From Acidimicrobiales bacterium (GTDB lineage Bacteria > Actinomycetota > Acidimicrobiia > Acidimicrobiales > JAHWLA01): DNA of 64,000 bases. The DNA lies in the NCBI GenBank assembly GCA_035536915.1, contig DATLNE010000010.1, forward strand, positions 1 through 64,000, given 5' to 3'. Both the position numbers and the translations under genes were made by a program. Shown piece after piece: positions 1-64,000 of this stretch. The number at the start of each line of letters is the position of its first letter. Positions within the stretch are counted from its first letter, which is position 1. The notes under the pieces were generated by a model. That model was not told the DNA's origin and did not search any database. It was given only the letters and a program-made list of their open reading frames with translations.

Positions 1-8182: not shown

Positions 8183-8355
8183 CCACCGTGCTCGTCGACG
8201 CCCGGTGCACGGCCTGCGGGTTGTGCATCGTCACCTGCCCCGAAGCCGCCTTGCTGCGGGCACCCCGCAAGCCCGTCGCCGTCGACGAACGGTGCACGGC
8301 GTGCCTGGCGTGCATCGAGGTGTGCCCCGTCGATGCCATCGAGGTGACTGCATGA
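8179..8355 (+). CDS. Small 2[4Fe-4S] ferredoxin in the cobalamin operon
   Basis: A 58-residue bacterial-type ferredoxin with two CxxCxxCxxxCP clusters (CTACGLCIVTCP and CTACLACIEVCP). It overlaps cobJ upstream and cbiC downstream by four bases at each junction, so it is made with the corrin enzymes. It probably supplies electrons to a reductive step, such as reduction of cobalt before adenosylation or of a precorrin intermediate, but the partner is not visible. Confidence 0.88.
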   Translation: MTTVLVDARCTACGLCIVTCPEAALLRAPRKPVAVDERCTACLACIEVCPVDAIEVTA

Positions 8356-8930
8356 CGATTCACCCCATCGAGGTGGAGAGCTACCGCATCCTCTCGGAAC
8401 GGGTCGACCTCTCGCGTTACGACGACGGCGACCGCGCCGTGGTGGCTCGCATCATCCACGCCTCGGCCGACCTGGAGTACGCAGAGACCATGGTGCTGAG
8501 CGACGGCGCCGTCACTGCGGGGATCGCAGCCCTGCGGGCAGGCGCTCCCGTCATCACCGACGTGGAGATGGTGCGCTCCGGCCTCACCAACGTCGACGCG
8601 CACTGCTACCTGCGCGACGCCCTCGCCGACGGCGACGTCACCCGCAGCGCGGCGGCCATGCGCATCGCCGCCGAGCGCCACCCCACCGGCAGCATCGTCG
8701 TCGTCGGTTGCGCCCCGACCGCGCTGTTCGAAGTCGTCGACCTGGCCGCCGCAAGCCGCTTCGCACCGGCCCTTGTCATCGGCTTGCCCGTCGGCTTCGT
8801 CGGTGCGGCCGAGTCGAAGGAAGCCCTGCGCGCCAGTGGCCTTGCTGCAATCACCAACGTGGGCGAGAAGGGCGGCTCCGCCGTGGCCGCCGCCGCCCTC
8901 AACGCCATCCGGAGGCTCGCCGATGCATGA
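8352..8930 (+). CDS. cbiC: Precorrin-8X/cobalt-precorrin-8 methylmutase
   Basis: Moves the C11 methyl group to C12, giving cobyrinate or hydrogenobyrinate. The 192-residue protein has the family features RIIHASADLEY, DVEMVRSGL, VVGCAPTALFEVV and GLPVGFVGAAESKEAL. The ATG overlaps the ferredoxin stop (ATGA), and its own stop overlaps the cbiX start by eight bases. Confidence 0.95.
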   Translation: MTIHPIEVESYRILSERVDLSRYDDGDRAVVARIIHASADLEYAETMVLSDGAVTAGIAALRAGAPVITDVEMVRSGLTNVDAHCYLRDALADGDVTRSAAAMRIAAERHPTGSIVVVGCAPTALFEVVDLAAASRFAPALVIGLPVGFVGAAESKEALRASGLAAITNVGEKGGSAVAAAALNAIRRLADA

Positions 8931-9759
8931 CCCCGCCCTGCTGCTCGTCGGCCACGGCAGCCGCTCCTCCGCGGGCGTGGCCGAGTACTGGGAGTTCGCC
9001 CGCGTGTTGGCCGAACGAGCTCCCGAGGTCACCCTCGGCTGCGGGTTCATCGAGCTGGCCGAGCCCGACCTCGACACCGCCGTCGACAAGCTGGTGGCCG
9101 ACGGTGCCCCCTCGGTGGTCGCCGTCCCGCTCGTGCTGCTCGGCGCCGGGCACATGAAGAACGACGGCCCCGCCGCCTTGGCCCGCGGCCGCCTGCGCCA
9201 CCCGGGCGTGGCGTTCACGTACGGGCGCGACCTCGGCATCCACCCGTTGGTGCTGACGGTGGCCGAGCAGCGCATCAAGGAGGCGGTGGGCGATGCCGAC
9301 CCGGCGACCACCGGCGTCGTGCTCGTCAGCCGGGGGTCGTCCGACCCCGACGCCAACGCCGACCTCTACAAGGTGGCGCGCCTGCTGCAGGACAGCCGGG
9401 GGCTGTCGATCGTGGAGCCCGCATTCGTGTCGCTCGCCGCGCCCGATGTGGCCACGGCGATCGACCGCTGCCGACGGCTGGGTGCCGAGCAGGTCGTGGT
9501 GGTGCCCTACTTCTTGTTCACCGGGATCCTCGTCGACCGCATCGGCGAACAAACCCGAGCCGCCGGTGCCTCGGTGGGTGCCCATCTGGGCGCCGACGTG
9601 CGCATCGCCGACCTGGTGCTGGAGCGCTACCGCGAGGCGGCCGCAGGCGAGGCCCGCATGAACTGCGACCTGTGCGTCTACCGCAGCGCCCTGCCCGGCC
9701 ACGAGGCCAAGGTCGGCGCGCCGCTGCACATCCATTCGCATCACGACCATTCGCACTGA
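8923..9759 (+). CDS. cbiX: Sirohydrochlorin cobaltochelatase CbiX, long form
   Basis: Inserts cobalt(II) into sirohydrochlorin, the committed step of the cobalt-early pathway. Two CbiX-type halves are present: LLVGHGSRSSAG with LVLLGAGHMKND at the N-terminus and VLVSRGSSDPDANAD with VVVPYFLFTGILVDRI at the C-terminus. The tail carries CDLC and a histidine-rich end (HIHSHHDHSH) that could bind metal. Length is 278 residues. The cobalt-transport genes follow directly. Confidence 0.94.
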   Translation: MHDPALLLVGHGSRSSAGVAEYWEFARVLAERAPEVTLGCGFIELAEPDLDTAVDKLVADGAPSVVAVPLVLLGAGHMKNDGPAALARGRLRHPGVAFTYGRDLGIHPLVLTVAEQRIKEAVGDADPATTGVVLVSRGSSDPDANADLYKVARLLQDSRGLSIVEPAFVSLAAPDVATAIDRCRRLGAEQVVVVPYFLFTGILVDRIGEQTRAAGASVGAHLGADVRIADLVLERYREAAAGEARMNCDLCVYRSALPGHEAKVGAPLHIHSHHDHSH

Positions 9760-9776
9760 GGAAGGAGGTGATCCCC

Positions 9777-9962
9777 CTGGAAGAAGCCGTTGCCCTACAG
9801 CCGGTGCACGTCCCGGTGTGGACGTGGGCCGTCGTGGCCTTTGCCACGTTCGGCCTGTACCTGCTCGCCATGGAGAACGGGGCGCTGCTGGCGTCCAAGG
9901 CCGAGACGTTGCACGAGCTGTTCCACGACGCCCGCCACTTCATCGGCGTGCCCTGCCACTGA
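9777..9962 (+). CDS. cbtB: Cobalt transporter subunit CbtB
   Basis: A 61-residue protein with one membrane segment (about WTWAVVAFATFGLYLLAM) and the family's C-terminal metal-site pattern HELFHDARHFIGVPCH. Together with CbtA it forms a predicted B12-regulated cobalt importer. AAGGAGGTGATC at 9762-9773, a full anti-16S match, points to CTG at 9777 as the start. The in-frame GTG at 9768 lies inside that sequence, and the next GTG (9804) is too far away. It is the second probable CTG start in this cluster. Confidence 0.85.
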   Translation: MEEAVALQPVHVPVWTWAVVAFATFGLYLLAMENGALLASKAETLHELFHDARHFIGVPCH

Positions 9963-9968
9963 CCGTCC

Positions 9969-10007
9969 CGAGTACATAGCCGGCGGATTTCGCCGGCTAT
10001 GTACTCG
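9969..10007 (+). repeat. Perfect 17-bp hairpin between cbtB and cbtA
   Basis: Arms 9969-9985 and 9991-10007 are perfect complements around GATTT and are followed by AAA, not a T tract. It sits seven bases after the cbtB stop and 21 before the cbtA start. It may limit or process the cbtBA message. A classical terminator is unlikely on the plus strand. Confidence 0.8.
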
Positions 10008-10028
10008 AAACACGTTGAAGGAGTTTGC

Positions 10029-10760
10029 ATGACCCGGTTGTTGCGGCTCGGCGCGCTCGCCGGCCTCGTCGGGGGACTGGCCATGGGCCTGTTCCTCCTC
10101 GCCGTAGGCGAGTCGTCGATCGCCGATGCCATCGCCTTGGAGCACGCCTCGGGCGAGCCGCACGACGAGATGTTCAGCCGCGGCACCCAAGTAGCAGGCG
10201 GCGTGGCCGGCGCTGCCATCAGCGGCGTGTTGTTCGGCCTCGTGCTCGCCGTGGTCCTGGCCGCCGTGCGCCATCGACTGGCCGCTCGCGACGACTGGCG
10301 CCGGGCCGTGCTCGTCGCCCTCGCCGGCTTCGTGACGCTGGCCTTGGTGCCCGCCCTCAAGTACCCGGCCAACCCGCCTGCGGTCGGTGACCCCGACACC
10401 GTCGGCCGTCGGACGACGCTCTACCTCATCCTGCTGGCGTGGTCGGTGCTCTCGGCGTGGGGCGGCTGGCGGGTTGCCTTGTGGCTGCGCAGCCGGACGG
10501 CACCCGACCATGTGCGCCTCACCGCCGCCGCCGCCACCTTCGTCGCCCTCGTCGCCGTCGGCTTCGTCGTGTTGCCGGGGACGCCCGACGCAGTGGAAGC
10601 GCCGGCCACGTTGGTGTGGCGCTTCCGGCTCGCGGCCTTGGGTGGAGCCGCCGTGCTGTGGGCCGTGGCGGGCACCGTGCTCGGCGCGCTGCTCGTGAGC
10701 TCTACGAAGGCGGCGGCAGCCCTATCGGGTTCGGGAACGGCAACGTCCCGGACCGGCTGA
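10029..10760 (+). CDS. cbtA: Cobalt transporter subunit CbtA
   Basis: A 243-residue membrane protein with about five hydrophobic segments, beginning LGALAGLVGGLAMGLFLLAV as in the CbtA family. The conserved EHASGEPHDEMFSRGTQVAG segment lies between the first two helices. GAAGGAG lies seven bases before the ATG. Co-location with CbtB and CbiX supports cobalt import for corrin synthesis. Its 3' end overlaps the convergent SCO6745-family gene by 59 bp; the last 20 residues look non-conserved. Confidence 0.9.
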   Translation: MTRLLRLGALAGLVGGLAMGLFLLAVGESSIADAIALEHASGEPHDEMFSRGTQVAGGVAGAAISGVLFGLVLAVVLAAVRHRLAARDDWRRAVLVALAGFVTLALVPALKYPANPPAVGDPDTVGRRTTLYLILLAWSVLSAWGGWRVALWLRSRTAPDHVRLTAAAATFVALVAVGFVVLPGTPDAVEAPATLVWRFRLAALGGAAVLWAVAGTVLGALLVSSTKAAAALSGSGTATSRTG

Positions 10761-11562
10761 TCCGGTCGAGGAGGGGCTGGAGCAACGCCTCCAGGCGGGC
10801 GCAGCCCTCCTCGCCCAGCGCCGACCACGGTTCCGCCGACAGCTCGTCGGTGCGCACCTCAACGGCCTCACGTGCCGCCCGTCCTTCGGCGGTGAAGGCG
10901 CCGGTCTCGTCGAGCCAGCCTCGGGCCTGGAGGCGGGCGACGGCGCCTTCCCACTCCTCGTCGGTCCAGCCCCGGGCCACGAGCCAGCTCTCCTTGTCGA
11001 GTGCGCCCGCCGCCGTCGCCGTCACCAACGCCTCGCAACCGTCGAGCCCGGCGGCCACCAGTGCTGCCACATGGCCGTCGCCCCGGTGCTCGCGTAAGAG
11101 GGTGGTGGCGTGCCACAGGGCCGGTAGCGGTTCGTCCGGCCACGGCAAGGCGGCGTGCGCGGCGTAGAGCGGACGGCCTGCGGGGCGGCACCCGGCGGCG
11201 GCCCGGCGGGCGAGCCCCACCGCTTCGTGGAGGTCGAGGTCGCCGGCCACCTCGGCGAGGGCCGCGGCGGCGGCCCGATGGCGGGCGGCAAGGATGCGCT
11301 CCGGCGTGGTGAACGTCCACGCGTCGGGCAGCGCTCGTCGGACCGAGCGGGGCGCGAAGTTGAAGAACGTGGCGATGACGACGTCGGCGGGCACCGGCCC
11401 CATGGCCGCGGCGCGGGAGGCGAAGTAGCCCATCCAGAAGCCTTTGGTGCCCGCCGCCGCGAACTCCTCTCGTGTGGCGGGCGTGAAGTAGACGAGGGCG
11501 TGGACAGGCTCGATGCGCTGCCACATTCGGCGCGCCGTGGCGATCGGCATGCCGGGGATCAT
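10702..11562 (-). CDS. SCO6745-family protein of unknown function
   Basis: A 286-residue soluble protein with the family start [20 protein letters not shown] and then [18 protein letters not shown]. The C-terminal half ([20 protein letters not shown], then [12 protein letters not shown]) reads like a winged-helix fold. These proteins are common in Actinobacteria but have no established function. ATG at 11562 was chosen; ATG at 11550 is also possible. It is convergent with cbtA and divergent from the M23 peptidase. Confidence 0.75.
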
Positions 11563-11585
11563 GGCGTTTGGCCGTCGACACCGTC

Positions 11586-11591
11586 TACCCT
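11586..11591 (+). promoter_or_regulatory. -10-like TACCCT for the M23 peptidase gene
   Basis: TACCCT ends six bases before the TTG codon at 11598, matching the leaderless arrangement seen at several other genes here. It is the main reason for preferring that start. Confidence 0.45.
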
Positions 11592-11597
11592 GGCGAC

Positions 11598-12350
11598 TTG
11601 CCCCGATTTGCCCTTTCTGCCTTCACGCGCGCCCAGCGCGCCCCCCTGCGGTCGGCCCGCGCCGCGGCGTCCGCCCTGTTGGTGGCCTCGACGGTGGTTG
11701 CCGTCGTCGTGACGGTGCGCGACGCCCCTGCGAAGGAACCGGTGAACTACGAGGCGGCCGCCGTCGTCCATGCGTACGACGGGCTGTCGGCGCAGGTGGC
11801 GTTGGCGGCCGCGTTCGACGAGCGCTTGGCCGCCCAGCGGGCCGCCGCCGCGGTCGTCGTCGTCCCCGAAGCTCCCGCCCCGCCGCCGAGGGCGTCGCGT
11901 TCGGCGGCCCGTCCCCGGCCTCCGATCCCGCCGCCGGCTCCGGTCGTGCGCGCCGCCGCGACCGGGCCCGTCGTGTGGCCGGCGGCCGGCCCGCTCAGCG
12001 GCACCTACGGAGAGCGGCGCGGCGGCCGAGGCCACCTCGGCATCGACATCGACGGCGAAACGGGCGACCCGGTGTGGGCGGCCGCCAAGGGCGTGGTGTC
12101 GTGGGCCGGGCCTGCGCCCGCGGGCTACAGCGGCTACGGGACGATGATCCTGATCGACCATGCCGACGGGGTGCAGACGCTCTACGCCCACCTGTCGTCG
12201 TTGACCATCGCCACCGGCGCCGCGGTCGAGCCGGGGGTGCAGGTGGGCCGCATCGGCACCAGCGGCAACGTCACCGGTTCGCACCTGCACTTCGAGGTGC
12301 GCCAGCACGGCGTGCAGACCGACCCGCTGGCCTACCTGCCTCCCCGTTAG
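11598..12350 (+). CDS. M23-family peptidoglycan endopeptidase
   Basis: A membrane-anchored or exported zinc metallopeptidase that cuts peptide cross-links in the cell wall. An N-terminal hydrophobic segment (ASALLVASTVVAVVVTV) is followed by an alanine/proline-rich linker and the LytM domain. Metal ligands are in GHLGIDID (H-x3-D) and SHLHFEVR (HxH). TTG at 11598 is preferred because of the TACCCT six bases upstream; TTG at 11568 is the other option. Its TAG overlaps the stop of the convergent small gene. Confidence 0.85.
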   Translation: MPRFALSAFTRAQRAPLRSARAAASALLVASTVVAVVVTVRDAPAKEPVNYEAAAVVHAYDGLSAQVALAAAFDERLAAQRAAAAVVVVPEAPAPPPRASRSAARPRPPIPPPAPVVRAAATGPVVWPAAGPLSGTYGERRGGRGHLGIDIDGETGDPVWAAAKGVVSWAGPAPAGYSGYGTMILIDHADGVQTLYAHLSSLTIATGAAVEPGVQVGRIGTSGNVTGSHLHFEVRQHGVQTDPLAYLPPR

Positions 12351-12601
12351 AGCAGCTTCATCTGCTCGGTGCGGGCGGCCCGCTCGGGTAGTGGCTCCCA
12401 CACCAGGGCGCCGCGGGGGCCGCGGGTGCGTACCTCGACCAGTTCCACGGGGATGGCCCGCGCCGCGCCCTTGCCGTCACGCACCCCGAGGCTGCCGTCC
12501 TTCTCCCGCCGTTCCGCCGTGCCCGACTGCCATCGCCCTTCGGCCTTGCGGCGGAAGCGGACAGCGTCGCCTTTGCGCAGGCCGATTTCCTCCAGGCTCA
12601 C
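12347..12601 (-). CDS. Small conserved-looking protein coupled to an SDR
   Basis: An 84-residue, arginine-rich soluble protein that I do not recognise. It begins [20 protein letters not shown] and reads like a small beta-barrel or SH3-like fold. The GTG start overlaps the TGA of the SDR gene (GTGA), so it is translated with that enzyme. Codon use matches its neighbours, which supports it being real. Confidence 0.6.
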
Positions 12602-13377
12602 AAGCGGGCTTGGAGGCGTCGCATGCCTGCGATCCAGCGGTCGGGATCGTCGGCCTTGCGGCGGTAGTACTCGGCCACCTCGGGGTGGGGGAGGATGAGG
12701 AAGCGCTCTTCCCGCAGGCCCACGACGACGGCTTCGGCCACGTCCTCGGGCTCGATCATGCCGCCGGAGGCGAGCACCATGGCCGCCGCCGTGTCGCCCA
12801 CGTCGAGGCCGCCGACGAGCATGGGGGTGCGCACGCCCTGCGGGCACAGGCACGACACCTTGATGCCGCGGTCGCCGTAGGTGACGGCCAGCCACTCGGC
12901 CAGCGCCACTGCGGCGTGCTTGGTGACGGTGTAGGGCGCGTTGCCCAGGTTGGCCAGCAAGCCCGCGGCCGATGCGGTGTTGAGCAGGTATCCCTCGCCC
13001 CGGGCCACCATGCTCGGCAGCACGGCACGCGCCGCGTGCACGTGGGCCATGAGGTTCACGTCCCAGATGCGCTGCCAGTCCTCGTCGGGCACCTCGACGC
13101 CGCCGCCTCCACCGATGCCCGCGTTGGAGCAGAACAAGTCGACGGGGCCGTAGGCGTCCTCCGCCTCTTGCACGAGGTGCTCGACCTCGGCCTGGCGGGA
13201 GACGTCGAGGGCCACCGCTCGCCCGCCGACCTCGGACGCAACCTTGGCGGCGGCGTCGCCGTCGAGGTCGGCCACTACCACGCCCTTGGCGCCATCTTCG
13301 GCGAAGCGCCGGCACAGCGCGGCGCCGATCCCGCTGCCGCCGCCGGTGACCACCGCGACCTTCCCACCCAGTTCCAT
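12598..13377 (-). CDS. Short-chain dehydrogenase/reductase
   Basis: A 259-residue classical SDR acting on an unknown alcohol or carbonyl with NAD(P). The Rossmann motif is [19 protein letters not shown], then DLDG, NAGIGG, the catalytic serine in [11 protein letters not shown] and the YTVTK pair, followed by [13 protein letters not shown] at 13377 lies eight bases after TAGAGT, suggesting a leaderless message. It lies next to a WS/DGAT gene, so a lipid-related substrate is possible but unproven. Confidence 0.9.
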
Positions 13378-13385
13378 AGCGGCGA

Positions 13386-13391
13386 ACTCTA
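13386..13391 (-). promoter_or_regulatory. -10-like TAGAGT for the SDR gene
   Basis: On the minus strand TAGAGT ends eight bases before the ATG, overlapping the stop of the upstream acyltransferase gene. Confidence 0.4.
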
Positions 13392-14735
13392 GGCGTGGGC
13401 GGCGGCGACCACTTCGGCTAGCGAGCCCTCGATGCAGTTGCGCAAGAGGTCGACGTCGTCGACCGCCGCGGTGTCGATGTTGAGGCCGATGTCCATGCCG
13501 TCCTTGTACGACAGGAGGGTGGCGTTGAACGCGGTACCCGCCGTCGGCCCCATGGGGTGGTTGGCCAGGACGTGGGCGCCCGCGATCCACAGGTCGAACG
13601 GCGCGCCGCGCACGTTCGACGCCGCGAAGTCGACGGTCTCGATCTGCTGGCGGGCCAGGCGCACCACCAGCGGTGTGGGGAGGGTGGTGAGGGCGCCCGC
13701 GAAGCTGTCGGCCAGGGCGAAGGCCCGCTCGGCCTTGGTGGCCGACAGCCGTTCGCGCACGGCGTCGAAGCGGGCTCGGGGGTCTTCGATGCCTGCGGGC
13801 ACGAGCAGGCGGGCGGGGGCGAAGGCGTTGCCGCCGACCGACTTGTCGGACCGGGTGCTCACCGGCATGGTGATGCGCAGTTCGTCGACGGGCGCGCCCT
13901 TGGCCCGGTGGTAAGCGCCTGCGCCGCCGGCCACGCCGGCGATGTAGAGATCGTTGACGGTGCCGCCCATGGCCTTGGCCGCGGCTTTGACCTCGCCGAG
14001 GTCGAGGGTGAGGGTTTCGCAGCGCCGGCGAAGCGAGCGGCGACCGGCCCACAGGGGGGAGTGGGCGCCTTCGGTCACGAGCAGCTGCCGGGCCAGCGAG
14101 CGAGCGGTCTCCACCGCTTCGCCCGGGCCGCCGGCCAGCACGCCGACGATGCCGCGCATCGCCCCTGTGGCGTTGGAGGCGGCGCGGCCGACCGAGTCGA
14201 ACCAGCCGTCGCCGTCGTCGGGACCGCCGTCGTCGGCGATCGGCGGCGGCGGCGGTTCGGGGGCGTCGGGCTCCAAGTCGATGAACATGGCCGACAGGCG
14301 CACGCCCCCAACCCCGTCGGTGATGGTGTGGTGCATCTTGGCCAAGAGGGCGGCGCGGCCGCCTTCGAGTCCTTCGACGATGGTGAACTGCCACAACGGC
14401 CGGGCCGGGTCGAACGCCTCCTGCATCAGCAGGGCGGCGAAGTCGAGCAGTTGCCGGTCGGTGCCGGGCGGGGGCAGGGCCAGGTGGCGGACGTGGAAGT
14501 CGAGGTCGAAGTCGGGGTCGTCGACGAAGGCCATGTCGACCACGTGCCGCCGCAGCCGGGGGACGGCCCGGGCGGCCATGGCGAGGCGGGCGCGGAAGCG
14601 GTCGACGTCGGGGGGCCGGTCGAGGAAGGTGACGTTGAGGAAGGTGGAGCGCAGCACGGGGTCGTGCTCGGCCGCCCACATGAGCGCCTCGGTGGGCGAC
14701 ATCCGTCGTTCTGATCGCACGGCGCGCTCGCTCAT
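13389..14735 (-). CDS. WS/DGAT wax ester synthase/diacylglycerol acyltransferase
   Basis: Transfers an acyl group from acyl-CoA to an alcohol or diacylglycerol for neutral-lipid storage. The 448-residue protein has the active-site motif [11 protein letters not shown], the N-terminal [12 protein letters not shown] typical of the family, and [13 protein letters not shown]. The C-terminal half shows [21 protein letters not shown] at 14735 was chosen over GTG at 14744 because TAGCGT lies exactly seven bases before it. Confidence 0.92.
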
Positions 14736-14742
14736 CGACGGC

Positions 14743-14748
14743 ACGCTA
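14743..14748 (-). promoter_or_regulatory. -10-like TAGCGT for the WS/DGAT gene
   Basis: On the minus strand TAGCGT ends seven bases before the ATG at 14735, another probable leaderless start. Confidence 0.45.
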
Positions 14749-14756
14749 CCCGGCGG

Positions 14757-15356
14757 CTAACGACGGACCGACGTGTGCTTGAACTCGTTGAGCTCGGGCC
14801 ACCCCGTCACCAGGTCGAGCACCCGCTCGATGGTGCGGCGGGCCAGCTCCCCGTCGCCGGACGGCCGGTCCATGAGGCGCACGAACACGGCCTGGTCTTC
14901 GGCGATGAAGGTGGGGACGCCGAACACCTGGTGGTCGTTGACCAGTTGCTCGTGCTCCTTGCGGAAGGCGTCGAGCGGCCAACCGTCCTCGATCTCGGCG
15001 AACACGGCGTCGGCATCTGCGCCTTGCTCCGTGAGCACGGCGCGCAGCACGTCGCCGTCACGGATGTCGCGGCCCTCGTCGTGGCGGGCTTTGAACAAGG
15101 CCACGTGCACCTTGCGGAACAGTTCGGGGAAGCGGTGGCGCACGACGATGCCCACCTGCATGGCCCGCAGGTTGGCGGCCTGGGCGGGGTCGTCCCACAC
15201 ATCGAGGCCGCCCTCGGCCACGTGGACCTGGTTGAGCGAGAAGGCGGCGAAGCGGACGTCCCACGGGGCTCCGGCCTCCAGGCCGGCCACGAGGTGTTCG
15301 TGGGCGTTGCGGGCGAAGGGGCACCGGTAGTCCCACGTGACGGCGAAATCGCTCAT
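14757..15356 (-). CDS. DsbA-family thioredoxin-fold protein with CPFA site
   Basis: A 199-residue cytoplasmic-type DsbA/FrnE relative: WDYRCPFARNAHEH near the N-terminus, a long helical insertion, and VFGVPTFIAEDQAVF carrying the cis-proline loop. The usual CxxC is reduced to Cys-Pro-Phe-Ala, so it cannot form the standard disulfide and may act through one cysteine. No signal peptide is visible. The substrate is unknown. Confidence 0.82.
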   Translation of the reverse strand: MSDFAVTWDYRCPFARNAHEHLVAGLEAGAPWDVRFAAFSLNQVHVAEGGLDVWDDPAQAANLRAMQVGIVVRHRFPELFRKVHVALFKARHDEGRDIRDGDVLRAVLTEQGADADAVFAEIEDGWPLDAFRKEHEQLVNDHQVFGVPTFIAEDQAVFVRLMDRPSGDGELARRTIERVLDLVTGWPELNEFKHTSVRR

Positions 15357-15393
15357 GGTTATGCCAACCGTTCCCGGGAGCGGGGGATTCCAG

Positions 15394-15960
15394 TCAGCCC
15401 ACGAGGCCGGTGGGCCGGGGCGGCAGCGGTGCGATGCGGCGGCCGATGCGCCCGAGCAGGATGCCGATGGGGATGCCCCCGATGACGTCGGAGGCATGGT
15501 GCACCCTGACGTAGACCCGGCTGGTGGCGACCAGGGCGGCGATGACGTAGTAGGCGGGCCACAGCGGGTCGTCGTCGGCCAAGAGGCCCGCAGCGGTGAA
15601 GGCCGAGGTGGCGTGGCCGCTGGGGAAGCTGCTGGTGCGCGGTCGGCGCAGCTTCAGGGGGTGGTCGACCTCCCACGGCGGGCGGGCCCGGCGGAACAGC
15701 GATTTGATGCCGACGTTGACCAAGGCCGATTCGGCGCCCAAGCCCGCGCCCACCCGGACGGCGGCTTTCCAGTCGTGCTCGGAGCGCAGGCCGCGCAGGG
15801 CGCCGAGCATGAGCCACACCAGGCTGTGGTCGCCCAGGGCCGACGCGCCGTACATGACACGGTCGAGCACGGGGTTGCCCCGGACCCGGTCCATGGCCGT
15901 GTCGACTTGGGAGTCGAAGTCGGCGATGCGCTTGCGGGCGTGGTTCGACAGGAGCGGCAT
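15394..15960 (-). CDS. PAP2-superfamily lipid phosphatase
   Basis: Probably removes phosphate from an isoprenoid or other lipid phosphate at the membrane. All three PAP2 motifs are present in 188 residues: KSLFRRARP, SSFPSGH, and SRVYVRVHHASDV. It resembles the small actinobacterial group that includes decaprenylphosphoryl-phosphoribose phosphatases, but the substrate is inferred. TACGCT ten bases upstream of the ATG may be its -10. Confidence 0.88.
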   Translation of the reverse strand: MPLLSNHARKRIADFDSQVDTAMDRVRGNPVLDRVMYGASALGDHSLVWLMLGALRGLRSEHDWKAAVRVGAGLGAESALVNVGIKSLFRRARPPWEVDHPLKLRRPRTSSFPSGHATSAFTAAGLLADDDPLWPAYYVIAALVATSRVYVRVHHASDVIGGIPIGILLGRIGRRIAPLPPRPTGLVG

Positions 15961-15982
15961 GGCGCCGCGGAGCGTAGTGCCG

Positions 15983-16804
15983 TCAGAGGGCGGCGCCCGC
16001 CGCCAGGGCGACAGGCTTGCCTGCGGCGGCAGGGTCGCCGCCGAACGCCGGGCAATACGCCTTGTAGGCGCAGTAGTTGCACAGGGGCCCGGGGTTGGGC
16101 CGGAAGTCCTCGCGCTGGCAGGCCAACTCCACGGCCGACCAGATGGCGGCGGTGCGGGTGCGCAACCCCCGGATGGTCTGCTCGGTGGGCACGCTCACGA
16201 TGGCAATGGGTTCGCGCAGGTGGAGCAGTTGCACCCGGGCCGGGCGACGACCCAGCACCTGCTCGCACAGGAATGCGTAGAACTGGACGCCGCCGAGCCG
16301 GCTGTTTTCGTGGCGCTCGCCCGGGGCGCGGCCGGTCTTGTAGTCGGTGACGACGAGCTCGCCGTCGGCGTCGAGCTCGAGGCGGTCGATGATGCCCCGC
16401 AGCCGCAGCGAGCCGACCTGGGCCTCGAGGTAGAGCTCGGTGCCCAGCACCTGCACGGCGTTGGGGTCTTCGAGCTCGAAGTAGCCACGAACCAGCCCCT
16501 CGGCGTCAGCCAGAAACTCGGCCTCTTCTTCGGCGTCGAGGCCGAGGATGGTGAACTCGGGGTCGGCCACGCATTCCGCCCACGCCAACTGGAGCTTGCC
16601 CAGGGCCGCGTCGAGCGTGCGCCGCCCCGGCGGCTCGTCCCAGAACAGCAGTTCCAGGGCGCGGTGGACGAGGGTGCCCTTCGTCGTCCACGGGGAGGGC
16701 GGCTCGGGCAGCTTGTCGATGGCCGAGAAACGGAAGGCCAAGGCACAGTCCTTGAAGCCCGCCACTTTCGACGGCGACAGTGAGGTAGGGAGCGGGAAGC
16801 TCAT
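15983..16804 (-). CDS. RecB-family PD-(D/E)XK nuclease with Fe-S cysteines
   Basis: A 273-residue stand-alone nuclease domain like those at the end of RecB/AddB and in Cas4. It has GTLVHRALELLFWDEP, the catalytic region RLELDADGELVVTDYKTG, then GGVQFYAFLC. A cysteine in FKDCALAF near residue 20 plus CNYCAYKAYC near the end can form a 4Fe-4S cluster. No helicase or CRISPR genes are adjacent, so its role in DNA repair is inferred. GGGAAG precedes the ATG. Confidence 0.88.
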   Translation of the reverse strand: MSFPLPTSLSPSKVAGFKDCALAFRFSAIDKLPEPPSPWTTKGTLVHRALELLFWDEPPGRRTLDAALGKLQLAWAECVADPEFTILGLDAEEEAEFLADAEGLVRGYFELEDPNAVQVLGTELYLEAQVGSLRLRGIIDRLELDADGELVVTDYKTGRAPGERHENSRLGGVQFYAFLCEQVLGRRPARVQLLHLREPIAIVSVPTEQTIRGLRTRTAAIWSAVELACQREDFRPNPGPLCNYCAYKAYCPAFGGDPAAAGKPVALAAGAAL

Positions 16805-16848
16805 CGCTTCCCAACTGTACGCAGGGGGTGTGACAGTAAGGCGGACCG

Positions 16849-17751
16849 TCACGCCGCCTGGGCCGGTGGTGGAGGCACCGCCAGCACCTGGCCGGCGAAC
16901 AGCAGGTCGGGGTTGCCAGGATCGGCCAGGCGGAAGCGGTTGGCCTCCACAAGGGCGCGCCAGTAGGGGTCGATCTCGCGGGCCGACGGTGCTCGGCCCC
17001 AGGTGTCGGCCAAGCGTTGTTCGGCGATGACCCAGAAGCTGTCGCCCCGCCGGACCGTCCACGTCTCCTCGGCGGGCACAGGCGCATCTCCCTGCGCGTC
17101 GGTCACCGCGGGCGGCATTGGCATCGGCTCAGGCTCGGCCTCGGGCGCCCTCGGTGGCGAGTCGGCCCGCGGCGACGCAGGGTCTTCGTCGGCCTGTGGG
17201 GGTGGGAGGACCGTGGCGGGCGGCGGGGGAGCGGCTTCCTCGACCGGCGGCGACACGGGCGGTGGGAGAGGCACTGCGGTCGTGGTGGTGGGCGCCCGGT
17301 CGGGGCGCGGGCCGTCGAGGCCCCGGAGCGTGATCGGCGGACCGTGCACGCTGGTCGGTGGTCGTTCGTGGGCCTCCGCGGCAGCTGGTGGGATGCCGCC
17401 CCCGAACGAGGCGACGGCGACCGACCCGGCCGCGGCGACGCCCATGGCGCGGTCGAGCACCGCCCGCAGGAAAGGCGGGGTGACAACGTCACCTGCACGT
17501 ATCAACGGCCGGCACCGCAGCGCACGGCTGACCGTGCCGACGGCCAGCGCAGCGAGCAGGTACGCGCCCGCCCACAACGCCGCGAGGCGCACCAAGGCGA
17601 GCACAGCCACGTCGGTGCCCCGGAGCACCAGCCATGACGGCCAGGTGGCGGGTTCGGTGAGATTCGGCGCGGCAAGCAGGCCGTCGCCGAGGGCGAGGAG
17701 CACGAACTCCCCGGCCGCCACCACTGCCATCCAGCACAGCAACTTCCGCAT
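16849..17751 (-). CDS. Membrane protein with proline-rich linker and LysM domain
   Basis: A 300-residue protein: two or three N-terminal hydrophobic segments, a long proline/alanine/threonine linker (about residues 110-220), then a C-terminal LysM-like domain (TWTVRRGDSFWVIAEQRL ... NPDLLFAGQVLAVPP) expected to bind glycan. It lies just downstream of the Tad operon on the same strand and may anchor to the wall with the pilus. ATG at 17751 was used; a TTG at 17787 is also in frame. Confidence 0.8.
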   Translation of the reverse strand: MRKLLCWMAVVAAGEFVLLALGDGLLAAPNLTEPATWPSWLVLRGTDVAVLALVRLAALWAGAYLLAALAVGTVSRALRCRPLIRAGDVVTPPFLRAVLDRAMGVAAAGSVAVASFGGGIPPAAAEAHERPPTSVHGPPITLRGLDGPRPDRAPTTTTAVPLPPPVSPPVEEAAPPPPATVLPPPQADEDPASPRADSPPRAPEAEPEPMPMPPAVTDAQGDAPVPAEETWTVRRGDSFWVIAEQRLADTWGRAPSAREIDPYWRALVEANRFRLADPGNPDLLFAGQVLAVPPPPAQAA

Positions 17752-17799
17752 GGCGCCGAGCCTCGCGCGTTGTAGATCGAAAGTCAATGAAATAGCATG

Positions 17800-18273
17800 T
17801 CAACACACGGACGAAGACGAGGGCGCTTCGGTGCCTGCAGGACCGAGCACGGCGGTCGCCACCGCTTGGCCCCGCACGACTGCCCGTCGAGGAACGCCGG
17901 GCACGACGGGAGCGAAGATGTACGGCACCTCGCCGACGACGGTGACGCACACCTGGGCGCCCACCACCCGCACGGCCACCGACGTGACGTCCACGCCGCC
18001 CGACCGTCGCCGCCCCACTGCGTCGCTCGCCACCGCCTCGGCCCGGGCGGGGTCGAGCACGATGGGCCCCTCGCCGCTGCCGTAGAAGGCAGCGTCGGAC
18101 ACCGCGGCGGCAGCCGCGTCGTTGGCGGCGGCTGCGGCGGCCCCCGTCAGCTCCCGCTGGCCCAAGAAGGCCAGGGAGAAGTCGACGGCGATGGCACCGA
18201 GCACGACGAGCACCAGTACCGCCGCCGGCACCAGCAGCAACACGCTGCCCCGCTCGCCACGACGATCAGCCAC
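17800..18273 (-). CDS. TadG/TadE-like pilus-assembly protein
   Basis: A 157-residue protein with a short basic start (ADRRGERG) followed by one membrane helix (SVLLLVPAAVLVLVVLGAIAV), then an alanine-rich extracellular region. This is the usual shape of minor pilins in actinobacterial Tad loci. GTG at 18273 overlaps the previous stop. It is the last gene of the nine-gene Tad run. Confidence 0.75.
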   Translation of the reverse strand: MADRRGERGSVLLLVPAAVLVLVVLGAIAVDFSLAFLGQRELTGAAAAAANDAAAAAVSDAAFYGSGEGPIVLDPARAEAVASDAVGRRRSGGVDVTSVAVRVVGAQVCVTVVGEVPYIFAPVVPGVPRRAVVRGQAVATAVLGPAGTEAPSSSSVC

Positions 18274-18715
18274 AGTCGGCCGCCTGGTGCCCGAGCCCAC
18301 TGCGATAGGGGTCGACCACCTCCGAGTGCCGTGCCGACACCCGGAAGCCCCGCCCGATGCCGCCCACCAGCGGCACCTGCAGCAGCGGCACCACGTAGGC
18401 CGCTTCGTAGACGACCCGCGAGCAGCGGTCCAAGGTGCCCGCCGTGCGCACCACGGTGGCGCCGTCGCGTGACCGGCCGTGCCCCTCGAAGGCAGCCATG
18501 CCTGCCTCCCGAGCACGGGTATCGGCGTCGTCGGCAACCGACGATTCCACATAGGAGCGCGTCGCCTCCCGGGCCGCAGCCGCGGCGGCGGACTTGGCGT
18601 CGACCACCGCCCAGGCGTTGACCACGAGCAACGTCCCGAAGACGAACACGAGCACGCCGAAGACGAGGCCCTCCAGGCCGCCGACCTGCCCCGCCTCGCC
18701 CCGCCCCCGCCTCAC
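18266..18715 (-). CDS. TadE/TadG-like minor pilin
   Basis: A 149-residue protein starting RRGRGEAGQVGGLEG, then a single hydrophobic helix (LVFGVLVFVFGTLLVVNAWAVV) and an alanine-rich exported domain with one cysteine near its middle and one near the end. The GTG overlaps the upstream gene's TGA (GTGA), so it is coupled within the pilus operon. Confidence 0.75.
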   Translation of the reverse strand: MRRGRGEAGQVGGLEGLVFGVLVFVFGTLLVVNAWAVVDAKSAAAAAAREATRSYVESSVADDADTRAREAGMAAFEGHGRSRDGATVVRTAGTLDRCSRVVYEAAYVVPLLQVPLVGGIGRGFRVSARHSEVVDPYRSGLGHQAADCG

Positions 18716-19110
18716 CGGACTTCCTCCACCCGCACGCGCACCGTGCGCACCACGTCGGGCAGGCCCAACCCGCCGGGCAGGAACTGCGGCCGCGGCGCGC
18801 GCACCGTCAGCACCACGACGTCGGGAGCCTCGCCCCACGTGAATGAAGCCTGCTCGCCCACGCGCCCCAAGCGCCGCCGCGCGCCGTCGACGGCGACCGC
18901 CCGGGAGTCGGCGCCCGCGTCGGCGCCCGCCACCGTCTTGGCCGCGTCGTACGCGGCGGCGCTGACAACCGTGGTGGCGTACAAGCCGACCAGCACCTGC
19001 ACCGCGAACAGCAGCAGCGACAAGAAGATCAGGACGCCGACAACCGTCCCGATGATGCCGGTGCCGTCTTCGCCCCGCTCAGTTGAGGTCGCCCAGCTTG
19101 GTGTTGACAT
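18712..19110 (-). CDS. TadE-like minor pilin
   Basis: A 132-residue protein with the cytoplasmic leader ERGEDGTGIIG followed by a hydrophobic helix (TVVGVLIFLSLLLFAVQVLVGLY cut into about 22 residues) and a small soluble tail. The ATG at 19110 overlaps the upstream pilin gene by 32 bp, an unusually long overlap for this operon, but no other start is in frame. Confidence 0.72.
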   Translation of the reverse strand: MSTPSWATSTERGEDGTGIIGTVVGVLIFLSLLLFAVQVLVGLYATTVVSAAAYDAAKTVAGADAGADSRAVAVDGARRRLGRVGEQASFTWGEAPDVVVLTVRAPRPQFLPGGLGLPDVVRTVRVRVEEVR

Positions 19111-19285
19111 CGCTGTTGGCCTTGCGCAGCGTGTCGCCGAACAGCTGCCACATGAGGACGCCGAGGAACGCCATCACCAGGACGGCGATGGCGGCGGAGA
19201 TCACCCCCTCGCCCGCCTCGTCGGGCACGATGCGATCCCGCAGCCATGCCCGCCACGTCTGTTGCCACACGTACACCCCCAGCAT
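19079..19285 (-). CDS. Flp-type pilin-like small protein
   Basis: A 68-residue protein with a basic, tryptophan-containing N-terminus, the motif DEAGEG before a long helix (VISAAIAVLVMAFLGVLMW) and a short polar end. Its size and place between tadC and the TadE-like genes suggest the major pilin. AAGGAGT lies seven bases before the ATG, the strongest ribosome-binding site in the operon, consistent with high output. Confidence 0.72.
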   Translation of the reverse strand: MLGVYVWQQTWRAWLRDRIVPDEAGEGVISAAIAVLVMAFLGVLMWQLFGDTLRKANSDVNTKLGDLN

Positions 19286-19298
19286 TTCCGACTCCTTC

Positions 19299-20207
19299 TC
19301 ATGATCCCGAGAACAACCTCAGGGCTTCTACGAACGGCACCGACAGGAAGATCACGCCGGGTACCAAGGTGGCGACGGTCACCGGCACCCACACCTGCTG
19401 CGCCCGGCGCTCCATGGTCGCCACCGCCTCGCGCTGCACCTCTTGGCGGATGGCCCGGGCCTCGTCGGAGATGAGGCGGCCCAGGTCGCCCGTCTCCCGG
19501 TTGAGCGCCAGCACCGCCACCAAGCGGTCGAGCGCGGGCACACGGGCGACCGCCGCCCACTCCCGTAGGGCAGCGTCGACCGGCACGCCGTGGCGGGTCC
19601 GTGCCGTCACCCGTCGCACGTCGGTGGCGCACACGCCGCTGCCCCTCGACGCCAGCCGGTGCAATGCGGCGCCGAGCGAGTACCCGGCGCCCAGCAGCAT
19701 GCCCAACTGCTCGCTCACCACCGGCAGTTCGAGCAGCAACCGCCGTTGCCTGCGTTGCGACGCGGAGGCCAACTGCTGCTCGGGGACGAGGAACGCCAGT
19801 AACGCGGCGCCGGTGACGAACGCCAAGGCGGGCAGCGGCGGCAGGCGCAAGGCCATGGCGCCCGGCACGGCGGCGGCCACCGCCACGACCGCCCACCCCA
19901 GTTGCCGCACGCGAAAGGCAGTGACGTCGAGCGGGGAGTGGATGCGTTCCAGCCGCAACGCCGCTTCCTCCTGCACGCCGAACAGGCGCGCGGCCCGCGC
20001 CCCCGTTGAAGCTGCGAGCGGGGCCACGAGGTCGCGGAACGACTCGACGGAGAAGGGCGACGGCGCCGACGGCCCACCTCCCACGCCGACCGGCGCATAG
20101 GGCCGCAGGCGGTCGGCCAGTGACGGCCGGGAGAACCACCGCAACTCGGCCAGCACGAGGGCGGCTCCCACCCATGCCAGCAGCCCCAGCGCGACGGCTG
20201 CTCTCAT
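19299..20207 (-). CDS. tadC: Tad inner-membrane platform protein TadC
   Basis: A 302-residue type II secretion F-domain protein that forms the membrane platform for pilus assembly. N-terminal and C-terminal hydrophobic segments bracket the conserved LLLELPVVSEQLGMLLGAGY and VAVLALNRETGDLGRLISDE stretch, and it ends VPVTVATLVPGVIFLSVPFV. ATG overlaps the tadB stop by four bases. Confidence 0.88.
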   Translation of the reverse strand: MRAAVALGLLAWVGAALVLAELRWFSRPSLADRLRPYAPVGVGGGPSAPSPFSVESFRDLVAPLAASTGARAARLFGVQEEAALRLERIHSPLDVTAFRVRQLGWAVVAVAAAVPGAMALRLPPLPALAFVTGAALLAFLVPEQQLASASQRRQRRLLLELPVVSEQLGMLLGAGYSLGAALHRLASRGSGVCATDVRRVTARTRHGVPVDAALREWAAVARVPALDRLVAVLALNRETGDLGRLISDEARAIRQEVQREAVATMERRAQQVWVPVTVATLVPGVIFLSVPFVEALRLFSGS

Positions 20208-21055
20208 GCCTCGGCTCCGGTGAACACCCGCTCTTCCTGGGGCAGCTTCATCAACCGGCCTGCCCACACCCAACAGCCCGCCACCATGGCGAGGCCAAAG
20301 GCGACGGCAAGCTGCCCGGCCGAGGTCTGGTACGCAGCCCGGCCGGTGCCGATCGACAGCCCGGCCAGCGTCATGCCGAGCGGTACCACGAGCACGAAGC
20401 GCCGGGCGAAGCGCACGCCCGCTTGTTCGGCCTCGGCATCCTTGCGGCCGCGCAGCTCGTGCACCCGGTCCTCGGCCAACGCCGCCAGGCGACGGTCGAC
20501 GTCGCTGCCGCCGATCTCATGCGCCACCAGCAGCGTCTCCAACGTGGCATCCGCCGTGGCGTCGCCGAGGGCGCCCTGCAGGACGGCGACGGTGCGGGCG
20601 AAGTCGGTCGACACATGCCACTCCCGCTCGGCCGCTGCGAAGGCCTCGCGCAACTCGTCGGGCGCCCGCCTGCCCACTTCGAAGAGCGCGTTCGGCACCG
20701 ACCGGCCGACTGAGCCGACCTGCAGGCGGATTTCCTCGATCATGCGAGGCCACGCGTCGCGCGCCACCGCGCGGCGCCGCTCCGCACGGGCCCGCTCGGA
20801 CGCCGCGGGGAACGTCGACGCGAACCCACCCGCTACTGCCGCAGGCAACAGGCCACCGAACAAGGTGAAGCCGACCGCGGCGCCCACCGCGAACAGCACG
20901 AGCACCGGCCCCAGTTGGGCCGCATTCGGGCGCGGCCAACGGCGACTGTGAGCTGTGAGGCGGGGCGCCACGCCGAGCCCGCGCCAGCCGAACAGCACGG
21001 CCGTCACCACGAGGTACGTGCCGTAGGCGGCGAGCAGGGCGAGCGCGGCGGGCAT
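20204..21055 (-). CDS. tadB: Tad inner-membrane platform protein TadB
   Basis: A 283-residue F-domain protein paired with TadC. It has paired helices at the N-terminus, WPRMIEEIRLQVGSVGRSVP, the LLVAHEIGGSDVDRRLAALA core and two C-terminal helices. ATG at 21055 overlaps the tadA stop; a GTG one codon earlier is also possible. Confidence 0.88.
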   Translation of the reverse strand: MPAALALLAAYGTYLVVTAVLFGWRGLGVAPRLTAHSRRWPRPNAAQLGPVLVLFAVGAAVGFTLFGGLLPAAVAGGFASTFPAASERARAERRRAVARDAWPRMIEEIRLQVGSVGRSVPNALFEVGRRAPDELREAFAAAEREWHVSTDFARTVAVLQGALGDATADATLETLLVAHEIGGSDVDRRLAALAEDRVHELRGRKDAEAEQAGVRFARRFVLVVPLGMTLAGLSIGTGRAAYQTSAGQLAVAFGLAMVAGCWVWAGRLMKLPQEERVFTGAEA

Positions 21056-22344
21056 CACACCCGCACCGCCTCGGGATCGAGCAGTCGGCGCACGTCGTAA
21101 CCCGCTGCCTCCAGCGCCCGTCGCGCCCGGGTCGGCACGTCGCCCGTCCAGCGCAAGGGCGCATCAGGCCGCTCCCGGCGGAACAGTTCGCTCACCGTGA
21201 AGGCCATCGACTCCCGTCCGCCTTGGAAGTCCTCGACGGCGGCGATCTCCATGACCTGCACCCGATCGCCGTTGCGGGCGCAATGCACCACGACGTCGAC
21301 GGCTTCGCTCACCAACGACGACAGCGCCGACATGGGCAACTCGTTGCTCGTCTCGGCCAACTGGCAGATGAAGCGCAGCCGGGTCAGCGCCTGGCGGGCG
21401 GAACCGGCGTGGATGGTGGTGTAGCCCTTGACGCCCGACGACAGGGTCAACAGAAGGGGGAGGGCCTCTCGGTCGCGGACCTCTCCGACAATGGCGACGT
21501 CGGGCGCCATGCGCAGGAAGCCCGCTACCAACCGCCGAAGGTCGACTTCGGGCCGGTCGCGCCGGGCGGGCCGCGTCTGCAACTGGGCCACGTTCGGCAG
21601 GGGGACGTCGACCTCGAACACCTCTTCGGCGACGACCACCCGCAACGACGGGTCGAGCTCGGCGGCGCAGCACGACAGCAAGGTCGTCTTGCCCGACCCG
21701 GGCGAACCGGCGAAGACGATCGACAGCCGCGCTCGCACCGCGGCGCGCAGGAAGTCGGCGGCGTGGCGGTCGAGCATGTCGCGCTCGACCAGCTCGTCCA
21801 GCGAGCGATACGGGACGCCGGTGAACTTGCGGATGTTCACCAGCACGTGGCCGTCGCGGCCGATGTCGCCGTGCACGATGTGGATACGCGCCCCGCTGTC
21901 GAGTTGGGCGTCCTGCAAGCCTTCGGCCGGGTCGAGCTTGCGGTGCGAGCCGGACGCGTCGTCGAGGATCTTGGTCAACGTGCGCACGACGTGGTCGTCG
22001 TCGTGGAAGCCCTCGTGGTGGTAGCCCGACGTACCTCGATGGCGCTTCACAAAGATCTCCGACGGCGCGTTGACCATGATCTCCCACACGTCGTCGTCGG
22101 CCAGCAGCGGCGTCAACGGGCCGTACTCGGCCACGTTGCGGTACACCCGCTCGGCCACGCCGACGGGATCGGCGACGTCGAAGGGCCGCAGCCCCCGGGC
22201 ATGGTCGAGCGACCAGCGGGCCACCTCGTCGTCGATCAACGCCCGTAGCGCCTCGCCGTTGTCGGCGCCGTCGAGAGCAATGGCCTTGGCCCGCTCCTGC
22301 ACGGCCCGTTCGATCTCCACCAGCGGCGACACGTCGAGGGTCAT
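21055..22344 (-). CDS. tadA: Pilus assembly ATPase TadA/CpaF
   Basis: The hexameric ATPase that powers pilin assembly in the cytoplasm. The 429-residue protein has the N-terminal domain, then VFAGSPGSGKTTLL (Walker A), VVAEEVFEVDVP (Asp box), PDVAIVGEVRDREAL (Walker B) and the histidine in YTTIHAGSARQAL. ATG overlaps the tadZ stop. Confidence 0.95.
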   Translation of the reverse strand: MTLDVSPLVEIERAVQERAKAIALDGADNGEALRALIDDEVARWSLDHARGLRPFDVADPVGVAERVYRNVAEYGPLTPLLADDDVWEIMVNAPSEIFVKRHRGTSGYHHEGFHDDDHVVRTLTKILDDASGSHRKLDPAEGLQDAQLDSGARIHIVHGDIGRDGHVLVNIRKFTGVPYRSLDELVERDMLDRHAADFLRAAVRARLSIVFAGSPGSGKTTLLSCCAAELDPSLRVVVAEEVFEVDVPLPNVAQLQTRPARRDRPEVDLRRLVAGFLRMAPDVAIVGEVRDREALPLLLTLSSGVKGYTTIHAGSARQALTRLRFICQLAETSNELPMSALSSLVSEAVDVVVHCARNGDRVQVMEIAAVEDFQGGRESMAFTVSELFRRERPDAPLRWTGDVPTRARRALEAAGYDVRRLLDPEAVRV

Positions 22345-23582
22345 CCCGCGGCCTCCTCGTCGAACGACCACGCGGCCAGCGAGCCGGTCGCCACTCGTTC
22401 GGGCTCGCGCGGGAACACCGTGCGACTGCCCAGCACCTCGACGGCACCCACCAGCGGTGCCACCAACGCTGGCGGGAGGCGCACGCCGTCGCGCAAGGCG
22501 TCGTCGACGTTGCGCTCGGGCAGGAAGAGCGGCGCGGCCAGCGCCGTGGGGCCGACGAGCGAGCCGAAGGCGGCGGCCACCTCGGCGCGAGCCCGGCGCG
22601 AGCGTGGTGCCCGGTTCACCACCGGCACCAGCCGTTCGGCGGGCACGCCAAAGGCCCGCAGGTCGGCCAGCACCCGCAGCAACGAGTGCAGCCCTTTCAT
22701 GCCCGGGTAGGTCACCACGACCACGGCGTCGGCCACCCGCAGCACCGTGCGGGCCATGACGTTACGGTCCTCCACGTCGGCCGAGCCGCCCTCGTCTTCG
22801 CCTTCCACGTCGGGGTCGATGTCGCACACGACGAACGGGTAGGCGACGCGCAGCGCGTCGAGCGCCGCTTCGAAGGCGCGAGGCCGCAACGTCGACCACG
22901 CCCGCGCTCGACGCAACCCGAGCAAGAGGTCGTAGCCCCGTTCCTCGACGGCGAAGGTGAACTCCCGGGGTTCGGGCCGTCCCAGGCGAAAGGCTTCGAC
23001 GAGCTCCTGCACCCCTGGCATCACGTCGCGGGCGTCGTGCAGCGCCGCCTGTTCGGCGTGCAGGGCGAAGTCGGCCAGCACCCCGCCGAGGCCCTGGGCC
23101 ACGGCGATGGCCACGGTGGACGCTCCGGTGCCCCCCGACCCGCACACGGCGACCACCGAACCCGAGGGCGCCGGCACCGCCGCGACGGGATCGCCCGGCA
23201 ACGCCTCGGCCCGTGACACCGGCGGCGCGCACGCGGCCAAGGCGTCGAGCAACGTGCGGCGGTCGAAGCTGGCGGGCAGCACGCGCGAGACGCCGATGCC
23301 GTGCCAGTCGCGGCCGCCCCGGCCGTCGTCGACGACCAGCAAGGCGGCGCCCGCCGTGCGCACCCGGTCGGCCAGGTCGCGGTCGACGGCGGGCAACCGT
23401 CCGTCGACCAGCACCGCCGACAGCGGGCGCCCTGAGGCCAAGCGGGCTCGCACCTCTTCGATCGACACGCACTTCACGAAGTCGGCGGGCAGCGACGCCG
23501 CGTTGGCCCACGCGGCGACGGCGCGGAACCACTCGGCTCGGGCCGACGCCAGGCCCAGCACGACATAACGCTCGTGTTTCAT
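22341..23582 (-). CDS. TadZ/CpaE-like localisation ATPase
   Basis: A 413-residue protein with an N-terminal receiver-like region (VKCVSIEEVRARLASGRPL, AVLVDGRLP) and a ParA/MinD-type domain with the variant P-loop GSGGTGAST, DIDPD and VVVTYPGMKGL. Members place the pilus machine at a cell site. The ATG overlaps the cpaB stop, and the gene is translated with tadA. Confidence 0.85.
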   Translation of the reverse strand: MKHERYVVLGLASARAEWFRAVAAWANAASLPADFVKCVSIEEVRARLASGRPLSAVLVDGRLPAVDRDLADRVRTAGAALLVVDDGRGGRDWHGIGVSRVLPASFDRRTLLDALAACAPPVSRAEALPGDPVAAVPAPSGSVVAVCGSGGTGASTVAIAVAQGLGGVLADFALHAEQAALHDARDVMPGVQELVEAFRLGRPEPREFTFAVEERGYDLLLGLRRARAWSTLRPRAFEAALDALRVAYPFVVCDIDPDVEGEDEGGSADVEDRNVMARTVLRVADAVVVVTYPGMKGLHSLLRVLADLRAFGVPAERLVPVVNRAPRSRRARAEVAAAFGSLVGPTALAAPLFLPERNVDDALRDGVRLPPALVAPLVGAVEVLGSRTVFPREPERVATGSLAAWSFDEEAAG

Positions 23583-24292
23583 GACGTGCGTCCCACCCGC
23601 ACGATCGTGACGGTGCCCGCGCCAGCGGCGTGGGCTACGGCGGCGGCCTGGTCGTCGGTGTCGACGGAGACGGTGGCCACCACGTTGCGGCCGTCCGACA
23701 ACGTGCCGCTGGGACGACGCAGCCGCACCACCCGCGCCCGCCGGGCCACGACGGCGGTCTTGGCGTGCTCGCCCGTTCCGTAGGTCACGAGGATGTCGAC
23801 GGCCTCGCCCGCTTGCAGGTTGCCGTCGAGCGCTCGCGATGCCTCGACGGGGAACGACACCTGCCGGCCTTCCGGCGCATCGCGCAGCACCGATCCCGCT
23901 TGCACCAGTTCGCCGCGTGCCACCGGTCCCACCACCACGGCGCCGACAAGGTCGTCGGTGCGGCGGAAGGCCCGTTCGGCGACGAAGGCGGGCGCGTCGA
24001 CCGGTGCCATCGCCAAGTCGTCGGTCGTGATGCGATGGCCGACGGCCAAGTCGTCACGAGCGACGACGTACGGCGCCCGTCTGTCGTCGCCCGCGCCCGC
24101 GGCCACGGCGAACGTGCCCACGGCAGCCACTGCCACCAGAAAACCCCCGACGACGGCCCGGCTGCCCGGCAACGGGCGCCGTCGTCGTACAGATCGTTGC
24201 TCCTCGCCCCCGTCCACGACCTTTCCCCCAGCCTTGGCGCCATCCCTCCCAGGCGCCCCGCGGGCAGGAAACCTAGCAGCACGGAAAGACAT
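23579..24292 (-). CDS. cpaB: CpaB/RcpC-like SAF-domain protein
   Basis: First gene of the Tad operon. A 237-residue protein with one N-terminal membrane helix (VVGGFLVAVAAVGTFAVAAG), then a SAF domain (YVVARDDLAVGHRITTDDLA) and RGELVQAGSVL, which in this family is exported and helps pilus assembly. Start at ATG 24292, only 38 bp from the divergent regulator. Confidence 0.85.
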   Translation of the reverse strand: MSFRAARFPARGAPGRDGAKAGGKVVDGGEEQRSVRRRRPLPGSRAVVGGFLVAVAAVGTFAVAAGAGDDRRAPYVVARDDLAVGHRITTDDLAMAPVDAPAFVAERAFRRTDDLVGAVVVGPVARGELVQAGSVLRDAPEGRQVSFPVEASRALDGNLQAGEAVDILVTYGTGEHAKTAVVARRARVVRLRRPSGTLSDGRNVVATVSVDTDDQAAAVAHAAGAGTVTIVRVGRTS

Positions 24293-24317
24293 GAGGTACA
24301 GCAAACCGAGCACGGGG

Positions 24318-24323
24318 TAGGGT
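24318..24323 (+). promoter_or_regulatory. -10-like TAGGGT for the BldC-like gene
   Basis: TAGGGT ends seven bases before the ATG at 24331, in the 38-bp space shared with divergent cpaB, so both promoters must be overlapping and short-leadered. Confidence 0.5.
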
Positions 24324-24330
24324 GAGGCAT

Positions 24331-24555
24331 ATGCCGGAGTCGCGCTGGCTGAGCACTGCGGAGGCAAGCGAGCGTCTGGGGGTGACCCTGCGCACGCTGT
24401 ACCGCCTCGTCGACGAGGGGCGGCTGCCCGCCTACAAGATCGGCCGGGTCATCCGCATCAAGGAGGACGACGTGGCGTCGTTCATCGAGAGCGTGCGCAT
24501 CCAGCCGGGCTCGCTCGGCCACCTGTACCCCGAGCCCAAGCCCACCGACGCGTAG
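24331..24555 (+). CDS. BldC-like/excisionase-family MerR-type DNA-binding protein
   Basis: A 74-residue winged helix-turn-helix protein: WLSTAEASERLGVTLRTLYR forms the helix-turn-helix and DEGRLPAYKIGRVIRIKEDD the wing, followed by a short tail. Small proteins of this kind bind direct repeats at promoters and regulate development in Actinobacteria. It diverges from the Tad operon, making that operon the obvious first target, but this is inference. A GTG at 24322 is also in frame. Confidence 0.85.
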   Translation: MPESRWLSTAEASERLGVTLRTLYRLVDEGRLPAYKIGRVIRIKEDDVASFIESVRIQPGSLGHLYPEPKPTDA

Positions 24556-24669
24556 GAGTCGCGCGGATAGGGCACCCGCCGCACGCCGTTGGTCGTTCTC
24601 GACGGCCTGCGGCCGCGAGACAGACGCTGTGCAAATTGGTCGCCTCGCCTATCGGCTCGGCTCGTGGCG

Positions 24670-25206
24670 TCAGCCGAGCAGCGTCACTTCGCTCACTGCG
24701 TCGAGCCGCACATGGGCCGCCGCCCCGTCGGCCCCGTCGAGGCGCAAGGCGAGCACGTCGCGGCCCACCGAGCGCAACTCCCCGTGCAAGGCGTCGTTGC
24801 CGTCGACCACCACCAGTACCCGCGGCCGTTCCGCGGCGATCCCCGCCAAGGCGTGCACCAGTCGGGTGCCGAGCGGGGCGACGCGGGTGGCGCCCGCCAC
24901 GCCCGCGGTCGAGCGCACCACGGCCACGGCCCGGTAGGCGAGCAGCACGGGACGGTGGGCGTCGAGCACGAGGAAGTCGTCGGCCACCGCAACCACCGTG
25001 CCGTGATGCCGGCGCCCTGCCGTGGTCTGCACGGTGACGGCGGCGCCTTGCTCGGCCAAGTCGAGCACGAGCCCGGTGAAGCGGGCCTCCTCGTCGGCTT
25101 GGCGCCGGAGCCACGCTTCTTCGCTGCGCGAGCGAGCTTCGTCGGCGGCCCGCCGGTCCCCGGTCCATCTGGCCAGGTCGGCAAGGAGGCGTTCGACGTC
25201 GTCCAT
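24670..25206 (-). CDS. Conserved-looking protein with SH3/Sm-like core, function unknown
   Basis: A 178-residue soluble protein. After a helical, arginine/glutamate-rich N-terminus, two similar beta segments appear (GAAVTVQTTAGRRHHGTVVA with VADDFLVLD, and ALHGELRSVGRDVLALRLDG with AHVRLDAVSEV), suggesting a duplicated Sm-like barrel. I cannot name a family. It diverges from the HIT gene by 33 bp and has TAGGGT ten bases before its ATG. Confidence 0.62.
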   Translation of the reverse strand: MDDVERLLADLARWTGDRRAADEARSRSEEAWLRRQADEEARFTGLVLDLAEQGAAVTVQTTAGRRHHGTVVAVADDFLVLDAHRPVLLAYRAVAVVRSTAGVAGATRVAPLGTRLVHALAGIAAERPRVLVVVDGNDALHGELRSVGRDVLALRLDGADGAAAHVRLDAVSEVTLLG

Positions 25207-25227
25207 GGCGGTCCGGACCCTACCGAG

Positions 25228-25233
25228 TACGTT
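25228..25233 (+). promoter_or_regulatory. -10-like TACGTT for the HIT gene
   Basis: TACGTT ends six bases before the GTG at 25240; no ribosome-binding sequence is present. Confidence 0.4.
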
Positions 25234-25239
25234 CGTGCC

Positions 25240-25584
25240 GTGAGCGACTGCCTGTTCTGCAAGATCGTCGCGGGCGACATCCCGTCGACGGCCGTGCACT
25301 CGACGGAGGCGACCTACGCCTTTCGCGACATCGAGCCGACGGCGCCCACCCACGTCCTCGTGGTGCCTCGCCGCCACATCGCCAACGCCGCCGAGATCGG
25401 TGCCGACGACGGCGACCTGTTGGCCGAGATGTTCGCCACGGCCCAAGAGGTGGCCCGCTCGGAAGGCATCGACGGCAGCGGCTACCGGCTCGTGTTCAAC
25501 GTCGGCGACGACGCGCTCAACAGCGTCCCCCACCTCCACATGCACGTCATCGGCGGGCGTCGCATGAGTTGGCCTCCGGGCTGA
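25240..25584 (+). CDS. HIT-family (HINT-like) nucleotide hydrolase
   Basis: A 114-residue purine nucleoside phosphoramidase-type protein with the histidine triad HLHMHVIGG near the C-terminus and CLFCKIVAGDIPS at the start, whose cysteines often bind zinc. GTG at 25240 is the family start. It precedes phoH-ybeY-era, a common order in Actinobacteria. Confidence 0.93.
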   Translation: MSDCLFCKIVAGDIPSTAVHSTEATYAFRDIEPTAPTHVLVVPRRHIANAAEIGADDGDLLAEMFATAQEVARSEGIDGSGYRLVFNVGDDALNSVPHLHMHVIGGRRMSWPPG

Positions 25585-25608
25585 CGTACCCTGTTGCCAG
25601 AACGCTCC

Positions 25609-26565
25609 GTGTCCGCCACCCAGGTCACCGTCTCCGTCCCCAACCATCTCATGGCCGGTCTTCTCGGCCATCGTGATGAGTTGCTTCGCCTCATCGAGGA
25701 CGCGTTCGCGGGCACGGCCATCCATGTGCGGGGCAACGAGATCACCGTTGCGGGCGCCGACGTGGAGCGGGCCGCTCGCTTGTTCGACGAGCTACGGCTG
25801 CTGCTCGAACAGGGCCACCCCCTCGACCGGGCCAACGTGGCCCGCACCATCGACATGGTGAAGGCCGACGAACGCCCGTCTGAGGTGCTGACCGCCGAGG
25901 TGCTCAAGTCGGCCCGGGGACGGACCGTGCGGCCCAAGACCAGCGGCCAGAAGCGCTACACCGACGCCATCCTCGAGAACGTCATCACCTTCGGCATCGG
26001 CCCCGCCGGCACCGGCAAGTCGTACCTGGCGGTGGCGCTGGCGGTGCAGGCGCTGCAGGCCAAGCAGGTGGAACGCATCATCCTGACCCGGCCCGCCGTC
26101 GAGGCGGGGGAGCGGCTCGGCTTCCTGCCCGGCGACATGATGGCCAAGATCGACCCGTACCTGCGGCCGCTCTACGACGCCTTGTTCGACATGCTGGGCA
26201 CCGAGGCCGTGGGGCGGCTGATCGAGAAGGGCGCCATCGAGATCGCGCCGCTGGCGTTCATGCGGGGACGCACCCTCAACAGCAGCTTCATCATCCTCGA
26301 CGAAGCGCAGAACACCACGCCCGAGCAGATGAAGATGTTCCTCACCCGCATCGGCTTCGGCTCGAAGGCGGTCGTCACCGGCGACGTCACCCAGATCGAC
26401 CTCGACGGCGGCAAGTCGGGCCTGATCAACCTGGAGCAGATCCTGGGCGACATCGACGGGCTGGCATTCGTACGGCTGGGCTCGAAGGACGTCGTGCGCC
26501 ACCGCATCGTGCAAGAGATCGTCAACGCCTACGAGACCGCCCAGTCGATGGGGATGAAGCCCTAA
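25609..26565 (+). CDS. PhoH-like ATPase
   Basis: A 318-residue PhoH-family ATPase associated with RNA metabolism: an N-terminal KH-like region, then ITFGIGPAGTGKSYLAVAL (Walker A), LTRPAVEAGERLGFLPGD, SSFIILDEAQNTTPEQMKMF (Walker B) and VTGDVTQIDL. GTG at 25609 was chosen; TTG at 25594 is directly against a TACCCT hexamer and less likely. The gene is followed by ybeY. Confidence 0.92.
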   Translation: MSATQVTVSVPNHLMAGLLGHRDELLRLIEDAFAGTAIHVRGNEITVAGADVERAARLFDELRLLLEQGHPLDRANVARTIDMVKADERPSEVLTAEVLKSARGRTVRPKTSGQKRYTDAILENVITFGIGPAGTGKSYLAVALAVQALQAKQVERIILTRPAVEAGERLGFLPGDMMAKIDPYLRPLYDALFDMLGTEAVGRLIEKGAIEIAPLAFMRGRTLNSSFIILDEAQNTTPEQMKMFLTRIGFGSKAVVTGDVTQIDLDGGKSGLINLEQILGDIDGLAFVRLGSKDVVRHRIVQEIVNAYETAQSMGMKP

Positions 26566-26587
26566 TGCGTCTGTGGAGGCCCTTCTG

Positions 26588-27103
26588 ATGGGCGTTGCCG
26601 TCTTCGCGGCCGACGAGCAGTCGTCGCACCCCGTCGAGTCGTTGCGCTGGGTGACACTGGCCGAGAAGGTCCTCCACGCCGAGGGCGTGCGGGGCAGTGC
26701 CGAACTGTCGTTGTTGTTCGTCGACGAGGAAACCATCGCCGATCTCAACAAGCGGTTCTTGGGCAAGGACGGGCCCACCGACGTGTTGGCCTTCCCCATC
26801 GACGAGGACCCGCCCGAAGGCGGTCGCTCGCCCGACTCCGGCGGCTCGGGCCCTGGCGTGGTGCCCGGCGAGGCCACCGACCTGCCCACCCTGTTGGGCG
26901 ACGTGGTCATCTGCCCTGCGGTGGCGGAGCGCAACGCCCCCACGCACGCGGGCACCTACGACGACGAGCTTGCCCTGCTGCTGGTGCACGGCATCCTCCA
27001 CCTGATGGGCATGGACCACGTCGACGAGGAGGAAGCGGCCCAGATGGAACGGCGTGAGCAGGAACTGCTCGAGAAGTTCCACCGCGCGGGCGGCCAAGGA
27101 TGA
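26588..27103 (+). CDS. ybeY: Endoribonuclease YbeY (rRNA maturation)
   Basis: A single-strand endoribonuclease in 16S rRNA processing and ribosome quality control. The 171-residue protein has RFLGKDGPTDVLAFP and the metal-binding HGILHLMGMDH. GGAGG lies nine bases before the ATG at 26588, which favours it over GTG at 26573. A low-complexity insert rich in Gly/Ser/Pro (about residues 78-96) is longer than usual. Stop overlaps the next ATG. Confidence 0.95.
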   Translation: MGVAVFAADEQSSHPVESLRWVTLAEKVLHAEGVRGSAELSLLFVDEETIADLNKRFLGKDGPTDVLAFPIDEDPPEGGRSPDSGGSGPGVVPGEATDLPTLLGDVVICPAVAERNAPTHAGTYDDELALLLVHGILHLMGMDHVDEEEAAQMERREQELLEKFHRAGGQG

Positions 27104-28386
27104 CCGGCACAGACATAGCCATGCTGGTGGCCATCGTCGGCCTCGTGCTGACGGCCGCCTTCCTGGCGCTGGCGGAGACCAGCCTCACCCGCATCAACCG
27201 AGTCAAGGCGCTGACCCTTCAGGAGGAAGGCCGCCGGGGGGCCGGCCTGCTCGCGCACCTGGTCGACCATCCAGAGCGCTTCCTGAACCCCATCCTCCTG
27301 ATCATCCTCGTGTGCCACCTGGTCTCGGCCACCCTCGTCGGCGTGTTGTCCGAGCGCCTGTTCGGCGCAGTCGGCGTGGCGATCGCCACGTTCTTCGAGG
27401 TCGTCGTCGTCTTCGTGTTCGCCGAGGCGGCACCCAAGACGTGGGCGGTGCAACACACCGAACGCGCCGCGCTGATCTCGGCGCCCGTGGTCTCGGCCAT
27501 CACCAACTTCCCGCCCGTGCGACTGCTGGCCCGCGGGCTCATCGGCCTGTCGAACTGGATCCTGCCGGGGAAGGGCTTGAAGCAAGGCCCGTTCGTGTCG
27601 GAGGAGGAACTGCTGGCCACCGTCGACGTCGCCCTCGAAGAGGACGTCATCGAGCGGGAAGAGCGGGCGCTCATCCACTCGATCATCGAGTTCGGCGACA
27701 CGGTGGCCCGCGAGGTCATGGTGCCCCGGCCCGACATGGTTGCCGTCGAAGGCCGCGACCGAATCGGTGACGTCATGGAAGTGGCCATGGCCGCCGGCTA
27801 TTCGCGCATCCCCGTCTACGAGCAGGGGATCGATGACATCTGCGGCATCGTCTTCACCAAGGACCTCATGCGGGCCGAGCGTGAAGGCCGCTCCGACATC
27901 GAGGTGCGCTCGCTGGTGCGCGAAGCGCACTTCGTGCCGGAGACCAAGCGGGTCAACGAGCTCATGCGGGAGATGCAGCACGACAAGTTCCACATCGCCA
28001 TCGTCATCGACGAGTACGGCGGCACCGCGGGCCTGGTCACCTTGGAAGACCTCATCGAGGAACTGGTGGGCGAGATCGTCGACGAGTTCGACGTCGAGGA
28101 AGCCAACATCGAGAAGCTGCCCAACGGCGACGTGCGGGTCAACGCCCGCATGCCCATCGACGAGGTCAACGACCTGCTGCACACGGCCATGCCGTCGGGC
28201 GACTGGGACACGGTGGGGGGGTTGGTGTTCAACCTGCTCGGCCACGTGCCCACCGACGGCGAGTCGGTCGCGGTCGACGGCTACCGGCTGACGGCGGAGA
28301 AGGTGCAGGGCCGGCGCATCGGCCGCGTGCGCATCGCCAAGGTCGATGCCGACGCGCAGTCGCAAGCGGAATCGCTGTCGTCGTGA
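27100..28386 (+). CDS. CNNM/CorC-type membrane protein with CBS pair
   Basis: A 428-residue hemolysin-C/CorC family protein: an N-terminal DUF21 domain with about four membrane helices (AFLALAETSLTRINRVKA), two CBS domains (VMVPRPDMVAVEG to FHIAIVIDEYGGTAGLVTLE) and a C-terminal transporter-associated domain. Homologues handle magnesium or cobalt efflux. It is coupled by ATGA to ybeY and by GTGA to era. Confidence 0.93.
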   Translation: MTGTDIAMLVAIVGLVLTAAFLALAETSLTRINRVKALTLQEEGRRGAGLLAHLVDHPERFLNPILLIILVCHLVSATLVGVLSERLFGAVGVAIATFFEVVVVFVFAEAAPKTWAVQHTERAALISAPVVSAITNFPPVRLLARGLIGLSNWILPGKGLKQGPFVSEEELLATVDVALEEDVIEREERALIHSIIEFGDTVAREVMVPRPDMVAVEGRDRIGDVMEVAMAAGYSRIPVYEQGIDDICGIVFTKDLMRAEREGRSDIEVRSLVREAHFVPETKRVNELMREMQHDKFHIAIVIDEYGGTAGLVTLEDLIEELVGEIVDEFDVEEANIEKLPNGDVRVNARMPIDEVNDLLHTAMPSGDWDTVGGLVFNLLGHVPTDGESVAVDGYRLTAEKVQGRRIGRVRIAKVDADAQSQAESLSS

Positions 28387-29219
28387 AGTCGGGGTTCGCC
28401 ACGTTCATCGGGCGGCCCAACGTCGGCAAGTCGACGCTGCTGAACCGCATCCTCGGCACCAAGGTGTCGATCGTCTCCGACAAGCCGCAGACGACGCGCA
28501 CCCAGGTGCGAGGCGTGCTCAACCGGCCCGACTCGCAGATCGTCTTCGTCGACACGCCGGGCATCCACAAGCCCCGCACCGTGTTGGGCGAGCGCTTGAA
28601 CGACACCGCCGTCGGGGCGCTGGGCGACGTCGACGTGGTGCTGTTCGTGATCGACGCCACAGCACCGCTCGGGCGCGGCGACCGGTTCGTGGCGGCTCGT
28701 GTGCCGCCGACCGCGTTGTGCGTCGTCAACAAGATCGACAAGGCGTCGCGTGACGAGGTGCTCCAGCAGTTGACGGCCGCGGGCGGACTCGAGTTGGCCG
28801 AGTACTTCCCGGTGTCGGCCAAGAGCGGCGATGGCCTCGACGAGTTGGTCGACGCCATCGAGAGCCGGTTGCCTGAGGGGCCCAAGTACTACCCCGACGA
28901 CATGATCACCGACGTGCCCGAGGCCTTCTGGGTGGCCGAGTTGGTGCGGGAGCAGTTGCTGGCCGTGACCCGGGAAGAGGTGCCGCACTCCATCGCCTGC
29001 CGGGTGACCGAGTGGGAGTGGCCCCGCATCCGCTGCGAGATCATCGTCGAGCGCGACTCCCAGAAGGGGATCGTCATCGGCAAGAACGCTTGCGTGTTGA
29101 AAGAGGTCGGCATCCGGGCCCGGGCGCAGTTGCCGGAAGGCGCCTACCTGGAGCTGTTCGTCAAGGTCGACAAGGACTGGCAGGACCGGACGAAGGCCTT
29201 GGAGCGCCTGGGGTACTAG
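28383..29219 (+). CDS. era: GTPase Era
   Basis: Essential GTPase that binds the 3' end of 16S rRNA during 30S assembly. G1 is GRPNVGKST, G2 lies in PQTTRT, G3 is DTPGIHKPR, G4 is NKID and G5 is SAKSG; the C-terminal KH domain ends RDSQKGIVIGKNACVLKEVG. Length is 278 residues. GTG at 28383 overlaps the upstream stop. Confidence 0.97.
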   Translation: MKSGFATFIGRPNVGKSTLLNRILGTKVSIVSDKPQTTRTQVRGVLNRPDSQIVFVDTPGIHKPRTVLGERLNDTAVGALGDVDVVLFVIDATAPLGRGDRFVAARVPPTALCVVNKIDKASRDEVLQQLTAAGGLELAEYFPVSAKSGDGLDELVDAIESRLPEGPKYYPDDMITDVPEAFWVAELVREQLLAVTREEVPHSIACRVTEWEWPRIRCEIIVERDSQKGIVIGKNACVLKEVGIRARAQLPEGAYLELFVKVDKDWQDRTKALERLGY

Positions 29220-29260
29220 GTGGACGGCGAAGGCTTCACCGTTTTCTTACTTCCAGGGTT

Positions 29261-29275
29261 ATCACGACATGTGAT
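29261..29275. promoter_or_regulatory. Possible operator ATCAC-N5-GTGAT
   Basis: A dyad with five-base arms lies in a less GC-rich gap 60 bases upstream of the hydrolase start. Its size suits a dimeric repressor, but such short dyads also occur by chance. Confidence 0.3.
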
Positions 29276-29334
29276 CGCCACGACTTCCTGCTTCGATGCC
29301 TGCTGGGAGCCGATTGTCCGGGAGGTACGTGCAG

Positions 29335-30282
29335 GTGAATGCCGAGGCGAGGGACGCAAGTGCCGATGTAACCCCCGAACGGGTGACCTTCACGGCGAAT
29401 GGCGAGGAGGTCGTCGGGTACCTCTACCTGCCGAGGAACGAGAGCCCGCCGCACGCGTGCCTCGTGATGGGGCACGGCTTTTGTGGCACCCAGGGGCTTC
29501 TCACCGCCCACGCCGGGGATTTTGTCGGCGCGGGGATCGCCGTGTTGACCTTCGACTACCGCAGCTTCGGGGAGAGCGGCGGATCACCCCGGCAGATCAT
29601 CGACATCAAGGGACAACGCGAGGACTGGCGAGCGGCGATCGGCTACGCGCGGTCGCGACACGAGATCGACGCCGATCGGATCGGCCTGTGGGGCAGTTCG
29701 CTCGGCGGTACGCACACGATCTTCATCGCCGCGGACGACCCGAAGGTCGCTGCGGTGGTGGCACAGATCCCGTATGCGGGCCCCCCGAAGGAGTCGGTCG
29801 GCCGAACGAAAGCACAAGTCCGCAAGATCATGTGGCTGGCGCTCAAGGACCGGCTGCGCGGGATGCTCGGTCGGTCGCCGCTTTACGTCGAGGCCATCGG
29901 CAGCGCGGACGAAGGGGCCATCCTGGTGGATCCCCACGCGATGACGGTCGTCGAGTCCCTCGACCCCGAGCACGCAAGAACGTGGAAGAACCAGGTGGCT
30001 CCCCGTATCGTGTTCGACCTTCTCGGGGTCAAGCCGGTCAAGGTCGCGCACAAGGTCGCGGCTCCGCTGCTCGTCACGATCGCCGAAGGCGACACCGAGG
30101 CGCCGATCTACCTCACCCGCGAGCTCGCTCGTCGCGCACCTCGCGGTGAGGCCGACGAGTACCCCACCACGCACTACGAGATGTACCAGCCGCAATGGCG
30201 TCAGAAGGCACGCGCCCGGCAGATCGAATTCCTCCGGAAGCACTTGCTGGGGATCACGGAGCCGCTCTCCACCGCAGGCTGA
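29335..30282 (+). CDS. Alpha/beta hydrolase, possibly acquired
   Basis: A 315-residue serine hydrolase of the dienelactone-hydrolase/acetyl-esterase type. It has the oxyanion region VMGHGFCGTQG, FDYRSFGESGG, the nucleophile elbow GLWGSSLGGT and a C-terminal histidine in THYEMYQP. GGGAGG lies nine bases before GTG 29335. Its codons use more ggg, agg, ttt, gat and aat than its neighbours and the gap before it is less GC-rich, suggesting transfer. The substrate is unknown. Confidence 0.85.
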   Translation: MNAEARDASADVTPERVTFTANGEEVVGYLYLPRNESPPHACLVMGHGFCGTQGLLTAHAGDFVGAGIAVLTFDYRSFGESGGSPRQIIDIKGQREDWRAAIGYARSRHEIDADRIGLWGSSLGGTHTIFIAADDPKVAAVVAQIPYAGPPKESVGRTKAQVRKIMWLALKDRLRGMLGRSPLYVEAIGSADEGAILVDPHAMTVVESLDPEHARTWKNQVAPRIVFDLLGVKPVKVAHKVAAPLLVTIAEGDTEAPIYLTRELARRAPRGEADEYPTTHYEMYQPQWRQKARARQIEFLRKHLLGITEPLSTAG

Positions 30283-30318
30283 GAACCGGCACGCCCGTCG
30301 GCGGTCGCTCCGCAGGTC

Positions 30319-31071
30319 TTATGTACTCGGGAGTGCGTCCAGTGGCCCCACCGGGCCGTGGCGGGCGAACCACTCGTAGCCGTACACGGCGCCGAAGGCC
30401 TGCACCGGTAGCTGCATGACCGCGGCAGTCTCGGGGATCTGGCTGCCGTGGGCGGCCATGGCCGCCCGTTTCACGTCGAGCACCGAGCGCACGTCGACCG
30501 CCAGGTCGATGAGCAGCGTGGGCATGCCGATGGTCGACGCCGCCAAGCCCAGGCCCTCGACCCTGCCCCCGCCCGCTTCCACCACCAAGTGCGTCTCCAC
30601 GAAATGCAGGTACTCGCGGTCGACCGTGGCGTCGTAGCGCACGTCGACACCGGCCAGCTCGCACGCCCGGCGCCCCACGAAGTGGGCCTGCACGTGGTCG
30701 GGGTGCCTGTAGATGCCCCACTCGTCGTACGTCACGAAGGCGTCGGCCGACTCCTCCGACAACACGGCTGCCACCGCCTGCGCCGCGTCCTCGAGCGGCG
30801 CCCGGCAGAACGCATCGGGCGCCTCGTTCCCGGGGTCGCCCGCCATGCCCGAGTCGCGCCAGCGCAGGAACTCGACCCGCGCCACTCCCAACAACCCGGC
30901 CGCTGCGCACGTCTCGGCCATGCGCTGCTCGGCCGTCGCTCCACCCAGCTCGCCGCCCGTCGCCACCACCAGCACCACCCGTACGCCCGCCCGGGCCAGC
31001 AGCGCCATGGTGCCCCCGGTGAAGATGGCCTCGTCGTCGGGATGGGCGTGCAAGAAGACGACGCAACTCAC
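30319..31071 (-). CDS. PIG-L/LmbE-family zinc deacetylase (MshB/Mca-like)
   Basis: A 250-residue N-acetyl-glucosaminyl deacetylase-fold protein with zinc ligands in HAHPDDE and HPDHVQAH and TGGELGG between them. In Actinobacteria such enzymes act in mycothiol metabolism (MshB) or conjugate cleavage (Mca); the sequence alone does not say which. GTG overlaps the stop of dinG, so the two are coupled although functionally unrelated. Confidence 0.88.
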   Translation of the reverse strand: MSCVVFLHAHPDDEAIFTGGTMALLARAGVRVVLVVATGGELGGATAEQRMAETCAAAGLLGVARVEFLRWRDSGMAGDPGNEAPDAFCRAPLEDAAQAVAAVLSEESADAFVTYDEWGIYRHPDHVQAHFVGRRACELAGVDVRYDATVDREYLHFVETHLVVEAGGGRVEGLGLAASTIGMPTLLIDLAVDVRSVLDVKRAAMAAHGSQIPETAAVMQLPVQAFGAVYGYEWFARHGPVGPLDALPST

Positions 31072-32939
31072 AGGGGTCGGCCCGCCAGCGCTTCCGCCAA
31101 AAAGGCCTCCACGTCGGCCCGGTGGCGCGTGCGGCGCATGGGCGGTAGCGCCCGCACCAGGTCCCATCGGTAGTTGGCTTTGGCCAAGCGGGGGTCGAGC
31201 ACGGCGACCACGCCGCGGTCGGACGACGAGCGGATCAGCCGCCCTGCCCCCTGCGCCAGCATGGTGGCCGCCCGCGGCAGGTCGACCTCTCGGAACGCCG
31301 CGGCCCGCGCCCGGTCGCGCCGGGCCTGCATGAGGGGCTCGTCGGGGCGGGGGAAAGGGATGCGGTCGATCACCACTTGCGACAGCGATACCCCGGGAAC
31401 GTCGATGCCCTGCCAGAAGCCCATGGTGGCGAACAGGCAGGCGTGCTCGTCAGCGGAGAACGCCTCGATCAGCGCGGGCTTCGGCAGGTCCGACTGCGTG
31501 AGGACCGTCCACGGCACCTTGTCGCGCAAGGCCTCGGCGGCCGCCTGCATGGCCCGCCACGACGTGAACAGCGCCAGCGTCCGCCCACCGGCCAAGCGCA
31601 GCAATGCCTCCAACTCCTCGTGCAGCGCGGCTTCGTACGACGCCGCCCGGGGGTCGGGGAGGTGGGCGGCGCAGTAGAGCATGGCGTGTTCGGCATAGGG
31701 GAACGGGCTGCCCACGTCGAGCACCGTGTGCCCATCGGGCGGCAGCCCGAGCCGCGCCCCCAACGCGGGCGGGATGGTGGCGCTGGTGAGCACGGCGGTG
31801 ACCGAGTCCCACAGCCGGTCGGCCAACAGCTCACCGACGTCGATCGGTGCGATGCGCAGCACCGGCGCGTGCGCAGGGCCTTCGACCCAACTGACATAAC
31901 CCGCTCGCTCCTCCAGCACGAAGGCCAAGTCGCCCGACAGGTGGCCTGCGGCCTGCATCGCCCGCGCCCGCTTGGGGTCGTCGGGCTCGCCCTTGCGAAT
32001 GGCCGACAAGGCCTTGGCTGCTCGTTCGCCCGCCAGTCGCACCACGTCGGCCACCTCGGCGCCCAGCCCCGAAGGCAGGCGCTTGCCGCGAAACGGCGCC
32101 AGTGCGTTCTCCAGCCGCAGCCCGGCACCGTCGAGCTCGTCGAGGGCGGGCATGTCGGCGGGGTCGACCACGGCCCGGGCGTTGCGTACCAGCGACCGGA
32201 ACCTGCCTGCGCCGAGCTCCAACCCCAACGAAGCGGCGGCGATGTCCTCCAGCTCGTGAGCCTCGTCGAACACCACCACGTCGTGCTCGGGGAGCACGTG
32301 GCCGCCCGACGCCAGGTGGGCGCCGTAGAGGTGGGTGTTGACGACGATGACGTCGGCCACCTCGGCCCGCTGGCGGGCCTGCTCGGCGAAGCAGTCCTCG
32401 CCCGACGGACAGCGCGACGCACCGGGGCAGTCCATGGCGTTGACGCTCACGCCGGCCCATGCCCGCGGCTTGGGCTCGAACGACAACTCGGCCCGATCGC
32501 CGGTGGCCGACGTACGCCCCCACTCGATGAGCTGCGCGATCTCGCGGCCCAGGTCGCCCACGTTGTCGTCGAGCTCCAACTGGTCGTCGCCGCCCATCAC
32601 CTCCCGAGCCCGCTGGCGGCACAGGTAGTTCGACCGCCCCTTCACCACGGCGAACTCGAAGGGGGCGCCGAGGTGGGCGGCCAGGAACGGCAGGTCCTTG
32701 TTGGCCAACTGGTCCTGCAGGGCCTTGGTGGCGGTGGCAACGACCACGCGCTTGCCGCTCAGCAGCGCGGGCACGAGATAGGCGAGCGACTTGCCGGTGC
32801 CGGTGCCCGCCTGCACGACGAGGTGGCGCTCTTCGCTGATGGCGGCGGCCACGGCCTCGGCCATCTCCCGCTGGCCCGGCCGGTCTTCGCCCGCGCCGAG
32901 GGCGCCGACGACTCGCTGCATTCCCTCCGCCACGCCCAC
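31068..32939 (-). CDS. dinG: DinG/Rad3-type ATP-dependent DNA helicase
   Basis: A 623-residue 5'-3' superfamily 2 helicase. Motifs: Walker A VQAGTGTGKSLAYLVP, the Fe-S cysteines in YLCRQRA, DCPG, RCPSGEDCF, then VVVFDEAHELED, TSATIPP, and the C-terminal QGAGRLIRSSSDRGVV. GTG at 32939 is supported by TACCGT exactly seven bases upstream; an ATG at 32921 is also in frame. Confidence 0.93.
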   Translation of the reverse strand: MGVAEGMQRVVGALGAGEDRPGQREMAEAVAAAISEERHLVVQAGTGTGKSLAYLVPALLSGKRVVVATATKALQDQLANKDLPFLAAHLGAPFEFAVVKGRSNYLCRQRAREVMGGDDQLELDDNVGDLGREIAQLIEWGRTSATGDRAELSFEPKPRAWAGVSVNAMDCPGASRCPSGEDCFAEQARQRAEVADVIVVNTHLYGAHLASGGHVLPEHDVVVFDEAHELEDIAAASLGLELGAGRFRSLVRNARAVVDPADMPALDELDGAGLRLENALAPFRGKRLPSGLGAEVADVVRLAGERAAKALSAIRKGEPDDPKRARAMQAAGHLSGDLAFVLEERAGYVSWVEGPAHAPVLRIAPIDVGELLADRLWDSVTAVLTSATIPPALGARLGLPPDGHTVLDVGSPFPYAEHAMLYCAAHLPDPRAASYEAALHEELEALLRLAGGRTLALFTSWRAMQAAAEALRDKVPWTVLTQSDLPKPALIEAFSADEHACLFATMGFWQGIDVPGVSLSQVVIDRIPFPRPDEPLMQARRDRARAAAFREVDLPRAATMLAQGAGRLIRSSSDRGVVAVLDPRLAKANYRWDLVRALPPMRRTRHRADVEAFLAEALAGRPL

Positions 32940-32946
32940 CCCAGCG

Positions 32947-32952
32947 ACGGTA
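32947..32952 (-). promoter_or_regulatory. -10-like TACCGT for dinG
   Basis: On the minus strand TACCGT ends seven bases before GTG 32939, matching the leaderless pattern. Confidence 0.45.
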
Positions 32953-33049
32953 CCGCGGCGGGCCGGGCCGGCTCGTGTGGTGTGGCCTGACTAGTCCCTC
33001 CGGGGGGTTCGCCAAATGGCCCTCCGCGACTGGCCCGTACCACCCGATG

Positions 33050-33150
33050 TGATGGGGGTACCCACGAAACGGCATCCCCGGGGCGACCCGGGTGCGCAAA
33101 GCAACCGGCCTCGAAACAGCGAGGCAGCGGGGCTACCGAATGGGGGCAGC
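33050..33150 (+). promoter_or_regulatory. Probable c-di-GMP-I (GEMM) riboswitch
   Basis: The sequence contains CACGAAACGGCATCC, a hairpin CCGGG-GCGA-CCCGG with a GNRA loop, GTGCGCAAAGC, then GGCCTCG-AAACAG-CGAGGC and GCGGGGCTACCGAATGG. These match the order and key bases of the class I aptamer (CGCAAAGC junction, GNRA loop, ACCGA end). It lies 55 bases upstream of a secreted-protein gene. A hairpin at 33168-33186 (GTCGTT/AACGAC) before the ribosome-binding site could be the expression platform. A cAMP-GMP variant is possible. Confidence 0.78.
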
Positions 33151-33204
33151 GGCATCGCCCTCCGTGGGTCGTTACGGCGAAACGACAACAGAGAGGCACA
33201 CACA

Positions 33205-33705
33205 ATGCGAGTAGGGACCTTGCTGGGCAAGTTCGGCGCGGCGTCGGTGGCAGGCATCATCACCCTGGGCGGCGGCTTGGCCTTCGCCGAGGTCGGCGAG
33301 CCCACCACCACCGACACCGTCGTCGAGGAGGGCGAGACCGTCACAATCCCGTCGGACGGCGGCGAGGTCATTGCCCCGACCGAAGGCGAAGTCACGCCGA
33401 CCGAAGGTGAGGGCGGCGAAGTCGTCGTCGTCGAGGAAGGCGGCAGCGAGACCGGTGGCGAAGTGATCGTCGTCGAGGAGTCCGAGGTCGTCGTCGAGGA
33501 GCCCGTCGTCAAGGCGCACCCCGAGAACCACGGCAAGTACGTGTCGGAGACGGCCAAGACCGCGCCCAAGGGCAAGGGTGGCGTCCACGGCAAGGCCGTG
33601 TCGGAAGTGGCCCGCTCCAACCAGGGCAAGAAGCACGCCACCGAGGAAGCTCCGGCCACCTCGGCGGCCAAGGCAAGCGGCAAGGCCAAGGGCGGCAAGA
33701 AGTAA
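33205..33705 (+). CDS. Secreted low-complexity protein under riboswitch control
   Basis: A 166-residue protein of no family I recognise. It has a signal peptide (TLLGKFGAASVAGIITLGGG, cut after AFA), a Glu/Val/Thr/Gly-rich acidic half (about 30-105) with repeated VVVEE runs, and a Lys/Ala/Gly-rich basic half ending KGGKK. Such charge-split, repetitive proteins are often surface or matrix proteins. AGAGAGG precedes the ATG. A strong terminator follows, so it is a single-gene unit behind the probable c-di-GMP switch. Confidence 0.8.
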   Translation: MRVGTLLGKFGAASVAGIITLGGGLAFAEVGEPTTTDTVVEEGETVTIPSDGGEVIAPTEGEVTPTEGEGGEVVVVEEGGSETGGEVIVVEESEVVVEEPVVKAHPENHGKYVSETAKTAPKGKGGVHGKAVSEVARSNQGKKHATEEAPATSAAKASGKAKGGKK

Positions 33706-33723
33706 CGGCCCGACTCCTTCAGG

Positions 33724-33753
33724 CAAGGGCCGCCCTTCGGGGGGCGGCCCTTG
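33724..33753 (+). terminator. Intrinsic terminator hairpin after the secreted protein
   Basis: CAAGGGCCGCCC pairs perfectly with GGGCGGCCCTTG around a UUCG-type loop, 19 bases after the stop. The T run behind it is short (TTGTT), as is usual in GC-rich genomes. Confidence 0.8.
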
Positions 33754-33779
33754 TTCGCGTTCTGGGGCAGTGTGGCGGG

Positions 33780-34682
33780 ATGCTCCTTCGCATCTTCACC
33801 GAGCCGCAGCAGGGTGCGTCGTACGACCAACAGCTCGCCGTTGCCCGCGTCGCCGAGGATGAAGGCTTCGACGCCTTCTTCCGCTCCGACCACTTCCTAC
33901 GCATGGGCGGCGGCGACGGGCTGCCCGGCCCCACCGACAGTTGGGTGACGCTGGCGGGCCTGGCCCGCGAGACGTCGCGCATCCGCCTCGGCACCCTGGT
34001 CACCTCGGCCACCTTCCGGCACCCGGGCCCGCTGGCCATCGCCGTGGCCCAGGTCGATGCCATGAGCGGCGGCCGGGCGGAGCTCGGCTTGGGCGCCGGG
34101 TGGTTCGACGCCGAGCACCGCGCCTACGGCATCCCCTTCCCGCCCACGGCGGAGCGCTTCGAGCGCTTGGAAGAGCAGCTCGCGGTGATCACCGGCATGT
34201 GGTCGAACGAGCGGTTCTCCTTCGACGGCACCCACTACCAGGTGGCCGACTCACCGGGCCTGCCCAAGCCCGTGCAGGACAAGCTGCCCATCGTGATCGG
34301 CGGCTGGGGCGCGGTGCGCACGCCGCGCCTGGCCGCCCGCTACGCCGACGAGTTCAACGCCCCGTTCCACGACGTGGACGCCGCTGCCACGCAGTTCGAC
34401 CGAGTGCGGCGAGCGTGCGAGGCCGCGGGCCGCGACCCGGCCACGATGATCTTCTCCGTCGCCGTCACAGTGTGCTGCGGGGCCGACGACGCCGAGGTGG
34501 CGCGCCGGGCCGAGGCCATCGGCAAGCCCGTCGACAAGATCGACGTGGCGGGCACGCCCGCGCAGATCGTGGAGCACCTGGCCGCCTTCGGCGCCGACCG
34601 CGCCTACTTGCAGGTGATGGACCTCGACGACCTCGACCACATCCGCCTGCTGGGCGCCGAGGTGCTGCCTCAGCTGGCCTGA
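33780..34682 (+). CDS. LLM-class F420-dependent oxidoreductase
   Basis: A 300-residue luciferase-like TIM-barrel oxidoreductase, probably using coenzyme F420. Features are RVAEDEGFDAFFRSDHFLRM, LGTLVTSATFRHPGPLA, LGLGAGWFDAEHRAYGIPFP and PIVIGGWGAVRTPRLAARYAD. The substrate is unknown. Its 3' end overlaps the convergent BrkB gene by 13 bp. Confidence 0.9.
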   Translation: MLLRIFTEPQQGASYDQQLAVARVAEDEGFDAFFRSDHFLRMGGGDGLPGPTDSWVTLAGLARETSRIRLGTLVTSATFRHPGPLAIAVAQVDAMSGGRAELGLGAGWFDAEHRAYGIPFPPTAERFERLEEQLAVITGMWSNERFSFDGTHYQVADSPGLPKPVQDKLPIVIGGWGAVRTPRLAARYADEFNAPFHDVDAAATQFDRVRRACEAAGRDPATMIFSVAVTVCCGADDAEVARRAEAIGKPVDKIDVAGTPAQIVEHLAAFGADRAYLQVMDLDDLDHIRLLGAEVLPQLA

Positions 34683-35575
34683 ACGGCGTCGCCCGAGCGG
34701 CTGGCGGCCACGGGCACGGTGCCGGGCACCCGCGGCAGTTCGATCTCCGCCGTCACCGTGCCGTGGTCCTCTTCCCAGCGCACCACGTTGAGGACCGAGG
34801 CGTAGACGACCAGGCGCCCGAAGAACAGCAGCCAGGCCAGGATGGCGAAGACCACGCCGATGGAGCCGTACAGCGCCGACGACCCGGCCACCGCCATGGG
34901 CACGTAGATGCCGCCGAGCAGCTTGAGCAGCTCCAGCCCGACGGCCCCGAGCAAGGCGCCCGGCAGCAGGGCCTTCCAGCCGATCTGGCGGTTGCACAGC
35001 GTGTGGAGGGTCCAGAGCCACAGCACCACGTCGACGGCCAGTGCCCCGAGGAGGACGACGGGGGCGGCGGGCCCGGGGAGCAGTCGCAAGCCGGCCGTCA
35101 GGAGGAACGACGCCCCGAAGATGACGATGGCGCCTCCCAGCCACAGCAACCCGTAGAGCTTGTCCTTCAGCCCCCGCCCTGTGACCTGCCACACCGAGTT
35201 GAGCGACTGCTCCAGCGCGGCCACCAACCCGAGCCCGGACCACATGAGGCCCACGAAGCCGACGATCGTTGCCGTGCGGCGGCTTCGCTCGGCGGCGTCG
35301 ATGGCCGACGTCACCGCCTTGGCCGCTTCGCCCCGCAACCCAAGCCGACCGATGACCTCGCCGGGCAGGTCGCTGGCCTGCGACGAGAAGAACCCGATGA
35401 TGCCGGTGAGAGCCACCAGCAACGGGAACAGCGACAGGAACGCAGCCAGCGTCACCGCCGCGGCCAACGACCCGCCGTGCACCTCCGAGAAGCGCTTTTG
35501 CACCCGCAGGGCCGTCGCCGCCCACGCCCATCGGCTGGTAAACGGCGCGAGCAGGCGATCGATCACCTTTGGCAC
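34670..35575 (-). CDS. YihY/BrkB-family membrane protein
   Basis: A 301-residue inner-membrane protein with about six hydrophobic segments, including AAAVTLAAFLSLFPLLVALT, LWLGGAIVIFGASFLLTAGL and YGSIGVVFAILAWLLFFGRL, the last being the family hallmark. Function is not established (formerly called RNase BN or virulence factor BrkB). GTG at 35575; it diverges from uppS. Confidence 0.88.
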   Translation of the reverse strand: MPKVIDRLLAPFTSRWAWAATALRVQKRFSEVHGGSLAAAVTLAAFLSLFPLLVALTGIIGFFSSQASDLPGEVIGRLGLRGEAAKAVTSAIDAAERSRRTATIVGFVGLMWSGLGLVAALEQSLNSVWQVTGRGLKDKLYGLLWLGGAIVIFGASFLLTAGLRLLPGPAAPVVLLGALAVDVVLWLWTLHTLCNRQIGWKALLPGALLGAVGLELLKLLGGIYVPMAVAGSSALYGSIGVVFAILAWLLFFGRLVVYASVLNVVRWEEDHGTVTAEIELPRVPGTVPVAASRSGDAVQAS

Positions 35576-35597
35576 TTACCCCTGGGCGCGCGCCGAG

Positions 35598-35603
35598 TAC
35601 CGT
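35598..35603 (+). promoter_or_regulatory. -10-like TACCGT for uppS
   Basis: TACCGT ends exactly seven bases before GTG 35611. Confidence 0.45.
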
Positions 35604-35610
35604 CCGAGGC

Positions 35611-36330
35611 GTGGACCTCGACGACATCGACTCCGGGCGGCTGCCCGTCCATGTCGCCTGCGTCATGGACGGCAACGGGCGGTGGGCGCAGAAGCGGGGC
35701 CTGCCGCGCACCGAGGGCCATGCGGCGGGGGAGGAGGCGTTGTTCGACACCGTCGAGGGCGCTCTCGACCTGGGCATCAAGTGGCTGACCGTCTACGCCT
35801 TCTCCACCGAGAACTGGCGCCGGCCGGTCGACGAGGTGCGCTACCTCATGGGCTTCAACGAGCGGCTGCTGGCCACCCGTCGCGACGAGCTCAACGACAA
35901 AGGCGTGCGGGTGCGGTTCGCGGGCAGGCGCGACTGGCGGGTGCCCCGTCGGGTGCTCAAGCGCATGGACGAGACGGTCGAGCTGACCAAGCACAACCGG
36001 CGCATGACGCTGACGTTCGCCTTCAACTACGGCGGGCGGGTGGAGATCGTCGATGCCGTGCGCGCGCTGGTGGCCGAGGGGACCCCGGCCGACAAGATCG
36101 ACGAGAAAGCCATTCGCGCGCACCTCTACCACCCTGACATGCCTGACCCCGACATCGTGGTTCGCACGTCGGGCGAGGTGCGCATCTCCAACTTCTTGTT
36201 GTGGGAGTTGGCCTACAGCGAGCTGGTTTTCACCGACGTGCTGTGGCCCGACTTCCGGCGCCAGGACCTGTTCGAAGCGGTGCGCGAGTACCAGCGCCGT
36301 GACCGCCGCTTCGGGGGCCTGGAGGCGTAG
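35611..36330 (+). CDS. uppS: Isoprenyl transferase (undecaprenyl/decaprenyl diphosphate synthase type)
   Basis: A cis-prenyltransferase that makes the polyprenyl carrier for cell-wall synthesis. The 239-residue protein has the catalytic MDGNGRWAQKRGLPRTEGH, TVYAFSTENWRRP, the FNYGGR region and DIVVRTSGEVRISNFLLW followed by a WPDF motif. GTG 35611 is supported by the TACCGT hexamer seven bases upstream. Stop overlaps the recO GTG. Confidence 0.96.
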   Translation: MDLDDIDSGRLPVHVACVMDGNGRWAQKRGLPRTEGHAAGEEALFDTVEGALDLGIKWLTVYAFSTENWRRPVDEVRYLMGFNERLLATRRDELNDKGVRVRFAGRRDWRVPRRVLKRMDETVELTKHNRRMTLTFAFNYGGRVEIVDAVRALVAEGTPADKIDEKAIRAHLYHPDMPDPDIVVRTSGEVRISNFLLWELAYSELVFTDVLWPDFRRQDLFEAVREYQRRDRRFGGLEA

Positions 36331-37043
36331 TGCTGTACCGCGACCAAGGGGTGGTCCTCCGGACGATCCGCTTGGGCGAGGCCGACCGCATCGTCACGTT
36401 TGTGACCCAAGCCCACGGCAAAGTGCGGGCGGTGGCCAAGGGCGTGCGTAAGACCAAGAGCCGCTTCGGCTCGCGGTGCGAACCCTGCAGCCACGTCGCC
36501 GTGCAGTTCTACGAAGGCCGCGAGCTCGACATCGTCACCCAGGCCGAGACCATCGACCACTTCCCGGCCATCCGCGGCGACCTCGACCGCATGGGCAAGG
36601 CCCAGTCGCTGCTGGAGGCCGTCGACCAGGTGGCCCAGGAACGCGAGCCCAACCCCCGCCTCTACACCATGCTCGTCGGCGCCTTGCGGGCGTTGGCCGC
36701 CGACGACTCGCCGCTGGTGGTCCCTGCGTTCTTCTGGAAGCTGTTGTCGGTGGAAGGCGCCCACCCGCTCCTCGACCAGTGCGCCGGGTGCGGGGCGCCC
36801 GACGACCTCGTGGCCTTCGACATCGGCCAAGGCGGCGTGTTGTGCCGGGGCTGCCGACAAGGCCAGGCCATCAGCCCCGAGGCACTCGACTTGGTGCGCC
36901 GCATCCTCGGCGGCGGGCTAGCCGAGGCGCTGAGCGAGCCCGCGTCGGCAGCGACCTTCGAGGTCGAGCACCTGGCCGCTCGGGCCATGGAGTCGCACCT
37001 CGAACGGCGGCTGCGCTCGCTGCACGTGCTCGACCGCGGCTGA
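36330..37043 (+). CDS. recO: DNA repair protein RecO
   Basis: Mediator that helps load RecA with RecR. The 237-residue protein has an OB-fold start (YRDQGVVLRTIRLGEADRIV), VRKTKSRFGSRCEPCSHV, and a zinc site formed by CAGCG and CRGC in the C-terminal domain. GTG 36330 shares its G with the uppS stop. It is followed by a long palindrome. Confidence 0.95.
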   Translation: MLYRDQGVVLRTIRLGEADRIVTFVTQAHGKVRAVAKGVRKTKSRFGSRCEPCSHVAVQFYEGRELDIVTQAETIDHFPAIRGDLDRMGKAQSLLEAVDQVAQEREPNPRLYTMLVGALRALAADDSPLVVPAFFWKLLSVEGAHPLLDQCAGCGAPDDLVAFDIGQGGVLCRGCRQGQAISPEALDLVRRILGGGLAEALSEPASAATFEVEHLAARAMESHLERRLRSLHVLDRG

Positions 37044-37050
37044 CCCACCC

Positions 37051-37110
37051 CAGCCGTTCCGGTCCGTGAATCCGGCGCTCAGGCGCCGGATCCACGGACC
37101 GGAACGGCTG
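37051..37110. repeat. 60-bp palindrome B between recO and glyS
   Basis: Near-perfect inverted repeat with one mismatch in the stem and a short TCA-type loop. Its central 50 bp (37056-37105) align base for base with the palindrome at 49160-49209, with 42 of 50 identities and three double changes that keep pairing. There is no T tract in either direction. It ends 28 bp before the glyS start. Confidence 0.9.
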
Positions 37111-37124
37111 GAGAGCCCGCCCGA

Positions 37125-37130
37125 TAACCT
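37125..37130 (+). promoter_or_regulatory. -10-like TAACCT for glyS
   Basis: TAACCT ends eight bases before the glyS ATG, so the glyS message would begin after palindrome B. Confidence 0.4.
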
Positions 37131-37138
37131 CGCCGGCT

Positions 37139-38458
37139 ATGTCGTCGCCGGACCCCACCCTCATGGAACAGGTCGTGAACCTGTGCAAGCGCCGCGGTTT
37201 CGTCTTCCCCAGCGCGGAGATCTACGGCGGGTTCCGGTCGACCTACGACTACGGCCCCCTCGGCGTGCTCATGCTGCGCAACGTCAAGGAGGCGTGGTGG
37301 CGGGCCATGGTGCAGCTGCGCGACGACGTGGTCGGCCTCGACGCCGCCATCTTGTCGAGCCCCCGCATCTGGGAGGCCAGCGGCCACCTGGAGAACTTCA
37401 CCGACCCGTTGGTCGACTGCAAGAAGTGCAAGGAACGCTTCCGCGAGGACCAGCTCGACGACGTCACAACCTGCCCGAGCTGCGAGGGCACAGGCACCTT
37501 CACCGAGGCCCGGGCCTTCAACCTCATGTTCCAGACCTACGTCGGCCCCGTCGAGGACTCGGCCAACGTCGCCTACCTGCGGCCGGAGACGGCGCAGGGC
37601 ATGTTCGTGAACTTCATGCAGGTGCAGCAGACGTCGCGCAAGAAGCCGCCGTTCGGCATCGCCCAGATGGGCAAGTCGTTCCGCAACGAGATCACGCCGG
37701 GCAACTTCGTCTTCCGCACCCGCGAGTTCGAGCAGATGGAGATGGAGTTCTTCGTGCCGCCCGACGAGGGCACCAAGTGGTTCGAGTACTGGTGCGAGGA
37801 ACGCATGCGCTGGTACCAAGACCTCGGCATGCCCGCCGACATGCTGCGCCTACGCCACCACGACCCCGAGGAGCTGTCGCACTACTCGGCGGGCACGGCC
37901 GACGTGGAGTTCCTCTACCCCTGGGGCTGGGGCGAGCTCGAAGGCATCGCCAACCGCACCGACTTCGACCTCAAGGCCCACGGCGCGGCGAGCGGCGAGC
38001 GGCTCGAGTACTTCGACCAAGCCTCCAACGAGCGCTACGTGCCCCACGTGATCGAGCCCGCGGCGGGCGCCACCCGCACGATGATGGCCTTCCTCATCGC
38101 CGCCTACTCCGAGGACGAGGTCGGCGGCGAGGCCCGTTCGGTGCTACGGCTGCATCACCGGTTGGCGCCGTACAAGGTGGCCGTGCTCCCGCTGTCCAAG
38201 AAGGACACGCTCACGCCAGTGGCCCGCGAGGTGCTCGGCCTGGTGCAACCGCACTGGATGTGCGACTACGACGAGACCCAGTCGATCGGCCGCCGCTACC
38301 GGCGCCAGGACGAGATCGGCACGCCGTTCTGCGTGACCGTCGACTTCGAGACGTTGGAGGACCGCGCCGTCACCATCCGCGACCGCGACTCGTTGGAGCA
38401 GGTGCGGGTGCCCATCGACTCGTTGGTCGAGGAACTGCGCGGGCGCCTGACGCTGTAG
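37139..38458 (+). CDS. glyS: Glycyl-tRNA synthetase, single-chain type
   Basis: Class II synthetase charging tRNA-Gly. The 439-residue alpha2-type enzyme has EIYGGFRSTYDYGPLGVLM, a zinc-type CKKCKERF and CPSCEGTG pair, AYLRPETAQGMFVNF (motif 2), FRNEITPGNFVFRTREFEQM and HVIEPAAGATRTMMAFL (motif 3), then an anticodon-binding domain with VAVLPLSKKDTL. It probably has a leaderless start. Confidence 0.97.
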   Translation: MSSPDPTLMEQVVNLCKRRGFVFPSAEIYGGFRSTYDYGPLGVLMLRNVKEAWWRAMVQLRDDVVGLDAAILSSPRIWEASGHLENFTDPLVDCKKCKERFREDQLDDVTTCPSCEGTGTFTEARAFNLMFQTYVGPVEDSANVAYLRPETAQGMFVNFMQVQQTSRKKPPFGIAQMGKSFRNEITPGNFVFRTREFEQMEMEFFVPPDEGTKWFEYWCEERMRWYQDLGMPADMLRLRHHDPEELSHYSAGTADVEFLYPWGWGELEGIANRTDFDLKAHGAASGERLEYFDQASNERYVPHVIEPAAGATRTMMAFLIAAYSEDEVGGEARSVLRLHHRLAPYKVAVLPLSKKDTLTPVAREVLGLVQPHWMCDYDETQSIGRRYRRQDEIGTPFCVTVDFETLEDRAVTIRDRDSLEQVRVPIDSLVEELRGRLTL

Positions 38459-38467
38459 CGCCCGATC

Positions 38468-38794
38468 GTGATCGAGCGCGCCGTGGCCACGTTGCTCGGG
38501 TTCCCCGAAGTGGTCGAGGTCGACTGGCGGGGCAATCGCACATACATGGTCGGGCGGAGAAGCTTCGCGGGCGTCGACGAGGCGGGCATCGCCTGCCGGG
38601 CCGACAAAGCCGAACGCCCCGCCCTCCTCGAACGACCGTGGTACGTGGCACCGCCGTTCGTGGCCCGGTACGGCTGGATCGGCATCCGATTCGACCGGGT
38701 CGAGGACTGGGGAGAGGTGGCCGAGTTGTTGGAGACCGCCTACCGCATCACGGCGTCCAAGCGGCTCGTACGTCGCCTGGACGCCTCTGGGTAG
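38468..38794 (+). CDS. MmcQ/YjbR-like protein
   Basis: A 108-residue alpha+beta protein of the MmcQ/YjbR type, with the expected LGFPEVVEVDWRGNRTYMVG, RRSFAGVD and the ending WGEVAELLETAYRITASKRL. These are thought to be DNA-binding-like folds, but no activity is established. GTG at 38468 lies nine bases after the glyS stop. Confidence 0.7.
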   Translation: MIERAVATLLGFPEVVEVDWRGNRTYMVGRRSFAGVDEAGIACRADKAERPALLERPWYVAPPFVARYGWIGIRFDRVEDWGEVAELLETAYRITASKRLVRRLDASG

Positions 38795-38797
38795 GCT
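38792..38797 (+). promoter_or_regulatory. -10-like TAGGCT for ppdK
   Basis: TAGGCT ends exactly seven bases before the ppdK ATG and overlaps the stop of the preceding gene. Confidence 0.5.
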
Positions 38798-38804
38798 CCG
38801 GCGC

Positions 38805-41450
<2,646 letters not shown>

Positions 41451-41456
41451 GCGGCT

Positions 41457-42893
41457 GTGTTCGACTACGCGCAGGCGGCGGTGGAAGGAGCGCTCGCGGC
41501 GGGAGCGACCTACGCCGACGCGCGCGTCATGGTGAGCCGCACCCGCAGGCTCCTGGCCCAGGACCAAGTGGTCGAAGGGCTCCAACAGGAGGAGTCGGCG
41601 GGCGTGGGCGTGCGCGCCCTCATCGGCTCGTCGTGGGGGTTCTACGCCACCCCCGACCTCGACATCGCCGCCGCACGCCGGGCGGGCGAGACGGCCGCGG
41701 CCATCGCCCGTGCTTCGGCCAGCGTGGCCACCCGGCCACTGTCGCTGGCCGTGGGCGACGCATTGGAGGACCACTACGAGACGCCCCACGTCGAGGACCC
41801 GCTGGCCGTGTCGCTCTCCGAGCAGGCCGACCTGTTGGTGGAGGCCACCCGCCTCATGGGCGAGGTCGACGGCGTGGCCCTGTCGCGGGCGGCGATGGGC
41901 TTTTTCGACATCGACAAGTGGTTCGTGTCGAGCCAGGGCCACCGCATCTCCCAGCACATCGTGGAGTCGGGCGGCTGGATCGACGCCACCGCGGTGGGCG
42001 AGACGGAGACGCAGCGCCGCTCCTACCCGCAGTCGTTCGGCCAGTGGGAGACGGGTGGCTACGAGGTCATCCGCCGCTTCGACCTGCTCGGCCATGCGCC
42101 CCGCATCGCCGAAGAAGCCGTCGCCTTGCTGCGCGCGCCGCAGTGCCCGGCCGGGGTGTGCGACGTCATCCTGGAAAGCAGCCAGGTGGCGTTGCAGATC
42201 CACGAATCGGTGGGCCATGCCACAGAGCTCGACCGCATCCTCGGCTGGGAGGCCGCCTTCGCGGGAACGTCGTTCCTCGACCTCTCCACGCTTGGTTCGT
42301 TCCGCTACGGCTCCGAGCTCATGAACATCACCGCCGATGCCACCCTGGTCGGCGCCCTCGGCACCTTCGGCTACGACGACGAGGGCACGCCCGCCCAGGC
42401 GGTCGACATCGTGCGCGACGGCGTGTGGGTCGGCGTGCTCTCGGGGCGCACGTCGGCTGCGCTGGCGGGCCTGGCTCCGGGCGGCATGATGCGGGCCGAC
42501 GGGTTCAACCGCCTGCCCATGGTCCGCATGACGAACGTCGGCCTGGAGCCGGGGGAGTCGTCGCTCGACGAGATGATCGCCGATACCGACCACGGCATCT
42601 ACATGGCCACCAACCGCTCGTGGTCGATCGACGACCGGCGCCTCAACTTCCAGTTCGGTTGCGAGATTGCCTGGGAGGTCAAGGACGGGCGCTTGGGCCG
42701 CATGCTGCGCAACCCCACCTACACCGGCATCACGCCCCAGTTCTGGGGTTCGCTCGACCGCCTCGGCAACCGCGACGAATGGGTGCTGTGGGGCACGCCC
42801 AACTGCGGCAAGGGCCAGCCTCTGCAGATCGGCCACACCGGCCACCCGGCGGTGCCCGCCCGCTTCCGCAACGTGAGGGTTGGGGTGCATTGA
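41457..42893 (+). CDS. tldD: Metalloprotease TldD
   Basis: The catalytic subunit of the TldD/TldE heterodimer, a cytoplasmic zinc protease that degrades unfolded peptides and matures some ribosomal peptides. The zinc site is HESVGHATELDR (His249, Glu250, His254). The C-terminus has the GGMMRADGFNRLPMVRMTNV region. GTG at 41457 follows the ppdK stop by six bases, and its stop overlaps tldE. Confidence 0.93.
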   Translation: MFDYAQAAVEGALAAGATYADARVMVSRTRRLLAQDQVVEGLQQEESAGVGVRALIGSSWGFYATPDLDIAAARRAGETAAAIARASASVATRPLSLAVGDALEDHYETPHVEDPLAVSLSEQADLLVEATRLMGEVDGVALSRAAMGFFDIDKWFVSSQGHRISQHIVESGGWIDATAVGETETQRRSYPQSFGQWETGGYEVIRRFDLLGHAPRIAEEAVALLRAPQCPAGVCDVILESSQVALQIHESVGHATELDRILGWEAAFAGTSFLDLSTLGSFRYGSELMNITADATLVGALGTFGYDDEGTPAQAVDIVRDGVWVGVLSGRTSAALAGLAPGGMMRADGFNRLPMVRMTNVGLEPGESSLDEMIADTDHGIYMATNRSWSIDDRRLNFQFGCEIAWEVKDGRLGRMLRNPTYTGITPQFWGSLDRLGNRDEWVLWGTPNCGKGQPLQIGHTGHPAVPARFRNVRVGVH

Positions 42894-44194
42894 CCGAGCC
42901 CATGGAACTGTGCGACGCCGTGCTGCAACTCGTAGACGGCCGCGCCGAGGCGGCGGTGACCGCCACCGTCGGCGCCTCGTCGTTGACCCGTTTCGCCAAC
43001 TCGTTCATCCACCAGAACGTGGGCGAGCAGGTGCGGCGCATCGACCTGTTGGTGGCGGTCGAAGGGCGCTTGGCCTCGGCCGCTACCACCCGCACCGACG
43101 CCCTCCGCCGCCTGGTCGACGACACCATCGCCGCCGCGCAGTTGCGTCCCGTGGATCCCGACTGGCCCGGGCTGGCACCGCCTGCGCCCGTGCCCGCCAC
43201 CGCTTCCTACGACGAAGCCACCGACCACGCGGCGCCCGACGAACGCGCCGCGGTGGCGCGCGACTTCGTGTACGCGGCGCGCGACCTGAAGGCGGCGGGC
43301 TACTGCTCCACGTCGGGCACTGCCGTTGCCTTCGGCAACACCGCGGGCCAGCGGGCCGCGGCCCGGGTGACCGAGGCGATCGTCGACGGCATCCATCAAA
43401 CGACGACCTCGGCGGGCAGCGCCCATCGCTCCAGCAGTCGCCTCGGCGACCTCGACGGCGACGTCATCGGTTCCCTCGCCGTCGACCGCGCCCGCAGGGC
43501 GGTCGACCCCCGCGACATCGAGCCGGGCGACTACGAGGTGGTGCTGTCGCCGGTGGCCGTGGCCGACGTCGTCGAGTTCCTGGCGTACTACGGCCTCAAC
43601 GGCAAGGCGTTCGTGGAGGAGCAGTCGTTCGCCCGCATCGGCGAGCAGCAGTTCGACGAGCGCATCACCCTCGTCGACGACGTAACCGACCGGCGCGCCG
43701 TCGGCCTGTGCTTCGATGCTGAAGGCACCCCGAAGCGCCCACTGGTCCTCGTGCGCAACGGCGTCACCGAAGCGGTCGTGCACGACCGTCGCAGCGCTCG
43801 CAAGATGGAAGCGGAGAGCACGGGGCATGCCAACGGCGGCGGTGAAGGGCCCGTTGCGAGCAACGTGTTTTTGCGGCCGGGCGAAGCGTCCGCTGCCGAC
43901 TTGGTGGCGGGCATGGAGCGAGGGCTCATCGTCACCGAGTTGAACTACACCCGCGTGCTCGACCCCAAGACCTTGGTGGTGACCGGCCTCACCCGCAACG
44001 GCACCTTCCTCGTCGAGCACGGCCGGGTGGTGGGAGCGGTGGCGAACATGCGCTTCACCCAGTCGTTCGTCGACGCCCTCGGCCCCGGGCAGGTGCGCGG
44101 CATCGGCAACGACGGGATCCTGGTCAACGGCGCTACCTGGGTGCCGAGCATCCACCTCGCCTCGTGGAGCTTCACGGGTGGAGCGCGCGGCTGA
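42890..44194 (+). CDS. tldE: TldE/PmbA partner protease subunit
   Basis: The 434-residue non-zinc partner of TldD; it lacks HExxxH and has SFARIGEQQFDERITLVDD, VLVRNGVTEAVVHDRRSARK and GLIVTELNYTRVLDPKTLVV. TTG at 42890 overlaps the tldD stop (TTGA) with GAGGG ten bases upstream; ATG at 42902 is the alternative. Stop overlaps the next ATG. Confidence 0.9.
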   Translation: MTEPMELCDAVLQLVDGRAEAAVTATVGASSLTRFANSFIHQNVGEQVRRIDLLVAVEGRLASAATTRTDALRRLVDDTIAAAQLRPVDPDWPGLAPPAPVPATASYDEATDHAAPDERAAVARDFVYAARDLKAAGYCSTSGTAVAFGNTAGQRAAARVTEAIVDGIHQTTTSAGSAHRSSSRLGDLDGDVIGSLAVDRARRAVDPRDIEPGDYEVVLSPVAVADVVEFLAYYGLNGKAFVEEQSFARIGEQQFDERITLVDDVTDRRAVGLCFDAEGTPKRPLVLVRNGVTEAVVHDRRSARKMEAESTGHANGGGEGPVASNVFLRPGEASAADLVAGMERGLIVTELNYTRVLDPKTLVVTGLTRNGTFLVEHGRVVGAVANMRFTQSFVDALGPGQVRGIGNDGILVNGATWVPSIHLASWSFTGGARG

Positions 44195-46116
44195 TGGCAG
44201 GCCTGCGCCCCGCCGACGTGGGGCGACTCGTCACGGTCGGCGACCCTCGCGTGTCGCCCGACGGCGAGCAGGTCGCCTTCGCCGTGGTGCACGTCGACGT
44301 CGAGGCCAACGAGTACCGCAGCCGCATCTGGCTGGGCCCGCTCGACGGCTCGATGGCGCCTCGCCCGTTCACCTCGGGCGCGGGCCGCGACGGCCGTCCC
44401 CGGTGGGCGCCCGACGGCTGGGTGCTGGCCTTCACGTCGCACCGCGACGACGAAGGTTGCACGCTGCACGCCATCCCCCTCGGCGCGGGCGAGGTGAGCA
44501 CCGTCGTCACCTGGCCCGAGGAGATCGAGGAGGTGGCGTGGTCGCCCGACGGCACCCACCTCGCCTTCCTGGCCCGCCGGCGCGACGAGCGCCAGTACGC
44601 GAGCGCCAAGGCCAAGGACCAACCGGCGCGGCGGGTCGGCCACTTGTTCGCCCGCGTCGACGGGGCGGGGTGGACGTTCGACCGCAAGCGGCGGCTGTTC
44701 GTGGTGCCCGTCGACGGCTCGGCCTCGCCGCGGCAGGTGCTCGACGGCGACTATGAGGAGACGGGCTTCGCCTGGTCGCCCGACGGCACCCGTTTCGCGT
44801 TCACCTCGGCCCGGCATCCCGACTGGGACCTCGACTGGGCTGTCGACCTGTGGGTGGTCGACGCGGCGGGCGGCGAGCCCCGGCGGCTTACCGACACCGT
44901 GCTGTCCTGTAGCGCACCATCGTGGTCGCCCGACGGCGAGCGCATCGCCTTCCTCGCTTACGACCCTCGCCTCGGTGCGGCCAACTCGCACGTCGGCGTG
45001 GCCGAGGTGGCCGGTGGCGAGGTCACCATGCTCACCGCCGAGCTCGACCGCAACTGCGCGCCGCCCTCCGGCCATCGCGAACCGGTGTGGGACGGCGACG
45101 ACGTCCTGTTCCTGCTGGAAGACCGGGGCAACGCCCACCTGTACCGCAACACCGAGCCGGTCGTCGCCGGCGAACGGGTGGTCACCGGCTTCGACGCGAG
45201 GGGCGGGGCGATCGCCTACTGCGCCACCACCGCCACCGAACAGGTCGAGCTGTTCAGCGACGAGCGCCGGCTCACCACCATCGGGCGTGCCCTCACCCAG
45301 GAGGTTGCACTGTCGGAGCCGGAGCGGTTCACGGCCACGTCGGCCGACGGCACCCAGGTCGACGCGTGGGTCATGCGCCCGGTTGGTGCAGTAGCGGGGG
45401 AGCGGCACCCGACCCTCCTGAACATCCACGGTGGCCCGTTCACCCAGTACGGCAACCGGTTCTTCGACGAGTTCCAGGTGCAAGCGGGCGCCGGGTACGC
45501 GGTCGTCTACGCCAACCCGCGTGGCTCGGCCGGCTACGGCGACGCGTGGGCCCACGCCATCCGAGGGCCCAAGGCCGAGCCCTTCCCGGGGTCGGGGTGG
45601 GGCAGCGTCGACTTCGAAGACCTCATCGCCGTGATCGACGAAGCGGTGGCCCGCTTCGACTTCGTCGACCCGGGGCGTTTGGGAGTGCTCGGCGGCTCCT
45701 ACGGCGGTTACATGACGACGTGGATCGTGGGCCACGACCACCGGTTCAAGGCGGCGTGCTCGGAGCGGGCGGTCAACAACCTGCTCAACAGTGAGCACGC
45801 GTCCGACATTGCCTCGTGGTTCCGACGCTGGGTCGGCCCCACCCACCTCGACGACCCCGAGGAATACCTTCGGCAGTCGCCCATCACCTACGTGCGCGAC
45901 ATCGACACGCCGATGCTGATCCTCCATTCCGAAGAGGACTACCGCTGCCCGATCAGCCAGGCCGAGGAGCTGTGGGTGGCGCTGCGGGCGTTGGGCAAGC
46001 CCGTCGAGTTTGTGCGCTTCCCCGGCGAGGGCCACGAGCTGTCGCGCAGCGGTTCGCCCAAGCACCGCATCGAACGGTTGGAGATCATCCTCGACTGGTT
46101 CGGCCGGCACCTCTGA
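44194..46116 (+). CDS. S9-family prolyl oligopeptidase-type peptidase
   Basis: A 640-residue acylaminoacyl-peptidase-like serine peptidase. The N-terminal seven-bladed propeller is marked by repeated SPDGTxxAF segments; the C-terminal alpha/beta hydrolase has [11 protein letters not shown], the nucleophile Ser502 in GGSYGGYM, the acid in SEEDYRCP and histidine in GEGHEL. No signal peptide, so it acts in the cytoplasm, probably finishing peptide breakdown after TldD/E, to which it is coupled. Confidence 0.93.
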
Positions 46117-47869
46117 TGGGCATCGTCGCCGAGGACGTGGCTCGGGTGCGGGCCGCTACCGACTTCGTCCAGGTGGCGAGCGAGCACATCGCCCTGCGGC
46201 GGGTGGGGCGGCGCTACGTGGGCCTGTGCCCGTTCCACGCCGAGAAGTCGCCGTCGTTCTCCGTCAACGCCGAGGAGGGCTTGTACTACTGCTTCGGCTG
46301 CCAGGCCAAGGGCGACGTCATCACCTTCGTGCGCGAGGTCGAACACCTCGACTTCGCCGAGGCGGTGGAGCGGCTGGCGGCGCGGGCCAACATCCAACTG
46401 CGCTACGACGACGCCGCCGAAGGCAAGGACCGCCAGCGGCGGGCCCGCTTGATCGAGGCCATGGAGCGCGCCGTCGACTGGTACCACGAGCGCTTGCTGG
46501 CGTCGCCCGACGCCGCTGCGGCGCGGGGCTACCTGCGGTCGCGTGGCTACGGCGGCGAGACAGTGCGCGCCTTCCGCATCGGCTGGGCGCCCGACGAATG
46601 GCACGCCTTGTGCTCGGCGCTGAAGCTGCCCGACGACGTGCTGCAGGACACCGGCCTCGGCTTCCTCAACCGCTACAGCCGCCAGACCGATGCCTTCCGG
46701 GGGCGCATCATGTTCCCGATCTTCGATGCGTCGGGGAAGCCGGTGGCCTTCGGCGGGCGCATCCTGCCCGGGGGAGAGGGGCCCAAGTACAAGAACTCGC
46801 CGGAGACGCCGCTGTACTCCAAGAGCCGCACGCTCTACGCCTTGAACTGGGCCAAGACCGACGTGGTGGAAGCGGGCGAGGTGGTGGTGTGCGAGGGCTA
46901 CACCGACGTCATCGGCTTCTTCACGGCAGGCTTGCCGCGGGCGGTGGCAACCTGCGGCACGGCGTTGGCCGACGAGCACTTCCGCATGCTCAAGAACTTC
47001 GCCCGTCGAGTGGTGCTGGCCTACGACGCCGATGCCGCCGGCCAAGCGGCGGCCGAGCGCTTCTACGAGTGGGAGCAGCGCTACGAGGTCGACATCGCGG
47101 TGGCCGACCTGCCGGCCGGGGCCGACCCGGGCGACGTGGCGCGCGAGGACCCGGCGGCGTTGAAGGCCGCGGTCGAGAACGCCCGTCCGTTCCTGTCGTT
47201 CCGCTTGGAACGGGTGCTGGCCGCGGCCGACCTGCGAACGGTCGAAGGTCGGGCCCGCACGGCGCAGGCGGCGCTGGCCGTCATCGCCGAGCACCCCAAC
47301 CAGTTGGTGCGCGACCAGTACGTCATGCAGGTGGCCGACCGCACTCGCATCGAGCCGGAACGGTTACGGGAGATGGCGCGAGGCAACCGGCAGGCGGCGC
47401 GACCGGCGGTGGTGGCCGAGCAGCGAGAGACGTGGCGCGACGGCCCGGAGATCGAGGCGTTGCGGCTGGCCCTGCACCACCCCGAGACGGTGGTGGGGCG
47501 GTTGGAGGAAGTGCTGTTCCTCGACGACCTGCACGTGGCCGCGTTCCGGGCGCTGGCGTCGTCGTCGACGCTGCACGAAGCCATCGAGAGCACCGACCCG
47601 GCGGCGGCCACGTTGCTGCAACGGCTGTCGGTCGAGGAGACCGAAGCCGACCCCGACGACGTGGTCGCCCTGCTGGCCGATCGGGCCGGACGGCGGGTGC
47701 TGGCCGAGGTGGACTCGGCCTCTCGTGCCGACGAAAGCCGGTTCGCCGAGCTGGTCCCGGTGGTCAGTTGGCTGAAGCTGACACTGGAGCAGCTGCGGGA
47801 GCCGACTTCTCGCGTCGAGGCCTCCGACCGGTTGGTAGCCTGGCTGGTCGAGAGAAGCAAGGGGAAGGC

Positions 47870-47873
<4 letters not shown>
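46116..47873 (+). CDS. dnaG: DNA primase DnaG
   Basis: Synthesises RNA primers at the replication fork. The 585-residue protein has the N-terminal zinc site C38-H41-C59-C62 ([19 protein letters not shown]), the TOPRIM motifs [13 protein letters not shown] and [12 protein letters not shown], and a C-terminal helicase-binding region. ATG shares bases with the S9 peptidase stop (TGATG), an odd coupling of a peptidase with replication and transcription genes. Confidence 0.97.
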
Positions 47874-49150
<1,277 letters not shown>

Positions 49151-49159
49151 CCGCTCGTC

Positions 49160-49209
49160 GTTCTGGTCCGGGAATCCCGCGCTCTGGCGCGGGATTCCCG
49201 GACCAGAAC
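49160..49209. repeat. 50-bp palindrome A after rpoD
   Basis: A perfect inverted repeat (23-bp stem, four-base loop) between convergent rpoD and a YtxH-like gene; pairing continues outward after a one-base bulge. Without a T tract it could still act as a bidirectional terminator. It is homologous to palindrome B near glyS: 42 of 50 bases identical, with paired changes at positions 5/46, 12/39 and 19/32. Confidence 0.9.
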
Positions 49210-49219
49210 CGACGCGGCG

Positions 49220-49501
49220 CTACCAGTTGGTGGTTGTGCGCAGGTGGGCGTCGACGCCCACGTCGGGGGTCGGGTCGCCCGGCGTCCCGTCGCCGCCGAC
49301 CTTGGAGTCCACCAGGTCGCGGGCACGCTCCACGCCGAGGTCGACGACCGCCTTGGCCTTGTCGGTTGCGGTGTCGAAGGCCTCGGAGCGCTTCACCTTG
49401 CGCAGCATGCGGTTCAACTGCTCGTACCGCTCACGGCCCGCCATCGAGCCGAGGTAGTAGCCGGTGCCGAAGCCGATCATCACGCCCATGCGGAATCTCA
49501 T
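49220..49501 (-). CDS. YtxH-like small membrane-associated protein
   Basis: A 93-residue protein starting GVMIGFGTGYYLGSMAGRER, the glycine-rich single membrane segment typical of YtxH-like proteins, followed by an amphipathic helical, charged tail. Function is unknown. TAGAAC six bases before the ATG may be its -10. Confidence 0.72.
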   Translation of the reverse strand: MRFRMGVMIGFGTGYYLGSMAGRERYEQLNRMLRKVKRSEAFDTATDKAKAVVDLGVERARDLVDSKVGGDGTPGDPTPDVGVDAHLRTTTNW

Positions 49502-49571
49502 GCGCCAGTTCTACCCCGTCCGGCGGGAGGGGACACGAGCGCTGCTAACCTGCGAAGCTCGTTCGGGTCGT

Positions 49572-49644
49572 TCCGGGGTAGCTCAATTGGCAGAGCAACG
49601 GACTGTTAATCCGTTTGTTGAGAGTTCGAGTCTCTCCCCCGGAG
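49572..49644 (+). tRNA. tRNA-Asn (GTT)
   Basis: A complete 73-base cloverleaf: acceptor TCCGGGG/CCCCGGA with discriminator G, D-arm AGCTCAATTGGCAGAGCA, anticodon loop ACTGTTAAT with GTT, and T-arm GAGAGTTCGAGTCTCTC. CCA is not encoded. Confidence 0.96.
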
Positions 49645-49671
49645 CTTTCGCCCGGCACCGGCGGGCGTCCG

Positions 49672-49744
49672 GGGCCGGTAGCTCAGTGGTCAGAGCAGGG
49701 GACTCATAATCCTTCGGTCGCAGGTTCGATCCCTGCCCGGCCCA
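49672..49744 (+). tRNA. tRNA-Met (CAT), elongator type
   Basis: A 73-base cloverleaf with acceptor GGGCCGG/CCGGCCC, discriminator A, D-arm AGCTCAGTGGTCAGAGCA, anticodon loop CTCATAA with CAT, and T-arm GCAGGTTCGATCCCTGC. The lack of three G-C pairs next to the anticodon loop argues against the initiator. A tRNA-Ile2 role cannot be excluded by eye. Confidence 0.9.
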
Positions 49745-49775
49745 CTCGCTGTAGACAATGCGAACCTTTGTCGTC

Positions 49776-50171
49776 CTACGGGGTGAGGGTCACGACGGGA
49801 AGGCCTGGCGCGTTGGCGAGTCGCAGGTCGGTCGTGACCAGCGTGGCGCCGAGGTGATCGGCAAGGGCCACGTAGACGCCGTCCGCGATCGTGAGGTTGC
49901 GCCTACGGAACCATGCGTCGGCAAGGAGCGCTCGGACCTGTACGCGGCGAACAGGAGCACGGAGGAGGCGATCGAACGCGACCCGCACTCGTGTCGCGTC
50001 GTGGGTGCCCTGTTGCTCCGCTCGGCGCAGCACGCTCGCTACTTCTACGAAGTACAGCTCCGGCACCCACGTCTGCGCATCCGCGGGGAGCTTTGCGCGA
50101 AGACGGCGGCCGACGGGCGTACGAAGGAGCATTTCGACGCCCGCAGAGGCGTCGAGCACCACCGAGGTCAA
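49776..50171 (-). CDS. vapC: PIN-domain toxin, VapC family
   Basis: A 131-residue PIN-domain ribonuclease. Metal-binding acids are visible in VVLDASAGVE (Asp7), the central ELYFVEVASVL, TIADGVYVALA and VTTDLRLA. The ATG overlaps the stop of the upstream antitoxin gene, the usual VapBC layout. It lies directly beside the tRNA pair. Confidence 0.88.
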   Translation of the reverse strand: MTSVVLDASAGVEMLLRTPVGRRLRAKLPADAQTWVPELYFVEVASVLRRAEQQGTHDATRVRVAFDRLLRAPVRRVQVRALLADAWFRRRNLTIADGVYVALADHLGATLVTTDLRLANAPGLPVVTLTP

Positions 50172-50338
50172 CGTTCGCCGTGCTCGCGGAACTCGCGGAG
50201 GATCTCTGCCGCGCCGACGTCAACCTCGGTCGCTTCGTCGCCGTCGAGCAGCGCCAACCACTCTTCGAAGCTCAGGGTCGGCTCGTCGTCCTCGATCAAC
50301 ACGATGACCGGATCGTTCGGCACCGCGGCGTCCGTCAT
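50168..50338 (-). CDS. Putative antitoxin paired with VapC
   Basis: A 56-residue acidic protein (IEDDEPTLSFEEWLALLDGD, ending LREFREHGER) immediately upstream of and overlapping vapC. It shows no clear ribbon-helix-helix or AbrB fold, so only position and size suggest an antitoxin. TACCCT exactly seven bases before its ATG supports this start. Confidence 0.68.
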   Translation of the reverse strand: MTDAAVPNDPVIVLIEDDEPTLSFEEWLALLDGDEATEVDVGAAEILREFREHGER

Positions 50339-50345
50339 GCCGATC

Positions 50346-50351
50346 AGGGTA
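50346..50351 (-). promoter_or_regulatory. -10-like TACCCT for the toxin-antitoxin pair
   Basis: On the minus strand TACCCT ends seven bases before the antitoxin ATG at 50338. Confidence 0.45.
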
Positions 50352-50650
50352 CCTCGGACATCAGAGTGCACGAGGGCTGATTGCCCTGCGTTGAACCCGA
50401 GACCCTTTGCCCTACGGCGACAGTCCGACGTGTCCGTCGTCGACAGTGAGGTTCTTATTGTGTCCATCATTCCCGGGACCGTGGTGTTCGTGCCGTTGAA
50501 GAGGCCTGCGAACACCCGGGGCAACGCTGTCGTCGGCGGCGTCGCATCCGACGCACCGCCCCAGCTCTGTCGTGCCGCGATGGCCAACGAGAATCCGACT
50601 CCCATGCCTGCGCTGCTGATGCGCAGCTGAGACGTGGCAGAGTCGTCGAC
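50352..50650. other. Intergenic stretch without a recognisable gene
   Basis: About 300 bases between the antitoxin promoter and the amphi-Trp gene. Frames are open on both strands, but none has the neighbours' codon bias, a ribosome-binding site or a family match. It may be remnant DNA from insertion next to the tRNAs. Confidence 0.5.
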
Positions 50651-50908
50651 ATGGCCGACGACCGTGACGTGGAGAAGGGGTACAGCACCCCGGAAGTAGT
50701 GGCGAAGCTGCGACGCCTCGCCGACGCACTGGAATCCGACAAGCCGTTCCGCATCCAGATTGCAGGCGAGCGCATCCTCGTGCCGCGCCACGCCGAGTTC
50801 AGCATCGAGCACGAGCGGGAGGACGACGAGGAAGAGATCGAGTTCCAGTTGAAGTGGACGCGGGCCCAGGCTGAGGCGGCGGACGAGCCGGAGGGTTCCG
50901 ACGTCTGA
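50651..50908 (+). CDS. Amphi-Trp domain protein
   Basis: An 85-residue protein: a helical start (YSTPEVVAKLRRLADALES) and the domain core FRIQIAGERILVPRHAEFSI followed by EEEIEFQLKWTR. This small domain is widespread and its role is unknown. A strong bidirectional terminator follows. Confidence 0.82.
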   Translation: MADDRDVEKGYSTPEVVAKLRRLADALESDKPFRIQIAGERILVPRHAEFSIEHEREDDEEEIEFQLKWTRAQAEAADEPEGSDV

Positions 50909-50915
50909 CTGACGA

Positions 50916-50947
50916 TGCCCGGGCCGGCGCAACGGCCGGCCCGGGCA
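50916..50947. terminator. Bidirectional terminator between convergent genes
   Basis: TGCCCGGGCCGGC (50916-50928) pairs perfectly with 50935-50947 around a six-base loop, between the stops of the amphi-Trp gene and the lipase gene. T runs are absent. Confidence 0.75.
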
Positions 50948-50959
50948 CGAGTCAGGCGG

Positions 50960-51853
50960 CTACCAGGAGCCGTACAGCAGCGAGTAGTCGCTCCACCGCA
51001 CCGCGTACGGGGCGTCGTACCAGGCGTACCAGGTGCCCCCGTAGTCGTTGTAGTCGACGTCGGCGGTCCGGGAATCGGTGGTGTCGATGTAGTAATCGCT
51101 GTGCACCACGTCGGCGCTCGGGTGGTACAGCACCTTGTGCGATGCGCTCATGGCCACGGCCGATGTCTCCGACACGATCTCGTCGTTGTACGACCCCACG
51201 GCCGTCCAGTCGGTGCCACCGGAGCCCTGCGGGTTCGGTGCGTAGGTCCCCAGCCAGTTCACGAACGAGGAACCGGGCCGCATCTGCTCGCACTGGGTGG
51301 TCCAGCAGAAGCTCGCCCAACCCGTTCCCGAGTGCGGCGTGCCCAGGGTGACGGTGTCTTCGACGTACAGGTACGGCGGGAAGTCGGCGTGGCGGCGGGC
51401 CGTCTGGGCGAGGGCGTAGCGGGCGATGAGGCCGCCCATGGAATGGGCCACGATGTCGACGGTCACGCCCTTGCTCGAATACTCCCGATAGAGCATCCAG
51501 GCCAGTTCGTACCCGAGGTGTTCAAGGCGGACGTAGCGGTCATAGGAGTTGGTGCCTGGGTCGTAGTGGACGCCGGCGGTGCCGTAGTTCTCAAGTGCGC
51601 GGGTGCAGTTGACGTCGCCCTTGTAGTAGCGGACGGTCACCTTCGGGCCGGTCAATCCCCAGGACCGAAGCGTGTTGTCCATGTTCGACCACATGTTGCA
51701 ATCGGTGCCGTCGCCGAAGGCGTTGTACCCGTGGATGTACACGACGGGCTTGCTGCGGTTGTCGGTACGAGCCTCGGCCGCAGGTGTCGGCAGGACGATG
51801 AGTGCAAGGATCACGCCGAACGCGGTCGCGACCTTGCCAAGACGGCTGAACAT
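50960..51853 (-). CDS. Secreted lipase/esterase, alpha/beta hydrolase fold
   Basis: A 297-residue exported triacylglycerol-lipase-like enzyme. The signal peptide ends about AEA (GVILALIVLPTPAAEA). The oxyanion motif is YIHGYN and the nucleophile elbow is VAHSMGGLIARYAL. The acid and histidine are probably in the later VHSDYY/HPSADVVH region. Four cysteines (DCNM, NCTR, FCWTTQC) could form disulfides. GGGGG precedes the ATG at 51853. Confidence 0.85.
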   Translation of the reverse strand: MFSRLGKVATAFGVILALIVLPTPAAEARTDNRSKPVVYIHGYNAFGDGTDCNMWSNMDNTLRSWGLTGPKVTVRYYKGDVNCTRALENYGTAGVHYDPGTNSYDRYVRLEHLGYELAWMLYREYSSKGVTVDIVAHSMGGLIARYALAQTARRHADFPPYLYVEDTVTLGTPHSGTGWASFCWTTQCEQMRPGSSFVNWLGTYAPNPQGSGGTDWTAVGSYNDEIVSETSAVAMSASHKVLYHPSADVVHSDYYIDTTDSRTADVDYNDYGGTWYAWYDAPYAVRWSDYSLLYGSW

Positions 51854-51992
51854 GATTTCCCCCAACCCCAGCCCCACAGGACGATCCCGGGTGGCCGGGC
51901 GGCGAGACTTTCGTTCCGAAGTTGGCCGCTGTCAAGCGACTCTGGTCAATCGCACAAAAACGGGCGAAATCCCCCACCTCGGCGACGAGGAA

Positions 51993-53363
51993 TCACGTGT
52001 CGGCGAACCACAGATGCACGGCGCCCAGCGCCCGCCACGGCGACCATCGGGCCGCCACCTCGGCGAGCGGTGCATCGGTGAGCCGGGCCAACGACCGCCG
52101 CAGCCCCAGGTCGCCGACGGGCAGCGCGTCGGGCTCGCCCAGTCGCATGGCGATGTACTGCGCCGTCCACGGCCCGATGCCGCGCACTTCGGTGAGCGAG
52201 GCCACCAGTTGATCGACACCGACGCTGCGGTCGAGCCGCACGTCGCCGCCTGCGACCGCGGCGGCGAAGGCCCGCACCGCGGCCGCCCGCGCCCGGGTGA
52301 GCCCGCAGCCGTCGAGGTCGCCGGTGGCCACCACCTCTGCGGTGGGGAAGGTGTGGGTCAGGCCGAGTTGCTGCAAGCCGGGCACCGGCGTGCCCAGCCG
52401 TTCGACCAGTCGCCCGGCCAGCGTCGTGGCCCCCGCCACGCTGACCTGTTGGCCGACGATGGCGCGCACGCCGATCTCGAACGCGTCCCAGGCGCCGGGC
52501 ACCCGCAACCCTGGCCGGGCGGCCACGAGCGGCGCGATGACCGGGTCGTCGCCCACGTGACGCAGTGCCTCGGAGAGCGGCGCGTCGAGGGCGAAGATGC
52601 GACGAGCTCGTTCGACCACGTGGATCAAGCCGTCCCAATAGGGCAGGTGGGCTCGCAGCAACAGGTGGTCGGGCCCGCCCTCGCTGATCTCCAGCACGCC
52701 AGGGTCGCCGTCGACCACCACCGTGCGCCGGTACACGCCGTCGGCGACGTCCTCCACATGGGGGATGGCTCGGGCCGCGGCGTAGGCGAGCAGCCGTTCC
52801 CAGTCGAGGGGACCGTCGAACGGGAGCCGGAGCACGAGCCCGCCGTCGGCCACCAGTCGGTCGGCGCGCCGACGACGAGCGCGCAACTCGCCGGGCGACG
52901 CCCGGAAGACCTCGTGGCACGCCCGGTTGAGCTGGCGCAGGCTGCCGAACCCGGCGGCGAAGGCGATGTCGGTGACGGTGAGGTCGGTGTCGTCGAGCAA
53001 CCGCCGGGCGAAGTGCGCCCGCCGCGACCGAGCCAACTGGTCGGGCGTGACGCCGACGTGTTCCGCGAACAGCCGCCTGAGGTGGCGGGCCGAGATCCCG
53101 AGCCGGGCACCGAGGTCGGTTTCCGTGCCGCCGTCGAGCGCCCCGTCCACGATCAGTTGCACGGCCCGGCAGACGAGTTCGGGAGCGGACAGCTCCGTGG
53201 GCTGCGGCGAACGATACGGCCGGCAGCGGAGGCACGCCCGGAACCCCGAGGCTTCGGCCGCTGCCGCCAAATCGAAGGACCGCACGTTGGCCGGGTTGGG
53301 CTTGGCCGGGCACCCGGGCCGGCAGTAGATGCCGGTGGTCACGACGGCCGAGAACGTGCTCAT
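51993..53363 (-). CDS. Ada-type regulator fused to AlkA DNA-3-methyladenine glycosylase
   Basis: A 456-residue alkylation-repair protein. The Ada zinc domain binds with Cys14, Cys18, Cys44 and Cys47 (IYCRPGC, CLRC); one cysteine takes methyl from phosphotriesters and switches the protein to an activator. An AraC-type helix-turn-helix follows (IAFAAGFGSLRQLNRACHE). The C-terminal AlkA glycosylase has VRAIVGQQVSVAGA and VRGIGPWTAQYIAMRL, with the catalytic Asp in PVGDLGLR. It diverges from ogt over a four-half-site operator. Confidence 0.94.
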   Translation of the reverse strand: MSTFSAVVTTGIYCRPGCPAKPNPANVRSFDLAAAAEASGFRACLRCRPYRSPQPTELSAPELVCRAVQLIVDGALDGGTETDLGARLGISARHLRRLFAEHVGVTPDQLARSRRAHFARRLLDDTDLTVTDIAFAAGFGSLRQLNRACHEVFRASPGELRARRRRADRLVADGGLVLRLPFDGPLDWERLLAYAAARAIPHVEDVADGVYRRTVVVDGDPGVLEISEGGPDHLLLRAHLPYWDGLIHVVERARRIFALDAPLSEALRHVGDDPVIAPLVAARPGLRVPGAWDAFEIGVRAIVGQQVSVAGATTLAGRLVERLGTPVPGLQQLGLTHTFPTAEVVATGDLDGCGLTRARAAAVRAFAAAVAGGDVRLDRSVGVDQLVASLTEVRGIGPWTAQYIAMRLGEPDALPVGDLGLRRSLARLTDAPLAEVAARWSPWRALGAVHLWFADT

Positions 53364-53396
53364 GCTCTCGGTATAGCGACAGGAGGCACGGTCGGG

Positions 53397-53441
53397 CCGG
53401 ACATATCCGGACATGCTGACAGGCTGTCCGAATCTGTCCGG
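53397..53441. promoter_or_regulatory. Four-half-site operator between ada-alkA and ogt
   Basis: Four copies of CCGGACA/TGTCCGG occur as two direct pairs facing each other. The starts at 53397 and 53407 are one helical turn apart, as are those at 53425 and 53435 (the 53425 copy reads TGTCCGA). This symmetric array in the divergent promoter is a good candidate for binding by the Ada-type activator. Confidence 0.72.
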
Positions 53442-53473
53442 CATCGGACGCCGGCATGCGTCATCCTCAAGCC

Positions 53474-53956
53474 ATGCCGATGACGCTCTGGACCCGCACG
53501 CCGTCGCCCATCGGCGACCTGCTCCTCGTCGGCGACGGCGACGTCCTCAACGGGCTCTACGTGGCCGATCACGAGAAGTGTGCCGTCATCACCTCGGAGT
53601 GGAAACAGGACGACGACGCCTTCGAGGACGTCAGGCGGCAGTTGGGCGAGTACTTCGCCGGCACCCGGCGCACGTTCGACCTGCGCATCGAACTGCACGG
53701 CTCGCCGTTCCAGCGCCAGGTGTGGGACGCGCTGCTCGAGGTGCCCTACGGCGAGACAGCGAGCTACGGCCAGATCGCCCGCCGCCTGGGCCGTCCCACA
53801 GCGGCCCGTGCCGTCGGGGCCGCCAACGGCCGCAACCCGGTGTCGATCATCGTGCCGTGCCACCGGGTGATCGGCGCGAGCGGCACCCTCACCGGCTACG
53901 GGTGGGGGACCGACCGCAAGGCCTGGCTGCTCGACCACGAAGCCCCAGCCCGGTAG
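53474..53956 (+). CDS. ogt: Methylated-DNA-protein cysteine methyltransferase
   Basis: Removes alkyl groups from O6-alkylguanine onto its own cysteine. The 160-residue protein has [40 protein letters not shown] with the acceptor cysteine in PCHRV, and [16 protein letters not shown] 53474 was chosen from three nearby in-frame ATGs (53456, 53474, 53480). Shared operator with ada-alkA points to an alkylation response. Confidence 0.95.
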
Positions 53957-53957
53957 C

Positions 53958-54605
53958 TCAGGGGCGGATGCGCACCGGCGTGCCCAAGGGGACGCGGCGG
54001 GAGACCTCTTCGGCGTGGTCGTCGCGCAGGCGGATGCACCCGGCCGTGACCGCCCGGCCGATGAGGTCGGGCCTGCCCGTGCCGTGGATGCCGAGCCGGC
54101 CTTCGCCGCCGTTGAAGTCGTGGAGCACCTCGGAGAACCCCGACAGCCCCAGGGCATACACGCCGTACAGCGGGTCGGGCACGTCGCGTTTGACCGAGCT
54201 CTCGACGTAGAAATCGCCCACCGGCGTGGGCGTGCGGGGCTTGCCGACGGCGACGGGCGCATCGAGCACCACCCGTGCACCCCAGCGCAGGGTGAGACGG
54301 CGGGCGCTCACCGAGACGTCGAGCCGGTAGCGCGTCTCCGTCAGCCGCACGTCGTCGGCCCGCACCCACGCAGTGCTCCCGTTGGGTCGCAACGGCACCT
54401 TCACCCGGAGCCACTCGCCGTCGCACCCGACGACGAGGAACACCACCGGCAGGCCGAAGGCGTCGGGGTGGTCGAGGTACCGCCACGGCAACGGCGCACC
54501 GGCGCGGCCGTAGAGGGGTACCCGGTCGACCGCAGCGCGGGCCACGACAGCGGTGGCTCCCTCGGCAAACGGCCAGGCGACGGCGTTCACCGGCGTCACG
54601 CTCAT
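53958..54605 (-). CDS. L,D-transpeptidase (YkuD) with SH3-like start
   Basis: A 215-residue peptidoglycan transpeptidase that forms 3-3 cross-links. The catalytic block is LGIHGTGRPDLIGRAVTAGC followed by IRL; the usual serine before GC is alanine preceded by threonine (TAGC). An SH3-like region with DGEWLRVKVPLRPNGSTAWV precedes it. No signal peptide is evident, although the enzyme should act outside the membrane. ATG overlaps the stop of the NlpC gene. Confidence 0.88.
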   Translation of the reverse strand: MSVTPVNAVAWPFAEGATAVVARAAVDRVPLYGRAGAPLPWRYLDHPDAFGLPVVFLVVGCDGEWLRVKVPLRPNGSTAWVRADDVRLTETRYRLDVSVSARRLTLRWGARVVLDAPVAVGKPRTPTPVGDFYVESSVKRDVPDPLYGVYALGLSGFSEVLHDFNGGEGRLGIHGTGRPDLIGRAVTAGCIRLRDDHAEEVSRRVPLGTPVRIRP

Positions 54606-55657
54606 GGGGTCACCCGTGCTGGTTCGCAGGCGTAAATGCGGCCCCCCGCGTCGAGCAGGCGGCAACCGTCGTCGGACACCGCCATCGCCACCACCGGTTC
54701 CTCGGTGCGGCAGCCGCCCACCGGTTCGGCGTCACCGAAGGCCGACACTTCTCCCGCCGCGTCGGCCAGCCAGTAGCCCAGGCCCGACGGCGTCGCCGCC
54801 ATGGCGACCACCGGCACGGTCGCCCCCGCTCGACCTCCGTACTGGCGGGCGTCGCCGTGGGCGGACACGCAACCGGTGGCGTGGGCCACCCAGTACCCCA
54901 GGCCCGACGGCGTGGCGGCCATTGCCATGGCCGGGCCTCGGCCGTCGCCGTGGTGGCCTGCGTCCCCGAAGGCCGACACCCGCCCTCCGGAGTCGACCGT
55001 CCAGTAACCCGGCCCGGTCGGCGTGGCGGCCATGGCCACCACCGGCGCGGGTGCGTCGCCGCAGGCCGTGGCGTCACCGAAGGGCACCACCCGTCCGTCG
55101 GCCGAGGCGACCCAATAGCCGAGTCCCGACGGCGTGGCCACGATCGCTGCGGCCCGCCCCTCGATGCCCGCGCCGCCGACCACGCGGCCGCTGCGTTCGA
55201 GCACCAACCCGCCTGCCAGCCCGATGGCACGCCGCACCTCGTATTGCCACGGCGGCACCTCGCCGGCGACGCCGGGCCTGCGCACGCCGAGAGGACGGCC
55301 CTTCTCGGCCGGCGCGATCACCCGCACGCCGCCGCCGATCGACGAGGCCTCCACCACCTGCCCGTCACCGACCCAGATGACGACGTGGTTCACCCCGCGG
55401 TACGGCGGCCCGTTCGCCAGGGCGTTGTCGTAGAACACGAGGTCGCCTGCCTGCAGGTCGTCAATGGGCGAGGGCGGCAGCGCCTGCAACTGGTCGATGG
55501 AGGCGCGGGGGAGGGCCACGCCGGCCAGCCCCCACGCCCACTGCACCAAGCTGGAGCAGTCGAACGAGCTGGTGTCGACGGCCGACGCTCCGTACTCATA
55601 GGGCCGCCCGACCATCGACAGCGCCAAGGCGACGGCGACCTCGCCTGCGAGCGTCAT
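54602..55657 (-). CDS. NlpC/P60 cysteine peptidase with C-terminal 40-residue repeats
   Basis: The N-terminal NlpC/P60 domain (about 1-120) has catalytic Cys34 in FDCSSLVQWAWG and histidine in NHVVIWVGDG; such enzymes cut cell-wall stem peptides. The rest consists of about five repeats of a TPSGLGYWVAxADGxVxxFGDA pattern, probably a beta-propeller or fibrous wall-binding array. No signal peptide is visible: the NlpC fold starts within the first 15 residues. ATG overlaps the S13 peptidase stop. Confidence 0.88.
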   Translation of the reverse strand: MTLAGEVAVALALSMVGRPYEYGASAVDTSSFDCSSLVQWAWGLAGVALPRASIDQLQALPPSPIDDLQAGDLVFYDNALANGPPYRGVNHVVIWVGDGQVVEASSIGGGVRVIAPAEKGRPLGVRRPGVAGEVPPWQYEVRRAIGLAGGLVLERSGRVVGGAGIEGRAAAIVATPSGLGYWVASADGRVVPFGDATACGDAPAPVVAMAATPTGPGYWTVDSGGRVSAFGDAGHHGDGRGPAMAMAATPSGLGYWVAHATGCVSAHGDARQYGGRAGATVPVVAMAATPSGLGYWLADAAGEVSAFGDAEPVGGCRTEEPVVAMAVSDDGCRLLDAGGRIYACEPARVTP

Positions 55658-56772
55658 TGCTCGACCAACGCCACCACGGCGGCATCGACGGCAGCCGTGG
55701 CGTCGGCCTGCGAAGGCGCGCCGGTCAACGTCACTGCGAAGCGCAAGGAACGGCCCGATGTGGTGGTGGCGTAGCCCGCCAGGTTCACCGTGCCGTGCAG
55801 GCGCCGGGTGCCGGTCTTGGCCTGGACCGCCCCTGCCGCTGCCGTGCCGCGGAACCGAGCCGCCAACGTGCCCGAGGTACCGGCCACGGGCAGGCAGCGA
55901 CGGAACGCGTCGCCCACGGCGGTGCCCGCCATGGCCCGCAGCCACGCCACCTGGCGCCGCGCCGTGTCGGTCGTCGCCGCAGCCAGTCCCGAACCGTCCG
56001 CGCTCGTCGTGCCGCCGGCACGGGGAACGCGGAGTCGTGCCGCGACGGCATCGACGGCCGCCAACCCGCCTGCCGTGGTGCCGCCCCCCAGTTCCTTGGT
56101 GAGCAGTTCGGCGGTGAACGAATCGGACGCCCGCACCATGTCGGCCACGATCGACACCCAAGGCGCCGAGCTGTGTTCGGCCACCACGACGGCGTCGGCC
56201 GGTGCGACGCCGAGGCGCCACCCGCCGCCGACCGCCACCCCCGCCTCCCCCAAGGCGTCGACCACCCGCACCGCGTTGGCGGCTACCGGGTCGGCCACGT
56301 AGTCGTCGTCGCGTCGGTACCGGTTGCGGTCGAGCACGAAGGCCGACAGCGGCCCCATGAAACCGGGGACGTAGTAGTCCTTCCATCCGGGCACGGAGCA
56401 CAGGCGGTCGTGGCGGGTGTCGTCGACCACCAACGAGCGCACCTGCCTCACCCCGGAGGCAGCCGCCGCGGCGCACAGGCGCGCCAAGTCGTCGGCACCG
56501 AAGGTGGGGTCGCCCGACGCCACGAACACGAGGTCGTCGCCCGTCGTGCGCAGCGAGGTGCAGAACCGCAAGCCCGGTCCCGCGTCGAGCAGTACCGCCC
56601 CCGCGGTCGACAGCTTCTGCAGCGAGTTGCTCTCCAGCACGAGGTCGCCGCCGATGTCGACGACCACGCCCGCCCCCTCCTCCTCCACGACGACGGCAAC
56701 CGCCGTGGCACCGCAGCGGAAGAGGGGCTCGGCCGTCGACGCGGCGGCGTCAGCCCCCAGGGTGGTGGTCAG
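55654..56772 (-). CDS. S13-family D-Ala-D-Ala carboxypeptidase (PBP4-like), variant
   Basis: A 372-residue penicillin-binding peptidase. SxxK is SLQK (in LESNSLQKLSTAG), the second motif reads SDS instead of SDN (ASDSFTAELLTKELGG), and the third is KTG (VQAKTGTRRLHG). No ATG, GTG or TTG fits the N-terminus. CTG at 56772 overlaps the TGA of the upstream small peptide (CTGA) and is the best start. No signal peptide is visible from it. Confidence 0.82.
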   Translation of the reverse strand: MTTTLGADAAASTAEPLFRCGATAVAVVVEEEGAGVVVDIGGDLVLESNSLQKLSTAGAVLLDAGPGLRFCTSLRTTGDDLVFVASGDPTFGADDLARLCAAAAASGVRQVRSLVVDDTRHDRLCSVPGWKDYYVPGFMGPLSAFVLDRNRYRRDDDYVADPVAANAVRVVDALGEAGVAVGGGWRLGVAPADAVVVAEHSSAPWVSIVADMVRASDSFTAELLTKELGGGTTAGGLAAVDAVAARLRVPRAGGTTSADGSGLAAATTDTARRQVAWLRAMAGTAVGDAFRRCLPVAGTSGTLAARFRGTAAAGAVQAKTGTRRLHGTVNLAGYATTTSGRSLRFAVTLTGAPSQADATAAVDAAVVALVEQ

Positions 56773-56882
56773 CCGGGATACGCGACGCGAGCGCCGCCTG
56801 TGACCTCGGTGGCTTCGCCTTCTTCGGGAGCCAGGTCTTCGACCTCGTCGTCGGCCGGTGCGTCGTTCTCGTTGTCGGGCAT
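56769..56882 (-). CDS. 37-residue acidic peptide with double-glycine motif
   Basis: A very acidic peptide (MPDNENDAPADDEVEDLAPE at the start) ending EVTGGARVAYPG. The DLAPEEGEATEVTGG stretch resembles leaders of ribosomal peptides cut after Gly-Gly (residues 29-30), leaving a seven-residue tail. GGAGGG lies seven bases before the ATG and a good promoter is further upstream, so it is clearly expressed. It heads the operon S13-NlpC/P60-L,D-transpeptidase. No peptide-modifying enzyme or C39 exporter is present here. Confidence 0.7.
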   Translation of the reverse strand: MPDNENDAPADDEVEDLAPEEGEATEVTGGARVAYPG

Positions 56883-56913
56883 CGTTCGCCCTCCTTCGTC
56901 TCGCGGAAGACGG

Positions 56914-56942
56914 ACAGTACGAACGGCACCCCGAGCCGTCAA
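56914..56942 (-). promoter_or_regulatory. Sigma-A-type promoter for the peptide/peptidoglycan operon
   Basis: On the minus strand TTGACG (56942-56937) and TACTGT (56919-56914) are separated by 17 bases, about 32 bases upstream of the peptide ATG. This is the best -35/-10 pair seen in the window. Confidence 0.7.
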
Positions 56943-57028
56943 GGGTCGCCACGACCCGATGCTTACTTTTGCTAGCAGAGGGGTAACAGTTGTGAACACA
57001 CCCACCGACTGCGGAGGAAGCAAGCACA

Positions 57029-57532
57029 GTGACTGACTACGAAGCCGAGAGCACGGCCGGCGGCCTCCTCGGCAAGGTTGCGGGCAAAGCCAAGGCGGCG
57101 TTCGGCACGGTCGTCGGCGACGACGACCTGGCGCGCGAAGGCCGGCTGCAGGAGGCGTCGGTCGACGCCGAGGCCGAGGCCCAGGTTCGCGAGGCCGAAG
57201 CCGAGCAGCGCCGTCGCGAGGCGGAGCTGGAAGCGTCCAAGGACGAGGTCGAGCTGGAGCGCAAGCGCCTCCAGGCCGAAGTGTCGGCCGAGCGCCAGGA
57301 AGAGGCGGTCGAGCAGCAACAGCGCCGGCAGGAGCAGGAAGCCGAAACCCGTGCTGCCCGCGAGGCAACAGCGGCCGAGGCCCAGCGCCAGGCAGGCGAG
57401 CAGACGGCAGAGACGATGGAGGAGCAGGCGGCCCGCAAGCGGTTGGACGACGCTCGGGAAGCCGCTCGATTGGCAGAAGAAGCGCGTCGTGCCGAGGCAG
57501 TGGCCGACGCCATCGACCCGGAGGTGCAGTGA
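57029..57532 (+). CDS. CsbD-like start with long coiled coil
   Basis: A 167-residue protein: residues about 14-45 (GKVAGKAKAAFGTVVGDDDL, AREGRLQEA) match the CsbD-like stress-protein repeat, and the rest is an Ala/Glu/Arg/Gln-rich coiled coil. No signal peptide. GGAGGAA precedes the GTG. It overlaps the next coiled-coil gene's ribosome-binding region, so the two are probably one unit. Function unknown. Confidence 0.75.
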   Translation: MTDYEAESTAGGLLGKVAGKAKAAFGTVVGDDDLAREGRLQEASVDAEAEAQVREAEAEQRRREAELEASKDEVELERKRLQAEVSAERQEEAVEQQQRRQEQEAETRAAREATAAEAQRQAGEQTAETMEEQAARKRLDDAREAARLAEEARRAEAVADAIDPEVQ

Positions 57533-57534
57533 CC

Positions 57535-58155
57535 ATGGACATCAAGACGATGCAGCGCAGCGCGCTCGACCGCTATCTGCGGACGGTGCGGTTCCCGCTC
57601 GACAAGGCGGTCGAGTTGCTCGACCGTGACGGCGAGCGCAGTGGCGCCGTACGCCTGACCCTCGACCGGGCCGACGCCGCCGTCCGCGACGTGGCCGGGC
57701 GCATCTGGCGCGACGACGAGTTGCGGGCCGAGGCCACTCGCCGTCGCGTGGCCGCCGACGAGCGGGAGCGGGCGCTCCGCCTCGAAGCCGAGGCGGAAGC
57801 CCGCTCGACTGAAGCCGACGCCGAGTTCCGCCGCCGCCAGGAGCAGGCCGAGCAGCGCCGCCTCCAGGCCGAGCAGGCGGCCGAGCAGAAGCGCCGCCAG
57901 GCCGAGGAGAAGCGCCAGGCCGAGAAGCGCCAGGCCAACGAGCAGGCCGCCCGGAGCAAGGCCGCGGTGCGCAAGTCCGCCGCCAAGGTGGAGACGGCCA
58001 TCGAGAAGCAGGCCCGCGAGGCTCGCTTGGAGCAGCTCGAAGGCGAGGCCGCCGCATTGGAGAAGCAAGAAGCCGCCGTCGTCACCGAGAACGAGGCGCA
58101 GCGGCTGCGTAAGGCCGCCGCCCAAGCTAAGGCGGCTCGCAAGCAGGCTCGCTGA
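57535..58155 (+). CDS. Coiled-coil protein of unknown function
   Basis: A 206-residue protein with a folded start (TMQRSALDRYLRTVRFPLDK) and then about 130 residues of Arg/Glu/Ala/Gln coiled coil rich in EEKRQAEKRQA-type repeats. GGAGG at 57520-57524 favours ATG 57535 over GTG 57529. It follows the CsbD-like gene and ends at a strong terminator, forming a two-gene unit that may make a hetero-coiled assembly. Confidence 0.72.
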   Translation: MDIKTMQRSALDRYLRTVRFPLDKAVELLDRDGERSGAVRLTLDRADAAVRDVAGRIWRDDELRAEATRRRVAADERERALRLEAEAEARSTEADAEFRRRQEQAEQRRLQAEQAAEQKRRQAEEKRQAEKRQANEQAARSKAAVRKSAAKVETAIEKQAREARLEQLEGEAAALEKQEAAVVTENEAQRLRKAAAQAKAARKQAR

Positions 58156-58170
58156 ATCAGGCGTCGTACC

Positions 58171-58203
58171 AGGGAGCGGCCCGGCACCACGGGGCCGCTC
58201 CCT
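58171..58203 (+). terminator. Terminator after the coiled-coil pair
   Basis: AGGGAGCGGCCC pairs perfectly with GGGCCGCTCCCT around a nine-base loop, 16 bases after the stop; only a short T pair follows. Confidence 0.78.
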
Positions 58204-58237
58204 TGCGCGTGCGGCCGCGCCCGAGTGCGGCCATCGC

Positions 58238-58265
58238 GTGACATCTGTCGCAAATGACGTACCCT
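58238..58265 (+). promoter_or_regulatory. Promoter of the cold-shock gene
   Basis: GTGACA and TACCCT are separated by 16 bases. Starting about seven bases later, the leader would be near 97 nt. It would include remnants of GGGCT-TCGT-AGCCC (58266-58279) and AGACC/GGTCT (58286-58317), like the structured leaders of other cold-shock mRNAs. Confidence 0.5.
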
Positions 58266-58368
58266 GGGCTTCGTAGCCCGGTCGCAGACCACGCCGGCCG
58301 GCTGCCGACGCAGGTCTCCGTTAGGACTCCCGCTGAGTTTGTTGCGTGGAGTACAGGAGCAAAACGAA

Positions 58369-58572
58369 ATGGCAGTCGGTACCGTCAAGTGGTTCAACGC
58401 CACCAAGGGCTTCGGTTTCATCACCCCTGATGAGGGCGGCGAGGATCTCTTCGTCCACCACACCGCGATCCAGATGCAGGGCTACCGCGAGCTTCCCGAG
58501 GGACAGCGCGTGGAGTTCGAAGTGACCCGTGGACAGAAGGGCCTTCAGGCCGGCAACGTCCGCATCGTCTGA
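58369..58572 (+). CDS. Cold-shock protein CspA family
   Basis: A 67-residue single-strand nucleic-acid chaperone with RNP1 KGFGFI and RNP2 DLFVHHTAI, beginning [25 protein letters not shown] lies ten bases before the ATG at 58369. It has its own promoter, leader and terminator. Confidence 0.97.
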
Positions 58573-58587
58573 GCGACACCACTTGAT

Positions 58588-58617
58588 CGAAGGGGCCGCC
58601 GAAGTGCGGCCCCTTCG
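58588..58617 (+). terminator. Terminator after the cold-shock gene
   Basis: CGAAGGGGCCGC pairs perfectly with GCGGCCCCTTCG around a six-base loop, 15 bases after the stop. Confidence 0.8.
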
Positions 58618-58675
58618 TCGCGTCCAGGGTGAGGTCACGCCGCCGTTGGGTACATGCGGCCCAGGAGGTGACCCA

Positions 58676-58957
58676 ATGAGTCTCATCGCGATGTTGATCA
58701 TCGGGCTGTTTGCCGGGCTGCTGGCCCGGCTGTTGGTACCAGGCCGTGACCCCATGGGCCTGATAGCCACCATCGTGCTCGGGGTCGTCGGCAGTTTCGT
58801 CGGCGGGTTCCTGGCTCGGGCACTGTTCGACGACACCAACGGCGTCCGCCTCTTCGGCGCCACCGTGGGTGCGGTGATCGTGCTGCTGGTGTGGAACGCC
58901 TTCGTCGGCCGTCAGCGCCGCGGCGCCCGCGGCATGACGCGCCGCATGGTCGCCTGA
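58676..58957 (+). CDS. GlsB/YeaQ/YmgE-family small membrane protein
   Basis: A 93-residue protein with three hydrophobic segments and glycine zippers (LIIGLFAGLLARLLVPGRDP, GLIATIVLGVVGSFVGGFLA, GATVGAVIVLLVWNAFVG), the pattern of this stress-linked membrane family. AGGAGGTGA precedes the ATG. It ends two bases before the convergent LCP gene's stop. Confidence 0.88.
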   Translation: MSLIAMLIIGLFAGLLARLLVPGRDPMGLIATIVLGVVGSFVGGFLARALFDDTNGVRLFGATVGAVIVLLVWNAFVGRQRRGARGMTRRMVA

Positions 58958-58958
58958 C

Positions 58959-60053
58959 CTAACAGGCAGCCGAGGCCACGGTCGTGGTCGTCGTCGGCGG
59001 CGGCGCAGTGGCGGCCGTCGTCGACGTCGACCGGCCCCGGCGGGCGGTGGTCGTGGTGGTGACGGCCCGTACCGTCGGCGGCCTGCCCGAGAACCGCTCG
59101 AGGATGGGCCGGGCCGCAGGCTCGTCGATGTAGACGACGGAGTCGTTGCCCGCCCACCCGGCGGTGGCGGGCACGGCCAGCATCTCGACGTCCTCGGGCG
59201 CCAGCGACCGCAAGCGGGTGGCCATCTCTCTCATCTCGTCGAACTCGAACTCGTCGTCGACGGTGAGGTCGGCGGTCACGTCGGCGAAGAGGGAGTTGAG
59301 GGTGAGCGGGTTGCGGGCGGCGACCAGCGCCTTGCGCAGCACCAGTCGCATGAACTGCTGCTGGCGCTCGATGCGCCCGAAGTCCTGTCGGGGGTCTTCC
59401 TGCCATTGCCCGTTGCGGTAGGTCAGGTGGTGGCGGCTGCGCACCAGGTCGAGGGCGGCATTGCCGTCGAGGTGCACGCACCCCGGTGTGCGGATGTCGA
59501 GGCCCGTGTAGCGGTCTCGCACCGGGGTGGCGAAGTAGTAGTCGACCCCCGACAGCGAGTCGACGACGTTTCGGAACGTCTTGAAGTCGAGCTCCACGTA
59601 GTGGTCGATGGGGATGTCGAGGGCGTTCGACACCGTGGCCACCAACCGCTTGGGCCCGCCCGCGAAGGCGGCGTTGACGCGGTTGACCGACCCCGTTCCC
59701 ATGATCGGCACCCACAGGTCGCGAGGGATCGACAGGATGGCCGTGCGCCGCTCGCGGGGGTCGACCCGCACGACGAGGATGGTGTCGGTGCGCTTGCCAC
59801 CCGCTTGGGCCTCGGTGCCGAACGCACGGCGCTCCGAGGGGTCGACGACCGCCCGCGAGTCGGAGCCCACCACCAGGATGTTCACCGCGCCGCCCGGGTC
59901 GGATTCCGGCGCGCCGCCGTCGATGTCGACGCGGTCGATCTGGCGCAGCCGCCAGGCCACGTAGGCCGACACGCTGCTGGTCGTTACCAAGGCGACCGCC
60001 ACCGCCACGTTGAGGCCCACCAGCGCGCGGCGGGCCAAGCGGGTCTTCGGCAT
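58959..60053 (-). CDS. LytR-CpsA-Psr family cell-wall ligase
   Basis: A 364-residue membrane-anchored phosphotransferase that attaches lipid-linked glycopolymers to peptidoglycan. One N-terminal helix (LVGLNVAVAVALVTTSSVSA), then NILVVGSDSR, RTDTILVVRVDP, ILSIPRDLWVPI, VNAAFAGGPKRLVATVS and LDLVRSRHHLTY carry the LCP arginines and aspartates. The C-terminus is a Thr-rich tail ending in cysteine. Confidence 0.92.
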   Translation of the reverse strand: MPKTRLARRALVGLNVAVAVALVTTSSVSAYVAWRLRQIDRVDIDGGAPESDPGGAVNILVVGSDSRAVVDPSERRAFGTEAQAGGKRTDTILVVRVDPRERRTAILSIPRDLWVPIMGTGSVNRVNAAFAGGPKRLVATVSNALDIPIDHYVELDFKTFRNVVDSLSGVDYYFATPVRDRYTGLDIRTPGCVHLDGNAALDLVRSRHHLTYRNGQWQEDPRQDFGRIERQQQFMRLVLRKALVAARNPLTLNSLFADVTADLTVDDEFEFDEMREMATRLRSLAPEDVEMLAVPATAGWAGNDSVVYIDEPAARPILERFSGRPPTVRAVTTTTTARRGRSTSTTAATAPPPTTTTTVASAAC

Positions 60054-60107
60054 GGCGAAAGTCTGGCCTACCGAGGGGGTTCGTGGCATTCGCGTCCGGC
60101 CCAACCC

Positions 60108-60136
60108 TTGAACGACGCCCGCGTGGGCCGTAGCGT
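60108..60136 (+). promoter_or_regulatory. Promoter of the membrane-anchored sigma factor
   Basis: TTGAAC and TAGCGT are separated by 17 bases, about 54 bases upstream of the GTG; this looks like a housekeeping promoter, not an autoregulated ECF site. Confidence 0.5.
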
Positions 60137-60190
60137 GTCCTCATTGGGGGACGGTGTCGCCCGCTGGGGCTGCACCTGGGGAGGTGCCCT

Positions 60191-61225
60191 GTGACGACGA
60201 CTGGGCCGGATCACGACGTGGTGCTCGATTGGGACGCGGTCTTCCGCCAGTACGGGCCGGCGGTCCGGGCCTTCGTACGGCCACGGGTCCCGCCCGCCTG
60301 CGTCGACGACGCCGTGCAGGACACCTTCGAGCGGGCGTTCCGCAGCCGCCACCGGTTCGACGTGTCGCGGCCGGTGTGGCCCTGGCTCGTCACCATCGCC
60401 AAGCGAGCGTGCATGGAAGCCCGTCGCCGCCACCCCGCCGAGACGGTGGTCGACCTGCGCGACGACGGGGCAGTTACCTACGCCGACCCGCACTTCGAGC
60501 TGGAGCGACGGATGCAGGCCAGCGCCATTTCCCAGGCGCTCGACGGCCTCACACCGCGGCACCGGCGCCTGTTGGTGGGGTGGGAGATCGAGGGACGGGC
60601 GTTCGAGTCGCTGGCTGCCGAGGAGGGCCTGACCCGCCAAGCGCTGAAGTCGGCCATCTGCCGGGCCCGCAACGGCTTCCGCCAGGGCTACGCCTCCGTC
60701 GTCGAACGCACGGGACTCGCCGCCTTCGCCTTCGGCCGCCTGCTCGGCCGCATCCGCGACCGGGTGCAGGCCATGGCGCCCGGCGCCGATGCACTGATCG
60801 GCGGCGTCGTGGTGGGCATGGCCACCGCGGTAGCCCTGTTGGCAGCCGGGCCGATCGACAGCTCGGCGGCCACGCAGCGCGACCATGCGGGCACGACCCG
60901 AAGCCCGTCGGATGCCGCGCCGCGCCTCGACGTACCCATGCCCTTTGGCGCGGGCAGCCTCGGGGGCACCGGCGGCGTGGCGAGCGAGCCACCCGGCACC
61001 ATGCCGCCCGACCCCGGGGCTCCCGGGCGCACGCTCGTTCCGAGCGCAGGCGGGAGTGCCGATGTCGCCGTGACCCCGAACGGCACGGTGGGCTTGGTCT
61101 CCGTGCACTGGCAGGACGACACTGTCGGCGGCAGCCTTCAAGTCGAAGTCGGGATCAAGTGTTCCGGCCGTACGTCGGACGCGGTGTGCATGGTGGCCCG
61201 CTCGGTACCACGCCCGCTGAGCTAG
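60191..61225 (+). CDS. ECF-type sigma factor with C-terminal membrane helix and outer domain
   Basis: A 344-residue protein. Residues about 10-85 form sigma region 2 (VDDAVQDTFERAFRSRHRFD, PWLVTIAKRACMEARRR) and about 110-165 region 4 (LTPRHRRLLVGWEIEGRAFE, SLAAEEGLTRQALKSAICRA). A membrane helix follows near residue 200 (GGVVVGMATAVALLAAGP) and then a Pro/Gly/Ser-rich extracytoplasmic part ending with two cysteines. GGGGAGG precedes the GTG. Sigma factors with built-in membrane tails may be held or released by outside signals. Confidence 0.85.
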   Translation: MTTTGPDHDVVLDWDAVFRQYGPAVRAFVRPRVPPACVDDAVQDTFERAFRSRHRFDVSRPVWPWLVTIAKRACMEARRRHPAETVVDLRDDGAVTYADPHFELERRMQASAISQALDGLTPRHRRLLVGWEIEGRAFESLAAEEGLTRQALKSAICRARNGFRQGYASVVERTGLAAFAFGRLLGRIRDRVQAMAPGADALIGGVVVGMATAVALLAAGPIDSSAATQRDHAGTTRSPSDAAPRLDVPMPFGAGSLGGTGGVASEPPGTMPPDPGAPGRTLVPSAGGSADVAVTPNGTVGLVSVHWQDDTVGGSLQVEVGIKCSGRTSDAVCMVARSVPRPLS

Positions 61226-61506
61226 GGAAGAGGGACGCGGAGGTCCACAACGAAGCCGTTCGGCGTTCCCGTCGGGTGGCCTGTGCCTGTGTAGCGCGGG
61301 CTCAGCGTGACGTCGTGCAGCCACGGCGTATTGGTATGGGGCACGCAGCCGTTGTTCACGTATGTCGGTGAAGCCGCTTCTCGCGTGACGTACGCCGTCA
61401 AGTACACGCAGTCGGCCTTCGCCGGACCGACTGCGGCCGGCGTGGCCAGGAGACCCGCCCCTACTGCCAACGCCACTGCGGCGCGCCTCGTCGTTCGACC
61501 CCTCAT
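61222..61506 (-). CDS. Small secreted protein convergent with the sigma factor
   Basis: A 94-residue protein with a clear signal peptide (RRAAVALAVGAGLLATPAAV, cut near AKA) and a mature part of about 63 residues with two cysteines (DCVY, NGCVPH). No family recognised. AAGGGGGGAA lies before the ATG at 61506. Its stop overlaps the sigma-factor stop. Confidence 0.72.
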   Translation of the reverse strand: MRGRTTRRAAVALAVGAGLLATPAAVGPAKADCVYLTAYVTREAASPTYVNNGCVPHTNTPWLHDVTLSPRYTGTGHPTGTPNGFVVDLRVPLP

Positions 61507-61606
61507 GGGTTTCCCCCCTTTGTGCATTCGCACGGCACGGTGCCGTCCTCCGAGGAAACTTCGGCTCGGACCGGAACCAACCCTGCTTTCGCCGGAATTA
61601 ACCGCA

Positions 61607-62045
61607 GTGACCCCCGACCCCAAGAAGGCCGTGAAGACCTTGGCTGCCCGTTGCGAGACCGAGCCCGGCTCGGTCGTGAGCGAGCTCTTGGCCCGCCTGC
61701 AGCACCGGTCCGACGCCCTCGTACGCATCCTGGGCGGCGAGTCGTTGCGCTTCGAGATCGTGCTCACCAGTTGGACCGTGCAAGAAGCGTGGATCGTGTT
61801 CTCGCCGCCTCGGGAACGTGGCCGCCGTGACACGGCGGGAGATGCTGGGCTGCGACCGCCGCCCTCATGTGCTGTTCCGGGGCCGCCCCGAGGACATCCT
61901 CGCCGTGGCCCTGGGGGTGACGCCTGTCGAACAAGCGGTGGCTCGGGGCGTGTTCATCCCCCTCGTCCCCGTGGCCCGGTTCACCCGGCTGCTGCGGCTG
62001 GTCTCGCAGGACCTGCTGGCCATGGCCGACGCCGAGGCTGCTTGA
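61607..62045 (+). pseudogene. SCP2-like domain gene with a frameshift near 61810
   Basis: From GTG 61607 one frame codes for about 70 residues ending LRFEIVLTSWTVQEAWIVFS; near 61800-61818 good coding moves to the next frame (TRREMLGCDRRPHVLFRGRP, EDILAVALGVTPVEQAVARG, FTRLLRLV) and ends at 62045. Together the parts read like one sterol-carrier-protein-2-like fold, whose first strands lie in frame one and the rest in frame two. Both parts have GC-rich third positions. It is either a real frameshift, a sequencing slip or two overlapping genes. Confidence 0.6.
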
Positions 62046-62098
62046 GGGGCCGGCTCAGTCGTCGGCGGGCCGGGTGACGTCGTCGGGCAGGCGTTCGC

Positions 62099-63196
62099 TC
62101 ATGGCGAGCGTGGTACCCAATCGTGGCGCCGCAACACGGCGGCCGTGTCGAGCCGCATGCGGTCGAAGGGCTGGTCGAGCGCGAGGCCGGTCTGCTCCTC
62201 CACCCGCCGGCGGGCGTTGGGGTCGGCGTCGAGGCGGTCGAGCAGCGTGGTGACCTCGTCGTCGGGCAGGTCGAGCAGGCCGCCGAGCACCCGCCGCACG
62301 AAGGCGCGAGCTTCGTCAGGCCCGGTGCCGGCCACGAACCGATAGACGCTGAGGTCGTCGGCCCGGCCGCCTCGGCCGACTTCGCGGGCCATGGGGACGA
62401 GCGCAGCCACCTCCCGGTAGGCGTCGTACGCCGAGCCGGAGCCCCCCGTCGGTGCGGTCGCGAGTACAACCGCCCCATGCTCCTTTGCCGTCGCTTCAGC
62501 CAGGGCGACGACGTGCGCCCACGCGCTCTCGTCGGCCGTCACCGCCACCGGGGCATGCATGGCCGGGGCCGAGCGCACCACTCCGCCGACGCCCCCCACC
62601 TGCGCGGTGAAGGCGGACGCCGAGGCAGCCAACGGCGCCGGGTCGTCGCCTGCCGTGGCGGGGAGCGTGAACACGATGACACCGTGACGACGGGTGGGCT
62701 CGAGCAGGTGGGCCAACTCGGAGGCACTGTCGAACGGGTCGACCCGCGGCGCCGGGCGACGACCCAGGGCATCGAGCCGGGTGCCCGCTGCGTGGCCTTG
62801 CGCGACAGCTTCCACGGCGCGCTGGGCGAAGTCGAGCGCTTCGTCGGCCAGGCGGGCGAGTGCATCGACAGCGGCCTCCGGCGGGGCGGCAGGCGGCACC
62901 AGCGAGACCAGGTAGTGCCATGAGGCGGCCATGGCAGCCCGCAAGTCGCACAGCACGTCGTCGACAGGTCGCCCTGCCGCCGCACGAACGCCGCCGACGG
63001 CTTCGATCTGTTCGAGTTCGGCCAGGGTCAGCCGTCGGCGGTTGCGTAAAAGGTCGGCGAAATGACGCACCACGTGCCGAGCAGGGTTGTCGTCCCCGAC
63101 CGCCGTCGCCATCCCGTTCGGGTCGACCTGCAACCGGTCGATCATCCCCTCGAAGATGTCGTTGTGCCACGCCAGCCCGCGTTCGGGCGTGTTCAT
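62099..63196 (-). CDS. PucR/CdaR-like regulatory protein lacking the usual C-terminal HTH
   Basis: A 365-residue soluble protein. The N-terminal half (HFADLLRNRRRLTLAELEQI, DLRAAMAASWHYLVSL) resembles the helical sensor domains of PucR/RsbR-like regulators and the middle (ESAWAHVVALAEATAKEHGA) a degenerate GGDEF-like domain. The end, DLPDDEVTTLLDRLDADPNA then RRRVEEQTGLALDQPFDRMR, is not a standard PucR helix-turn-helix. ATG at 63196; a perfect 24-bp palindrome lies 39 bases upstream. Confidence 0.55.
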   Translation of the reverse strand: MNTPERGLAWHNDIFEGMIDRLQVDPNGMATAVGDDNPARHVVRHFADLLRNRRRLTLAELEQIEAVGGVRAAAGRPVDDVLCDLRAAMAASWHYLVSLVPPAAPPEAAVDALARLADEALDFAQRAVEAVAQGHAAGTRLDALGRRPAPRVDPFDSASELAHLLEPTRRHGVIVFTLPATAGDDPAPLAASASAFTAQVGGVGGVVRSAPAMHAPVAVTADESAWAHVVALAEATAKEHGAVVLATAPTGGSGSAYDAYREVAALVPMAREVGRGGRADDLSVYRFVAGTGPDEARAFVRRVLGGLLDLPDDEVTTLLDRLDADPNARRRVEEQTGLALDQPFDRMRLDTAAVLRRHDWVPRSP

Positions 63197-63234
63197 GATG
63201 AGGATACGTAGCAGTTCAAGAGGGGCCCTGCAAG

Positions 63235-63258
63235 CGGTGTCACCCGGGGGTGACACCG
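63235..63258. promoter_or_regulatory. Perfect 24-bp palindrome, probable operator
   Basis: CGGTGTCACCC pairs perfectly with GGGTGACACCG across two bases, 39 bp upstream of the PucR-like start. Size and position suit a dimeric repressor; the protein itself or another regulator could bind. Confidence 0.6.
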
Positions 63259-63275
63259 GGACCTGGACGCGAAAA

Positions 63276-63303
63276 GGGCCGGCGCCCGCGACGGACGCCG
63301 GCC
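63276..63303 (-). terminator. Intrinsic terminator of the CBS gene
   Basis: On the minus strand GGCCGGCG pairs with CGCCGGCC and is followed by CCCTTTTC, the clearest T tract among the terminators here, 13 bases after the CBS stop. Confidence 0.8.
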
Positions 63304-63315
63304 TCCGCAGTTGCC

Positions 63316-63735
63316 TTACTCGTTCGGAGGAGCCGCACTGATGTCGGCCAGCGCCGAGTCCTCGTCGCGCTCCATGGCGAGGTCGCCGATCGACACGATG
63401 CCGACGGGCTTGCCGTTCTCCACCACGGGCAGGCGCCGCAGCGCCCGCTCCCGCATCAGGGTGACCGCCTCGTCGACTCCTGCGTCGGGCGAGAGCGTGG
63501 CCAACTCGGTGCTGCAGATCTCGCCCACCGTCGTGGAGCCGGTGTCGAGGCCGTCGGCCACGGCGCGGATCACGATGTCGCGGTCGGTCACGATGCCTCG
63601 CACGGTGTCGCCGTCGGTGACGATGACGTCGCCGATGCTCTCGTCGCGCATGTAGCGGGCAGCCTCGGCCACGGTCGTGTCTGCCGACACCGTCAGCGGG
63701 TTGGGGGTCATGAGGTCCTTGAGCGTCTGCGCCAC
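63316..63735 (-). CDS. Two-CBS-domain protein
   Basis: A 139-residue stand-alone CBS pair (LKDLMTPNPLTVSADTTVAE, SIGDVIVTDGDTVRGIVTDR, LRRLPVVENGKPVGIVSIGD) that should bind an adenosine nucleotide and regulate a partner. GTG 63735 is preceded by GAGGAGG. The partner is not evident. Confidence 0.92.
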   Translation of the reverse strand: MAQTLKDLMTPNPLTVSADTTVAEAARYMRDESIGDVIVTDGDTVRGIVTDRDIVIRAVADGLDTGSTTVGEICSTELATLSPDAGVDEAVTLMRERALRRLPVVENGKPVGIVSIGDLAMERDEDSALADISAAPPNE

Positions 63736-63802
63736 GTGCGCCTCCTCGAAGGTGGTAGCCGTTGTCGCCTCGCGTCCTACCCGAGCCTCCGACGGCGGCA
63801 AC

Positions 63803-64000
63803 CTACGAGGGGGAGTGGCGCTCCACGATGCGGCGGGCATCGACGCCCGGCGGGAGGGTGCCGAAGGCGCGGCCGCCGTCGCCGTCGAGGCGCGAGGCGC
63901 AAAAGGCATCGGCTACGGCCGGGTCGCCCGAGCGCACCAGCAGCGAGCCCTGGAAGGCCAGCGCCATGGCCTCGACCACCCGGCGGGCGCGGCGTTCGAT
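63803..64000 (-). CDS. AidB-like acyl-CoA dehydrogenase, C-terminal end only
   Basis: The last 65 codons of a gene running off the window: ALAFQGSLLVRSGDPAVADA, FCASRLDGDGGRAFGTLPPG and RRIVERH. This matches the end of AidB-type acyl-CoA dehydrogenases linked to alkylation damage. Only the tail is visible, so flavin and catalytic residues cannot be checked. Confidence 0.75.
   Translation of the reverse strand: MERRARRVVEAMALAFQGSLLVRSGDPAVADAFCASRLDGDGGRAFGTLPPGVDARRIVERHSPS

Follow-up and report, generated by a model that had tools for sequence, protein, structure and literature searches.

A putative double-glycine leader peptide precedes coupled genes for signal-less S13, NlpC/P60 and YkuD enzymes in an Acidimicrobiales genome

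Introduction

What does a 37-residue peptide containing a double glycine do at the head of an operon that encodes S13, NlpC/P60 and YkuD enzymes? This question was raised by a window of 64,000 nucleotides, the whole stretch of DNA that we analysed, from an Acidimicrobiales bacterium (contig DATLNE010000010.1). The original prediction, made from the letters alone, read the peptide as a leader with a short core and the operon as one for peptidoglycan remodelling. Here, we describe the anatomy of the locus, its relatives in other genomes, and the explanations that it allows.

Results

Operon anatomy and translation

The genes for the peptide, S13, NlpC/P60 and YkuD proteins lie in this order on the minus strand and are chained by four-base overlaps (Table 1), so that the predicted coupled order was borne out in both coordinates and overlaps. 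In gene order, the overlaps are CTGA (peptide/S13), ATGA (S13/NlpC) and ATGA (NlpC/YkuD). The strong ribosome-binding site expected ahead of the peptide is present as AAGGAGG upstream of its ATG. The proposed promoter TTGACG-17-TACTGT does occur in the sequence, but agrees with only 8 of the 12 sigma-70 consensus positions by manual count and was not reported by a thresholded consensus scan.

Table 1. Features of the peptide-S13-NlpC/P60-YkuD locus (window positions).
Feature	Position	Strand	Basis
Possible promoter TTGACG-17-TACTGT	56905..56933 (approximate)	-	sequence reading
37-residue peptide ORF, MPDNENDAPADDEVEDLAPEEGEATEVTGGARVAYPG	56882-56769	-	sequence reading, coding signature, leader family
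Peptide parts: leader MPDNENDAPADDEVEDLAPEEGEATEVTGG and predicted core ARVAYPG	within 56769..56882	-	
S13 (PBP4/DacC-type) D,D-peptidase homologue	55654..56772	-	sequence, PF02113
NlpC/P60 domain followed by GYW-type repeats	54602..55657	-	sequence, PF00877
YkuD L,D-transpeptidase-fold enzyme with SH3-like N-terminal part	53958..54605	-	sequence, PF03734

Although all three overlaps were found, the prediction had missed that the first of them provides the S13 gene with a CTG rather than an ATG, GTG or TTG. None of the latter lies near the junction, and the sole coupled start is the CTG within the stop of the peptide. The next in-frame start upstream, a GTG at 56952, lies ahead of the peptide's ATG and was ruled out, as the frame there is Arg-rich and noncoding. 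The S13 protein must either start at the CTG of CTGA, which we infer to be the case, or be a fusion with the peptide. Fusion by a -1 frameshift was judged unlikely, as no canonical slippery heptamer was seen, on inspection, among the codons leading up to the stop. Because its sole coupled start overlaps the peptide stop, translation of S13 probably depends on translation of the peptide.

Codon statistics indicate that the peptide is coding. Its score of 0.70 per codon compares with 0.55 ± 0.20 for in-frame stretches of 37 codons and -0.57 ± 0.47 for out-of-frame stretches, none of which attained 0.70. At the peptide/S13 junction, the coding signal moves into the S13 frame. Divergent from the operon, at window positions 57029-58155, two Glu/Ala/Arg-rich coiled-coil-like proteins are encoded, the first of which has a weak CsbD match.

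Leader family and exporter

A search with the peptide alone returned mostly pieces of long ORFs, together with one small ORF in genome G029 (MLDDREQPSAAIDEDVLDGDLELEPQDAEQVTGGARYVCPG...). A model built from this ORF and the window peptide retrieved two 38-residue peptides on another contig, C17, of the window's own genome (G000) and one peptide in genome G240. Asp at position -15, Leu at -14, Ala at -7, Val at -4 and Gly at -2 and -1 are common to all five leaders. Both C17 peptides are stand-alone ORFs with short cores, and they overlap one another by GTGA, in a manner resembling the CTGA junction of the window. After refinement, the model yielded genuine leader peptides, upon inspection of its matches in the 397 genomes of the order, in G000, G029 and G240 only, and otherwise gave weak matches inside other reading frames; the many weak peptide matches elsewhere come from parts of long ORFs and were dismissed as chance. 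In plasmids, neither the peptide nor the partner protein described below had a match.

The C17 peptides adjoin a cNMP-C39-ABC exporter and a partner protein resembling PpiC/TIGR04500, and in G029 and G240 the leader peptide likewise neighbours a related partner and a C39-type exporter. The C17 exporter (1026 amino acids) carries the Pfam domains cNMP_binding, Peptidase_C39, ABC_membrane and ABC_tran; that of G029 has cyclic-nucleotide-binding, C39 and ABC domains (Pfam), that of G240 is matched by NCBIfam C39-exporter models, and all three are about 1030 residues long. The similarity of the partner to TIGR04500/PpiC is weak in two members (1e-8 and 2e-5, under the cut-off) and was not detected in the G240 protein, which aligns with the other two partners. 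Among the 397 genomes, the partner was found in only the same three.

The core of the G029 peptide (L103 10252-10458), ARYVCPGCHHVHAQFDPPCNPGCAHGTGGGGGFY, is rich in Cys and His, and an apparent cytochrome P450 gene lies upstream (about 7597-9477). The G240 peptide (L124 about 9382-9477, minus strand) has a His/Ser/Thr-rich core, HSLSHKTSPAHTHSHTSHPDHFNI, and adjoins its exporter, with a Crp-like regulator gene nearby.

When the window peptide was withheld from the model, none of 20,000 composition-preserving shuffles reached its score, with the caution that the leader model is built from the family's own sequences. In a leave-one-out search of 12,460 segments, the window peptide obtained E values of 0.03-0.12 and was outranked by a few chance matches, themselves fetched as hits. 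The shuffle test and the C39-linked homologues in the three genomes support the original assignment of a double-glycine leader with a short core. Because leader homologues adjoin the C39 exporter and its partner, and the partner is confined to the same three genomes, sequence comparison suggests that the C17 exporter probably accepts the window peptide as a third substrate, encoded at an unlinked site, and would cleave it after the double glycine to release ARVAYPG.

This arrangement resembles the peptidase-containing ABC transporters LahT and ComA and their double-glycine substrates (PMC6363468) in the GG cleavage motif, the conserved leader positions -4 and -7, and the presence of a C39 exporter in the genome. 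It differs in that the family has Leu at -14 rather than -12 and Ala instead of Leu at -7, and in that the window peptide has a core of just seven residues and is unlinked to its presumed exporter. HetC of Nostoc (PMC10986499) shares the cyclic-nucleotide-binding and C39 exporter domains of the C17 and G029 proteins, but has no known double-glycine substrate nearby, whereas leader peptides adjoin the exporter here. HetC is still without a known substrate. If the proposed relationship holds, a C39 exporter may serve unlinked substrates, and searches confined to exporter-adjacent genes would miss precursors.

The three enzymes

All three enzymes scored above the Pfam cut-offs for their families: 177.7 bits for S13 (PF02113, cut-off 22.8), 60.7 bits for NlpC/P60 (PF00877, cut-off 23) and 69.5 bits for YkuD (PF03734, cut-off 23.4). 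The catalytic HGT...TAGCIR of the YkuD enzyme is intact in an alignment with ten homologues, and DCSS and NHVV motifs can be read in the NlpC/P60 protein. S13 retains SxxK (SLQK) and KTG (KTGT), whereas its SxN motif has become SDS; among 23 aligned homologues this motif reads SDN in 22 and SEN in one, the Asn being kept by all. Relative to these homologues, S13 also has two-residue inserts, one of them after KTGT.

As judged by hydrophobicity and inspection rather than a dedicated predictor, secretion signals are absent from all three enzymes. Such signals or membrane segments are present in most relatives of S13 and YkuD and in both remaining NlpC/P60 proteins of G000, and they are clear in seven of the eight GYW-repeat proteins sampled from that genome. 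The enzyme families and the coupling of a peptidoglycan-remodelling operon were thus correctly predicted, but remodelling outside the cell is doubtful because the whole trio lacks secretion signals. In many genomes of the order the GYW-type repeat is matched repeatedly, up to about 60 times in one genome, and the proteins that carry it in G000 mostly have signal peptides.

Conservation of the gene order

S13 homologues were fetched from 59 relatives, almost always a single one for each family, and from the 397 members of the order, the sole same-genus genome being 76% complete. Flanks were inspected over about 1.5 kb on each side for most loci and over several kilobases for ten. The shared four-gene order that had been anticipated around S13 was found in no genome examined: no NlpC or YkuD gene lay next to the best S13 homologues, the S13, NlpC/P60 and YkuD trio was never found together elsewhere, and a contig scan returned two distant S13 relatives only.

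Discussion

As the best reading, held tentatively and with rather less than even confidence, we propose that the locus combines a double-glycine leader peptide exported in trans with a cytoplasmic trio that processes peptidoglycan stem peptides. The 37-residue ORF would be a precursor recognised by the cyclic-nucleotide-binding C39 ABC exporter and PpiC/TIGR04500-like partner encoded on another contig. Once cut after GG, the precursor would yield the extracellular heptapeptide ARVAYPG, and its mRNA would also encode three enzymes of secreted cell-wall descent that have lost their secretion signals and are made by termination-reinitiation from the ribosome-binding site of the peptide. Lacking signals, they most likely act in the cytoplasm, where their substrates would be stem peptides or possibly the peptide precursor. 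In principle they can take stem peptides apart stepwise, with S13 removing D-Ala5, the YkuD enzyme acting as an L,D-carboxypeptidase to remove D-Ala4, and NlpC/P60 cleaving D-Glu-mDAP. How much peptide is exported would thereby be coupled to stem-peptide turnover.

YkuD and NlpC/P60 folds are known to act in cytoplasmic cell-wall peptide recycling, as in ElsL (PMC8649774) and YkfC (PMC2954226), which, like the enzymes proposed here, work on cell-wall peptides without export. Neither is known from a single operon shared with S13 and leader-peptide genes, and sequence similarity to ElsL is negligible (E 0.07). Several findings weigh against the proposed mechanism. The gene order occurs in no other genome examined and so gives no evidence of selection for linkage, the leave-one-out E value of the peptide is only 0.03-0.12, the repeats of the NlpC protein sit in secreted proteins elsewhere, S13 has lost the Asn present in all 23 homologues, and no gene next to the operon could be recognised as serving muropeptide import or recycling.

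The enzymes may instead act on the wall, either exported by an unrecognised route or because an assembly error or frameshift conceals an in-frame S13 leader, in which case the C39 exporter would secrete a leader-S13 fusion. The S13 gene without a normal start codon, the GYW repeats typical of secreted proteins, and a leader that would stand in for the lost signal are consistent with this account. We nevertheless consider it unlikely, given that the C17 peptides are stand-alone ORFs of 38 residues, close to the length of the window peptide, with short cores, that both NlpC and YkuD lack a leader, and that no canonical slippery heptamer precedes the stop. A 37-kDa substrate would also be unusual for such C39 exporters, which counts against the fusion.

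Equally improbable, in our estimate, is that peptide and enzymes have no functional link, a leader-peptide gene having landed before an enzyme operon that now uses its promoter and ribosome-binding site, so that the private order is an accident. The unconserved order and the location of the exporter on another contig fit such an accident, whereas the tight four-base overlap at every junction, the apparent dependence of S13 translation on the peptide, and the loss of signals from all three enzymes of one operon do not.

In a further alternative, the locus would be of the RiPP type, with the signal-less trio, all of which form acyl-enzyme intermediates on peptides, serving as tailoring enzymes drawn from the cell-wall repertoire that alter or cyclise the precursor ahead of its cleavage and export in trans. 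The precursor-first operon, the missing signals and the altered S13 active site (SDS and the two-residue insert after KTGT) argue for this possibility, as do two precedents: modification of rosaritide requires its PpiC/TIGR04500 partner (PMC13097080), and nonribosomal peptides are cyclised by PBP-type enzymes (PMC11735501). The three families, however, fit a single stem-peptide pathway better than a random tailoring set, reactive side chains are few in the core ARVAYPG, and a literature search for RiPP clusters with such an enzyme set returned nothing relevant. We regard this alternative as quite unlikely. The full form of the idea, in which a ribosomal peptide locus has a peptidoglycan-derived S13/NlpC-P60/YkuD tailoring set that became cytoplasmic, while a shared exporter of the cNMP-gated C39 type and a PpiC-like partner provide leader recognition and export in trans, appears distinctly improbable. 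If either the stem-peptide or the tailoring account is true, an exported heptapeptide would be linked to intracellular cell-wall peptide processing, or cell-wall enzymes would have been recruited for peptide tailoring.

As a pair, partner and exporter are similar to MirC and MirD in the rosaritide graspetide locus MirABCD (PMC13097080), which likewise comprises a precursor in which a C39 cut site is predicted, a TIGR04500 protein and a C39 exporter. In contrast to that locus, the TIGR04500 match here is weak and below the cut-off, and no graspetide synthetase was seen in the genes scanned around the C17 peptides. The sole ATP-grasp gene scanned there resembles L-amino acid ligase/PRK02186, with the graspetide synthetase model TIGR04187 outside its best 25 models. 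The core ARVAYPG contains no Asp, Glu, Ser, Thr or Lys, and because these side chains are needed, the window core cannot form graspetide (group 21) rings. Beside its two double-glycine peptides, the C17 cluster (L123 45-8867) encodes an SbnA-like PLP enzyme, an ATP-grasp ligase, an argininosuccinate-lyase-like enzyme and a GHMP kinase, together with a D-aminoacyl-tRNA deacylase, a formyltransferase, an arginyl-tRNA synthetase paralogue and a polyprenyl synthetase, and this cluster possibly represents a small-molecule pathway.
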